Assembly (NCBI GenBank): GCA_947625535.1
Contig: CANQOR010000013.1
Coordinates: 1-40,442, forward strand
Length of the DNA: 40,442 bases
Direction: 5' to 3'
Origin: an uncultured Bacilli bacterium
Lineage (GTDB): Bacteria > Bacillota_I > Bacilli_A > RF39 > UBA660
This document shows positions 1 through 40,442 of this stretch, piece after piece. The position numbers were made by a program, and so were the translations under genes. The notes beneath the pieces are model-generated. The model saw only the letters and a list, made by a program, of their open reading frames with translations. It did no database searches and was not told the DNA's origin. Position 1 is the stretch's first letter, and the number at the start of each line of letters is the position of its first letter.

Positions 1-27
1 ATAATACTCTAGATTATACTTTTTTAT

Positions 28-67
28 AAAAAAAAGACAAATAAGTAAAAATATTTACCTATTTGTC
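28..67 (-). terminator. Rho-independent terminator of the kinase-fold gene
   Basis: Read on the minus strand, a 14-bp hairpin with one mismatch and a four-base loop is followed by eight T's. It lies about 30 nt past the stop codon of the kinase-fold gene. A second perfect 9-bp inverted repeat (77-100, loop of six) overlaps that stop codon but has no T-tract, so it may protect the 3' end and not terminate. Confidence 0.7.
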
Positions 68-96
68 AACAGTCTGATAAGAATCATTAAAGATTC

Positions 97-798
97 TTAT
101 TTTCTTGTTATATGTTCATATAAATATTCATGATCAAAAGCTGAATCAGGAGTAGAATGTCTTAAAGCTAAGATAAGATTTAAACCTGTTTGATCTAAAA
201 TAGGTTTTTTAGTATCGTAGTAATTATCACCTAAGAGATGGTTAGTAAATAAATTAAACATAGCTATTTGACTATTTAAACCATGAGTTCCACCATTCAT
301 AATATAACTATCTAATTCAGAAGGTATAATATCCATAAATGGATTATCTGGAGTAGTTATACTATCAATATCTAATAATATTAAATGATTATTAGGAGTC
401 ATTATTATATTAGGAAATCTTATATCATGATAAAAGATACCTTCTTTATTAAAAGATTCTAAGATACTTCTTAAAGTTTTTAAAATAGTTATTTTTTCTT
501 CATAACTTAAATTTAATTCACTTATATGTTGACCTAATATATTTTCCATTATATATCCTTTTAATTTATCTTGATCTAGTATAGATGTTATTAAAGTATA
601 AATATGCGGATAATAGGGAGCCAAATGCTTTAAATGATTTAAATAAATTAATTTATCTTTTTTAGCTTTTAATGTTCTTTTATGAACATTTATTTTAAAT
701 TCTTTATATACTTGACCATTTACATCATATAAAATGGCTTCAGATCCTTCTTTTTTAAGAGGGGTCTTTTTACTAACTATAAAATGTCTTTCTTCCAT
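97..798 (-). CDS. Protein-kinase/aminoglycoside-phosphotransferase-fold protein
   Basis: A 233-aa soluble protein with the core of the eukaryotic-like kinase fold. An early lysine (VYKEFK) could be the ATP-anchoring Lys, HDIRFPN near residue 125 matches the catalytic loop HxDxxxxN, and LLDID shortly after is in the place of the DFG/DxD metal-binding motif. No glycine-rich loop is clear; GSEA is the closest. Substrate is unknown: it could be a small-molecule kinase (choline/aminoglycoside/RIO-like) or a protein kinase. An ATG was chosen; a GTG 9 nt upstream is in frame, but neither has a Shine-Dalgarno site. The gene is divergent from the next one and has its own terminator, so it is monocistronic. 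The fold is fairly sure, the function is not. Confidence 0.75.
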   Translation of the reverse strand: MEERHFIVSKKTPLKKEGSEAILYDVNGQVYKEFKINVHKRTLKAKKDKLIYLNHLKHLAPYYPHIYTLITSILDQDKLKGYIMENILGQHISELNLSYEEKITILKTLRSILESFNKEGIFYHDIRFPNIIMTPNNHLILLDIDSITTPDNPFMDIIPSELDSYIMNGGTHGLNSQIAMFNLFTNHLLGDNYYDTKKPILDQTGLNLILALRHSTPDSAFDHEYLYEHITRK

Positions 799-814
799 AA
801 ATATCACGTTAGAT

Positions 815-843
815 ATTATAACTAAAATAAAAATAAAAGCAAA
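815..843 (-). promoter_or_regulatory. Promoter of the kinase-fold gene
   Basis: On the minus strand a perfect TATAAT lies 17 nt after TTTGCT, a weak -35. The predicted transcript start (about 808) is almost at the GTG at 807 and only about 10 nt before the ATG, so the mRNA would be leaderless or nearly so. This fits the lack of a Shine-Dalgarno site. Confidence 0.5.
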
Positions 844-856
844 TTTATATTTAAAG

Positions 857-884
857 TTGCATTTATAATAGTTTGTGCTAAAAT
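857..884 (+). promoter_or_regulatory. Promoter of the 194-aa protein gene
   Basis: TTGCAT, a 16-nt spacer and TAAAAT, with TG two bases before the -10. The predicted start is near 891, directly at the GAGGTGA ribosome-binding site, giving a leader of about 15 nt. It is back to back with the minus-strand promoter. Confidence 0.5.
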
Positions 885-905
885 TAATAACCGAGGTGAA
901 ACTTA

Positions 906-1490
906 ATGATGGAATCTTTACCTAGAGATATAAATCAAACTCATCAACAATGGTTTTATGATTATTGTCGTAAAGTAGAAAATGATACTTTAGAAGTACA
1001 TAATATATTAAATAATGAAGTATTTATTAATTGGTTGATTACTTTTTCTAAAAAGAAACCTATTTTATTTGATGAATGGGTTAGTATAAGTAGTGGTTAT
1101 ACGGAAATAGATTTAAATTTTATTAAAAAACTTAAATATTTTTATGATGCGATTAGAATGTATGCAGATAAGTTATATATAGCACCTTATGAAACTAATA
1201 ATGGTTATGTATATTATATTAATTGTAGAGGTATTACTTTGCAAATAGGTCAAACTAATGATGATAGTAAGGCTTATTTTTATCAAAGAATAGATAAAGT
1301 AGATAAAGATACTATAGTAATTAATTTTGATGATATGCAACAAAATAAAAAGGGTTTACAAAATGATTCTATTAAAGTTGGTTTAAGTGAGTTAGCTACT
1401 CATATTCAAAATTTAATAAATAATGGTGTACCTAGTGAAGAAATATTAAAAACAACAGAAGAAACTATTAAGTTATGTTTTAAAAAATAG
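906..1490 (+). CDS. Uncharacterised 194-aa protein
   Basis: I do not recognise this protein. It has no signal peptide or membrane segment, and is rich in aromatic and acidic residues (for example NNGYVYYINCRG around residues 98-109). The first 90 residues look helical, the middle is probably beta-rich, and the last 30 are again helical, ending in basic residues. The start follows a good GAGGTGA site; a second ATG follows immediately (MM). It is divergent from the kinase-fold gene and 44 nt ahead of a large membrane protein that has its own TATAAT box, so it is probably transcribed alone. It is real by length, ribosome-binding site and codon usage like its neighbours; function is unknown. Confidence 0.75.
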   Translation: MMESLPRDINQTHQQWFYDYCRKVENDTLEVHNILNNEVFINWLITFSKKKPILFDEWVSISSGYTEIDLNFIKKLKYFYDAIRMYADKLYIAPYETNNGYVYYINCRGITLQIGQTNDDSKAYFYQRIDKVDKDTIVINFDDMQQNKKGLQNDSIKVGLSELATHIQNLINNGVPSEEILKTTEETIKLCFKK

Positions 1491-1499
1491 TGATATAAT
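1491..1499 (+). promoter_or_regulatory. Extended -10 promoter of the GT-C-like gene
   Basis: TGATATAAT is a full extended -10 lying just after the preceding stop codon. No good -35 is seen 16-18 nt upstream, which is usual for extended -10 promoters. It lies 36 nt before the ATG. Confidence 0.5.
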
Positions 1500-1534
1500 T
1501 AATAGAGAACTTTGTATGGGGTGAAAATTATTCT

Positions 1535-3622
1535 ATGATAATAATTTTTATTATATTAATTGTTATTTTAATATTGTTATATAAGTTAAATTTAGTTAAG
1601 AATAAATATTTAAATAGTTTAGTTAAATATATTTTAATTAGTTTAATATGTTCAATTATTTTAGAATTAACTATTTTTAATTTTCGTCATTATGAATCTT
1701 TATTAATAAATAAAGATGAATATTTAGAACTAAAAGATTATAAATTACAAGGAATTAATTGTGATAATGAATGTGAAATAGTAGATAAAGATAATGCTTA
1801 TATAGAAATAAATGGTTTAGATAATAAGTTAAATACTTTATATATAGATTTAAGTAATGATAGTAATTTATTTTTTACGTATGAGTTATCTTTTACTGAT
1901 GAAGCGAACCAGTTGTATTTGGTAGCTGGAGATAGGGAATATGCTAGTACAATAAGTAATAGTTATTATGCTAAAGTAAATCCTAGTGGAAATGTTTATG
2001 ATATTAAGATAAGATTAAAAAGTATTAAAGATGATAAGAAGTTTAAAATAAATAAGATTGCTATTAATCCAACTGTTCCTTTGTTTATAAGTAATATTAG
2101 ATTAATATTATGTTTTATAGTTATATTTAGTATTTTATGTATTAATCCTAAAAATAATTTATTTGAATTAAAATATAATTTTAAATATTCAATAATTATA
2201 ACAGGAATTATTATAGTTTTAATTTCTTTATGTTATGGGGGTTTAACTTATTTAAATAATAAAACTTATACAGTAAGAGAAAATTCACATTTCTCACAAT
2301 ATAAAAATTTAGCCAAATCATTGGCTAAAGGACAATTTTATTTAGATTTAGAAGTATCTCCTAAATTAGAAGAATTAGATAATCCTTATGATACACATTA
2401 TCGTGATTCAAAAGTAGAAAGATATTCTGAATATTTTTGGGATTATGCTTATTATAAAGGTAAGTATTATTCATACTTTGGAATTGTTCCTTGTGCCATG
2501 TTATATTTACCTTATTATTTAGTAACACATCATAATTTACCTAATAATATAGCTATGGGAATAGTTTTATTTCTATTAAATATAGCAATATTTTATTTAT
2601 TATATCAAGTAATAAAGAAATATTTTCCTAAGACATCTTATATGTGGTATTTAATATTAGGAATCTTTATGGTTATGGTAGGGGGAGTTCCTTTCTTTGC
2701 TGGAGAACCAACATTTTATAATTTGCCTGTTTCTTTAGGAATAACTTTTTCTTGTTTTGGTTTAGGTTTATGGATTAAAGCAACATTAAAAAATAAACTT
2801 AATGCTAAGTATTTATTCTTAGGTAGTTTATGTATGGCTTTAGTAGCAGGATGTCGTCCACAGCTTTTACTAGGTAGTTTTTTAGCTCTTATTATATTTG
2901 GAGATTATGTCTTTAAAAAAAGAGAAATGTTTAGTAAGAAGTCAATTAAAGAAACTATTTTATTTATGTTACCTTATATTATAGTAGCAATGTTTTTAAT
3001 GTATTATAATTATGCTCGTTTTGGTAATATATTTGATTTTGGAGCCAACTATAATTTGACGACAAATGATATGACTAAAAGAGGATTTAAATTAGATCGT
3101 ATATTCTTAGGTTTATATTATTTCTTTATAGCACCTAGTAAAATATCTACTTTATTTCCATTCTTAGAAAACTATCGTTTAACAACATCATATTTAGGCA
3201 AAAGTATATATGAAAAGATGTATGGAGGATTCTATTTTAGAAACTTAATATGTCTTTTAGGATTATTATTTTATAAATTTAAAAAAGATATTAATAATAA
3301 ACAGTTATCTAATATTTGTTTGGCTTCATTAATATTTTCAATTATTATAGTAATAGCAGATACTGAGATGGCTGGTATTTTACCAAGATATATTTATGAT
3401 TTTAGTTGGTTACTATGTATAGGTACTATAATAGTTATATTATCTTTATTAAATAATAAAAATTTACATATAGAATTTAAAAAATTAATTATTACTTTAA
3501 TATTTATTAGTGTTATTTATAATTGTTTTACTTTCTTTATGGGAGATAGTATTTTAGTAGAGAATGATAATTTAAGAACTATTTATTATTATTTATATTA
3601 TATGTTTAATTTTTGGTTATAA
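1535..3622 (+). CDS. Multi-pass membrane protein, probable GT-C-type glycosyltransferase
   Basis: 695 aa with two N-terminal membrane helices, then an extracytoplasmic beta-rich stretch (about residues 60-180), then about nine more helices. After the third helix a conserved-looking block contains NSHFSQYKNLAKSLAKG and later YYSYFGIVPCAMLYLPYYL. This layout (acidic and aromatic ectodomain loop, then repeated helices) is typical of polyprenyl-phosphate-sugar-dependent GT-C/PMT-like transferases and of large polymer-modifying membrane proteins in Gram-positives. No catalytic residues can be assigned with certainty. It starts after GGGGTGA and ends just before a strong terminator, so it is a single-gene unit. 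It probably decorates a surface glycopolymer or protein; this is inference. Confidence 0.65.
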   Translation: MIIIFIILIVILILLYKLNLVKNKYLNSLVKYILISLICSIILELTIFNFRHYESLLINKDEYLELKDYKLQGINCDNECEIVDKDNAYIEINGLDNKLNTLYIDLSNDSNLFFTYELSFTDEANQLYLVAGDREYASTISNSYYAKVNPSGNVYDIKIRLKSIKDDKKFKINKIAINPTVPLFISNIRLILCFIVIFSILCINPKNNLFELKYNFKYSIIITGIIIVLISLCYGGLTYLNNKTYTVRENSHFSQYKNLAKSLAKGQFYLDLEVSPKLEELDNPYDTHYRDSKVERYSEYFWDYAYYKGKYYSYFGIVPCAMLYLPYYLVTHHNLPNNIAMGIVLFLLNIAIFYLLYQVIKKYFPKTSYMWYLILGIFMVMVGGVPFFAGEPTFYNLPVSLGITFSCFGLGLWIKATLKNKLNAKYLFLGSLCMALVAGCRPQLLLGSFLALIIFGDYVFKKREMFSKKSIKETILFMLPYIIVAMFLMYYNYARFGNIFDFGANYNLTTNDMTKRGFKLDRIFLGLYYFFIAPSKISTLFPFLENYRLTTSYLGKSIYEKMYGGFYFRNLICLLGLLFYKFKKDINNKQLSNICLASLIFSIIIVIADTEMAGILPRYIYDFSWLLCIGTIIVILSLLNNKNLHIEFKKLIITLIFISVIYNCFTFFMGDSILVENDNLRTIYYYLYYMFNFWL

Positions 3623-3644
3623 AAACTCATTTGATGAGTTTTTT
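3622..3644 (+). terminator. Terminator after the GT-C-like gene
   Basis: Perfect 9-bp hairpin AAAACTCAT/ATGAGTTTT with a 3-nt loop and trailing T's, starting at the stop codon. It shows that the next gene cannot start upstream of it and must have its own promoter. Confidence 0.8.
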
Positions 3645-3646
3645 AT

Positions 3647-3674
3647 TTGTCTTTTTTATAAAGATGAGTATAAT
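3647..3674 (+). promoter_or_regulatory. Promoter of ywlC/tsaC
   Basis: TTGTCT, 16-nt spacer, TATAAT. The TATAAT ends 16 nt before the chosen ATG, so the leader would be only about 10 nt and the GTGGTGG ribosome-binding site would be at the 5' end. Confidence 0.5.
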
Positions 3675-3690
3675 TTTAAGTGGTGGTTTT

Positions 3691-4707
3691 ATGGCAGATT
3701 ATTTAGATTTAACAAAAGGTTATCAAAAGGAAGAATTAAAAGATGCAGCTTTAACTATTAAACAGGGAGGATTAGTTTTATTTCCAACTGAAACTGTTTA
3801 TGGAATAGGGGCGGATGGATTAAATGAAGAAGCTGTTAAGAAGATCTTTATAGCTAAAGGAAGAGCTTCTGATAATCCCTTAATATTACATGTATCAGAT
3901 ATGAAGATGATAGAAAGAATAGTGGCAGAAGTAACACCTTTAGAAAGAAAATTAGTTGAAAAGTTTTTCCCTGGTCCTTTAACTATTGTTTTTAAAAGAA
4001 AAGGTAACGTTCCTAATGTCGTAACAGCTAACTTAGATACAGTAGGAGTTAGAATGCCAGAAAATAAAATAGCACATGATTTAATAGAACTTGCTAATAC
4101 ACCAATAGCAGCTCCTAGTGCTAATATATCTGGTCGACCTAGTGGAACTAATGTCCAAGATATCTTTAATGAATTAAATGATAAAGTAAATTATATCTTA
4201 GATGGAGGAGAAACTAAAATAGGTTTAGAATCAACAGTTATAAGAGTTATAGATAATAAAATAAATATTTTAAGACCTGGTAAAATAACTTATGATGATT
4301 TAAAAGAATTTGGTGAAGTAGTTGTTTCTCCTCATGTTCTTAAGGAAGCTTCAAGTGATGAAGTAGTGTTATCTCCAGGAATGAAATATAAGCATTATGC
4401 ACCTAAAACTAAGTGTGTTTTAATATATAGTGATGATAAAAAGAAAATGTTAGATAAAATGAAAGAATTAGAAACTAATAATACTTTAGTAATAACTAAT
4501 GAAGATAATGTTAAATACTTTAATAATGTGATTAGTTATGGGAAAAGTTTAGAAGATATATCACATAATTTATTTAAAATATTACGTAGTATTGATAAAG
4601 AAAATAAAGAATTAGTTATTATTGAAGGAGTAAAAGCTGAAGGACTTGGACTAGCTATTATGAATAGATTAATTAGAGCTTGTTCACATAATTATATTGA
4701 GTTATAG
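3691..4707 (+). CDS. ywlC: L-threonylcarbamoyladenylate synthase (Sua5/YwlC)
   Basis: 338 aa. The Sua5/YrdC/YwlC family makes threonylcarbamoyl-AMP from threonine, bicarbonate and ATP, the first step of t6A37 tRNA modification in the cytoplasm. The YrdC domain (about residues 8-200) shows FPTETVYGIG, KGRASDNPLILH and APSANISGRPSGT, the nucleotide- and threonine-binding motifs. The C-terminal Sua5 domain (about 225-338) contains the typical LSPGMKYKHYAPKTK. Length fits two-domain Sua5 proteins, not the short TsaC form. The ATG is placed after GTGGTGG and after the upstream terminator; a longer reading frame starting at 3613 would run through that terminator. The TsaB/D/E partners are not in the window. 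Identification is very secure. Confidence 0.95.
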   Translation: MADYLDLTKGYQKEELKDAALTIKQGGLVLFPTETVYGIGADGLNEEAVKKIFIAKGRASDNPLILHVSDMKMIERIVAEVTPLERKLVEKFFPGPLTIVFKRKGNVPNVVTANLDTVGVRMPENKIAHDLIELANTPIAAPSANISGRPSGTNVQDIFNELNDKVNYILDGGETKIGLESTVIRVIDNKINILRPGKITYDDLKEFGEVVVSPHVLKEASSDEVVLSPGMKYKHYAPKTKCVLIYSDDKKKMLDKMKELETNNTLVITNEDNVKYFNNVISYGKSLEDISHNLFKILRSIDKENKELVIIEGVKAEGLGLAIMNRLIRACSHNYIEL

Positions 4708-4725
4708 TTAATTATATTTTATAAT
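4697..4725 (+). promoter_or_regulatory. Promoter of the 298-aa membrane-anchored protein
   Basis: TTGAGT, 17-nt spacer, TATAAT: one of the best sigma-A matches in the window. It overlaps the 3' end of ywlC and lies 24 nt before the ATG, so the leader is about 18 nt. Confidence 0.65.
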
Positions 4726-4749
4726 ATTTAGTATGATAGTAGGGATATT

Positions 4750-5646
4750 ATGAATAAGAAATATTGTATATTAGCTTTAATACTTATTATACTTTTAGGA
4801 GGATTAATTCTATTATATTTTGGATTAAGTAATAAATGTGATAATAGTATGAAAGAAGATAATTCGAAAATAGAAATAGTTAAATATGAACTACAAACAC
4901 ATGAATATTATCAAGATAAAATAGATAAGAGTAAATACTATATAGATAGTAAAGAAGAATTAAATGCTTTTTATAATTTATATTCAGATGCTTTAAAAGT
5001 AAATGAAAATATTTTAAATAATAATACTATATTTGTTGAAGTAAAAGAAGTTGGTTCTGGTAGTATTAAATATGAATTAAAAGATGTTTTAATAGATGAT
5101 ACAGTAATATTTAAATTAGATAGTGAAGAACCAGAAATTGGAACAGATGATATGGCTTTTTGGTACTTTGTAGCAATAATACCTAATAATGTAATTAAAG
5201 ATATAAAATTAGATGAATGGGTTAAACCTTCTTCTATAAAAAAAGATATTAGTTATGAATTTAAATTAGATAGTAATAATAAATATGAAGTAACGACTGA
5301 TTTAAAATTTGAAACATTACTAAATGATGGTGGTAGTTATACAAGTTCTTATTATCAAATAGATTTAGATAATAATAAAGTAGTTAAAATTATAGAAAAT
5401 TATAAAGCTAATTTAGGAGGAACTCCTGAAACATCTAAAAAGGTAGAATATACTAAAAATATTAATAATGATTTAAATAAAGAAATTAAAACTTTATTAG
5501 ATTCATTAATGAATAGTGAAGATATAAATGATTCTACTAATTATCATTGTTATACTATAAAAGTAATGAATAATTCTAAAGATATTTATAATACGGAATC
5601 TATTAATAAATTAAAAGATATTATAAATAAGATAGATTTAATGTAA
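4750..5646 (+). CDS. Membrane-anchored extracytoplasmic protein with GSGSI...GTDDMA motif
   Basis: 298 aa with an N-terminal membrane anchor (about residues 7-27). The cysteine just after the helix is not in a lipobox context (SNKCDN). Residues 60-155 contain EVGSGSIKYELKDV and then EPEIGTDDMAFWYFV. I recall this two-motif unit from many uncharacterised secreted proteins of Bacillota, where it reads like GSGSIRxxV ... PEVGTxDMAxWH. The second half (about 170-298) is a separate lysine- and asparagine-rich beta region with a paired YTSSYYQIDLDNNKVVK strand. Function is unknown. It has its own promoter and a strong terminator, so it is monocistronic. Confidence 0.75.
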   Translation: MNKKYCILALILIILLGGLILLYFGLSNKCDNSMKEDNSKIEIVKYELQTHEYYQDKIDKSKYYIDSKEELNAFYNLYSDALKVNENILNNNTIFVEVKEVGSGSIKYELKDVLIDDTVIFKLDSEEPEIGTDDMAFWYFVAIIPNNVIKDIKLDEWVKPSSIKKDISYEFKLDSNNKYEVTTDLKFETLLNDGGSYTSSYYQIDLDNNKVVKIIENYKANLGGTPETSKKVEYTKNINNDLNKEIKTLLDSLMNSEDINDSTNYHCYTIKVMNNSKDIYNTESINKLKDIINKIDLM

Positions 5647-5651
5647 AGTTG

Positions 5652-5683
5652 ACTTATAAACATAAAGGTTTATAAGTTTTTTT
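5652..5683 (+). terminator. Terminator after the 298-aa protein gene
   Basis: Perfect 10-bp hairpin ACTTATAAAC/GTTTATAAGT with a 6-nt loop followed by a T-run, 6 nt after the stop codon. Confidence 0.85.
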
Positions 5684-5835
5684 ATTTATGAAAAAAAGAC
5701 CTAAAATAATAAATTAATTATTAAAAAGAAGAGATTATTTGATTATTAATTAATGTTATAAAAGAATTAAATATTTATTATAATTAATTAATTTAAATTA
5801 GTATTTTAGATAAAAATTAATACTTAAAATATTTA
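5684..5835. other. Gene-free AT-rich stretch upstream of the adhesin
   Basis: No reading frame or RNA gene is visible. It is almost pure A/T and holds only loose inverted repeats: AATTAATTATT near 5714 against ATTATTAATTAAT near 5742, and TATTTTA/TAAAATA in the last 35 bases just before the adhesin -35. These could be operator or UP-element sequence for the adhesin promoter, but A/T bias alone makes such repeats likely. Confidence 0.4.
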
Positions 5836-5865
5836 TTGACGATATATTTAGTTAATGCTTATTAT
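5836..5865 (+). promoter_or_regulatory. Promoter of the thioester adhesin
   Basis: TTGACG, 18-nt spacer, TATTAT. The predicted leader is about 75 nt, long for this window. It contains a small AGATAA/TTATCT hairpin (5908-5923) just before the AAAGGA ribosome-binding site, so expression of this surface protein may be controlled after transcription start. Confidence 0.55.
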
Positions 5866-5947
5866 AACCATTAGGGAGAGAGTACTTTGTATAGAAAGAG
5901 TAAGATAATTATTTATCTTTTATTTAATTTATAGAAAGGAAAAAAGA

Positions 5948-8407
5948 ATGATTAGAAAAGGAGATTATTTTAAGTATGTTAAATTATTAGTAATAATATT
6001 AATGGTAGTAAGTTTTATTAAAGGAGTAAATATTGTTAATGCTAGTGAAGCAGTGACAATAACGCAAAAGAGTGGACATATAAAAGATCCAAATGGTAAT
6101 ACTTGGTATATTTATATTGCAAAGACAAAGGGAGGTAAGATATTTAGATATATGTATGCTATGAAACCATTTGTAGATAAAAATGGTAATTATTATTATT
6201 GTGTACAACCTAATGTACCAATTACAGATGGTTTAAATAGTCAGTATTTACCAAGTAATGATGATGCTTGGAAACAATTAAAAGATTATTATGGAGATGG
6301 TGATGGTAAGTTAATAGCAGATGGGGTTGCTAATGAAGAAAGAATAAAATTAATTATGTATTATGGGTATGGATATAGTGGAAGAACTAGTGAATGGTGG
6401 TATACAATTACTCAACTTATGATATGGAAAGAATTATATCCAACGGAAGATATTGGGTTTGCTTCTACTTGTACATATGATAGTAAAATATCTTGTACAA
6501 AAACAACTAAGTATGATAAATATTTTCAAGAAATAGAAAATGATATAAAGAATCATAATTTAAAACCTAGTATTGATAATAAAGAAATAAATAATATGTT
6601 AATTGGGGAAAAGAAAAATATTATAGATAAAAATAAGGTATTAAGTAATTATTCTATTGAAAGTTGTCTTAATTGTATAGCTTCGATTAATGGAAATGAA
6701 ATAGAAATAGAAGCTACTGATGTAGGTGAAATAAAATTATTATTAAAAAGAAAATTTAATAAATATAAGACGAAGAAAAGTTATATATTAGCAAGTTCTT
6801 TAGATAAGAAAAGAGGACAAGGCAACTCAATACAAAAAGTAGCTAGTAGAGCTGATCCAAATGATATAAGTTTAGAATTAGTAGGTAGTTCAAATTATAT
6901 AACTTCAAAAATAATAGTAGAAAAAGTAGATGGTAAAATTCAAGGAGATATATCTTCAGTTAAAGATGAAGCAAGATTAAAAGGAGCAACGATTTGTTTA
7001 TATAAAAGTGATAATACTAAAATAAAATGTCTTGTTTCTGATGGAGTTAAAGCTTTAGATTTTGGTACTTATGAAAAAGGTGAATACTACTTATTAGAAG
7101 AAAAAGCTCCGGAAGGATATGTAAAAAGTAATGTTAAGTATGAAGTAACTGTATCAGGATTTGGTGATGATATTTTTCAAATTATTAAGAATGATAGAAC
7201 ATCAACATTTACATTGTTTAAAGTAGGTAAAGATAATAAACCATTAAGTAATGCTTATATAGATATTTATTATAAAAATGATGAATTATTTTATAGTGGA
7301 ATTACTAATGAAGAAGGAATCTTAGAAGTAAAAAACATTAAAAAAGGTGAATATTATTATGTTGAAAAGAAAGCTCCAGAAGGTTATGGAAGAGATAAAG
7401 AAAAACATTATTTTACAATAACAAGTGATGGTAATTGTTTTTTTACTGATACATTAAAAAATGAATCTACACAAGTGGAAATTACTAAAACAGATATTTC
7501 TACTAGTAAAGCAATACCTGGAGCAACAATTGCTGTTTATCAATTACAAAGTGATGGAACTTGGAAAGAATATTTTAAAGATACAACTTCATCTAATGGT
7601 AAAATTGTAATCGAAAATATTCCTTATGGAAAATATTATTTTATTGAACTTGAAGCACCAAAAGGGTATATCTTAAATGATGAAAAACATTACTTTACAA
7701 TAGATGATAATGGTTATATTTATAAAAGTGATTTACCTAATGAAAAATATAGTCATCTTTATTTAAAGAAGACTGATTTATCAAAAGCTAATGTAATAGA
7801 AGGAGCTACTATAGAAATATATAGAATTAATGATGATGAAAGTGAAACTTTAATATATACAGGTATTACTGATGAAGAAGGAAAAATAGAATATGATTTA
7901 CTAGTTAAAGGCAAATACTATTTTAGAGAAACTAATGCTCCAGAAGGGTATATTTTGGATGATAGTAAACATTATTTTGAAATAAATGAAGGGGGTATAA
8001 TTATTGATGAAGCAATTACTAATGAGAAAGAGTCAATAGTAACTTTTGAAAAAAGAGATTTAACGACTGAACAATTACTTGAGGGAGCAAAAATTTGTGT
8101 ATATAAAGAAAATGATGAATTAATTAATTGTATTGATACTAATCAAGATGGTATAGGTAAATTAAATTTAGGTATAGGCAAATACTATTATATGGAAACA
8201 GTTGCTCCAGAAGGTTATGATAAGATAGAAACTAAAGTACCATTTGAAATAGAAGAAGAAGGAAGTGAATTAACATTAACAGTATATGATGAATTAATAA
8301 TAAGATTAATTCCTAGAACAGGTATTAATAATAAAAATATTTATTATATAGGTCTTATTTTATTATCTATTACTTGTTTTATTATTACAAGAGTAATAAA
8401 AAGATAA
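5948..8407 (+). CDS. Cell-wall adhesin: thioester domain plus five SpaA/Cna_B-like repeats and sorting signal
   Basis: 819 aa, exported. A signal peptide (1-33) is followed by a thioester domain of the TQXA/TED family: Cys85 in YCVQP and Gln156 in ITQLMIW would form the internal Cys-Gln thioester that binds host surfaces covalently. Residues 215-285 form a linker beta domain. Five SpaA/Cna_B-like modules follow (about 322-415, 420-505, 508-597, 603-692, 697-782). Each starts with a Lys in a strand (EKVD, FKVG, TKTD, KKTD, EKRD) and ends in E-x-x-AP[EK]GY, the residues that normally form Lys-Asn/Asp isopeptide bonds with a catalytic Glu. The end is LIPRTG, a hydrophobic helix and RVIKR, a class of sortase signal with Ile in place of Leu in LPxTG. 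No sortase or pilus partner is present in the window. It is monocistronic with its own promoter. Confidence 0.9.
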   Translation: MIRKGDYFKYVKLLVIILMVVSFIKGVNIVNASEAVTITQKSGHIKDPNGNTWYIYIAKTKGGKIFRYMYAMKPFVDKNGNYYYCVQPNVPITDGLNSQYLPSNDDAWKQLKDYYGDGDGKLIADGVANEERIKLIMYYGYGYSGRTSEWWYTITQLMIWKELYPTEDIGFASTCTYDSKISCTKTTKYDKYFQEIENDIKNHNLKPSIDNKEINNMLIGEKKNIIDKNKVLSNYSIESCLNCIASINGNEIEIEATDVGEIKLLLKRKFNKYKTKKSYILASSLDKKRGQGNSIQKVASRADPNDISLELVGSSNYITSKIIVEKVDGKIQGDISSVKDEARLKGATICLYKSDNTKIKCLVSDGVKALDFGTYEKGEYYLLEEKAPEGYVKSNVKYEVTVSGFGDDIFQIIKNDRTSTFTLFKVGKDNKPLSNAYIDIYYKNDELFYSGITNEEGILEVKNIKKGEYYYVEKKAPEGYGRDKEKHYFTITSDGNCFFTDTLKNESTQVEITKTDISTSKAIPGATIAVYQLQSDGTWKEYFKDTTSSNGKIVIENIPYGKYYFIELEAPKGYILNDEKHYFTIDDNGYIYKSDLPNEKYSHLYLKKTDLSKANVIEGATIEIYRINDDESETLIYTGITDEEGKIEYDLLVKGKYYFRETNAPEGYILDDSKHYFEINEGGIIIDEAITNEKESIVTFEKRDLTTEQLLEGAKICVYKENDELINCIDTNQDGIGKLNLGIGKYYYMETVAPEGYDKIETKVPFEIEEEGSELTLTVYDELIIRLIPRTGINNKNIYYIGLILLSITCFIITRVIKR

Positions 8408-8415
8408 TTATGTTA

Positions 8416-8424
8416 TGATATAAT
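8416..8424 (+). promoter_or_regulatory. Extended -10 promoter of the phosphodiesterase-like gene
   Basis: TGATATAAT right after the adhesin stop codon, with no clear -35. No hairpin terminator lies between the two genes, so read-through from the adhesin may add to expression. The predicted start falls on the AAGGAGG ribosome-binding site. Confidence 0.5.
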
Positions 8425-8444
8425 TATTAAGGAGGAATATGACT

Positions 8445-9557
8445 ATGAAAGTAAGAAATAATTATAATGAATGTTTAACTAATTTAGCTTGTTCAATAAG
8501 AAAATATTTTAACTTATCTTATAAACATCAAACATTAAAATATATAGATGATTTATTAGATAAAAATAAACCACAAAATGTTATAGTATTTTTATTTGAT
8601 GGTATGGGATCTAGAATATTAGATAGAACTTTAGATAAAGAAGATTTCTTTATTAAAAATAAATATAAAGATATAACTTCGGTATTTCCAGCGACGACAA
8701 CAGCAGCAACGACATCTATTAGAACGGGTTTAAATCCTATTGAACATGGATGGTTAGGTTGGAATACTTATATTAAACCAATAGATAAAACTATTACACT
8801 TTTCTTTGGAATGGAAAAAGGCAAAGAAGAGGTGTGTGATGAATTTTTAAAAGTAAAAAATAAATTGGCTTATAAATATATTGAAGATGAAATAAATGAG
8901 AAGAATGAAGCTTATGCGGTAGATTTCTTTCCTTTTAAATCTAATAATGTTATTGTTTATAAAAATATAGATGATATGTTAAATATGGTTTATGAAGAAA
9001 CTAAAAAGAAAGGTAAAAAATATATCTATGTTTATGATGATGAACCAGATCATACAATGCATGATTATGGTCCAGATTGTGAAAAAGTAAAAAAACTTAT
9101 AAAAGAGAGAAATGATAAAGTAGCTAAATTATGTGAAAAACTAAAAGATTCATTAGTTATTATAATAGCTGATCATGGTCATATAAAAGTTGATAATATA
9201 TTTTTAGATGATTATCCAGAATTTATGGCAATGCTTGATAGAACAACATCTATAGAGCAAAGAGCAGTATCCTTTAAAGTAAAAGATGAATATAAAGATG
9301 TATTTAAAGATAAATTTAATTTACTATTTGGTAAATATTTTGAATTATATGATAAAAAAGATATCATAGATAGTAAACTTTTTGGTGATGGAATACCAAA
9401 TGAGTTATTTGAAGATGCGGTTGGTGATTTCATAGCTATTGCTTGTAATTCTAATAAATGTTTAGTTTCTAAAGGAGATAGTGCTTTATATTCACAACAT
9501 GCTGGATATACAGATGATGAAATATATATTCCGTTAATTGTAGTAAATAAAAAATAA
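8445..9557 (+). CDS. Alkaline-phosphatase-superfamily phosphodiesterase/nucleotide pyrophosphatase-like protein
   Basis: 370 aa, no signal peptide, so cytoplasmic. The two-zinc active site of the NPP/type I phosphodiesterase family is complete. FLFDGMG near residue 50 gives the first Asp, FPATTTAATTSIRTG near 75-90 the Thr nucleophile and its helix, DDEPDHTMHDYG near 200 the Asp and His, ADHGH near 242 the second Asp-His pair, and QHAGYTDDE near 355 the last His. Such enzymes cleave phosphodiester or phosphonate bonds; the substrate is not predictable. AAGGAGG is only 3 nt from an earlier ATG at 8439 but 9 nt from the chosen one, which is why the later ATG is preferred. It is followed 22 nt later by a small unknown gene, probably in one transcript. 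Confidence 0.85.
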   Translation: MKVRNNYNECLTNLACSIRKYFNLSYKHQTLKYIDDLLDKNKPQNVIVFLFDGMGSRILDRTLDKEDFFIKNKYKDITSVFPATTTAATTSIRTGLNPIEHGWLGWNTYIKPIDKTITLFFGMEKGKEEVCDEFLKVKNKLAYKYIEDEINEKNEAYAVDFFPFKSNNVIVYKNIDDMLNMVYEETKKKGKKYIYVYDDEPDHTMHDYGPDCEKVKKLIKERNDKVAKLCEKLKDSLVIIIADHGHIKVDNIFLDDYPEFMAMLDRTTSIEQRAVSFKVKDEYKDVFKDKFNLLFGKYFELYDKKDIIDSKLFGDGIPNELFEDAVGDFIAIACNSNKCLVSKGDSALYSQHAGYTDDEIYIPLIVVNKK

Positions 9558-9579
9558 ATATTTACGAAAGGTGATAATA

Positions 9580-9957
9580 GTGATTAATATTAATGATAAA
9601 CAATATAATGATTATGATATTAAAGTATCTTGGATATCTTATGAAGTAACTAGGAAAGGCAAAAAGGAACAAGGTTTATCACCTTTTATTAAATTTAAAG
9701 TAAATAATAGTTATATAGGATTAGAAACTATTATAGATAGTGAAATATTAAGGAAGATGGAATTTAATAAAGAAATTAATATTAAAGATTATTTAAGTGA
9801 TATTACATACGAAGATAAAGATGGATGGATATCTCTTATTATAGATGAATATGACTTAGTTATAAAAAGAATAGATAAAGAGTTATATAATATTAATTTT
9901 TATGTTAATAATGATGAAATTAAGATAGTTATTAATACTGATATAAAAATAATTTAG
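9580..9957 (+). CDS. Uncharacterised 125-aa protein
   Basis: Not recognised. It is a small acidic, mostly beta-predicted soluble protein without signal peptide: an N-terminal strand pattern ININDKQYNDYDIKVSWISY, a middle helix, and a C-terminal pair of strands NINFYVNNDE/KIVINTD. A GTG start was chosen because GAAAGGTGAT lies 6 nt before it; an in-frame GTG 9 nt earlier sits inside that site. It shares a transcript with the upstream phosphodiesterase-like gene and ends at a strong terminator. Function is unknown. Confidence 0.7.
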   Translation: MININDKQYNDYDIKVSWISYEVTRKGKKEQGLSPFIKFKVNNSYIGLETIIDSEILRKMEFNKEINIKDYLSDITYEDKDGWISLIIDEYDLVIKRIDKELYNINFYVNNDEIKIVINTDIKII

Positions 9958-9963
9958 GTATAT

Positions 9964-9995
9964 AAAAACTTACAAAATGGATTGTAAGTTTTTAT
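9964..9995 (+). terminator. Terminator after the 125-aa protein gene
   Basis: Perfect 12-bp hairpin AAAAACTTACAA/TTGTAAGTTTTT with a 6-nt loop. The symmetric A and T tracts could work in both directions, but no minus-strand gene enters from the right. Confidence 0.85.
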
Positions 9996-10032
9996 TTGGT
10001 ATTTAACTAAGAAAATAATTAAATCAATTATG

Positions 10033-10051
10033 ATAAAGGTAAGACCTTTAT
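10033..10051. repeat. Perfect inverted repeat upstream of lemA
   Basis: ATAAAGGT-AAG-ACCTTTAT, 8-bp arms with a 3-nt loop and no T-tract. It lies about 60 nt before the lemA -10 box. It could be an operator or a short RNA hairpin; function is unknown. Confidence 0.45.
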
Positions 10052-10111
10052 AGCAAAATATTATTTAAATTTAAACTGATGTTTTAAAAATGATTATAAA
10101 TATGTTATGAT

Positions 10112-10117
10112 TATAAT
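10112..10117 (+). promoter_or_regulatory. TATAAT box of the lemA operon
   Basis: TATAAT with a TG three bases upstream and no recognisable -35. It lies 15 nt before the ATG of lemA, so the transcript would begin about at the GAGAGGTG ribosome-binding site. Confidence 0.45.
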
Positions 10118-10132
10118 TGAGAGGTGTTTGAT

Positions 10133-10681
10133 ATGTGGCAATATATTGCTATGGGGATAGGAATTGCTTTATTAATGGTTTTATTTATTACATATAATAC
10201 TTTAGTTAAATTGAATAATAAAGTAAAAGAAGCTTTTTCCGTAATGGATGTTTTTTTAAAAAAGAGATGGGACTTAATTCCAAACTTAGTTGAAACTGTT
10301 AAAGGTTATGCTAAACATGAAAAGGATACGTTAGAAGAAATTGTAAATTTACGAAATGGTGTTTACGATGATATGTCAAATGTTGAAAAGATAAAAACGA
10401 ATGAACAAATATCAAATACTATTACTAAATTAATGGCTTTAGCTGAAGCTTACCCGGATTTAAAAGCAAGTGAAAATTTTAAAGACTTAAGTGATAAACT
10501 TACGAAGATAGAAGAAGATATTGCTGATACTAGAAAACGTTATAATGGTATGGTAAGAATTTTTAATGATAGAGTAGAAATGTTTCCAAGTAATGTAGAT
10601 GCTAAAATATTTGGTTTTAAAACAAAGAAAATGTTTGAAATATTAAAACCAGAAAAAGAAAACGTTAAAATAGAACTGTAG
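10133..10681 (+). CDS. lemA: LemA family protein
   Basis: 182 aa. LemA proteins have one N-terminal membrane helix (about residues 2-22) and a helical bundle outside the membrane; their biochemical role is not settled. Family hallmarks are present: NKVKEAFSVMDVFLKKRWDL near 29-48, the IPNLVETVKGYAKHEKDTLE helix, LAEAYPDLKASENF near 106-120, and RKRYNGMVRIFNDRVEMFPS near 134-154. GAGAGGTG lies 6 nt before the chosen ATG; a GTG nine bases upstream overlaps that site. It is followed 9-12 nt later by a DUF2207 membrane protein, the usual partner of LemA in Bacillota, so the two form an operon. Confidence 0.93.
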   Translation: MWQYIAMGIGIALLMVLFITYNTLVKLNNKVKEAFSVMDVFLKKRWDLIPNLVETVKGYAKHEKDTLEEIVNLRNGVYDDMSNVEKIKTNEQISNTITKLMALAEAYPDLKASENFKDLSDKLTKIEEDIADTRKRYNGMVRIFNDRVEMFPSNVDAKIFGFKTKKMFEILKPEKENVKIEL

Positions 10682-10690
10682 TGGAGGTAT

Positions 10691-13039
10691 ATGATGAAAA
10701 GAATAATAAGAGGTTTATCCTTAATTATAATTATTACATTATCTTTATTATTTATTAATCCAATTAAAACAGATGCTTTAGGTAAACAAACGCTTTATGC
10801 AAATGTTAATGATGTACAAAGTTTAACAGTTGATACTTTGACTTTCTCAAATATTACTTTTAAAGATAATTCAACTAGTTCAACTCAAGCAATTGGTTTA
10901 ACAGGAACACTTAATAATAGTACAAAAGGAAATGTTTATTATTTTTATACAGTGTCTTACTTTGATATAGATTATAGATTAATAGGTTCATCAACTCATG
11001 CTGCCATTGCTACTGTGGGTTCTAATCAATTTGATTTTATGTCAAATTTAACTATTTTAAATGGACATAATGTAAGTGATATAGTTTATTATAATTTGGA
11101 AATTGATGTAACAGGAAATGATCAACATTCTAGTTTTACTCCTAGTAAAAGCAGTGAATATGGTTATTTAGATTATGTAATAGATGCATATGATATTAAT
11201 ATAGTTGTTAATGAGAATAATACATTAGATATCACAGAAAATATTACAGCTTATTTTAATATATCTAAACATGGTATTTTTAGAACAATTCCTCTTAAAA
11301 ATGAAATTGTTAGATTAGATGGAACTGTATCAAAAAAGAGAGCTCAAGTATCTAATTTAGATGTTGATAATCAATATTCAGTATCAAGAGAAAATGGTAA
11401 TTATATGATTCAAATTGGTAATCCAAATCGTACTTTAACAGGGAAACAAACTTATGTTATTAAGTATACTTATAATTTAGGTAAAGACCCAATGAAAGGG
11501 TATGACGAATTATACTATAATTTAATAGGTACGGAATGGGATACTGTAATAGGTAATATTACTTTTACAATTACAATGCCTAAAGATTTTGATTCTAGTA
11601 AATTAGGTTTTTCATCTGGATTAAAAGGTTCTACAGAAAATTCTAAGGTTGTATATTCAGTTTCAGGCAATAAAATAACAGGACAATATAATGGTATTTT
11701 AGGAGCGAATGAAGCTTTAACTGTTAGATGTGAATTAGAAGAAGGTTATTTTGTTGGAGCAGGTTTACCTATATATAAATCAGCTTTTGTTAGTTTAATA
11801 CTTCCAATTATATTTTTAATTATATCTAGTTTAATATGGTATAAATATGGACGTGATGATCAAGTTATTGAAACTGTAGAATTTTATCCGCCAAAAGGAT
11901 TTAATAGTTTAGAAGTAGGATATTTATATAAAGGTAAAGCTGATAGTGAAGATGTTACATCTCTTTTAATATATTTAGCAAATGAAGGCTATATAAAAAT
12001 AGTAGAGACAGAAGAGAAATCATTATTTTCAACTTCTAAAGGATTTAAAATAATTAAACTAAAAGAATATGATGGTAATAATATAAATGAACATGTATTT
12101 TTAAATGGTTTATTTAGGGGGAGAAAATCGTATTCATCATTATTTTCAAAAGATGATAATTCTAAAGAAGAAATTTTAGATGAAGTTACATCATTTGATT
12201 TATATGATAGCTTTTATGTAACAATGAATAAAATATTAGCTAATATAAATAGTAAAGAAAATAAAGATAAGATATTTGAAAAAATAGCATCAAATAAATT
12301 TGTATCTATTGTTATAATGATAATAATTACTTTCTTTGTTATTACGCTTCCTCCTTTAATTATTTATGGAGATTCAGAAGTGCTTGTTCCAGCTGTATTA
12401 TTTCCTGGAATTGGTTTTTCATTCTTATTTAGTATGTTAATTGGTGGCAAACAAACTATTTATGTTAATGGTAAAACTACTAATTCATTATTAATTACCA
12501 AACTATTTGGTTTAATTTGGGGTGGTATGTTTGGAGGTATACCTTGGTTTATAATGGTTCTTCCAGCTATATCACAAGATCCACTATTTTTCCTAGCATA
12601 TATGGTTGGAATAGTTTGCGTTATGGGAATGATAGTATGTTTAAAATATTTACCAAAGAGAACTCCATATGGTAATGAAATGTTAGGCAAAATAAAAGGA
12701 TTTAGAAATTTCTTAGAAACAGCTGAAAAAGATAGATTAGAATCTATGGTAATGCAAAACCCAACATATTTTTATGATATTTTACCTTATACTTATGTAT
12801 TAGGTGTATCAGATACATGGATTAAAAAATTTGAAACAATAACATTACAAGCTCCAAGATGGTATGATGGACCTGATATATTTGATATGGTAGCATTTGA
12901 AACATTTATGAATACGACGATGGTTTCTGCCCAAAGTGCTATGTCTTCAAGTCCATCTAGTTCTTCTAGTGGTGGTGGTTCTTCTGGTGGAGGATCATCA
13001 GGAGGAGGCTCCGGAGGTGGTGGAGGTGGCTCTTGGTAG
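10691..13039 (+). CDS. DUF2207 membrane protein with Gly/Ser-rich tail
   Basis: 782 aa; a second ATG (10694) is better spaced from GGAGGT and may be the true start. Signal peptide about 1-30. Residues 35-150 form an extra beta-sandwich-like domain, resembling FxLYD-type domains, before the DUF2207 region (about 158-350: YVIDAYDINIVVNENNTL, HGIFRTIP, YVIKYTYNLG). A helix near 360-385 is followed by a cytoplasmic segment and four more helices (about 538-660). The C-terminus is a run of Ser and Gly ending in SW, common in this family. It sits directly after lemA. The pair is widespread in Gram-positives and envelope-related, but no activity is proven. The family call is firm; the extra N-terminal domain is my inference. 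Confidence 0.88.
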   Translation: MMKRIIRGLSLIIIITLSLLFINPIKTDALGKQTLYANVNDVQSLTVDTLTFSNITFKDNSTSSTQAIGLTGTLNNSTKGNVYYFYTVSYFDIDYRLIGSSTHAAIATVGSNQFDFMSNLTILNGHNVSDIVYYNLEIDVTGNDQHSSFTPSKSSEYGYLDYVIDAYDINIVVNENNTLDITENITAYFNISKHGIFRTIPLKNEIVRLDGTVSKKRAQVSNLDVDNQYSVSRENGNYMIQIGNPNRTLTGKQTYVIKYTYNLGKDPMKGYDELYYNLIGTEWDTVIGNITFTITMPKDFDSSKLGFSSGLKGSTENSKVVYSVSGNKITGQYNGILGANEALTVRCELEEGYFVGAGLPIYKSAFVSLILPIIFLIISSLIWYKYGRDDQVIETVEFYPPKGFNSLEVGYLYKGKADSEDVTSLLIYLANEGYIKIVETEEKSLFSTSKGFKIIKLKEYDGNNINEHVFLNGLFRGRKSYSSLFSKDDNSKEEILDEVTSFDLYDSFYVTMNKILANINSKENKDKIFEKIASNKFVSIVIMIIITFFVITLPPLIIYGDSEVLVPAVLFPGIGFSFLFSMLIGGKQTIYVNGKTTNSLLITKLFGLIWGGMFGGIPWFIMVLPAISQDPLFFLAYMVGIVCVMGMIVCLKYLPKRTPYGNEMLGKIKGFRNFLETAEKDRLESMVMQNPTYFYDILPYTYVLGVSDTWIKKFETITLQAPRWYDGPDIFDMVAFETFMNTTMVSAQSAMSSSPSSSSSGGGSSGGGSSGGGSGGGGGGSW

Positions 13040-13075
13040 TCGCCTTTTTCCTTATGTATGGAAAGGATGTATTTT

Positions 13076-13678
13076 ATGATATGTAAAAATTGTGGTAAAG
13101 AAAATAAAAATACAAATATTAGATGTGAATACTGTGGAACAGGATTTTATGAATTTAATGATTATGGTAATCCAATTATTGAGGATGAAAGTATAAAATT
13201 AAAAACTAGTACATTTAGAATAATAGTTAATATATTTTTAGGTTTTATACTTTTTCCAATAATGTTTTCAGGGGCACTTCTTTTTGGAATAGGTGCTTAT
13301 GACATAGTTCCAAAATTTATAGAAAGTTTTGGTTATCAAAAAGCACAAGGAACACTTATTAATTATAAGAATTGTAATCGTAGTAATCAGGAAGATTATT
13401 GTGATGGAATTTATGAATATAATGTTAATGGCAAAGCATATACAGGTTCACCAGATGAAAAGAGAAATAAAGATGGTTTTGATAAATATATAACCATTTG
13501 GTATAACGAAAAAACACCAGAAGATTATGTTATATATGATGATGTTTTCTTTATTTTCCTTTTAATTGGTTTTTGTCTTGCTTCAATACCATTAGCAATA
13601 TTTATAGTTGTTAATGTAATTTTTAAAAAAGTGGAAAAGAAAGAAAAAGAAAAAGAACAAAAGCAAAAAACAATGTAA
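13076..13678 (+). CDS. Zinc-ribbon membrane protein with DUF3592-like domain
   Basis: 200 aa. The start MICKNCGKENKNTNIRCEYCG is a one-zinc ribbon (CxxC...CxxC). It is followed by a membrane helix (about 50-75), a periplasm-side segment with GTLINYKNCN, YEYNVNGKAYTG and ITIWYNEKTPEDY, and a second helix (about 160-182) with a Lys/Glu-rich tail. This helix-loop-helix with a Cys pair and a GKxY motif is the DUF3592 layout. The chosen ATG has GAAAGGA 8 nt upstream; an ATG 18 nt earlier precedes that site. It lies 36 nt after the DUF2207 gene and ends at a terminator, so it is probably the third gene of the lemA operon. Role unknown. Confidence 0.78.
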   Translation: MICKNCGKENKNTNIRCEYCGTGFYEFNDYGNPIIEDESIKLKTSTFRIIVNIFLGFILFPIMFSGALLFGIGAYDIVPKFIESFGYQKAQGTLINYKNCNRSNQEDYCDGIYEYNVNGKAYTGSPDEKRNKDGFDKYITIWYNEKTPEDYVIYDDVFFIFLLIGFCLASIPLAIFIVVNVIFKKVEKKEKEKEQKQKTM

Positions 13679-13707
13679 GTTTATTACAACAATGTAAGTT
13701 TATTACA
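13670..13707. repeat. Tandem 19-bp duplication at a gene end/terminator
   Basis: ACAATGTAAGTTTATTACA occurs twice head to tail without mismatch. The first copy contains the stop codon of the zinc-ribbon gene, the second supplies the left arm of the terminator. Each unit is itself nearly palindromic (TGTAA/TTACA). Confidence 0.8.
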
Positions 13708-13716
13708 TTGTTTTTT
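13688..13716 (+). terminator. Terminator of the lemA operon
   Basis: 10-bp hairpin AACAATGTAA/TTACATTGTT with a 5-nt loop and a run of T's. Its left arm lies in the second copy of the 19-bp duplication. Confidence 0.8.
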
Positions 13717-13717
13717 A

Positions 13718-13726
13718 TGATAAAAT
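13718..13726 (+). promoter_or_regulatory. Extended -10 promoter of the UDG-fold gene
   Basis: TGATAAAAT directly after the terminator T-run, 16 nt before the ATG. The ribosome-binding site GGTGG would be very near the mRNA 5' end. Confidence 0.45.
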
Positions 13727-13742
13727 TATATTGGTGGTTTTG

Positions 13743-14393
13743 ATGCAGTTAGAAGATTTAAAAATTCAATATGATAAACTTCAGTTAAAGTATGGAGCTA
13801 AAGAACTAGATTCAATTTATAATGGTGGTTGTAAAAATAATCCTGATATTTGTTTTGTTTTTATGAATCCAACAGGGAGAAATATAGCATCTTCTAAAGA
13901 TTGGAAAGGAATTAAATCTCCGTGGTTAGGAACTAAAAATATATGGGATTTGTTTTATAGATTAAATTTGATGGATGAAAATATTTATAGAAAAATAAAG
14001 AATATTAAAGGAACTGAATGGACAGAAAAATTTGCTTTAGAAGTTTATAAAGATGTTGAAAAACATAAATACTTTATTACAAACTTAGGCAAATGCACAC
14101 AAGTAGATGCTAGAGAATTACCAGATGATGTTTATAAAAAATATTTACATTTATTAGAAAAAGAATTTGAAATAATTAATCCTAAAGTGATTATTTTATT
14201 TGGTAATCAAGTTAGTTCAATTGTATTAAATAAAAAAATATCTGTTTCCCAAGTAAGAAGACAACTTTTTAAAAAGAAAATAAAGGGGAAGATATATAAT
14301 TTTTATTCAGTTTATTATCCAGTAGGTAATGGAAGATTTAATATAGATAAAGCGATTGAAGATATAAAATGGATAATAGATAACTATTTATGA
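13743..14393 (+). CDS. Divergent uracil-DNA-glycosylase-superfamily protein
   Basis: 216 aa, soluble. The uracil-DNA-glycosylase fold is suggested by CFVFMNPTGRN near residue 42 (motif 1; compare GxNP of the MUG/TDG branch), WLGTKNIWDLF near 65, YFITNLGKCT near 115, a central IINPKVIILFGNQ strand-helix near 150, and a terminal YYPVGNGR near 197 where most families have an HPS-type loop. Motif 1 keeps an Asn-Pro, but the classic GEAPG and HPS motifs are absent, so substrate and activity are uncertain. The ATG follows GGTGG. Its last 10 nt overlap the end of a convergent minus-strand gene, and it has no terminator before that gene. Confidence 0.7.
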   Translation: MQLEDLKIQYDKLQLKYGAKELDSIYNGGCKNNPDICFVFMNPTGRNIASSKDWKGIKSPWLGTKNIWDLFYRLNLMDENIYRKIKNIKGTEWTEKFALEVYKDVEKHKYFITNLGKCTQVDARELPDDVYKKYLHLLEKEFEIINPKVIILFGNQVSSIVLNKKISVSQVRRQLFKKKIKGKIYNFYSVYYPVGNGRFNIDKAIEDIKWIIDNYL

Positions 14394-14857
14394 GATTTTA
14401 AAATCAATCTAAGTATTAAGATAATTAAAGTTTGAAAATAGGGAACTAAGCAACAAGTAAAAATTCCTATTCCTGTACAAGCAATTAAAACAGCTGTTCC
14501 TAAATTCATTGAAATTGTATGTTGAAGTAATGAAACAATTAAAGCACAAAATAAACCTACTACAATAAGAATAAGAAAGAAAATAATTGGTAAAATTAAT
14601 AAATAATATATAATCATTGATATTTTACTTGGTATTTTATCGCCTTTAGTAATTAGTAATTTACATATTTTAGAACACGGAAAACTAATAATAAATACAA
14701 TGCTTGAAATAATAAGGGAAAGAATCCAATGAGGATCATTTTCAGATAAAAACCAAATATTTAAAACTATAAAAACTAAAATAGTTACAATAACTCTTGA
14801 TAGTTTTATATATTTATTTAAATAATTATCTTGTACTTTATTATTTCTTTTATTCAT
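14384..14857 (-). CDS. Small membrane protein, four helices
   Basis: 157 aa, not recognised. Four hydrophobic helices (about 20-40, 45-65, 78-105, 112-150) with a short polar N-terminus (MNKRNNKVQDNYLNKYIK) and a KSHK tail; no conserved catalytic motif. It starts 4-5 nt after AGAAAGGA, and an extended -10 (TGATAAAAT) lies 45 nt upstream. Its 3' end overlaps that of the convergent UDG-fold gene by 10 nt, and no terminator is seen beyond it, so its transcript should run antisense into that gene. Confidence 0.65.
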   Translation of the reverse strand: MNKRNNKVQDNYLNKYIKLSRVIVTILVFIVLNIWFLSENDPHWILSLIISSIVFIISFPCSKICKLLITKGDKIPSKISMIIYYLLILPIIFFLILIVVGLFCALIVSLLQHTISMNLGTAVLIACTGIGIFTCCLVPYFQTLIILILRLILKSHK

Positions 14858-14901
14858 AATTAATCCTTTCTTATTATGTGTATACTTTTAATACTATTAA
14901 T

Positions 14902-14910
14902 ATTTTATCA
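14902..14910 (-). promoter_or_regulatory. Extended -10 promoter of the four-helix protein
   Basis: Minus-strand TGATAAAAT without a good -35. It is next to the plus-strand terminator hairpin (14914-14949). Confidence 0.4.
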
Positions 14911-14913
14911 TAT

Positions 14914-14949
14914 AAACTAATAGATAGTATAATATCTGTTAGTTTTTTT
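14914..14949 (+). terminator. Plus-strand terminator with no sense gene nearby
   Basis: 13-bp hairpin AAACTAATAGATA/TATCTGTTAGTTT (one G-U pair) and a 7-T tract. The only plus-strand transcript that could reach it is that of the UDG-fold gene, which would first run antisense through the whole four-helix protein gene. Confidence 0.65.
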
Positions 14950-14956
14950 ATGGCAT

Positions 14957-14981
14957 AAAAAATCATCTCTTTTTAGAGATG
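14957..14981 (-). terminator. Terminator of the XRE regulator gene
   Basis: Minus strand: CATCTCT-AAAA-AGAGATG hairpin and T-run, 16 nt past the stop codon. It stands back to back with the plus-strand terminator to its left. Confidence 0.8.
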
Positions 14982-14996
14982 TTAATATTTAAATTT

Positions 14997-15278
14997 CTAT
15001 CGTTTATTTTTCTTCTCATCTATTCTAGAAAAGTTAGTAATATGAGCTTTATTAAACTTAACTAAATCTTCTGATTCAAGATGAATATTTTTATCAAATT
15101 TATTGATATTATGAGCAAATTTATCTATTGTAGATGATTTTACATCTACTTTATTATTTTCTATTTGATTAAGATATGACAAAGTTGTTCCTAAAATTTC
15201 GGCAAATTTTTCTTGAGATAAATTATATTTTTTACGATAGTATTTTAAATTTATTGATAATATTTCACATAAATTCAT
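14997..15278 (-). CDS. XRE-family HTH transcriptional regulator
   Basis: 93 aa. An N-terminal helix-turn-helix of the Cro/C1-XRE family covers about residues 5-60: LKYYRKKYNLSQEKFAEILG, TTLSYLNQIENNKVDV and a closing helix. The remaining 30 residues are basic and have no known partner domain, so it is a DNA-binding-only regulator, dimerising at best through the HTH. The ATG has AAAGGTGG 7-9 nt upstream. It is divergent from the small-peptide/zinc-ribbon operon. A palindrome flanked by direct repeats lies in the shared intergenic region and is a natural candidate operator. Confidence 0.88.
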   Translation of the reverse strand: MNLCEILSINLKYYRKKYNLSQEKFAEILGTTLSYLNQIENNKVDVKSSTIDKFAHNINKFDKNIHLESEDLVKFNKAHITNFSRIDEKKNKR

Positions 15279-15310
15279 TTCTTTACCACCTTTTTTAATT
15301 TTATAAATAG

Positions 15311-15348
15311 GCGTAAGAAAAGTCTTTACTAGTGAAGCGAAAGAAAAT
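15311..15348. promoter_or_regulatory. Candidate XRE operator: palindrome between direct repeats
   Basis: CTTTACTAGTGAAG (15324-15337) is a 14-bp palindrome with one mismatched pair. It is flanked by the near-identical direct repeats GCGTAAGAAAA (15311) and GCGAAAGAAAA (15338), 27 bp apart. It lies between the XRE start and the divergent promoter. Confidence 0.45.
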
Positions 15349-15350
15349 TA

Positions 15351-15379
15351 TATACAATTTAACAAATAAATATTATAAT
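15351..15379 (+). promoter_or_regulatory. Promoter of the small-peptide/zinc-ribbon operon
   Basis: TATACA, 17-nt spacer, TATAAT, starting 3 nt after the candidate operator. The predicted start is near 15386, leaving a leader of about 170 nt before the 30-aa peptide. The leader holds a possible 23-codon frame (15428-15499, preceded by AAGGG, starting MWFCQSLWYF) that I cannot confirm as a gene. Confidence 0.5.
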
Positions 15380-15555
15380 ATAAACATAAAGAGGGAGAGT
15401 TTTGAAATAAATGTAGTAAGGGATTTTATGTGGTTTTGTCAGTCTTTATGGTACTTTAATACTATGATTATTTTAGAACTCTTTTCGATTTATTCTTGAA
15501 TATTTGATGCTTTAAAAAATAATTATTATTTCAGTTAAGGAGGTTTATATGTAAT

Positions 15556-15648
15556 ATGAATGATAATTTAAAAAAAGGAATAATAATAGCTGTATGTGGA
15601 GTAGTATTTTTGGCAGTAGCATATCTATTATTAATGATTATTTCGTAG
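15556..15648 (+). CDS. 30-aa single-helix membrane peptide
   Basis: A short gene: MNDNLKKG, then about 20 hydrophobic residues (IIIAVCGVVFLAVAYLLLMI), ending in S. One transmembrane helix with a short, net-positive cytoplasmic N-terminus. AAGGAGG lies 12 nt upstream, too far for ideal use; instead it is 5 nt from an ATG that is followed at once by TAA (ATGTAA). That minimal start-stop frame ends one base before this gene's ATG. It is 15 nt ahead of the zinc-ribbon membrane gene. It could be a regulatory or stabilising micropeptide, or a toxin-like peptide; neither is shown. The frame is convincing mainly by its strong hydrophobic pattern and position. Confidence 0.5.
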   Translation: MNDNLKKGIIIAVCGVVFLAVAYLLLMIIS

Positions 15649-15663
15649 TATAGGAGGATTAAA

Positions 15664-16485
15664 ATGAAGTGTTATAAGTGTAAAAAAGAAATAGATGACA
15701 AAGCTGTTTTTTGTCCTAATTGTGGGGTTGACTTAAGAAAAAAAGATGAAGGTATTATTTGTCCTAAATGCAAAACAAAGAATAATATTGAATCACGTTT
15801 TTGTGAAAAATGTGGAGCTAAATTGGATAAAGAAGTAATAGCATGGGATTTTGATAGTAAAATAATTACTATTACTTTTTGGATATGTGCATTAATTACA
15901 ACATATCTTATAAGTTGTCGTGGATTTACTAGTATACGTATTAATCCTAGAATATTAAGTTTTCTTTTAATTGCTTTTGGAATATTTTTAATATTATTTA
16001 AAAACAAAGGAAAAATTGATATTCATAAAGAAATAGATAATATAAAGAAAATTAAATTATCTAAAGTACAAATAGGAGTTCTATTCTTATTATCAGGTAT
16101 ATCTTGTTTTATAGGTTGGGGTAGTACTGTTTTAAGTGGTGGCTATTACATGAATAAAATATTACTTGTACTTCTTTCTTTTACAATAATGATGGGTGTT
16201 ATTATTTATAAAAACTTTTCTAAATTATCAACTATGTGGTCAACTATTGGTCAAATATTTTGTTTAGTAGCAAGTATTGTTTGCTTTGGCTTTTCTATAC
16301 AACAAAATAATTATGGTAATGAACTTAATTCTAGTTATGAATCTCAATTTGAAAGTTTATGGAATAATGGAACTGCTAATCCAGGAAACGAATATTTAAC
16401 TTATTCTAAATATTTTATGATAGCAGGTATTATCTTTTTAGTTTTATTTGTATTAATTACAATTTATAAGAAAAGAAAAAATTAA
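15664..16485 (+). CDS. Double zinc-ribbon membrane protein
   Basis: 273 aa. Two zinc ribbons in the first 55 residues: CYKCKKEIDDKAVFCPNCG and CPKCKTKNNIESRFCEKCG, each with two CxxC pairs. Seven or so hydrophobic segments follow (about 68-90, 98-115, 137-155, 165-182, 190-208, 248-268), with an Asn/Ser-rich outside loop near 215-245. Such proteins are common near small envelope genes in Bacillota, and their ligand is unknown. AGGAGG lies 6 nt before the ATG. The gene follows the 30-aa peptide and leads into a run of same-strand envelope genes with gaps of 3-50 nt, so it is probably early in one long operon under the divergent XRE region. Confidence 0.75.
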   Translation: MKCYKCKKEIDDKAVFCPNCGVDLRKKDEGIICPKCKTKNNIESRFCEKCGAKLDKEVIAWDFDSKIITITFWICALITTYLISCRGFTSIRINPRILSFLLIAFGIFLILFKNKGKIDIHKEIDNIKKIKLSKVQIGVLFLLSGISCFIGWGSTVLSGGYYMNKILLVLLSFTIMMGVIIYKNFSKLSTMWSTIGQIFCLVASIVCFGFSIQQNNYGNELNSSYESQFESLWNNGTANPGNEYLTYSKYFMIAGIIFLVLFVLITIYKKRKN

Positions 16486-16519
16486 AAAGTATGTGTGAGT
16501 AAAGGAAAGAAAAATTTGG

Positions 16520-17170
16520 ATGAATATTATATTTATTATTTTAATTTTATTAGTATTAGGTTTTGTTGGATATATAGCATTTAAATATATTAAAAGAAAA
16601 GAATTATATAAAAATAAAAAAGTTATGATTATAGCTAGTTGTGTTTTATTAATAATCATAGTTGCAACTGTTATTTTAGTTATGAATAGTGGAACTTCTA
16701 GATATGCTAAAAAGATGAAGAGTTATTTAGAAAAGGTCGGCTACGATTGTAGCGGTATATATGAGTATCCAGATGATGGCGGATTAGATACAGAAGGAAA
16801 GTATTTTTATTGTCAGATGACATCATCTAATGGGGTAGATAAAAGTGTACAAATAGAAAAAAGAGAAAATTCTGCGTATGCAATTACTTATACAGAATCA
16901 GTTAATAACGTTTATCATTTTTCAATTTTAGGACAAATATATAATCGAGAAAAGAAATCGGAAACTATTATTTATCATGATGATTTAGATGATCATAAAT
17001 TTCAGTTTCATTCTCGTGGTGCTAACTTTTATATAGGGGAGCAAGTAACATGTGATGATGAACTAAGTTTTAGAAAAGAAATGTGTGAAGATGCTGCTAA
17101 AGATGTTAATGCTGCAATGAGAGAGTTTGAAAGCTATTTTGTTGGGGCAGGACTTAAATTAAAAAAATAA
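16520..17170 (+). CDS. Membrane-anchored protein, paralogue A of the RYAKKM/GAGLKL family
   Basis: 216 aa with two N-terminal helices (about 2-24 and 34-56), then an extracytoplasmic domain. The domain begins SGTSRYAKKMKSYLEKVGYD and ends REFESYFVGAGLKLKK, and contains four conserved-position cysteines (GYDC, FYCQMT, QVTC, EMC). The protein encoded two genes downstream aligns with it from end to end (same opening, FYCQMT, NSxMREFES, FVGAGLKL). The cysteines suggest two disulfides. The family is not one I recognise. The ribosome-binding site is weak (AAAGGAAAGA about 11 nt upstream). The two copies flank a lipoprotein gene. Confidence 0.72.
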   Translation: MNIIFIILILLVLGFVGYIAFKYIKRKELYKNKKVMIIASCVLLIIIVATVILVMNSGTSRYAKKMKSYLEKVGYDCSGIYEYPDDGGLDTEGKYFYCQMTSSNGVDKSVQIEKRENSAYAITYTESVNNVYHFSILGQIYNREKKSETIIYHDDLDDHKFQFHSRGANFYIGEQVTCDDELSFRKEMCEDAAKDVNAAMREFESYFVGAGLKLKK

Positions 17171-17186
17171 ATGATGTGGGGAAAGT

Positions 17187-17690
17187 ATGAAAAAGAAAAT
17201 ATTGAATTTGATAGTAATAATATCTTTATTTATAATAACAGGATGTGAAAATAGTAATCTAAAAGATACAGATAGTAAAGGTTCTGATACTAAAATAAAT
17301 AATGATGATAATAATTTAAAGTGTAGTGGTAAAACTAGTTTAATGGTTGATGTTCTTACAGGTACAACATCTGATGGGAATGTAAGCATATGGGTTGATG
17401 ATCTTAGTTCTGATTATTTTGAAAATGGTGAATATACATTTATTTATGATGATGTTTTAACTAGTATTAAGGGTAAGGAAACCTTTAAAAAATCATTTAG
17501 TAGTTCATTAACTGATGAGCAAATAGAAGAAGCAAATGAAGAAGGTAAATTCAAAGTGTATAAAGATAGCAATGGTAAAGTAATCTTTGAATATACTTTT
17601 GATAAAAATGAAGAAATGGTTAAGGCGTTAGGAAACAAAAGTGATCTAAAAGAATGGTTAGAAGAAAATTCTAAGTTAACTTGTAATTAA
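17187..17690 (+). CDS. Lipoprotein between two paralogues
   Basis: 167 aa. Signal with lipobox IITGC, lipidated Cys20. A Ser/Asp/Asn-rich spacer (about 21-42) leads to a small domain with LKCSGKTSLMV near the start, YTFIYDD, FEYTFDKNEE and a terminal LTCN; the two cysteines probably pair. The layout (spacer, LxCSG..., Y-D strand, acidic helix, TC near the end) resembles the two lipoproteins 2 kb downstream, so it may be a distant third member. RBS GGGGAAAG. Function unknown; probably a surface partner of the flanking RYAKKM-type proteins. Confidence 0.75.
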   Translation: MKKKILNLIVIISLFIITGCENSNLKDTDSKGSDTKINNDDNNLKCSGKTSLMVDVLTGTTSDGNVSIWVDDLSSDYFENGEYTFIYDDVLTSIKGKETFKKSFSSSLTDEQIEEANEEGKFKVYKDSNGKVIFEYTFDKNEEMVKALGNKSDLKEWLEENSKLTCN

Positions 17691-17740
17691 TATTGATATT
17701 TAAAAATATAAGTGAAGATTTAATTATCAAAGGAGTTTAT

Positions 17741-18313
17741 ATGAAGAAGAAAAAATTAATAGCAATAATAGGAGTTTTAATTGTAGTAGTTGTTGCTGTA
17801 GTTATTGTTATAGTTGTAAATAGTGGATCTACTAGATACGCAAGAAAAATGAAAAATTATTTAGAAAAAATTGGTTATGACTGTGATGGTATACTTCAAA
17901 GTTGGGATGGTTCTTTAGATACCGAAAGAAAGTTCTTTTATTGCCAGATGACAAATCATGATGGAATATTTAAAGAAGTGTTAATAAAAAGAAAAGCTGA
18001 TGCTTCAGATGATATTTCTTATACACAAACAGTTAATGATTCTTATTGGTTTACTATAAGTGGTGATAATTATTATGAAGAATGTCCTGGTTCTTTTGAA
18101 CAAATTCATTTTTTTAATACGGATGAAGAAGATGATAGAGTAATTACTTTTCGTTCTAGTGGAGAAGACTTTGATATAGGAGAGCAATTATATTGTGATG
18201 AAGAAAAAAATTCATATGACAAAACGTGTGAAAAAGCTGCTAGAGCTGTTAACTCGGGAATGAGAGAATTTGAAAGCTTTTTTGTTGGGGCAGGACTTAA
18301 ATTAGAAGAATAA
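17741..18313 (+). CDS. Membrane-anchored protein, paralogue B of the RYAKKM/GAGLKL family
   Basis: 190 aa. It has one N-terminal helix (about 5-27, almost all Ile and Val) where paralogue A has two. The extracytoplasmic domain opens NSGSTRYARKMKNYLEKIGY and closes REFESFFVGAGLKLEE, with FYCQMT in the middle and the same cysteine positions. AAAGGAG lies 6 nt before the chosen ATG; the longer frame starting at 17693 lacks a site. The pair clearly arose by duplication, with one lipoprotein gene kept or inserted between them. The role is unknown; a receptor or inhibitor at the membrane surface is possible. Confidence 0.75.
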   Translation: MKKKKLIAIIGVLIVVVVAVVIVIVVNSGSTRYARKMKNYLEKIGYDCDGILQSWDGSLDTERKFFYCQMTNHDGIFKEVLIKRKADASDDISYTQTVNDSYWFTISGDNYYEECPGSFEQIHFFNTDEEDDRVITFRSSGEDFDIGEQLYCDEEKNSYDKTCEKAARAVNSGMREFESFFVGAGLKLEE

Positions 18314-18337
18314 AGAATGCGAGGTGAAGTAGTAAAT

Positions 18338-19273
18338 ATGAGATTTCGTATAACTGATAAATTTGGTTCAACATTAGGATTTGTTACTGAAACAAATGAT
18401 AGTTTAATTTGGTTTTTATTATTACCATTTGCACCATTATTAATAATTGGATTGATAGGTGGAGTTCTTTGGTTATCTTTTGCTCTAGTATCTTTTCTTT
18501 TACCAACCTTAGCTGGTTTTGGTTCTGGCGATACAATGAGTTATGAAGTAGCAGGTTTATGTATTGCAACAATAATTTCTTGGGTAATTGCTTACTTAAT
18601 TATAGTTTTTTCAAAACAAGAAAATTTAGATTATAGTGCACCAACTGCTATTGCACTAATTCCTTTATTAACATATATATTTACGATTATAGCTTTAATA
18701 TATGTGGATATAACTTACAATAATGCTTTTGGTGATGTGTTTAGAATTATTTGGTTTATTGTAGCAATTATGTTGCATATGATTGTAATGCTTTTTTGGA
18801 CTTTGGCAACTTCTATAGTGGGAGCTATCATAGTATTAGTATTAGGGTTTTTAACTAGATTTCTTATAAGTAGTACTATTTATCAATTTAAATTACGTAC
18901 TAAAATGAAAAAAATTAAAAATTCTGAATATCTAAGTAAATTATTTAATGAATTAGATAAAAAAGAAATAAGAATGATTAAGATAGAAGATAATGATTTA
19001 ACTATTATAGACCTAGATAAAAAAGAAAAGAGTTTATCTTTTATCAAAGATGGTTATTCTTCTTTAGATGATTATGGTAGATTGGCATTGGCTGTTTTGA
19101 TTCATCAAAATTATAAATATTTAAAAATAAGTGATAATGGTATAGTCACTGAATTATACAATAAGGAATTGATTAAAAAAGAACAAAAAGAAGAAGTACA
19201 AAAAGATATCGATCAGAAAAAAGAAGAAAAAAGAATAAGAAAAGATAATTTAAAAAAAGGAAAAGATTGGTAA
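18338..19273 (+). CDS. Multi-pass membrane protein with charged C-terminal tail
   Basis: 311 aa, not recognised. A short N-terminal strand segment (MRFRITDKFGSTLGFVTE) precedes about five helices (about 25-55, 68-90, 98-118, 128-150, 152-178), then a cytoplasmic domain with IKIEDNDLTIIDLDKKEKSL and a final Lys/Glu-rich coiled-coil-like tail (about 270-311). GAGGTGA lies 10 nt before the chosen ATG; an ATG 21 nt earlier comes before that site. It is 24 nt after paralogue B and 12 nt before a lipoprotein, in the same operon. Confidence 0.7.
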   Translation: MRFRITDKFGSTLGFVTETNDSLIWFLLLPFAPLLIIGLIGGVLWLSFALVSFLLPTLAGFGSGDTMSYEVAGLCIATIISWVIAYLIIVFSKQENLDYSAPTAIALIPLLTYIFTIIALIYVDITYNNAFGDVFRIIWFIVAIMLHMIVMLFWTLATSIVGAIIVLVLGFLTRFLISSTIYQFKLRTKMKKIKNSEYLSKLFNELDKKEIRMIKIEDNDLTIIDLDKKEKSLSFIKDGYSSLDDYGRLALAVLIHQNYKYLKISDNGIVTELYNKELIKKEQKEEVQKDIDQKKEEKRIRKDNLKKGKDW

Positions 19274-19285
19274 ATGGGAGGATTT

Positions 19286-19813
19286 ATGGAAAAGAAAATA
19301 TTATTAGGTTTATTAGTGATAGTTCTTTTGGTAACTATTACGGGTTGTGGTAATAAAACAGATGAAGAAAGCAGCTCTAATGGTAGTACTAAAACTGAAG
19401 AAAAAACAAAGAATAAAGTGCTAAGTTGTTCTGGATATTTAGATGGTAATAAAAATATTTATATTGTTGATTCTTTTATATATGATTTAGATGGTAAAAA
19501 TCTTTTAAAAACAACTATAGATTATAGTTTAGAAGTAGATGAAGATGAAATTGAAAATACATCTGTAAATTGTGGTAATAATAGAATTACATTTAGTTAT
19601 AATCATACTACATTTGATGTTATGGGATCTTTTAGAAAATGTGATTCTGGAGTAGATGGTAATAGATTCTATGCTACTTTGGAAATTGACCTTGATGATT
19701 TGGAAGAAGAAGGATTAGATAAAAAAGCTTCTATAGACGAGTTAAAAGAGACTTTAGAATCTTCTGAAGGTTTTAAAGATGAAGGTATAACTTGTAAAAT
19801 AGAAGAAAAATAA
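19286..19813 (+). CDS. Lipoprotein, paralogue of the next gene (LSC...CKIEEK family)
   Basis: 175 aa. Lipobox TITGC, Cys21; a Ser/Thr/Glu-rich spacer; then a domain from NKVLSCSGYLDG near 46 to GITCKIEEK at the C-terminus. A shared YDLDGKNLLKTTIDYSLE strand and acidic DELKETLES helix match the following gene. Three or more cysteines (LSC, NC, KC, TC) probably form disulfides outside. GGGAGGA lies 4 nt before the chosen ATG; an ATG 12 nt earlier overlaps the site. Family unknown to me, though the layout recalls small extracytoplasmic Cys-paired lipoproteins such as the DUF1307 kind; that is only a hint. Confidence 0.75.
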   Translation: MEKKILLGLLVIVLLVTITGCGNKTDEESSSNGSTKTEEKTKNKVLSCSGYLDGNKNIYIVDSFIYDLDGKNLLKTTIDYSLEVDEDEIENTSVNCGNNRITFSYNHTTFDVMGSFRKCDSGVDGNRFYATLEIDLDDLEEEGLDKKASIDELKETLESSEGFKDEGITCKIEEK

Positions 19814-19845
19814 ATAATAAAAAATTATAAATGGAGGAAGTAAAA

Positions 19846-20340
19846 ATGAAAAAATATTTAGTAATTATGATGTGTGGGGGATTATTATTAACTACTACTG
19901 GTTGTGGTAATAAAGTAGAGGAAAAGGAAGATTCTAAAGAGAATACTACGACTGAAGAAAAAGCTACAAGTAAAATCTTAAGTTGTACAGAAACTCAAGA
20001 GGATTTAGATATGAAAATGAGATTGAATTTTGTATATGATTTAGATGGTAAAAGTTTCTCAAAAACTACTCTTGAGATTATTGAAAAAACAGATGATGAA
20101 TTATCAAATGAAGATTATAAAGAACTAGCAGATAATTTTTGTGAAGATTATGATAGTGATATTTATAAGAGTTGTAAAGGTGACGTAAATGGTGGGGAGT
20201 TTACAGTTACTGTAGATATTGATATTGATAAATTAGAAGAATCTGAACAAGGATTTACTAAAAATACACCTATTGAAGAAATGAAAGGAATAGTAGAAGA
20301 TAGTAGTAGCAGCGTTACTTGTAAAATAGAAGAAAAATAG
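19846..20340 (+). CDS. Lipoprotein, second paralogue (LSC...CKIEEK family)
   Basis: 164 aa. Lipobox TTTGC, Cys20. Domain order is the same as the preceding gene: acidic spacer, KILSCTETQED, FVYDLDGKSFSKTTLE, a Cys pair near 110-122, and SVTCKIEEK at the end. About a third of residues match the upstream copy by eye. GGAGG lies 8 nt before the chosen ATG. It is the last gene before a terminator, so it closes the operon that starts near 15386. Tandem duplicated lipoproteins with diverging middles suggest selection for variable surface contacts; this is inference. Confidence 0.75.
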   Translation: MKKYLVIMMCGGLLLTTTGCGNKVEEKEDSKENTTTEEKATSKILSCTETQEDLDMKMRLNFVYDLDGKSFSKTTLEIIEKTDDELSNEDYKELADNFCEDYDSDIYKSCKGDVNGGEFTVTVDIDIDKLEESEQGFTKNTPIEEMKGIVEDSSSSVTCKIEEK

Positions 20341-20354
20341 ATTTCTTCTTTTTT
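20329..20354 (+). terminator. Terminator after the paired lipoproteins
   Basis: GAAGAAA/TTTCTTC hairpin with a 6-nt loop and six T's. It begins inside the last codons (EEK-stop) of the lipoprotein gene. Confidence 0.65.
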
Positions 20355-20382
20355 AATAGTGAGTAATTTGTTTTTCTTTTTA

Positions 20383-20412
20383 TTGTCAATTAAATATAAT
20401 AGAAGTTATAAT
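20383..20412 (+). promoter_or_regulatory. Promoter of the Ig-like lipoprotein
   Basis: TTGTCA, 18-nt spacer, TATAAT. A second TATAAT lies inside the spacer at 20395. The leader would be about 18 nt. Confidence 0.65.
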
Positions 20413-20436
20413 AAGTTCGTGAATGGAGGAAGTAAT

Positions 20437-21258
20437 ATGAAAAAATATTTAGGAATTATAATATTTATTTGTTTATTTTTAACTATAACAGGTTGTGGTA
20501 AAAAAGGTGTTATTGTTAAAGATGATTTAGATATAGAAGTAAATAGTGAAGTTAAAATAATATCACTTATTAGTGATAAAAATGAATTAGAAATAATAAA
20601 TAAAGATGATATTGTTGATACGAGTAAAATTGGTAAAAAGGAAATAACAATTAAATATAAAGATAATAAGGAAGAAAAAGAACAAGTTATTAAAGTAAAT
20701 GTAGTTGATACAACTAAACCAGTTATAGAATATAAAAATGAATTAACAACAAAAGCTGGTAAAGAAATAGATTTATTGAAAGATGTAAAAGTAAGTGATA
20801 ATTCAAAAGAAGATATTGTAGCTACAGTTGTTGGAGAATATGATATAAATAAAGATGGAACTTATAAGTTAAAATATGTTGCTGTAGATTCAAGTAATAA
20901 TAAAGTAGAAGAAGAATTTATATTAGTAGTAGAAAAGGTACCATCATTAACACTAGGTAAAACATACTATAATAAGGATAATATGAATAATGGAAAAGCT
21001 TCTTATATTACGGAAATTACTTTAAGTAAAGATATGTCTGTTAGGTCTTATACATGTGCAAAAAATGCTGGATGTACCGAATATAGAGGAAGTTTTAAAA
21101 TTAGTGGAACAACTTTAACAATTACATTGAATAAGTATCAAGATGTTGATGGTTCATGGCATACTTTACCTAAAGAAGCACAAGTATCTAAAAAATGTAC
21201 AATTACAGATAATAATACATTTAGTGATAATAATAATGTGATATATGTTATGAAATAA
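20437..21258 (+). CDS. Lipoprotein with DUF5011/Ig-like domains
   Basis: 273 aa. Lipobox TITGC, Cys20. The first domain (about 25-103) is an Ig-like beta sandwich. The second (about 104-175, starting VDTTKPVIEYKNELTTKAGK, with VKVSDNS and YVAVDSSNN) is a clear DUF5011/HYR-type surface Ig-like module. The third (about 180-273) is a small beta domain with LGKTYYNKDN, a Cys pair SYTCAKNAGCTEYRG and a terminal VIYVMK. GGAGG lies 7 nt before the chosen ATG, and upstream in-frame starts lie before the promoter, so they are not used. It probably presents a beta-rich stalk on the membrane; ligand unknown. Confidence 0.82.
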   Translation: MKKYLGIIIFICLFLTITGCGKKGVIVKDDLDIEVNSEVKIISLISDKNELEIINKDDIVDTSKIGKKEITIKYKDNKEEKEQVIKVNVVDTTKPVIEYKNELTTKAGKEIDLLKDVKVSDNSKEDIVATVVGEYDINKDGTYKLKYVAVDSSNNKVEEEFILVVEKVPSLTLGKTYYNKDNMNNGKASYITEITLSKDMSVRSYTCAKNAGCTEYRGSFKISGTTLTITLNKYQDVDGSWHTLPKEAQVSKKCTITDNNTFSDNNNVIYVMK

Positions 21259-21305
21259 AATAAAAAATAAATTACTATAATAATTTACTCGAGGATGTGT
21301 ATGAT

Positions 21306-22166
21306 ATGGATAAAATCTACTTAAAAGCTTATGCTAAAATTAATTTAATTTTAGAAGTATTAAATAAAAGAGATGACGGATATCATGAAATAAAGTCAGT
21401 ATTTCAAAGAATAAGTTTATATGATGATATAAGTATTTTTAAAAATAATAATAATGATTTTGTATTAGAAACTAATGTAGATGAAATAAATAATGAAAAT
21501 AATATTATTTTTAAAGCATATAAAGAAATACAGGAAAAATATGATATGGTTAAGGGAATTAAAGTTGTATTAAATAAAAATATTCCTATGCAAGCTGGTT
21601 TAGGTGGTGGAAGTAGTGACTGTGCTAGTTTTATTTTAGGAATAAATGAACTATTTAACTTAAAGATGAGTGATACTGAAATTTGTGAAATAGCTAAGAA
21701 TTTAGGTGCAGATGTAGTACCTTGTTTATATAGTGGAGCAAATTTAGTAAGTGGAATAGGTGAAATAGTAAAACCACTAGATAGTTTACTTAATTATAAT
21801 TTATTAATTATTCAACCTAATTTTGTTAATAGTACAAAGGAAATGTATCAATTAATAGATGAGAAAGGTGTAAAACAAGAAGATGTTAATGAAAGATTAT
21901 TAAATTTAATAGATTCTTTAAAAGAAAAGGATATTAATAAATTAGCTAGTAATTTATATAATACTTTTGAAGAGGTTTCACCTAATGAAGATAAAGTTTG
22001 TGAAATAAAGGAAGAACTATGTAATAATGGAGCTTTAGGTAGTTTAATGACAGGATCTGGTTCTTGTATATTTGGTATTTTTAAAGATAAAAAGCAGTTA
22101 TTATCTGCTGCTAAAGAATTAAGTAAAAAGTATAATGTATATGTTGCTAAAACAATTAACAAATAA
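21306..22166 (+). CDS. ispE: 4-diphosphocytidyl-2-C-methyl-D-erythritol kinase
   Basis: 286 aa. IspE phosphorylates the 2-hydroxyl of CDP-ME with ATP, the fourth step of the MEP isoprenoid pathway in the cytoplasm; the product leads to undecaprenyl phosphate, the carrier needed by the wall-polymer genes here. GHMP-kinase signs: AYAKINL near residue 8 (catalytic Lys), PMQAGLGGGSSDCASF near 94-109 (phosphate loop), LGADVVPC near 136 (catalytic Asp) and LMTGSGSCIFG near 252. Length equals bacterial IspE. An ATG with GAGG 11 nt upstream was chosen over an in-frame GTG only 2 nt from that site. Single-gene unit ending at a terminator that starts within its last codons. No other MEP genes lie nearby. 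Confidence 0.95.
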   Translation: MDKIYLKAYAKINLILEVLNKRDDGYHEIKSVFQRISLYDDISIFKNNNNDFVLETNVDEINNENNIIFKAYKEIQEKYDMVKGIKVVLNKNIPMQAGLGGGSSDCASFILGINELFNLKMSDTEICEIAKNLGADVVPCLYSGANLVSGIGEIVKPLDSLLNYNLLIIQPNFVNSTKEMYQLIDEKGVKQEDVNERLLNLIDSLKEKDINKLASNLYNTFEEVSPNEDKVCEIKEELCNNGALGSLMTGSGSCIFGIFKDKKQLLSAAKELSKKYNVYVAKTINK

Positions 22167-22195
22167 CATTTATGATGTGTTTGTTAATTTTTTTT
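22154..22195 (+). terminator. Terminator after ispE
   Basis: 10-bp stem AATTAACAAA/TTTGTTAATT with a 16-nt loop and an 8-T run. The left arm contains the last sense codons, and the stop codon follows it. Confidence 0.75.
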
Positions 22196-22241
22196 AGGAT
22201 AATTTTAGTTTATAAAGCTCTTTTTAAGGGATATTACCTTT

Positions 22242-22272
22242 TTGCAGTTATAATTTTATAATATGATATAAT
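22242..22272 (+). promoter_or_regulatory. Promoter of the 290-aa protein gene
   Basis: TTGCAG, 19-nt spacer, extended -10 TGATATAAT. Confidence 0.5.
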
Positions 22273-22277
22273 TGATA

Positions 22278-22291
22278 TGTGAGTATACACA
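22278..22291. promoter_or_regulatory. TGTG-N6-CACA palindrome at the transcript start
   Basis: TGTGAGTATACACA is an imperfect dyad lying on the predicted start site (about 22279), where a bound repressor would block initiation. No obvious regulator partner is next to it. Confidence 0.35.
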
Positions 22292-22325
22292 TATATTTAA
22301 ATTAGATGCTCTATAGGAGGATAGT

Positions 22326-23198
22326 ATGGTACATATATTTGAAAAGACTTGTAAAACCGAAAATAATGAATTTGGAATAAGGGAAATAACAGATGAAAAT
22401 CCATTAAAAAATGGTCCGTGTATTATTACAATTATAGCTCTACCTATATTTTTAAAAAATATTAATGGCTCTTTAAGACAAGTAGCAAACCTTGTTAATC
22501 CAGATATCGATTATAATTATGACCCTGATAGGAGAATATTAGGATTGGGATTTGGTGACTATATTGAACAATATGACAAATTTACTGGGATTTTTCCAAA
22601 ACAAGAAGAACTAGATGAATTTTTAAATAAATATTTCTTACCATTATTTAGTGATAATGGTAAAAAAATAGATGTTGTACAGGCAATGAAAAATTTTAGA
22701 AACATTACATTTTTGACATATTGTAATGGTGCGAAAGTATTTAAGGCAATAGAAGACGGAGTAAAACAAATAATGAGTGAGATTGGTTATTCCGTTGATG
22801 AAATTGGAATTATTCTTTCTCAAGTTTGTTTAGCGGCAATCGGTGGGAATGTTGTTTCACGAATGGGTACCTCATCATTGGCAATCTCTTTTGGAGATGT
22901 AAATGACTATGATTTTGAACAAAATCGAAACACTATAAGAAAAATAAACTATATGAGACAAGGATTTATAAATTATGATTCTTCAATTGGTTATGCTATT
23001 GCTGGTGATGGAGAACATGCTTTTAAAAAATATATGGCAGAAGATTCTATTTTATCTTCTAAAATTTCTTGCTTTTTAAATGTATCTATTGATAATGCTT
23101 TAAGAAATAGAAATAATGACATTATTGAGCCTATAACATATGAAAAAATTCAAAATGCTTTTGCTGATTTGGATAATTCAAATAATAAAACATTATAA
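22326..23198 (+). CDS. Uncharacterised 290-aa protein
   Basis: Not recognised. It is a soluble protein without signal peptide. CIITIIALPIFLKNINGSL near 32-50 looks like a core beta strand and turn, and ITFLTYCNGAKVFKAIEDG near 126-144 a strand-turn-helix. QVCLAAIGGNVVSRMGTSS near 166-184 and GYAIAGDGEHAFKKYM near 222-237 are further glycine-rich segments. The order strand / Cys-Asn-Gly turn / helix / late Asp-His recalls alpha/beta hydrolases with an unusual nucleophile elbow, but the GxSxG motif is absent, so I do not claim it. AGGAGGATAGT precedes the ATG. It stands alone between its own promoter and a complex terminator. Base use is slightly less A/T-biased than its neighbours (more CG-containing codons), a possible but weak sign of transfer. 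Confidence 0.7.
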   Translation: MVHIFEKTCKTENNEFGIREITDENPLKNGPCIITIIALPIFLKNINGSLRQVANLVNPDIDYNYDPDRRILGLGFGDYIEQYDKFTGIFPKQEELDEFLNKYFLPLFSDNGKKIDVVQAMKNFRNITFLTYCNGAKVFKAIEDGVKQIMSEIGYSVDEIGIILSQVCLAAIGGNVVSRMGTSSLAISFGDVNDYDFEQNRNTIRKINYMRQGFINYDSSIGYAIAGDGEHAFKKYMAEDSILSSKISCFLNVSIDNALRNRNNDIIEPITYEKIQNAFADLDNSNNKTL

Positions 23199-23226
23199 TA
23201 TTTAAAAGTCTATATTAAAAATAATT

Positions 23227-23277
23227 AATTTCCCATGATTTTGATAAGTATATCAAAGTAACATGTGGGAATTTTTT
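23227..23277 (+). terminator. Branched terminator after the 290-aa protein gene
   Basis: An outer imperfect stem (AATTTCCCATG against CATGTGGGAATT) encloses a perfect inner TTTGATA-AGTA-TATCAAA hairpin, followed by six T's. Confidence 0.65.
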
Positions 23278-23428
23278 ATGCAATAAAAAAATCATTTCTT
23301 TTAGAAATGAAATATATTTAAATGTTAGAATATTGATTCTGAAGAAGAATTTTTTTTATTCTATTTCACTTTTTTGATATTGTTTATTAATTTATTAATT
23401 TATTGCTTAAGTATCTTATTTATAAAAA
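23278..23428. other. Gene-free stretch with an orphan minus-strand terminator
   Basis: No intact gene. At 23285-23310 a TCATTTC/GAAATGA hairpin with an A-tract on its left would terminate minus-strand transcription, but no minus-strand gene ends here. The segment from the preceding T-run to about 23325 resembles 14943-14992 (the paired terminators beside the XRE gene). To the right, the minus strand reads a short tail (NKKNSSSESIF then stop) preceded by an in-frame stop. It may be the scar of a lost gene. Confidence 0.35.
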
Positions 23429-23483
23429 CCATTTATTCGGTCATTTTTCAGTCACTTTTCGGTCACTTTTCGGCAATTTTTCG
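23429..23483. repeat. 11-bp tandem repeat downstream of tRNA-Gly
   Basis: Five consecutive 11-bp units of consensus GTCACTTTTCG. Two are perfect (23451-23472), two have 2-3 changes, and the first is degenerate (about 8 of 11). A partial sixth (GCAAC) runs into the tRNA terminator. The G/C content is higher than in the surrounding A/T-rich sequence. The unit equals about one DNA helical turn. Confidence 0.8.
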
Positions 23484-23488
23484 GCAAC

Positions 23489-23515
23489 AAAAAAATCGAG
23501 CCAAAAAGTTCGATT
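23489..23515 (-). terminator. Terminator of tRNA-Gly
   Basis: Minus strand: AATCGAAC-TTTTT-GCTCGATT-type hairpin (one G-U pair) followed by a T-run, 12 nt past the encoded CCA. Confidence 0.75.
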
Positions 23516-23526
23516 AAAATACAATC

Positions 23527-23601
23527 TGGAGCAAGTGAGCGGAATCGAACCGCCATCTCAACCTTGGCAAGGTCGCATACTAACCGTTGTACTACACCTG
23601 C
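23527..23601 (-). tRNA. tRNA-Gly (anticodon GCC)
   Basis: A full cloverleaf reads on the minus strand, 75 nt with an encoded CCA after discriminator T. Acceptor stem GCAGGTG/CACTTGC (one G-U), D-stem GTAC/GTAT, anticodon loop TTGCCAA (GCC) on stem CGACC/GGTTG, T-stem GGCGG/CCGCT with loop TTCGATT. It decodes GGC and GGU. It is monocistronic and convergent with the 290-aa gene. The 3' end is a classical integration site, but no integrase or duplicated end is seen; instead an 11-bp tandem repeat follows the terminator. Confidence 0.96.
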
Positions 23602-23667
23602 AACACGTATAGATATAATAACATTAATATTAATAAATTTCAAGTATAAATTAAAAAATTATGTTTA

Positions 23668-23697
23668 TTGAAACTGGTATCTAAAATATGCTATAAT
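23668..23697 (+). promoter_or_regulatory. Promoter of the LtaS-like gene
   Basis: TTGAAA, 18-nt spacer, TATAAT, 23 nt before the TTG start codon; leader about 17 nt. Confidence 0.65.
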
Positions 23698-23720
23698 TGA
23701 GTATGTAAGAAGGGATAAAT

Positions 23721-25868
23721 TTGAAAAAAAGATTTATTAATGTTCTTAAAAAAGGTCAAAATAAAGTTATTAATGTTCTTAAAAAACTTCGAAAAAAAGT
23801 TATTAAATACTTATCAACGAATAGATTATTTATTTCGTTTATAATATTAACTTTAATAGAAACAATTCTTATAAGAAATTTTACGATAAAACATCCTTTT
23901 GATTATAAACCATTAATATGTGATTTAGCATTACTTATTATAATAGGATCCTTTGGATATTTTATAAAACCTAAAAAACAATTTAATTATTACTTTGTAT
24001 GGATAATTATTATTACAACGATGTGTATTGTTAACTCAGTATACTATTTATTCTATACTTCTTTTGCTTCTTTCAGTTTATTAGCAGAGTTAGGTTTAGT
24101 AGGAGAAGTAGGAGATTCACTTACTGAGAAATTTAGAATAATAGATTTTATGTACTTAATATTTCCTTTAATATACTATTTAATTCATAGTAAATTAAAG
24201 AATGGTAGTTATTATCATTTTGTTGCTAAAGTAGAAAAGAGTAAGAAAATGTTTGTTTCGACTATCTTAGTTGGTGTTATATGTCTTGCTTTTACTTTAG
24301 TTAATGTAACTGGTACAGATATAAGTAGATTAGTTAAACAATGGAATAGAGAGTTAGTTGTTCAAAGATTTGGTATTGTTTTATATCAGGGTAATGACTT
24401 AGTACAAAGTTTAATACCAAAGATTAATTCATTATTTGGATATGACGAAGCTGCTAAAGAATTTAAAGAGTTTTATGGAGAACAATTTAAAATAGAACAT
24501 AAAGATAATAAATACACTAATGTTTTAAAAGGTATGAACATTATATTTATACATATGGAAAGTATTCAAGATTGGTTAATTGATACAAAGATTAATGGAG
24601 TAGAAATGACTCCAACACTAAATAAATTAACTAAAGAAGGAATGTATTTTTCTAATTTCTTTCCACAAGTTAGTGTAGGAACTAGTAGTGATACAGAGTT
24701 TACTTTAAATACTTCATTAATGCCTGCTAATATTGGAACAGCTTTTATGAGTTATGATGATGTTGAATATGTATCAATTCCTAAATTATTAAGTGAACAA
24801 GGTTATTATACATTTAGTGCTCATGGTAATGGTGCAACTATGTGGAATAGATATCGTATGCATCCTAATTTAGGATACCAAGAGTTAATATTTAAAGATC
24901 AATTTGATATTGAAGAATATAGTCCAGTTAACTGGGTTGGACTTGGTATAACAGATGAAGATTTCTTTAAACAATTACAACCTAAACTAGAGAAGATAGA
25001 AAGTGAACATCAAAATTATATGGGTACTTTAATTCAACTTTCTAATCACTCTCCATATGCTAATTTGGAACCTAAAAAACATCCTGAAAGATATGATGAT
25101 TTTGGTAAGTTAGATCTTACTAATACTTATACTGTAACTGATCCTAAAACAGGGGAAGTTATTACTAAAACTGATGATTATTTAAAGGGTAGAGAAATAG
25201 GTGATTACTTAATTAGTGCTCATTATGCTGATATGGCTTTAGGTACATTCTTTGATTATGTTATTAATAGTGAATATTATGATAATACAGTATTTGTATT
25301 ATATGGAGATCATGATGCTAGAATTAATAAAGAAGATTATGAATATTATTATAATTATGATGTTAAGACAGGAGTAGTTCATGAAAAGGATGATCCTGAA
25401 TATGTAAATTATGATAATTTTGCTCATGAGATTAATAAGAAGACTCCTTTAGTAATATGGACTAAGAATAAAGAAGTTGCTAAGAAGATTAAAAGAAAAA
25501 ATAATAATGTAATGGGTATGTATGATATAATGCCTACTATAGGTAATATGATGGGATTTGAAAATAAATTTGCTTTAGGACATGATATCTATGATATAAA
25601 GAGTGATAATGTTGTAATATTCCCTAATGGAAACTTTGTTACCAATAAAGTATTCTATAATAATGCTTCTGGTAATTATGTAACTCTTAATATAGATTCA
25701 GTTAATAAAGAAGGTAATTTATCTAGTTCAGTACCTATTAGTGAAAATTATATTAGTGAATATAAAGCATATGTAGAAAAGAGATTATCTGTTTCTAATG
25801 ATATTTTAGTTCATGATTTAATAAAAAAAGAAGGTAATAATATAGAAAGTGGGGATAATAATGGCTAG
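23721..25868 (+). CDS. LtaS-like membrane sulfatase-fold enzyme (polyol-phosphate polymer synthase/transferase)
   Basis: 715 aa. A basic N-terminus and five membrane helices (about 34-54, 64-82, 90-112, 140-157, 178-197) precede an extracellular sulfatase-type domain (about 270-640), as in lipoteichoic acid synthase. Metal and active-site positions: Glu280 in FIHMES, GTSSDTEF at 320-327, Trp-Asn-Arg at 375-377, His443 in SNHSPY, and YGDHDAR further on. By alignment with LtaS (GKTSDSEF) the nucleophile Thr is replaced by Ser322, while Thr321 is one residue earlier. It probably moves glycerol-phosphate or a related group onto a polymer or lipid. The TTG start has AAGGG 8 nt upstream. Its 3' end overlaps the next ATG by 8 nt, so the two are translationally coupled. 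Confidence 0.88.
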   Translation: MKKRFINVLKKGQNKVINVLKKLRKKVIKYLSTNRLFISFIILTLIETILIRNFTIKHPFDYKPLICDLALLIIIGSFGYFIKPKKQFNYYFVWIIIITTMCIVNSVYYLFYTSFASFSLLAELGLVGEVGDSLTEKFRIIDFMYLIFPLIYYLIHSKLKNGSYYHFVAKVEKSKKMFVSTILVGVICLAFTLVNVTGTDISRLVKQWNRELVVQRFGIVLYQGNDLVQSLIPKINSLFGYDEAAKEFKEFYGEQFKIEHKDNKYTNVLKGMNIIFIHMESIQDWLIDTKINGVEMTPTLNKLTKEGMYFSNFFPQVSVGTSSDTEFTLNTSLMPANIGTAFMSYDDVEYVSIPKLLSEQGYYTFSAHGNGATMWNRYRMHPNLGYQELIFKDQFDIEEYSPVNWVGLGITDEDFFKQLQPKLEKIESEHQNYMGTLIQLSNHSPYANLEPKKHPERYDDFGKLDLTNTYTVTDPKTGEVITKTDDYLKGREIGDYLISAHYADMALGTFFDYVINSEYYDNTVFVLYGDHDARINKEDYEYYYNYDVKTGVVHEKDDPEYVNYDNFAHEINKKTPLVIWTKNKEVAKKIKRKNNNVMGMYDIMPTIGNMMGFENKFALGHDIYDIKSDNVVIFPNGNFVTNKVFYNNASGNYVTLNIDSVNKEGNLSSSVPISENYISEYKAYVEKRLSVSNDILVHDLIKKEGNNIESGDNNG

Positions 25869-26535
25869 GAAGGTTAAAACAGAACAAGTTAAGAAGAAAT
25901 CACGTTTTAAGATTATAATGATAATATTAATTATAATCTTATTAGCAGGCATAGCTTTTTTAGGATATAAATTATGGCCAAGAGAAGAAAAAACTAAGGA
26001 ACCAGCTCCTGTTAAGATACTAGATAGTATTGATGATTATGGTTATTCTTTAAGTGAAAGAGATAGTAAATATTATAAAAGTGAATATGAGAATCTTAAA
26101 AAGATATTAAATGCTAATCCAGTAGATGAAAATGCTTATGTTACACAAATAGCTAAGATGTTTACTATAGATTTATATACTTTAAGTACTAAGGTTAATA
26201 AGTATGATGTTGGTGGAATGGAGTTCTTTCATTCTAAGAAAAGAGATATGTTTGAACAAAAGGTAATTGATACTTTATATTCTACTTTATTAGATGATAC
26301 TTATGGAGATAGAAAACAAGAATTACCTGAAGTATCTAATGTTGAAGTTATTTCAACAACTAAGACAACTTATAAATTAGGTGAAACATCTACAGAAGGT
26401 TATTTAGTTAAATTAAATATTACTTATGTAAAAGACATGGGTTATGATAAGGAAGCTTCTATAGTATTATGTAAAGATGAAGGAAAGAAATGGAATGTAG
26501 TTGATTTTCAACCAACATTAAATCCTAAGTATTAA
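25861..26535 (+). CDS. Membrane-anchored extracytoplasmic protein coupled to the LtaS-like gene
   Basis: 224 aa. A basic N-terminus, one helix (about 17-38), then an outside domain with SIDDYGYSLSERDSKYYKSE, a TPR-like acidic helix pair (about 65-140), and a C-terminal beta part (LVKLNITYVKDM, KKWNVVDFQPTL). The ending, with K-x-W-x-V-V-D strands, is like NTF2/SnoaL-type or DUF4878-like lipoprotein domains; this is only a resemblance. The start overlaps the LtaS-like stop codon by 8 nt, after GTGGGGA. Tight coupling suggests a cofactor or regulator of that enzyme. Confidence 0.8.
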   Translation: MARKVKTEQVKKKSRFKIIMIILIIILLAGIAFLGYKLWPREEKTKEPAPVKILDSIDDYGYSLSERDSKYYKSEYENLKKILNANPVDENAYVTQIAKMFTIDLYTLSTKVNKYDVGGMEFFHSKKRDMFEQKVIDTLYSTLLDDTYGDRKQELPEVSNVEVISTTKTTYKLGETSTEGYLVKLNITYVKDMGYDKEASIVLCKDEGKKWNVVDFQPTLNPKY

Positions 26536-26569
26536 AAAAATAAACAACAAGGTATTACTTGTTGTTTTT
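26534..26569. terminator. Bidirectional terminator between convergent genes
   Basis: 10-bp hairpin AAACAACAAG/CTTGTTGTTT with a 6-nt loop, seven A's on the left and five T's on the right. It serves the LtaS operon on the plus strand and the metallophosphoesterase on the minus strand, whose stop codon lies in the loop. Confidence 0.85.
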
Positions 26570-27400
26570 GATTATTATAAATTCGACATTTTTTTGAAAT
26601 AAGAAATCTAGTTTATGAAATATTTTAGTAGAATGACTTAGTTTACTTATTCCTTCATAGACATAACCTTCTTGTTTACCATATATGTGTCCTTGGGCAT
26701 ATTTAGGGAATAAAGCACGTGTAGGAGAGATTAGACCTCTTGATGATTTAAATATTTTATTAATGGGATGGGAAATAATAAAAGGAAGACAACCATTGTG
26801 CATATGTCCTGATAAGATAATATCGCTTTTATTTAAAGGATGATTAGGATGTTCTTCTAAGTATCTATATATATTTACGGGACTATGGAATAAGGTTATA
26901 TTATAAGTATTATTTGGAATATTACATTTTAATTTATTTACTTCATCACAGAAGATGTTATAATCTTCATCATTTTTTTCATAGTAGTTATAAGATAAAT
27001 TAAAACCATAAAATGTTATATTGTTATCTTGATATATATTATCATCTAAGTAATGAAGATTAGGTATTTTTATTAGTTCATCTATTAGTTTTTGATTCTT
27101 TTTATATATCCAGTTATGCAATGAACCAGCTTTTTCATCGTGATTACCTTTAACAACTATAACAGGAGCAATAGTAGCTAAATGAGTGATAAATGTAATA
27201 AGGGGTTCTATGTTATCAGTTGATGAAGTATCTAGGATATCACCTACGATAGTTATATAATTGGGTTTATTTTCAGTAATTTGTTTAATTATTTTATTGA
27301 TTATTTTAGGATTATATCCAGGATAGTAATGAATATCACTTAATAAAGCTATTTTGATATTATTAATATCTTTATTTGTATAGAATGTTTCGTTATGCAT
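26555..27400 (-). CDS. Calcineurin-like metallophosphoesterase
   Basis: 281 aa, apparently cytoplasmic (no signal or helix). The full metallophosphoesterase set is present: SDIHYYPG near 20-27 (Asp-x-His), VGDILD near 58 (Asp), KGNHDEKAG near 88 (Asn-His-Asp), FHSPVN near 170 (His) and SGHMHNG near 198 (His-x-His). These two-metal enzymes cleave phosphate mono- or diesters. The layout resembles the YkuE/YaeI-type wall- or membrane-associated phosphodiesterases, and the place next to LtaS-like and LCP genes fits an envelope role, but the substrate is unknown. AAAGGAG lies 8 nt before the ATG. Confidence 0.9.
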   Translation of the reverse strand: MHNETFYTNKDINNIKIALLSDIHYYPGYNPKIINKIIKQITENKPNYITIVGDILDTSSTDNIEPLITFITHLATIAPVIVVKGNHDEKAGSLHNWIYKKNQKLIDELIKIPNLHYLDDNIYQDNNITFYGFNLSYNYYEKNDEDYNIFCDEVNKLKCNIPNNTYNITLFHSPVNIYRYLEEHPNHPLNKSDIILSGHMHNGCLPFIISHPINKIFKSSRGLISPTRALFPKYAQGHIYGKQEGYVYEGISKLSHSTKIFHKLDFLFQKNVEFIIIKNNK

Positions 27401-27419
27401 GTTATTTCTCCTTTATGAT

Positions 27420-27445
27420 AAAAAGTACCTTAAGGGTACTTTTTT
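27420..27445 (-). terminator. Terminator of the LCP gene
   Basis: AAAAGTACC/GGTACTTTT hairpin with a 5-nt loop and A/T tracts on both sides, lying between the LCP stop and the metallophosphoesterase start. The two minus-strand genes are therefore separate units, with the phosphoesterase promoter presumably near or within this segment. Confidence 0.8.
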
Positions 27446-27449
27446 AATA

Positions 27450-29468
27450 TTATGGTGTTCCTGGAACTGTTGGTTCTTGTTCGTTATTTTGATTATTATT
27501 TTCTTCAGTAGGTGGATTTTCACCAGTAGAAGGATCTTCTTCTCCTTCGTTAGGGTTTTCTTCGTTTTCTTCACCATTATTTTCTTCTTCAGTAGGAGGA
27601 ACTGGTTCTTGGACACCAAGTCCATCACTAACTTCAAATGTTATAGAACTTAAACTTTTTACTAATTCACCTTCGTGAGCAGATTGATTAACAATAGTAC
27701 CACTACGAGAGGCATCTGTTATTGAATTAAAGTTACATGAAAGGCCATTAGCAGAACACCACGCACTAGCTGTTTCTTGATTAGAACCTATAAATGATTT
27801 AACTCTTTCAAGTTTACCACCACCATAGATACCTTTACCAACAATTGGTGTTGTGTACTCTTCATTATATGATATGCTAAATGTTTTAATAGGTGTTTCT
27901 TCTTCTAATTCTAGATTTGTACGCATTAATTTAGTAATAGCTGCTAATGAATCAGGATAGTAACCTAAAGCACTAGTATACATTTGTGATCTTGGTAACC
28001 AAACTGGTAAACTATAATAAGCTAGATGAGTTTTCTTGATAGATAATGAATTACCAGAAGAGTTAATTAACATATCTTTACCAACAGAGTAGAATGATAA
28101 GATTTGTTCTGGAGTCATATTTGTTTCGATATTACTAGATACTGTATCTAAGATTTTTTCAAATTCATTAAGATTATTAATTGTTCTTAGTTTTTTAGCC
28201 ATAGCTTCTATAATAGCTTGTTGATGTTGATTACGAGCTATATCTGATGTTGCATATAAGTGACGACATCTTGCATAAGCTAGAGCTTGTTCACCATTTA
28301 AGGTTTGAATACCTGGATTTATACATATTAAGTTTTTACCAAATCTTCTTTGAGAATCTTGTTCACAAACTTGACCAATATGTTGATCATTATATGAGAA
28401 GTCTGGTTCTTCAACATCTACTGTAACACCACCTAAGGCATCAACTAATCTAACAACACCAGTAAAGTTAATTTTTACATAGTAATCAATATCAATATCA
28501 GTTAATTGTTTAATAGTATTTATTACGCAACTTGAACCATAAGCAGCAGATGAATTAATTTTCGCATAACGATTATGATTACAAGCAATAGGTACATACA
28601 TATCTCTTGGGATACTAAACATTGTTGCTGTTAAGGTATTAGGATTAAATGTAATTAATATTAAAGTATCACCATTAAATGCTTGATTGGCTTTTAGACC
28701 ATCTAGGGTTGAGTCAACACCCATTACTAAAACTGTAAATGGTTCAGTTAAAGTTTTTTCTTTACTATTATTTAAAGTAACAACATCTTGATTTTCTCTT
28801 TTTTCATTATATTCATATAATACTTTAACTTTATCAGCGATAGGAGTAACTTTTTCTCCTTCTTTAACCCCTTCAAAGTCTTCACCAGCAAAGATAATAG
28901 AGTAATTACTAGATACAAAGCAAGCACCTATTGTTCCTTTATATAGATCACTTATCATAGAATGATAATCTTCATAATATTCTATTTTATTTGTTAATCC
29001 TTCTTTATTAATTAATTCTTTAGCTAAGATATTTCCTTCAATATCATCTTCTGCTTCAATCATACCAATAACTAAGTTACTATTAAAGTTAGTAGTTTTT
29101 AAAGCTATTAAATTAGTAGTATATATTAATTCATCATTATTAATACCCTTTAGGGAAGTATAAGCTTTATCTATATAATAAGAGACAACTCCAAATACAG
29201 GACAAAATAATAAAGTAATAATAGTTATAAAGATAAATGTTTTAGTTTTTTTAGCAATCATGGTTAATAAACCACATAAGATATATATTAAGAACCATAA
29301 ACCAAAGAATGCTATGACAATGTAACGAATTAAGTTTTCAATATTTTTAAGTCTTAATAAGTTATATGTAAAAAAACTAAATGTTATTATATATAAAATT
29401 AAAGATAAAAAATAGAAAAATTTTTTAGCTCCATGAACCTTTTTTAATTTTTTTGTTAATACTTTCAT
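27450..29468 (-). CDS. LytR-CpsA-Psr (LCP) family glycopolymer transferase
   Basis: 672 aa. LCP enzymes transfer undecaprenyl-linked wall polymers to peptidoglycan, outside the cell. Three N-terminal helices (about 15-35, 48-70, 78-98) precede an extra extracytoplasmic domain (about 110-235) and the LCP domain (about 240-460): VLVMGVDST, FNGDTLILITFNP, FSIPRDMYVPI with its catalytic Arg, and ALAYARCRHLYATSDIARNQ. The remainder holds a PASTA-like region (LERVKSFIGSNQETASAWC) and an acidic Glu/Pro/Asn-rich tail ending VPGTP. Chosen ATG: AAGGGTGAT lies 7 nt upstream; a GTG 12 nt earlier is within that site. It is divergent from the dockerin gene and shares its intergenic region. Confidence 0.93.
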   Translation of the reverse strand: MKVLTKKLKKVHGAKKFFYFLSLILYIITFSFFTYNLLRLKNIENLIRYIVIAFFGLWFLIYILCGLLTMIAKKTKTFIFITIITLLFCPVFGVVSYYIDKAYTSLKGINNDELIYTTNLIALKTTNFNSNLVIGMIEAEDDIEGNILAKELINKEGLTNKIEYYEDYHSMISDLYKGTIGACFVSSNYSIIFAGEDFEGVKEGEKVTPIADKVKVLYEYNEKRENQDVVTLNNSKEKTLTEPFTVLVMGVDSTLDGLKANQAFNGDTLILITFNPNTLTATMFSIPRDMYVPIACNHNRYAKINSSAAYGSSCVINTIKQLTDIDIDYYVKINFTGVVRLVDALGGVTVDVEEPDFSYNDQHIGQVCEQDSQRRFGKNLICINPGIQTLNGEQALAYARCRHLYATSDIARNQHQQAIIEAMAKKLRTINNLNEFEKILDTVSSNIETNMTPEQILSFYSVGKDMLINSSGNSLSIKKTHLAYYSLPVWLPRSQMYTSALGYYPDSLAAITKLMRTNLELEEETPIKTFSISYNEEYTTPIVGKGIYGGGKLERVKSFIGSNQETASAWCSANGLSCNFNSITDASRSGTIVNQSAHEGELVKSLSSITFEVSDGLGVQEPVPPTEEENNGEENEENPNEGEEDPSTGENPPTEENNNQNNEQEPTVPGTP

Positions 29469-29506
29469 GAAAAAAATCACCCTTGCTTTTTAATCTATTA
29501 TTATGA

Positions 29507-29535
29507 ATTATATCATAAATAAGTAGTAAGAACAA
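29507..29535 (-). promoter_or_regulatory. Promoter of the LCP gene
   Basis: Minus strand: TTGTTC, 17-nt spacer, extended -10 TGATATAAT; leader about 30 nt. Confidence 0.6.
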
Positions 29536-29604
29536 TTGACGTTTTTTTCACTTTGTAATGTTTACACTCATAGACGTATTATGATTTAAGTAGTGTGTCA
29601 AGTA

Positions 29605-29613
29605 TGTTATAAT
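29605..29613 (+). promoter_or_regulatory. Extended -10 promoter of the dockerin/cohesin-like operon
   Basis: TGTTATAAT with no strong -35; leader about 30 nt. It is back to back with the LCP promoter, so the two wall units may be co-regulated. Confidence 0.5.
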
Positions 29614-29649
29614 TATTATGAATAGTATAGATAGTAAGGAAGTGATAAA

Positions 29650-31656
29650 GTGAAAAATTTTGTTAAATATTTTTGTTTAATTGTTTTTTTACTTAGTGCT
29701 TTCTTATTAATGATAAATACTTCTAATACACAAGCTGCTTTAGATTATCCTTTTGATGGAGTTATAGTTAGTACTGATTTATTAGCTGTTATTCATAATG
29801 CTGCTAATTATAATACTAATAGTGAAATAGATGAGTTAATTAATGGAACTAAGGTTAAAGTAGTAGGTAAATCTGGTTCTTTATATAAGATAACTTATGG
29901 AGAAGATAAAGAAGGGTATGTAGCTTCTTCATTAGTTAAGAGTATTGCTGCTAGCACTTTAACTACTAATGCTAATGGAGTAGAACCTTATGAAGATTAT
30001 TGTAATATGTTAGTTAAAGAGGGTTTTGATAAAAGTTATTGTCCTTATTTATATTATATTCATAGTAATCATCCTAAATGGGTATTTAAAGCTGATGTAA
30101 ATAATTATACTTTAGAAGAAGCAGCTAAGAAGGAAGAAGAGAATGTTTCTTTACAAACAGTTAATAAAACTTATTGGTATTATGAGAATAATCAACCTAA
30201 AATAAATGAAAAGAGTGCTGGTAGAGATTATTATTTTATTAATTCTAGTGTTATAGCTTCATTATTAGATCCAAGAAATAGTTTATATGATGGAATTATT
30301 TTTCAATTTTTAAATCTTGAAAAGAATACGGATGCTATTAATGAAGATGCTATTGTGGCTATTACGGGAGAAAAGGGTAATTTAAGAAAGTTTACTAATG
30401 AATTTATTAAAGCAGCTTCTTCTTTAAATATTAATGCTTTACATTTAATTGCTAGAAGTACACAAGAAGGAGCTAATAAAGAGGGTTATGCTCCAACTAC
30501 AGGGACATATACTAAGGATACAGGAACTACTAATCCTGATGGTAAGACTTTAGATGGCTTTTATAATTTTTATAATATGGGAGCTTATGTTGAAAAAGAT
30601 AAAGGATATACATCAAGTATTCAAAGAGGTCTTGCTTATGCAGCTGGTTATATAGATGGTGATAGTTATGGAAGACCTTGGGATACAGCAGAAAAAGCTG
30701 TTTTAGGTGGAGGACAATGGATAGGAAGCCTTTATGTAAAGAGAGCTCAAAATACTAATTATTTTCAAAAGTATAATGTTTCTAATAAGACTTCAACACC
30801 TTTTGGACATCAATATATGACAAATGGAGCTGCTCCTTTATTAGAGAGTAATTCAATGTTTAAAGCTTATACAGCTGGTAATCTTTTAGATACTGATTTT
30901 GAATTTTTAATTCCAGTATATAAAGATATGCCTAGTGATGGATATCAAGCTACTTTAAAAGATTCTAATAGTTCATTAAGTTCTATTACTGTTGATGATA
31001 AAGTAATAACTGGTTTTGATAGTAGTATCTTGGAATATAATTATAATGCTAGTACTAATGCTAATTCTGTCAAAGTAGGAGCTAAGACATTAGTATCTAC
31101 TAGTACAGTAAAAGGAACTGGTAATTATAATTTTGTTGATAATAAAGTAAGTGTTAGTTTAGTGGTAACAGCTGAAGATGGAACAACTACTACTTATAAA
31201 GTTAATATTACTAAAGTAACACCACAAGAGAATGTTAAAGTAACAGATATAGTTTCTAAAATGGGAGTTAAAATAAATGGAGATTATATGTATGGAATAA
31301 GTCCTGATACTTCAGCTACTAGTTTATTAAATACAGTTACTAAAAATAAAGGTAAAGCTAGTATAGTAGATAGTTCTCTTAAAACTAAAACTTCTGGTTC
31401 TTTAGCAACAGGAGATAAGATTACTATAAATGGTACTAATGATAGTAAGACATATACTATTGCTGTACGAGGAGATGTTAATGGAGATGGAGCTGTTAAG
31501 ATAAATGATTTAATTTTAATACAAAGTCATATCTTAGGTAAAAATATTTTAAAAAATGAAAAAGTTTTGGCAGCTGATATTAATTATGATAGTAATATTA
31601 AGATAAATGATTTAATTTTAGTACAAAGTAATATTTTAGGTAAGAATACCTTATAG
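29650..31656 (+). CDS. Secreted glucosaminidase-like wall hydrolase with SH3, cadherin-like and dockerin domains
   Basis: 668 aa. Signal peptide to about 29; SH3-like domain about 35-97 (GTKVKVVGKSGSLYKITYG); glucosaminidase-type hydrolase about 115-425, with LHLIARSTQEG near 265-274 (Glu273 the likely acid, as in HLASRxRQE of this family), NFYNMGAY, and WDTAEKAVLGGGQWIG near 344-359. A cadherin-like beta sandwich (PF12733 type) covers about 440-522. Residues 608-668 are a type I dockerin: two EF-hand-like loops, DVNGDGAVKIND (Asp609, Asn611, Asp613, Asp620) and DINYDSNIKIND (Asp643, Asn645, Asp647, Asp654), each followed by LILxQSxILGKN. It should cut peptidoglycan and dock via calcium to a cohesin. 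GTG start after AAGGAAGTGAT. It lies 14 nt before a gene for a cohesin-like protein. Confidence 0.9.
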   Translation: MKNFVKYFCLIVFLLSAFLLMINTSNTQAALDYPFDGVIVSTDLLAVIHNAANYNTNSEIDELINGTKVKVVGKSGSLYKITYGEDKEGYVASSLVKSIAASTLTTNANGVEPYEDYCNMLVKEGFDKSYCPYLYYIHSNHPKWVFKADVNNYTLEEAAKKEEENVSLQTVNKTYWYYENNQPKINEKSAGRDYYFINSSVIASLLDPRNSLYDGIIFQFLNLEKNTDAINEDAIVAITGEKGNLRKFTNEFIKAASSLNINALHLIARSTQEGANKEGYAPTTGTYTKDTGTTNPDGKTLDGFYNFYNMGAYVEKDKGYTSSIQRGLAYAAGYIDGDSYGRPWDTAEKAVLGGGQWIGSLYVKRAQNTNYFQKYNVSNKTSTPFGHQYMTNGAAPLLESNSMFKAYTAGNLLDTDFEFLIPVYKDMPSDGYQATLKDSNSSLSSITVDDKVITGFDSSILEYNYNASTNANSVKVGAKTLVSTSTVKGTGNYNFVDNKVSVSLVVTAEDGTTTTYKVNITKVTPQENVKVTDIVSKMGVKINGDYMYGISPDTSATSLLNTVTKNKGKASIVDSSLKTKTSGSLATGDKITINGTNDSKTYTIAVRGDVNGDGAVKINDLILIQSHILGKNILKNEKVLAADINYDSNIKINDLILVQSNILGKNTL

Positions 31657-31670
31657 AAGGAGTTAGTTGA

Positions 31671-33350
31671 ATGAAAAAGATTAAATATTTAAGTTATGGA
31701 ATACTTTTATTCTTTGTTGGTATATTAGTTAGTAATGCTGCTTCATTAAAAGTAAGTGCTAATAAATCTACTGTTGTAGTTGGAAGTACAGTTACAATAA
31801 CAGTTAATGCTTCAGGAGCTGCTGGTTGGGAATACTGTTTAAATTATAATTCATCTATTTTTCAATTAACATCAACTACTTCTGATTCAGGAGGTAAATG
31901 TGTATTAACAGGATCTACTTTAGGTGGTTTTAGTAAAGTAACATTTACTTTAAAAGCTATTAAGAGTGGTAGTGCTACTATCTCACTAGATAAAGCATTT
32001 ATGTATAACGATAATGGTGATTCAATTAGTTTTAGTAAAAATACAGTAAAATTAACGACGAAGACACAAGCTGAAATAGAAGCTAGTTATAGTACAGATG
32101 CTGATTTAAAAAGTTTAGGAGTAGAAGGCTATGATTTAAGTCCATCTTTTGATAAAAATACAACTTCTTATAAATTAGAAGTTGGTAATGAAGTAGATAA
32201 AATTGTTATTAATGCTAGTAAATCTGATAGTAGTGCTTCAATGTCTGGGACAGGAGAAAAGAATCTTACAGAAGGAATTAATGTTTTTAAAGTAGTAGTA
32301 ACGGCTGAAAAAGGCAATAAGAAGACTTATACAATAGAAGTTACACGTAAAGAATTAAATCCTATTAATGTAGAAGTTAATAATCAAGAAATGTCTGTAG
32401 TTAGAAAGATAGATGCTTTAGAAGTACCTGCTTATTATTCTTCAACTGAAATTGAATATCAAAATGAAACTATACCAGCTTTAAAAAGTGATATAACAGG
32501 TTTTGTTTTAGTAGGATTAAAAGATGAAGAGGGTAATATTAATTTATATGTTTTTGATAATGTAACTAATGTTTTTAAAGAATATAAACAAGTAGGAATG
32601 GATGGTTTTACTTTTGTATCTTTAGAACCAAGTGAATTAATTAAAGGATATGAAAGTACTAAGAATATAGAAATAGAAGATTTAACTATTAATGCTTATT
32701 ATAATAGTGATAATGAAATGGTTTTAGTATATGGAATGAATGCTAAGACAGGAGAGACTTCTTGGTATAAGTACGATGAAAAGGAAGGAACTTTTCAAAG
32801 ATATATTGCTAATAAAGTAGTTAATGTAGAAGATAAAAATGATTTATATTTTATTTTAGCAATTGTCTTTGCTTGTGGTTTGGGTTTAGCTATTATTATC
32901 TTAATTGTTATTATGAGAATTAATTCTGATATAAGAAAGAAAAATAATAAGTTAATTAGTATTTTACAAAGTAAGCAGGAAGAAGAATTAAGAAATAAAG
33001 CTAAGTTACTTGAAGAAGAAAAAGAAAAAGAAGATAAAGTAAAAGAAAAGAAAACTAAGAAGAAAAAAGAAGAAGTAAAAGAAGAACAAGTAACTGAAGA
33101 AGTAGAAGAGGAAGAAACTAGTGAAGTAACTGCGGAAGATAGTGAAGAAACTAGTGAAGTAACGGAGGAAGAAAAACAGCCAGAGGAACTTTCACAAAGA
33201 GAGCTAAGAAGAATAGAAAAACAAAAAGAAAAAGAACTGGCTGAAATACAAGAAAGTAATAAGAAAGTAGATATTTTAGATGGTAAAACAGAAGAAATAG
33301 TTATAGAGAAAGCAAGTCGTAGTAATAGAAGTAAAAAAAGAAAAAAGTAA
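31671..33350 (+). CDS. Membrane-anchored protein with cohesin-like ectodomain and cytoplasmic coiled-coil tail
   Basis: 559 aa. Signal peptide to about 24. Residues 25-130 form a beta-rich module resembling a cohesin/CBM-fold domain: SLKVSANKSTVVVGSTVTIT, AAGWEYCLNYNSSIFQL, then VTFTLKAIKSGSATISL. It is about 105 aa, shorter than usual for cohesins (about 140), and has a Cys pair (56, 77). A cadherin-like domain (about 143-226) like that of the upstream gene follows, then a region with paired GFVLVGLKDEEG...NLYVFDN and YNSDNEMVLVYGMN blocks (about 235-385), a helix (392-415) and a highly charged Lys/Glu tail of about 145 residues inside the cell. The tail ends in a basic KKRKK. It is probably the receptor for the dockerin protein. 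AAGGAG precedes the ATG. Confidence 0.75.
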   Translation: MKKIKYLSYGILLFFVGILVSNAASLKVSANKSTVVVGSTVTITVNASGAAGWEYCLNYNSSIFQLTSTTSDSGGKCVLTGSTLGGFSKVTFTLKAIKSGSATISLDKAFMYNDNGDSISFSKNTVKLTTKTQAEIEASYSTDADLKSLGVEGYDLSPSFDKNTTSYKLEVGNEVDKIVINASKSDSSASMSGTGEKNLTEGINVFKVVVTAEKGNKKTYTIEVTRKELNPINVEVNNQEMSVVRKIDALEVPAYYSSTEIEYQNETIPALKSDITGFVLVGLKDEEGNINLYVFDNVTNVFKEYKQVGMDGFTFVSLEPSELIKGYESTKNIEIEDLTINAYYNSDNEMVLVYGMNAKTGETSWYKYDEKEGTFQRYIANKVVNVEDKNDLYFILAIVFACGLGLAIIILIVIMRINSDIRKKNNKLISILQSKQEEELRNKAKLLEEEKEKEDKVKEKKTKKKKEEVKEEQVTEEVEEEETSEVTAEDSEETSEVTEEEKQPEELSQRELRRIEKQKEKELAEIQESNKKVDILDGKTEEIVIEKASRSNRSKKRKK

Positions 33351-33363
33351 TTTTTTCTTTTTT
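33335..33363 (+). terminator. A/T-only hairpin at the end of the cohesin-like gene
   Basis: AAAAAGAAAAAA/TTTTTTCTTTTT with loop GTAA, overlapping the Lys-rich codons of the gene end. The stem has a single G-C pair, so it is weak; it may be fortuitous from Lys codons, or a leaky stop ahead of the TagO promoter. Confidence 0.4.
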
Positions 33364-33387
33364 GTTTATGTTTTTTAATAAAAGTCG

Positions 33388-33393
33388 TATAAT
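33388..33393 (+). promoter_or_regulatory. TATAAT box before the TagO/WecA gene
   Basis: Perfect TATAAT, 18 nt before the ATG; no clear -35. The leader would be about 12 nt. Confidence 0.45.
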
Positions 33394-33411
33394 GTTAATT
33401 AGGTGGTTTTA

Positions 33412-34482
33412 ATGAATTTTGAGGTTAATGGTCATAATATATTTTATATTGTTTTAGTAACCTTTTTAACAAGTGTTGTTTTAGTACCTTTTATCAAGAA
33501 AGCAGCAGAACATGCTAATGCAATGGATATTCCTAATGAAAGAAGTGCTCATACTGTACCAACACCAAGGATGGGTGGTTTAGCTATTTTTGGAGCATTC
33601 TTATTAGGTTATATGTTATTTGCTCGAACTTCTATTCAAATGGTATCTATTTTAATAGGTGGTATTATTATAGTTTTAACAGGATTATTTGATGATATAA
33701 AACCAATGACAGCTAGAGTTAAATTTATGATGCAAATAATTGCTGCTTGTGTAGTAGTCTTTTATGGAAATATAGTTTTAAATCATATAGATATGTTGGG
33801 TATTAATATAGATTTTCCAATACCAATTAACTATTTAGTAACTATTTTATTTATTGTTAGTATTACAAATGCTATAAATTTAATAGATGGATTAGATGGA
33901 TTATCTTCAGGAGTATCATCTATCTATTTTGCAACAATAGCTATAATAGCTTTTATCTTAAATAAAAAACAGGGATTAGATACAATATTATCTTTAATTA
34001 TGTTAGGATCTACTTTAGGTTTCTTAGTACATAATTTTCATCCAGCTAAAATATTTATGGGTGATACAGGTAGTTTATTCTTAGGTTTTATAATAAGCGT
34101 AATAGCTTTATTAGGATTTAAAGCAACTACTTTAACATCTTTAATTATTCCTATATTAATATTAGCTATTCCTATTTTTGATACTGCTTTAGCTATCTTT
34201 AGAAGATTACTTAAAGGAGAAAAAATTAGTGCTCCTGATAAAGAACATTTTCACCATCAATTATTAAAGATGAAGTTTGGGGTTAGAGGAACAGTTTTAA
34301 TTATTTATGCTATTAATATTGTTTTTGCAGCAGTTAGTATATTCTTTGTACTAGGAGATAGTAAGGTAGCAATGATTTTATATGTTGCTTTAATGTTACT
34401 ATTATTATTCTTAGTAATTAAAACAGATATATTATTTAATCATCATAAAGATGATAAAAAGGAAAAGAAGAAACAATCTTAG
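33412..34482 (+). CDS. tagO: Undecaprenyl-phosphate GlcNAc/sugar-1-phosphate transferase (TagO/WecA/MraY family)
   Basis: 356 aa, about ten helices. It transfers a sugar-1-phosphate from UDP-sugar to undecaprenyl phosphate, starting wall teichoic acid or capsule-type polymer. Motifs: PTPRMGGLAIF near 50, LTGLFDDIKP near 90 (metal-binding Asp-Asp), NAINLIDGLDGLSSG near 150 (catalytic Asp region), FMGDTGSLFLGF near 218 and EHFHHQLLKM near 277 (His motif of the TagO/WecA branch, lacking in MraY). Gene name is by family; TagO, WecA or a capsule-starter type cannot be told apart. AGGTGG lies 5 nt before the ATG. It is 15 nt before the HAD-GtrA gene, one operon. Confidence 0.93.
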   Translation: MNFEVNGHNIFYIVLVTFLTSVVLVPFIKKAAEHANAMDIPNERSAHTVPTPRMGGLAIFGAFLLGYMLFARTSIQMVSILIGGIIIVLTGLFDDIKPMTARVKFMMQIIAACVVVFYGNIVLNHIDMLGINIDFPIPINYLVTILFIVSITNAINLIDGLDGLSSGVSSIYFATIAIIAFILNKKQGLDTILSLIMLGSTLGFLVHNFHPAKIFMGDTGSLFLGFIISVIALLGFKATTLTSLIIPILILAIPIFDTALAIFRRLLKGEKISAPDKEHFHHQLLKMKFGVRGTVLIIYAINIVFAAVSIFFVLGDSKVAMILYVALMLLLLFLVIKTDILFNHHKDDKKEKKKQS

Positions 34483-34497
34483 AGAGCAGGATTAAGT

Positions 34498-35523
34498 ATG
34501 AAGTTTAATTTATATGATTTTGATGGGACAATCTATGATGGAGATTCAGGAGTAGATATAATTTTATTTGCAATAAAAAAGAAACCTAAAGTTATTTTTA
34601 CTTTATTAAGTTCTTTAGGAATTGTTATTCTTTATTTACTTAAGTTACGTACTAAAGAAGAAATGAAAAATAAATTATTTTCTTTCTTAAAGTACTTTCC
34701 AGAAACAGATGAATTTGTTAAAGAATTTTGGGATACTCATGAAAATAAATTAAAAGATTTTTGGGTGAATGAAAAGAGTCATAAAAATGATGTTATTATT
34801 TCAGCTTCAGGTTATTTTTGGTTAAAACCAATAGCAGATAAATATAAAGTAAAAGATTTAATTGCTACAGAAATAGATCCTTTAACTGGTAAAATAATTG
34901 GTAATAATTGTCATGGTAAAGAAAAAGTTAAAGTATTTTATCAAAAATATCCAAAAGCAACAATTAATAAAATGTATACTGATTCAATAAATGATTTGCC
35001 TTTAATAGAAGAAGCTAAAGAAGGTATTTTAGTTAAAAAGAATAAATTATATAATTATTATGAATATAAACCTAATTTTATAGTTCGTTTTTGGCGATGG
35101 GGTTGGGGAATATATCATAAAAATGAAGAGTTATGGAATTATTTAATTGTTGGTGGTTTAACGACAGTTGTTAGTGTTGGAGTTAAATGGTTGTTATTAT
35201 TTACAATATTTGATGCTTCTGATGGAAAACAATTACAATTAGCAATTATAATATCATGGCTTGCAGCAGTTTTATTTGCTTATGTATGTAATAGAATTTA
35301 TGTCTTTAAAAGTAAAAATAAAGAAATATTTAAAGAAATGTGTCAATTCTTTGGAGCTCGTATATTAACTTTATTGATGGAAATGTTTATTATGTGGTTT
35401 TTTGTTACTTTATTAAAATTAAATACAGATATGTGGATTGTTATATGGACAATTGTAACGCAAATATTAATTATGATTTTTAATTATATCTTTAGTAAAT
35501 TGTTTGTTTTTAAGAAAAAGTAA
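34498..35523 (+). CDS. HAD-family phosphatase fused to a GtrA-like membrane domain
   Basis: 341 aa. The N-terminal part (about 1-190) is a HAD hydrolase of the SerB/HAD-IB type: DFDGTIYDGD at 7-16 (nucleophile Asp7, Asp9), ISASG near 100 (motif II), HGKEKVKVF near 140 (Lys of motif III) and YTDSINDLPLI near 160 (motif IV). The C-terminal part (about 212-340) is a GtrA/DPMS-type four-helix domain (LWNYLIVGGLTTVVSVGVKW, FAYVCNRIYVFKSK, IFNYIFSKLFVF), proteins that help flip or use undecaprenyl-linked sugars. The fusion, placed next to a polyprenyl-phosphate sugar transferase, suggests one protein that handles a lipid-linked sugar or its phosphate. RBS weak (GCAGGA, 8 nt). Confidence 0.88.
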   Translation: MKFNLYDFDGTIYDGDSGVDIILFAIKKKPKVIFTLLSSLGIVILYLLKLRTKEEMKNKLFSFLKYFPETDEFVKEFWDTHENKLKDFWVNEKSHKNDVIISASGYFWLKPIADKYKVKDLIATEIDPLTGKIIGNNCHGKEKVKVFYQKYPKATINKMYTDSINDLPLIEEAKEGILVKKNKLYNYYEYKPNFIVRFWRWGWGIYHKNEELWNYLIVGGLTTVVSVGVKWLLLFTIFDASDGKQLQLAIIISWLAAVLFAYVCNRIYVFKSKNKEIFKEMCQFFGARILTLLMEMFIMWFFVTLLKLNTDMWIVIWTIVTQILIMIFNYIFSKLFVFKKK

Positions 35524-35530
35524 TAAATAC

Positions 35531-35559
35531 TTGCTATTTTAAAGATTATTTGTTATATT
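35531..35559 (+). promoter_or_regulatory. Promoter of rpsO
   Basis: TTGCTA, 17-nt spacer, TATATT with extended TG. Transcript start about 35566. Confidence 0.65.
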
Positions 35560-35565
35560 ATCTAA

Positions 35566-35629
35566 GTAAGTTTATTCTTGGTTTGGAAGTCTCCGTATCC
35601 TTACTATGATTAAACGGTTGTATGAAAAA
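35566..35629 (+). promoter_or_regulatory. Structured rpsO leader, possible S15 autoregulatory site
   Basis: A 76-nt leader with AGTAAG at its 5' end pairing with CTTACT 33 nt later, an inner GGA/TCC mini-stem, and CCGT-ACGG able to pair across the outer stem (alternate or pseudoknot form). S15 binds its own leader in several bacterial groups with varied structures; whether this one does is inference. Confidence 0.4.
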
Positions 35630-35641
35630 GGAGGAATTATA

Positions 35642-35911
35642 ATGGCAATTTCAAAAGAAAGAAAAGCTGAATTAGTTAAACAATTTGGTAAGAATGAAAA
35701 AGATAGTGGAGCTACTGAAGTTCAAATTGCTATTCTTACTGAAGAAATTAATAATTTAACTGAACATTTGAAGACTCATATTCATGATTATCATTCAAAA
35801 AGAGGACTTCAAATGATGGTTGGTAAAAGACGTAGTTTACTAGATTATTTAAAAGAAAATGATGTAGTAAGTTATAGAAAAACTATTGAAGCCCTTGGCT
35901 TAAGAAAATAG
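35642..35911 (+). CDS. rpsO: Small ribosomal subunit protein uS15
   Basis: 89 aa, the exact family length. S15 binds 16S rRNA helices 20-22 and starts platform assembly. Sequence signs: [78 protein letters not shown]. The ATG follows AAAGGAGG at 7 nt; in-frame codons further upstream (from 35606) belong to the leader. The order rpsO-pnp is conserved in many bacteria. A terminator between the two would make pnp partly dependent on read-through. Confidence 0.97.
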
Positions 35912-35920
35912 TAAAAAGTA

Positions 35921-35947
35921 GGCACTTATTTTTAAGTGTCTTTTTTT
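35921..35947 (+). terminator. Terminator/attenuator between rpsO and pnp
   Basis: 8-bp hairpin GGCACTTA/TAAGTGTC (one G-U) with a 4-nt loop and seven T's. It ends 19 nt before pnp, and no other promoter is visible for pnp, so it is likely leaky. Confidence 0.8.
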
Positions 35948-35966
35948 AGGAAATGAGGTATAAAAA

Positions 35967-38180
35967 ATGAGTAAAAAAGTATTTGAATTAGATTTTTTAG
36001 GTAAGAAAATTACTATTGAAACAGGAGAGTTAGCTAAACAAGCAAATGGTTCTGTTTTAGTAAGATACGGAGATACTGTTATTTTAACAGCAGCAGTAAT
36101 GGGACATACACCTATTACACAAGACTTCTTTCCATTAACAGTTTTATATCAAGAAAAATTATATTCTGTAGGAAAGATTCCAGGTGGATTTATTAAAAGA
36201 GAAGGACGTCCAACTGATCAAGCAACTTTAACAGCTCGTTTAATTGATCGTCCTATTCGTCCAATGTTTGATGAAAACTTCCGTAATGAAGTTCAAGTTA
36301 TTAATACAGTTTTATCTGTAGATCAAGATAATTCACCAGAAATGGCAGCATTACTTGGTTCATCATTAGCTTTAACAATAAGTGATATTCCATTTGATGG
36401 ACCTGTTGCTGGAGTTATTGTTGGTAAAATAGGAAAAGAATATATTATAAATCCAACTGTTGAACAATCAGAACAATCTACTATTCATTTAACTGTAGCT
36501 GGTACTAAAGAAGCTATATGTATGGTAGAAGCTGGTTCTAAAGAAGTTTCTGAAAAAGAAATGTTAGAAGCTTTAATGTTTGGACATAAGTATATTAAAG
36601 AATTATGTGAATTCCAAGAAAAAATTAGAGATGAAATTGGTAAGGAAAAAGTTGAAGTTGAACTTGCTAAGATTGATGAAAAACTTGAAAAAGAAGTTAA
36701 AGAATTTGCAACAGAGAGAATGTATGAAGCTTTATCTTCTGATAAACCAAAATTAGAAAAATATGCTGAAATAGATGCTGTTAAAGAAGCAACATTAGAA
36801 AATTTTGCTGAAATATATGGTGAAGCTGAAAATATTGATGATATTTTAGCTCAAGTTAAAAAAGTTGTTGATAGTATAGAAGGTTTAGTAGTTCGTCGTA
36901 TTGTTAATAAAGATAAAAAGAGAATTGATGGTCGTGGTATGAAAGAAATTCGTCCATTATCAGCAATGATTGATTTATTACCAAGAACACATGGCTCAGC
37001 AGTCTTTACAAGAGGTGAAACACAAGCTTTAGCAACAACTACATTAGGTTCTTTAGAAGAAAACCAAATTTTAGATGGTTTAGGATTAGAAGATTCAAAA
37101 AGATTTATGTTACATTATAATTTCCCACAATTTTCAGTTGGTGAAGTAGGTCGTTATGGTTCACCTGGACGTAGAGAAATAGGACATGGTGCTTTAGGTG
37201 AAAGAGCTTTATTACAAGTAATGCCAGATGAAAAAGAATTCCCATATACAGTTCGTGTAGTATCTGAAATACTTGAAAGTAATGGTTCTTCTTCACAAGC
37301 AACTATTTGTGCAGGTTGTTTAAGTTTAATGGCTGCTGGTGTACCTATTAAAGCTCCAGTTGCTGGTATTGCAATGGGTCTTATTACTTCAGAAGATGGT
37401 AAAAAATATACAGTATTAACTGATATTCAAGGTTTAGAAGACCATATGGGTGATATGGACTTTAAAGTAGCTGGTACTAGAAAAGGTATTACAGCATTAC
37501 AAATGGATATAAAAATTAAAGGTGTTACAGAAAAGATTTTAAAAGAAGCTTTAGCTCAAGCTAAAGAAGCACGTATGGAAATATTAGATTTAATGGAAAG
37601 TGTTATTCCAGAACCTCGTAAAGAATTATCTAAGTATGCACCTAAGATAGAAATATTACATATTAATCCTGATAAGATAAAAGATGTTATTGGTAAAGGT
37701 GGAGATATGATTACTAAGATTATCTTAGAAGCTTCTCATGTAACATCTGTAAATGATATAAATGCTGTTAAAGTAGATCTTCAAGATGATGGTACAGTTT
37801 TAATTTATCATCAAGATAAAGATATTATCGAAGCGACAAAAGAGATGATTATGAATGTCGCTCGTGAAGTAGAAGAAGGTAAAGTATATACTGGTAAAGT
37901 TGTTAAAGTTGAAGACTTTGGATGTTTTGTTGAATTATGGCCAGGTTGTGAAGGAATGTGCCATGTATCACAACTTGCTTGGGAAAGAGTAGAAAATCCT
38001 AAAGATATGTTTAAAGTAGGAGATGAAATTATTGTTAAAGCAGAAGGATACGATAATCGTAATCGTTTGAACTTATCTCGTAAAGCAGCTCTTCCAAAAC
38101 CAGTAAGAAAAGATGAAGATAAAAAAGATTCTAAGAAAGAATCTAAAAAAGAAGAAAAGGATAAAAAGAAAAGTAAATAA
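35967..38180 (+). CDS. pnp: Polyribonucleotide nucleotidyltransferase (PNPase)
   Basis: 737 aa. A phosphorolytic 3'-5' exoribonuclease of RNA turnover that uses phosphate and yields NDPs. Two RNase PH domains (about 10-225 and 310-545), with signs such as [40 protein letters not shown] and [17 protein letters not shown] near 396-412. The KH domain (about 555-610) has [12 protein letters not shown]; the S1 domain (about 622-692) has [16 protein letters not shown] Lys/Asp-rich tail of about 45 residues ends the protein. All domains are intact. TGAGGTA precedes the ATG at 7 nt. In rpsO-pnp units PNPase often limits its own mRNA; no special RNase III-like stem is obvious here beyond the terminator. 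Confidence 0.98.
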
Positions 38181-38210
38181 AAAGGAATTACCAAATCGGT
38201 AATTCCTTTT
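38180..38210. terminator. Bidirectional terminator between pnp and the convergent gene
   Basis: Perfect 13-bp hairpin AAAAGGAATTACC/GGTAATTCCTTTT with a 5-nt loop. The minus-strand gene ends inside its right arm. Confidence 0.9.
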
Positions 38211-40284
38211 ATATTGTATTGTTATCTTCGGTAACAACGACGTTTACATTATCTGTTTCAGTAGTAATATCTTTACTATTATAATAATCATTTACATCTG
38301 GACTATATAAACCAGAATCGGTTTGAAGTAAGATACCAATAGGTGTTTTCATAAATTCTGTTTGGAATTTTTGTTCAATAGCAGCTATTTCAGTAGTACT
38401 TAACTGACTAGCAGTATTAGTGTTAATATTAGCTACTTCACTAGTCCAATCTTCTTCAAATTTAAGACCTAGTTTTAAATATTCTTTTTTAAGTTCAATA
38501 GAGAATTCTAAGTTAATTTTAAGTCTTTCATCATTTAAATCTTTATTATATTTGAAACTACCACCAATATCGCCTTCATCAGCATCTTTGATAGTATATG
38601 TAAATTCGATGTTATTTTCATCCCATTTTGATACGTTTAAGATTAATAAGTCTTCGCCATTATATTTGACAGTTACATTAGTTCCTTCACTACCTTTTTG
38701 ACCAGTTATTTCTACTTTATTGTCAACTGTTTTACCAGTTTCTTCATCTTCATCTTTAGAGAATAAGTAAACTTCAAAGTTACCAACTTTATCGAAATAG
38801 TAGTGTAGTTCATCATCACTTTTAGCTTCTGTAAGGCTATAACCTATAATATCATTTGCTAATCCTTGAGTATAAACATTAATATATAAAACTCTTTCTT
38901 TAGTTTCATCATCATCATTAATTTTTTCACTGAATGATAAGATATTAGTAATACTTTCTTTATCAGAATTCATTAATTTAACTAAGATATCAATAAATTT
39001 ATCATCTTTTTTAAGTTCATCTTCAATATATTTAGCTGTTCTTGTTAGGTTATCATAATCTAAAGTATATTTATTATTCATAACTTTTAAGGTTTCACCA
39101 TTAAAAGTAATACTTGCTTCTTCTTTAGATAGTTTACTTGTATCTATACTATTAATTAATGTACTAGATATTTTATCAGTTAAGTAAGTTAATTCGTCAT
39201 CATTTAAATTTTGAGAGTAATCAAGTAATTGTTTAAATGATGTAAATAGTTCATCGCTACCTTCTAAATTAGCAGCACCTAAGTAAATTAAACCAATACG
39301 ACCTTCATTATCACGATATGTAGAGAATCTTTCATAAGCATTACCATTTTTAATATATTGGTAAGCACTATATTCAACATTTTGAGAATCTTTAACTGAG
39401 TAACCTAATTGGATATCTTTTTTATCAGGATCTATTCCAAAGTTAAGACCATATTTATATCCAGAAAAATCAGTTAAGCCTTGAATATTAGAATCTAAAC
39501 TTAATTCAATATCATAAATTGCTTTTTCATGAACAACGTTTTGAATAGAAGCATTTATTTTTTTGAATGTTCCTTCTATAGTTTCAGTATAAACGTTTTT
39601 AGGATCATCTAAGTAAGTTCTTTTTACATATGGATATACGACGAAGTATCCAACAGCACATAAACCAATTAAAATAACTAAAGAGATGGCAACTATTAAA
39701 CCTTTATTTTTCTTTTTAGGAAGTGGAGCAGCGTTAGCAACAAAACCAATGTTAGTTAAATCGTTGCTTGGTCCGATAGGTCCGCTTGGTCCAAATGTAG
39801 CATTTGGTGGAACATTTAGAGGTGTTGCTGGAGTTGCAGGTGCAGGAGTAGCAGGTGTTACAGGTGCAACTGGTGTTACAGGTGTAGCAGGAGTAGCAGG
39901 TGCTTCAGGATTTGGAGTTGCAACTGGAACTGGTTCAGGAGTTGTTACAGGTTCAGGAGGTGTAGCAGGTGCGACCGGAGTAGTAGGTGCTACAGGTTCT
40001 TTAGCTGGAGCAGGAGTTACAGGAGCAGGCGCTGGTGTTGGAGCAGAGGTTTCTGTAGGAGCAGCAGCCACTGGTGTAACTACTGGTGTAGGGGCTTCAG
40101 GAGCCACTGGTGTAACTGTTGGTTCAGGACTTGCAGTTACAGTATTTTCAATTACTTGCGGTTTAATAGTGTTAATATTTTCAATAATTTGTGGTTCACT
40201 AACTGGATTTGAAGTACTTTGTGGGTTAGGAACCGGCGTCGTATTATTAGGATTTTCTTTTAAGTTATCATTTTGATTATTCAC
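38209..40284 (-). CDS. Single-pass membrane protein with Pro/Thr/Ala-rich cytoplasmic region
   Basis: 691 aa, not recognised as a named family. Residues 15-185 are low complexity, mostly Pro, Ala, Thr and Val in (A/V)TP-type steps. They precede the only membrane helix (195-217, after PKKKNKG), so by positive-inside they should stay in the cytoplasm. The outside part (about 225-691) is acidic and beta-rich, with a helix-strand unit YTETIEGTFKKINASIQNVV near 234-253 and an ILSFSEKINDDDETKERVLY stretch near 450. The shape recalls membrane proteins with DUF6583-like ectodomains, but I cannot confirm. GTG start with AGAAGTGA upstream; TATAAT-like boxes lie beyond. It is convergent with pnp and shares a terminator. 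Confidence 0.8.
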   Translation of the reverse strand: MNNQNDNLKENPNNTTPVPNPQSTSNPVSEPQIIENINTIKPQVIENTVTASPEPTVTPVAPEAPTPVVTPVAAAPTETSAPTPAPAPVTPAPAKEPVAPTTPVAPATPPEPVTTPEPVPVATPNPEAPATPATPVTPVAPVTPATPAPATPATPLNVPPNATFGPSGPIGPSNDLTNIGFVANAAPLPKKKNKGLIVAISLVILIGLCAVGYFVVYPYVKRTYLDDPKNVYTETIEGTFKKINASIQNVVHEKAIYDIELSLDSNIQGLTDFSGYKYGLNFGIDPDKKDIQLGYSVKDSQNVEYSAYQYIKNGNAYERFSTYRDNEGRIGLIYLGAANLEGSDELFTSFKQLLDYSQNLNDDELTYLTDKISSTLINSIDTSKLSKEEASITFNGETLKVMNNKYTLDYDNLTRTAKYIEDELKKDDKFIDILVKLMNSDKESITNILSFSEKINDDDETKERVLYINVYTQGLANDIIGYSLTEAKSDDELHYYFDKVGNFEVYLFSKDEDEETGKTVDNKVEITGQKGSEGTNVTVKYNGEDLLILNVSKWDENNIEFTYTIKDADEGDIGGSFKYNKDLNDERLKINLEFSIELKKEYLKLGLKFEEDWTSEVANINTNTASQLSTTEIAAIEQKFQTEFMKTPIGILLQTDSGLYSPDVNDYYNSKDITTETDNVNVVVTEDNNTI

Positions 40285-40442
40285 TTAAAATCACTTCTTT
40301 CTATATTATATTTACTATTATAAATTATAACATAAAGGAATTGATAAAGATAGAAAAATTATAAATCTTCAATTGAAAAGTTAAATTTCAGTTAATAAAA
40401 AAGAAATGAAAATAAATCTTGCAATAAAAACATATAGAAAAA
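40285..40442. other. Window end, upstream region of the Pro-rich protein gene
   Basis: No gene seen. It is A/T-rich with several TATAAT-type boxes on the minus strand between 40300 and 40335 (for example TTATAATTTATAATAG), which probably include the promoter of the Pro-rich membrane protein. The rest is too short to judge. Confidence 0.4.

Follow-up and report, generated by a model that had tools for sequence, protein, structure and literature searches.

A conserved gene pair in gut Bacilli that probably docks a cell-wall hydrolase at the membrane through a cohesin–dockerin connector

Many uncultured gut bacteria carry two neighbouring genes, one for a wall-cutting enzyme with a type I dockerin and one for a membrane protein with a predicted cohesin, and the two modules change together in evolution. 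We conclude that these cells probably use a cellulosome-type connector to hold their own cell-wall enzyme at the membrane, although binding, its calcium dependence and a role in wall growth are inferred. The pair was found in a window of 40,442 nucleotides (contig CANQOR010000013.1 of the uncultured Bacilli assembly GCA_947625535.1), where a sequence-only reading had pointed to a dockerin-bearing glucosaminidase-like enzyme next to a receptor with a cohesin-like module. That observation was confirmed: both open reading frames are present, gene A with a GTG start and gene B with an ATG start, separated by 14 nt between stop and start, and the arrangement recurs in about 80 genera, far more than expected by chance.

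Gene A encodes a secreted SagB/GH73-type glucosaminidase, related to SagB but scoring far below the SagB family cut-off of 425 bits, that ends in a genuine two-repeat type I dockerin. The two calcium loops are each followed by a repeated L-I-L-[IV]-Q-S-x-I-L-G-K-N helix, as the sequence-only reading had described. Gene B encodes a receptor with a signal peptide, the predicted cohesin, two further beta domains, one transmembrane helix and a charged tail. The features and the evidence for each are collected in table 1.

Table 1. Features of the gene pair, with positions in the window; residue numbers refer to the encoded protein.
Position (strand)	Feature	Evidence
29650..31656 (+)	Gene A, secreted dockerin-bearing SagB/GH73-type glucosaminidase, 668 aa	Domain matches below; dockerin gene directly upstream of the receptor in 79 of 80 same-family loci
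29650..29736 (+)	Signal peptide of A (about residues 1-29)	Lys-start, hydrophobic core, NTQA-A; no TM elsewhere in A or its 78 aligned relatives
29824..29940 (+)	SH3_3 domain of A (residues 59-97), probable wall-binding module	PF08239 24.3 bits, cut-off 27
30106..30927 (+)	Glucosaminidase catalytic domain of A (about residues 153-426)	SagB NF052642 (NCBIfam) 59 bits; matches to solved glucosaminidases including PDB 6fxp (E 4e-9) and 6u0o_B (E 1e-8)
30466..30468 (+)	Glu273 of A, aligned with the GH73-type catalytic Glu	Conserved in 78 of 79 aligned proteins
30976..31215 (+)	Cadherin-like beta-sandwich domain of A (443-522)	PF12733 22.4 bits, just under its cut-off
31471..31638 (+)	Type I dockerin of A (608-663)	PF00404 37.4 bits, cut-off 22.9; a relative's dockerin model matches 2ccl_B at Z 13.0, 0.8 Å over 62 residues
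31474..31509 (+)	Calcium loop 1 of the dockerin (609-620)	D609 conserved in 78/79, D620 in 79/79
31576..31611 (+)	Calcium loop 2 of the dockerin (643-654)	D643 conserved in 68/79, D647 in 67/79, D654 in 76/79
31671..33350 (+)	Gene B, single-pass membrane receptor with predicted N-terminal cohesin, 559 aa	Homologues in 115 of 145 family genomes, of which 94 are counted as full-length
31671..31739 (+)	Signal peptide of B (about residues 1-23)	Sequence; conserved hydrophobic N-terminus in 80 relatives
31740..32063 (+)	Predicted cohesin module of B (24-131)	AF2 model, pLDDT mostly 76-96; VIA-align Z 13.6 to 2jh2 and Z 13.2 to 2vo8; Pfam Cohesin in 37 of 42 homologous modules
32106..32351 (+)	Cadherin-like domain of B (146-227)	PF12733 45 bits
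32355..32810 (+)	Conserved membrane-proximal beta domain of B (229-380)	No Pfam match; conserved across 80 homologues; AF2 pLDDT mostly 80-96
32856..32912 (+)	Transmembrane helix of B (about 396-414)	Hydropathy 3.18; TM found in 78 of 79 proteins
32913..33347 (+)	Charged cytoplasmic tail of B, long here but variable	145 aa here

The cohesin assignment had been named beforehand as the weak point, so we first sought to establish the predicted fold of the module. AlphaFold models of the window's own module and of a relative both matched solved cohesins best: the former superposed on 2jh2 with 2.3 Å over 109 residues, and also on 1g1k with a Z-score of 11.6, while the latter matched 2w1n with a Z-score of 14.4 and 2.2 Å over 116 residues. 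Single-domain PDB matches of both models were led by cohesins, consistent with the nine-stranded jelly-roll, and a profile search against the PDB likewise returned cohesins as top hits (best E 3.8e-6). A Big/Ig-only fold was thus rejected for the window and for a canonical relative. On sequence alone, residues 24-131 gave Pfam Cohesin (PF00963) as best hit at 20.3 bits, below the cut-off of 24.1, and the module is among the more divergent of its class; the hits among homologous modules were at E up to 0.01, with a best value of 2.5e-10. For the short modules of the Tyr class and the Met-Arg-Gln class, the relationship to canonical modules rests on homology (hhalign probability 97-98%) rather than on a predicted fold.

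We next analysed the conservation of the pair. Besides 79 of 80 same-family loci, the dockerin gene lies directly upstream of the receptor gene in 79 of 80 named relatives, the 80th being at a contig edge, and in 12 of 15 loci in two other Bacilli families, where the pair occurs with a PF01832 glucosaminidase. Among the 145 family genomes, 93 have both a dockerin and a full-length receptor, one has the receptor only, 17 have a dockerin without a detected full-length receptor and 34 have neither. One genome keeps the receptor although its hydrolase lacks the dockerin. In a sample of the phylum no match outside the class was listed, but the listed genomes all come from the class. Gene neighbourhood gave no guide to function: an association with an LCP ligase and WecA was considered and rejected, as WecA lies directly downstream in only 8 of 79 loci. 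A promoter scan performed no better than shuffled sequences, and a search for phage families yielded no match.

Dockerin and cohesin co-vary strongly. Their pairwise distances correlate with r 0.67 (partial r 0.63; 0.64 in a comparison against shuffles with mean 0 and s.d. 0.08), whereas the partial correlation of the dockerin with other domains of the two proteins is at most 0.16. Unsupervised sequence classes agree in 76 of 79 pairs, and independent contrasts gave seven in the same and none in the opposite direction for the largest variant class (p 0.016), although significance was reached for this one class and one tree only. Within the canonical class the partial r is 0.45 (p 0.0005), while site-level co-variation within that class alone (49 pairs) is weak and scattered. 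The top co-varying dockerin positions are 10, 13, 17 and 18, mirrored in both repeats (residues 618, 621, 625 and 626, and 652, 655, 659 and 660, of A); positions 10, 11, 17, 18 and 22 are the published recognition positions (PMC6780208). On the receptor side the sites, identified from co-variation alone, fall mainly on strands 3, 5 and 6, part of the 8-3-6-5 sheet that binds dockerin in cohesins (PMC5429695). We also took a relative whose two genes are in frame and read it through its stop codon, so that dockerin and cohesin could be co-folded in a single chain; both parts were confidently predicted, with a pTM of 0.67 that neither shows nor excludes an interface.

We interpret these data as a two-gene membrane docking unit, and put the probability of this reading at roughly 0.8. 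In this view, gene B makes a single-pass receptor that displays a cohesin on two beta domains above the membrane, and gene A makes a secreted glucosaminidase whose calcium-loaded C-terminal dockerin plugs into it. The bond would keep the enzyme at the outer face of the membrane, next to newly made peptidoglycan, instead of letting it diffuse, and the two nearly identical recognition helices suggest that the dockerin can bind in two orientations. Our analysis demonstrates the dockerin, the predicted cohesin fold, the gene pairing and its phylogenetic spread, and the co-variation of the two modules with the strongest sites including known recognition positions; physical binding, calcium dependence, localization and a role in trimming or releasing nascent glycan strands, as the SagB–SpdC complex does in Staphylococcus aureus, are inferred. 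The interpretation offered in the sequence-only reading is partly supported. Its cohesin call is supported by fold, profile and Pfam evidence, and retention of a wall hydrolase at the membrane by a calcium-dependent pair is the best reading, but its further suggestion that a coiled-coil Lys/Glu tail positions the enzyme from inside is unsupported, because the tail is not conserved: its median length over 78 relatives with a TM is 41 aa, and only seven reach 100 aa.

Other explanations are less likely. The dockerin of A could conceivably bind a different cohesin, with gene B merely standing beside it and serving another partner. The same genome encodes two more cohesin-type proteins, a 4536-aa surface protein and a 629-aa receptor on two other contigs, and the former scores higher than gene B with Pfam (33.4 against 16.1 bits in a search of the genome), so that the presence of clearly better cohesins elsewhere, which would speak against the pairing, partly applies. 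However, the 4536-aa type occurs in only 19 of 145 genomes whereas the A–B pair is nearly invariant, the co-variation is with the module of gene B, and other receptors have their own adjacent dockerin proteins with different recognition helices (in one genome, NALDLLQVQK for the core pair and NMTDLIKLRK for the other). We consider this alternative unlikely. It is still less likely that the co-variation merely reflects shared ancestry or gene conversion within a linked operon, with modules that do not touch. The genes are indeed adjacent and inherited together, and dockerin classes also follow the hydrolase weakly (adjusted mutual information 0.26 to 0.37), but the other domains of the two proteins are equally linked and show hardly any such correlation, the signal persists within the canonical class, the top sites include established recognition positions mirrored between repeats, and M6-protease operons show the same Tyr-class dockerin with the same short module.

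Alternatively, the pair could be a remnant or extension of a cellulosome-like extracellular machine, feeding on the walls of other bacteria or on host glycans rather than serving the cell's own wall. Dockerins and cohesins are classically used for extracellular digestion, paralogous operons carry secreted proteases, and mucin-targeting complexes of this kind have been proposed in gut bacteria (PMC12997984). We regard this as doubtful, since there is one cohesin per receptor and one dockerin per enzyme with no multi-cohesin scaffoldin at the locus, the enzyme is a SagB-type wall hydrolase with SH3, the receptor is a plain membrane protein under the wall, and most family genomes have only one to a few dockerins; the genome studied here has one complete dockerin plus one half match on a probable contaminant contig. 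The unit shares with the cellulosome the type I dockerin and (predicted) cohesin folds and the symmetric dockerin repeats, but has no plant-fibre enzyme and one pair per operon.

Several described systems come close. In Clostridium thermocellum, the surface cohesins OlpC and OlpA each recruit a single dockerin enzyme directly to the cell (4dh2, Coh-OlpC/Doc435; 3ul4, Coh-OlpA/Doc918), and both structures are among the fold matches of our models. Those anchors are S-layer proteins and recruit exoenzymes, whereas here the anchor is a membrane helix and the enzyme, predicted to cut peptidoglycan, is encoded next to its receptor. Non-cellulosomal dockerins recruited directly to the C. thermocellum surface are described as single-mode (PMC5429695), while this one is internally symmetric. 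In the SagB–SpdC peptidoglycan-releasing complex of S. aureus (PMC12272431), a SagB-type glucosaminidase is held and tuned at the membrane by a partner membrane protein, but SpdC is an integral membrane protein of the CAAX-protease family without cohesin and SagB has no dockerin; gene B has one TM and no such domain. The closest fold matches are the X82 cohesin modules of large Clostridium perfringens glycosidases (2jh2, 2w1n and 2vo8), non-cellulosomal cohesins that take part in enzyme complexes (PMC11525138), although there the cohesin sits on a secreted enzyme rather than on a membrane receptor. The parts are thus known, but this use of them is undescribed in the papers we consulted.

Cohesin and dockerin are known mainly as the connectors of cellulosomes, and here they appear as a conserved two-gene unit that most likely places a peptidoglycan hydrolase at the membrane in a large group of mostly uncultured gut bacteria. 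How wall hydrolases are kept where they are needed is an open question in wall biology, to which this unit gives a testable answer with named residues. The natural set of matched pairs, with four dockerin classes and four module classes, is also a ready resource of possibly orthogonal calcium-dependent connectors, and a case where partner specificity changed repeatedly with both sides moving together. More broadly, and with somewhat less confidence than for the pair itself, cell-walled gut Bacilli may use a general set of insulated cohesin–dockerin bonds, one pair per operon, to dock their own surface enzymes on the membrane, the core and most widespread pair docking the peptidoglycan glucosaminidase and parallel pairs docking proteases. 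This would be a cohesin–dockerin system serving the cell's own envelope rather than the digestion of food polymers.

The two genes of interest, A and B, lie 14 nt apart on the same strand (see the table below). Gene A is predicted to encode a protein with a signal peptide, a weak SH3_3 match, a glucosaminidase domain of the SagB/autolysin type, a Cadherin-like domain and a C-terminal type I dockerin. Gene B is predicted to encode a signal peptide, an N-terminal module, a Cadherin-like domain, a membrane-proximal domain, a single transmembrane (TM) helix and a charged tail. The membrane-proximal domain is strongly conserved across the homologues (TLVGLKD..GNI.LYIYD motif), yet matches no Pfam family. 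Divergent from gene A is a gene for a LytR-CpsA-Psr ligase with several N-terminal TM stretches and a weak C-terminal PASTA domain (21 bits, cut-off 23.2), while a further ORF in the window fuses a HAD-family phosphatase to a GtrA-type membrane domain. The adjacent pair described in the sequence-only reading is real.

Coordinates of the gene pair, neighbouring ORFs and related loci in the same genome (C5, C17 and C88 are other contigs; L002, L004 and L235 are locus labels)
Feature	Location	Strand	Length or residues
Gene A	window 29650-31656	+	668 aa
Gene B	window 31671-33350	+	559 aa
Membrane-proximal domain of gene B product	window 32355-32810	+	residues 229-380
LytR-CpsA-Psr ligase	window 27450-29480	-	
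HAD phosphatase-GtrA fusion	window 34498-35523	+	
Second cohesin match (L004)	C17:28251-28592		in a 4536-aa ORF
Receptor-like protein (L235)	C5:3287-5176		629 aa
Half dockerin match (L002)	C88:3336-3419		

The assignment of the N-terminal module of B as a cohesin had been doubted in the sequence-only reading because the module is short, so we tested this point directly. On sequence alone, the module falls just under the Pfam cut-off (20.3 against 24.1 bits), but 37 of 42 homologous modules hit Cohesin (best E-value 2.5e-10) and the top PDB hits of the profile are cohesins. The AlphaFold model of the B ectodomain (mean pLDDT 90) aligns with the cohesins 2jh2 and 2vo8 (Z-scores 13.6 and 13.2, respectively), and with many cellulosomal cohesins at Z-scores of 10 to 12. 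The equivalent module of a relative (pLDDT 94-98) yielded a Z-score of 14.4 with PDB 2w1n, and its nine best matches in Foldseek are all cohesins, while the dockerin of the same relative matches 2ccl_B with a Z-score of 13.0 at 0.8 Å. The outcome set beforehand as grounds for rejecting the cohesin call, a module lacking the cohesin fold, was thus not observed.

We next examined the conservation of the pair. Homologues of gene B occur in 115 of 145 genomes of the family, almost all from different genera. Of 80 loci retrieved, 78 have an ORF directly upstream that ends in a two-repeat dockerin. In a 79th (genome G010), the dockerin lies 62 nt upstream of the receptor match and was not captured by our filter. 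The exception is genome G066 (locus L106), the one family genome where the hydrolase lacks both the Cadherin-like domain and the dockerin but has many SH3-like repeats, one inside the catalytic region, while the cohesin receptor is kept. Among 80 named relatives, all uncultured gut genomes labelled mostly as Bacilli or Tenericutes and including Candidatus Caccenecus, 79 show the pair and one is cut by the contig end. In two other families of the class, 12 of 15 receptor loci retrieved have a dockerin gene directly upstream, and all six of these that were checked match PF01832 Glucosaminidase, five of them over the Pfam cut-off. Across the 145 genomes, receptor and dockerin are present together in 93, the receptor alone in 1, the dockerin alone in 17 and neither in 34.

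To ask whether the two modules change together, we compared distance matrices of five domains for 79 pairs. Dockerin and cohesin correlate at r 0.67 (partial r 0.63 given the other domains), whereas the partial correlation of the dockerin with the other domains is at most 0.16. In a separate run the partial value was 0.64, with shuffles at mean 0, s.d. 0.08. Unsupervised clustering into four groups each agrees in 76 of 79 pairs, with an adjusted mutual information of 0.85 against at most 0.26 for control pairs. On a tree built without the two modules, independent contrasts for the Tyr-class go the same way seven times and the opposite way in no case (p 0.016). No class shows an opposite case, although the other classes have too few contrasts for significance, as does a second tree built from receptor domains alone. 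Within the canonical class alone, partial r is 0.45 (p 0.0005). The best co-varying sites, which were not chosen beforehand, are dockerin positions 10, 13, 17 and 18, with nearly the same receptor profile in both repeats (correlation 0.98, 1.00, 0.99 and 0.87), and receptor positions 55, 59, 77-79 and 84-87, on or beside strands 3, 5 and 6. Positions 10, 11, 17, 18 and 22 are the published dockerin recognition positions (PMC6780208; PMC3413522), and helices 1 and 3 contact the 8-3-6-5 sheet in solved complexes (PMC5429695). The symmetry of the repeats suggests the dual binding mode known from Clostridium dockerins.

The same arrangement, a dockerin protein plus a receptor with cohesin, Cadherin-like and mostly single TM segments, exists with other cargo: M6 peptidase (loci L226, L227 and L245), papain-like peptidase (L231, L233 and L238) and a subtilase (L225). 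Recognition helices differ between units of one genome (genomes G045, G044, G032 and G012). The M6 operons carry the Tyr-class dockerin with the matching short module, the same match as in glucosaminidase operons and in several loci of the other two families. These short modules are homologous to the canonical cohesins by profile comparison (probability 97-98%). The genome under study itself encodes a second, higher-scoring cohesin (33.4 bits), located at the N-terminus of a giant surface protein with two TM-like stretches. Similar cohesins are found in 18 other genomes, and in some (G010, G050, G083 and G131) a dockerin match lies in an ORF of the same length close to the cohesin, apparently one protein. 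The receptor-like protein on contig C5 has a cohesin-like N-terminus, three Cadherin-like domains and a TM, but no dockerin neighbour. Half a dockerin match was also detected on C88, a short contig whose other ORFs look unlike this genome; the assembly is listed as 7.4% contaminated.

Taken together, the interpretation offered in the sequence-only reading is partly supported. We propose that B presents a cohesin above the membrane, and that A, secreted without an anchor, is caught through its calcium-loaded dockerin and held next to nascent peptidoglycan. The parts, the fold (from models), the pairing and the co-variation are established by the analysis presented here, whereas binding, calcium dependence, location and effect on the wall are inferred; a single-chain co-fold of a relative's dockerin and cohesin gave a pTM of 0.67, which neither shows nor excludes an interface. 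The further suggestion that the enzyme is positioned from inside by the tail is not supported. The nearest functional parallel is SagB-SpdC, which releases nascent peptidoglycan from its membrane anchor in S. aureus (PMC12272431), but it shares no connector with this unit, while the nearest structural parallel is the single-cohesin surface anchoring of C. thermocellum (4dh2, 3ul4). We found no description of a dockerin-bearing peptidoglycan hydrolase with a cohesin membrane receptor in the open papers searched, although prior mention cannot be excluded, as subscription papers, including a survey of non-cellulosomal cohesins and dockerins, fell outside that search. We conclude that the pair is real and conserved, and that it is most likely a cohesin-dockerin membrane docking unit for a wall hydrolase.
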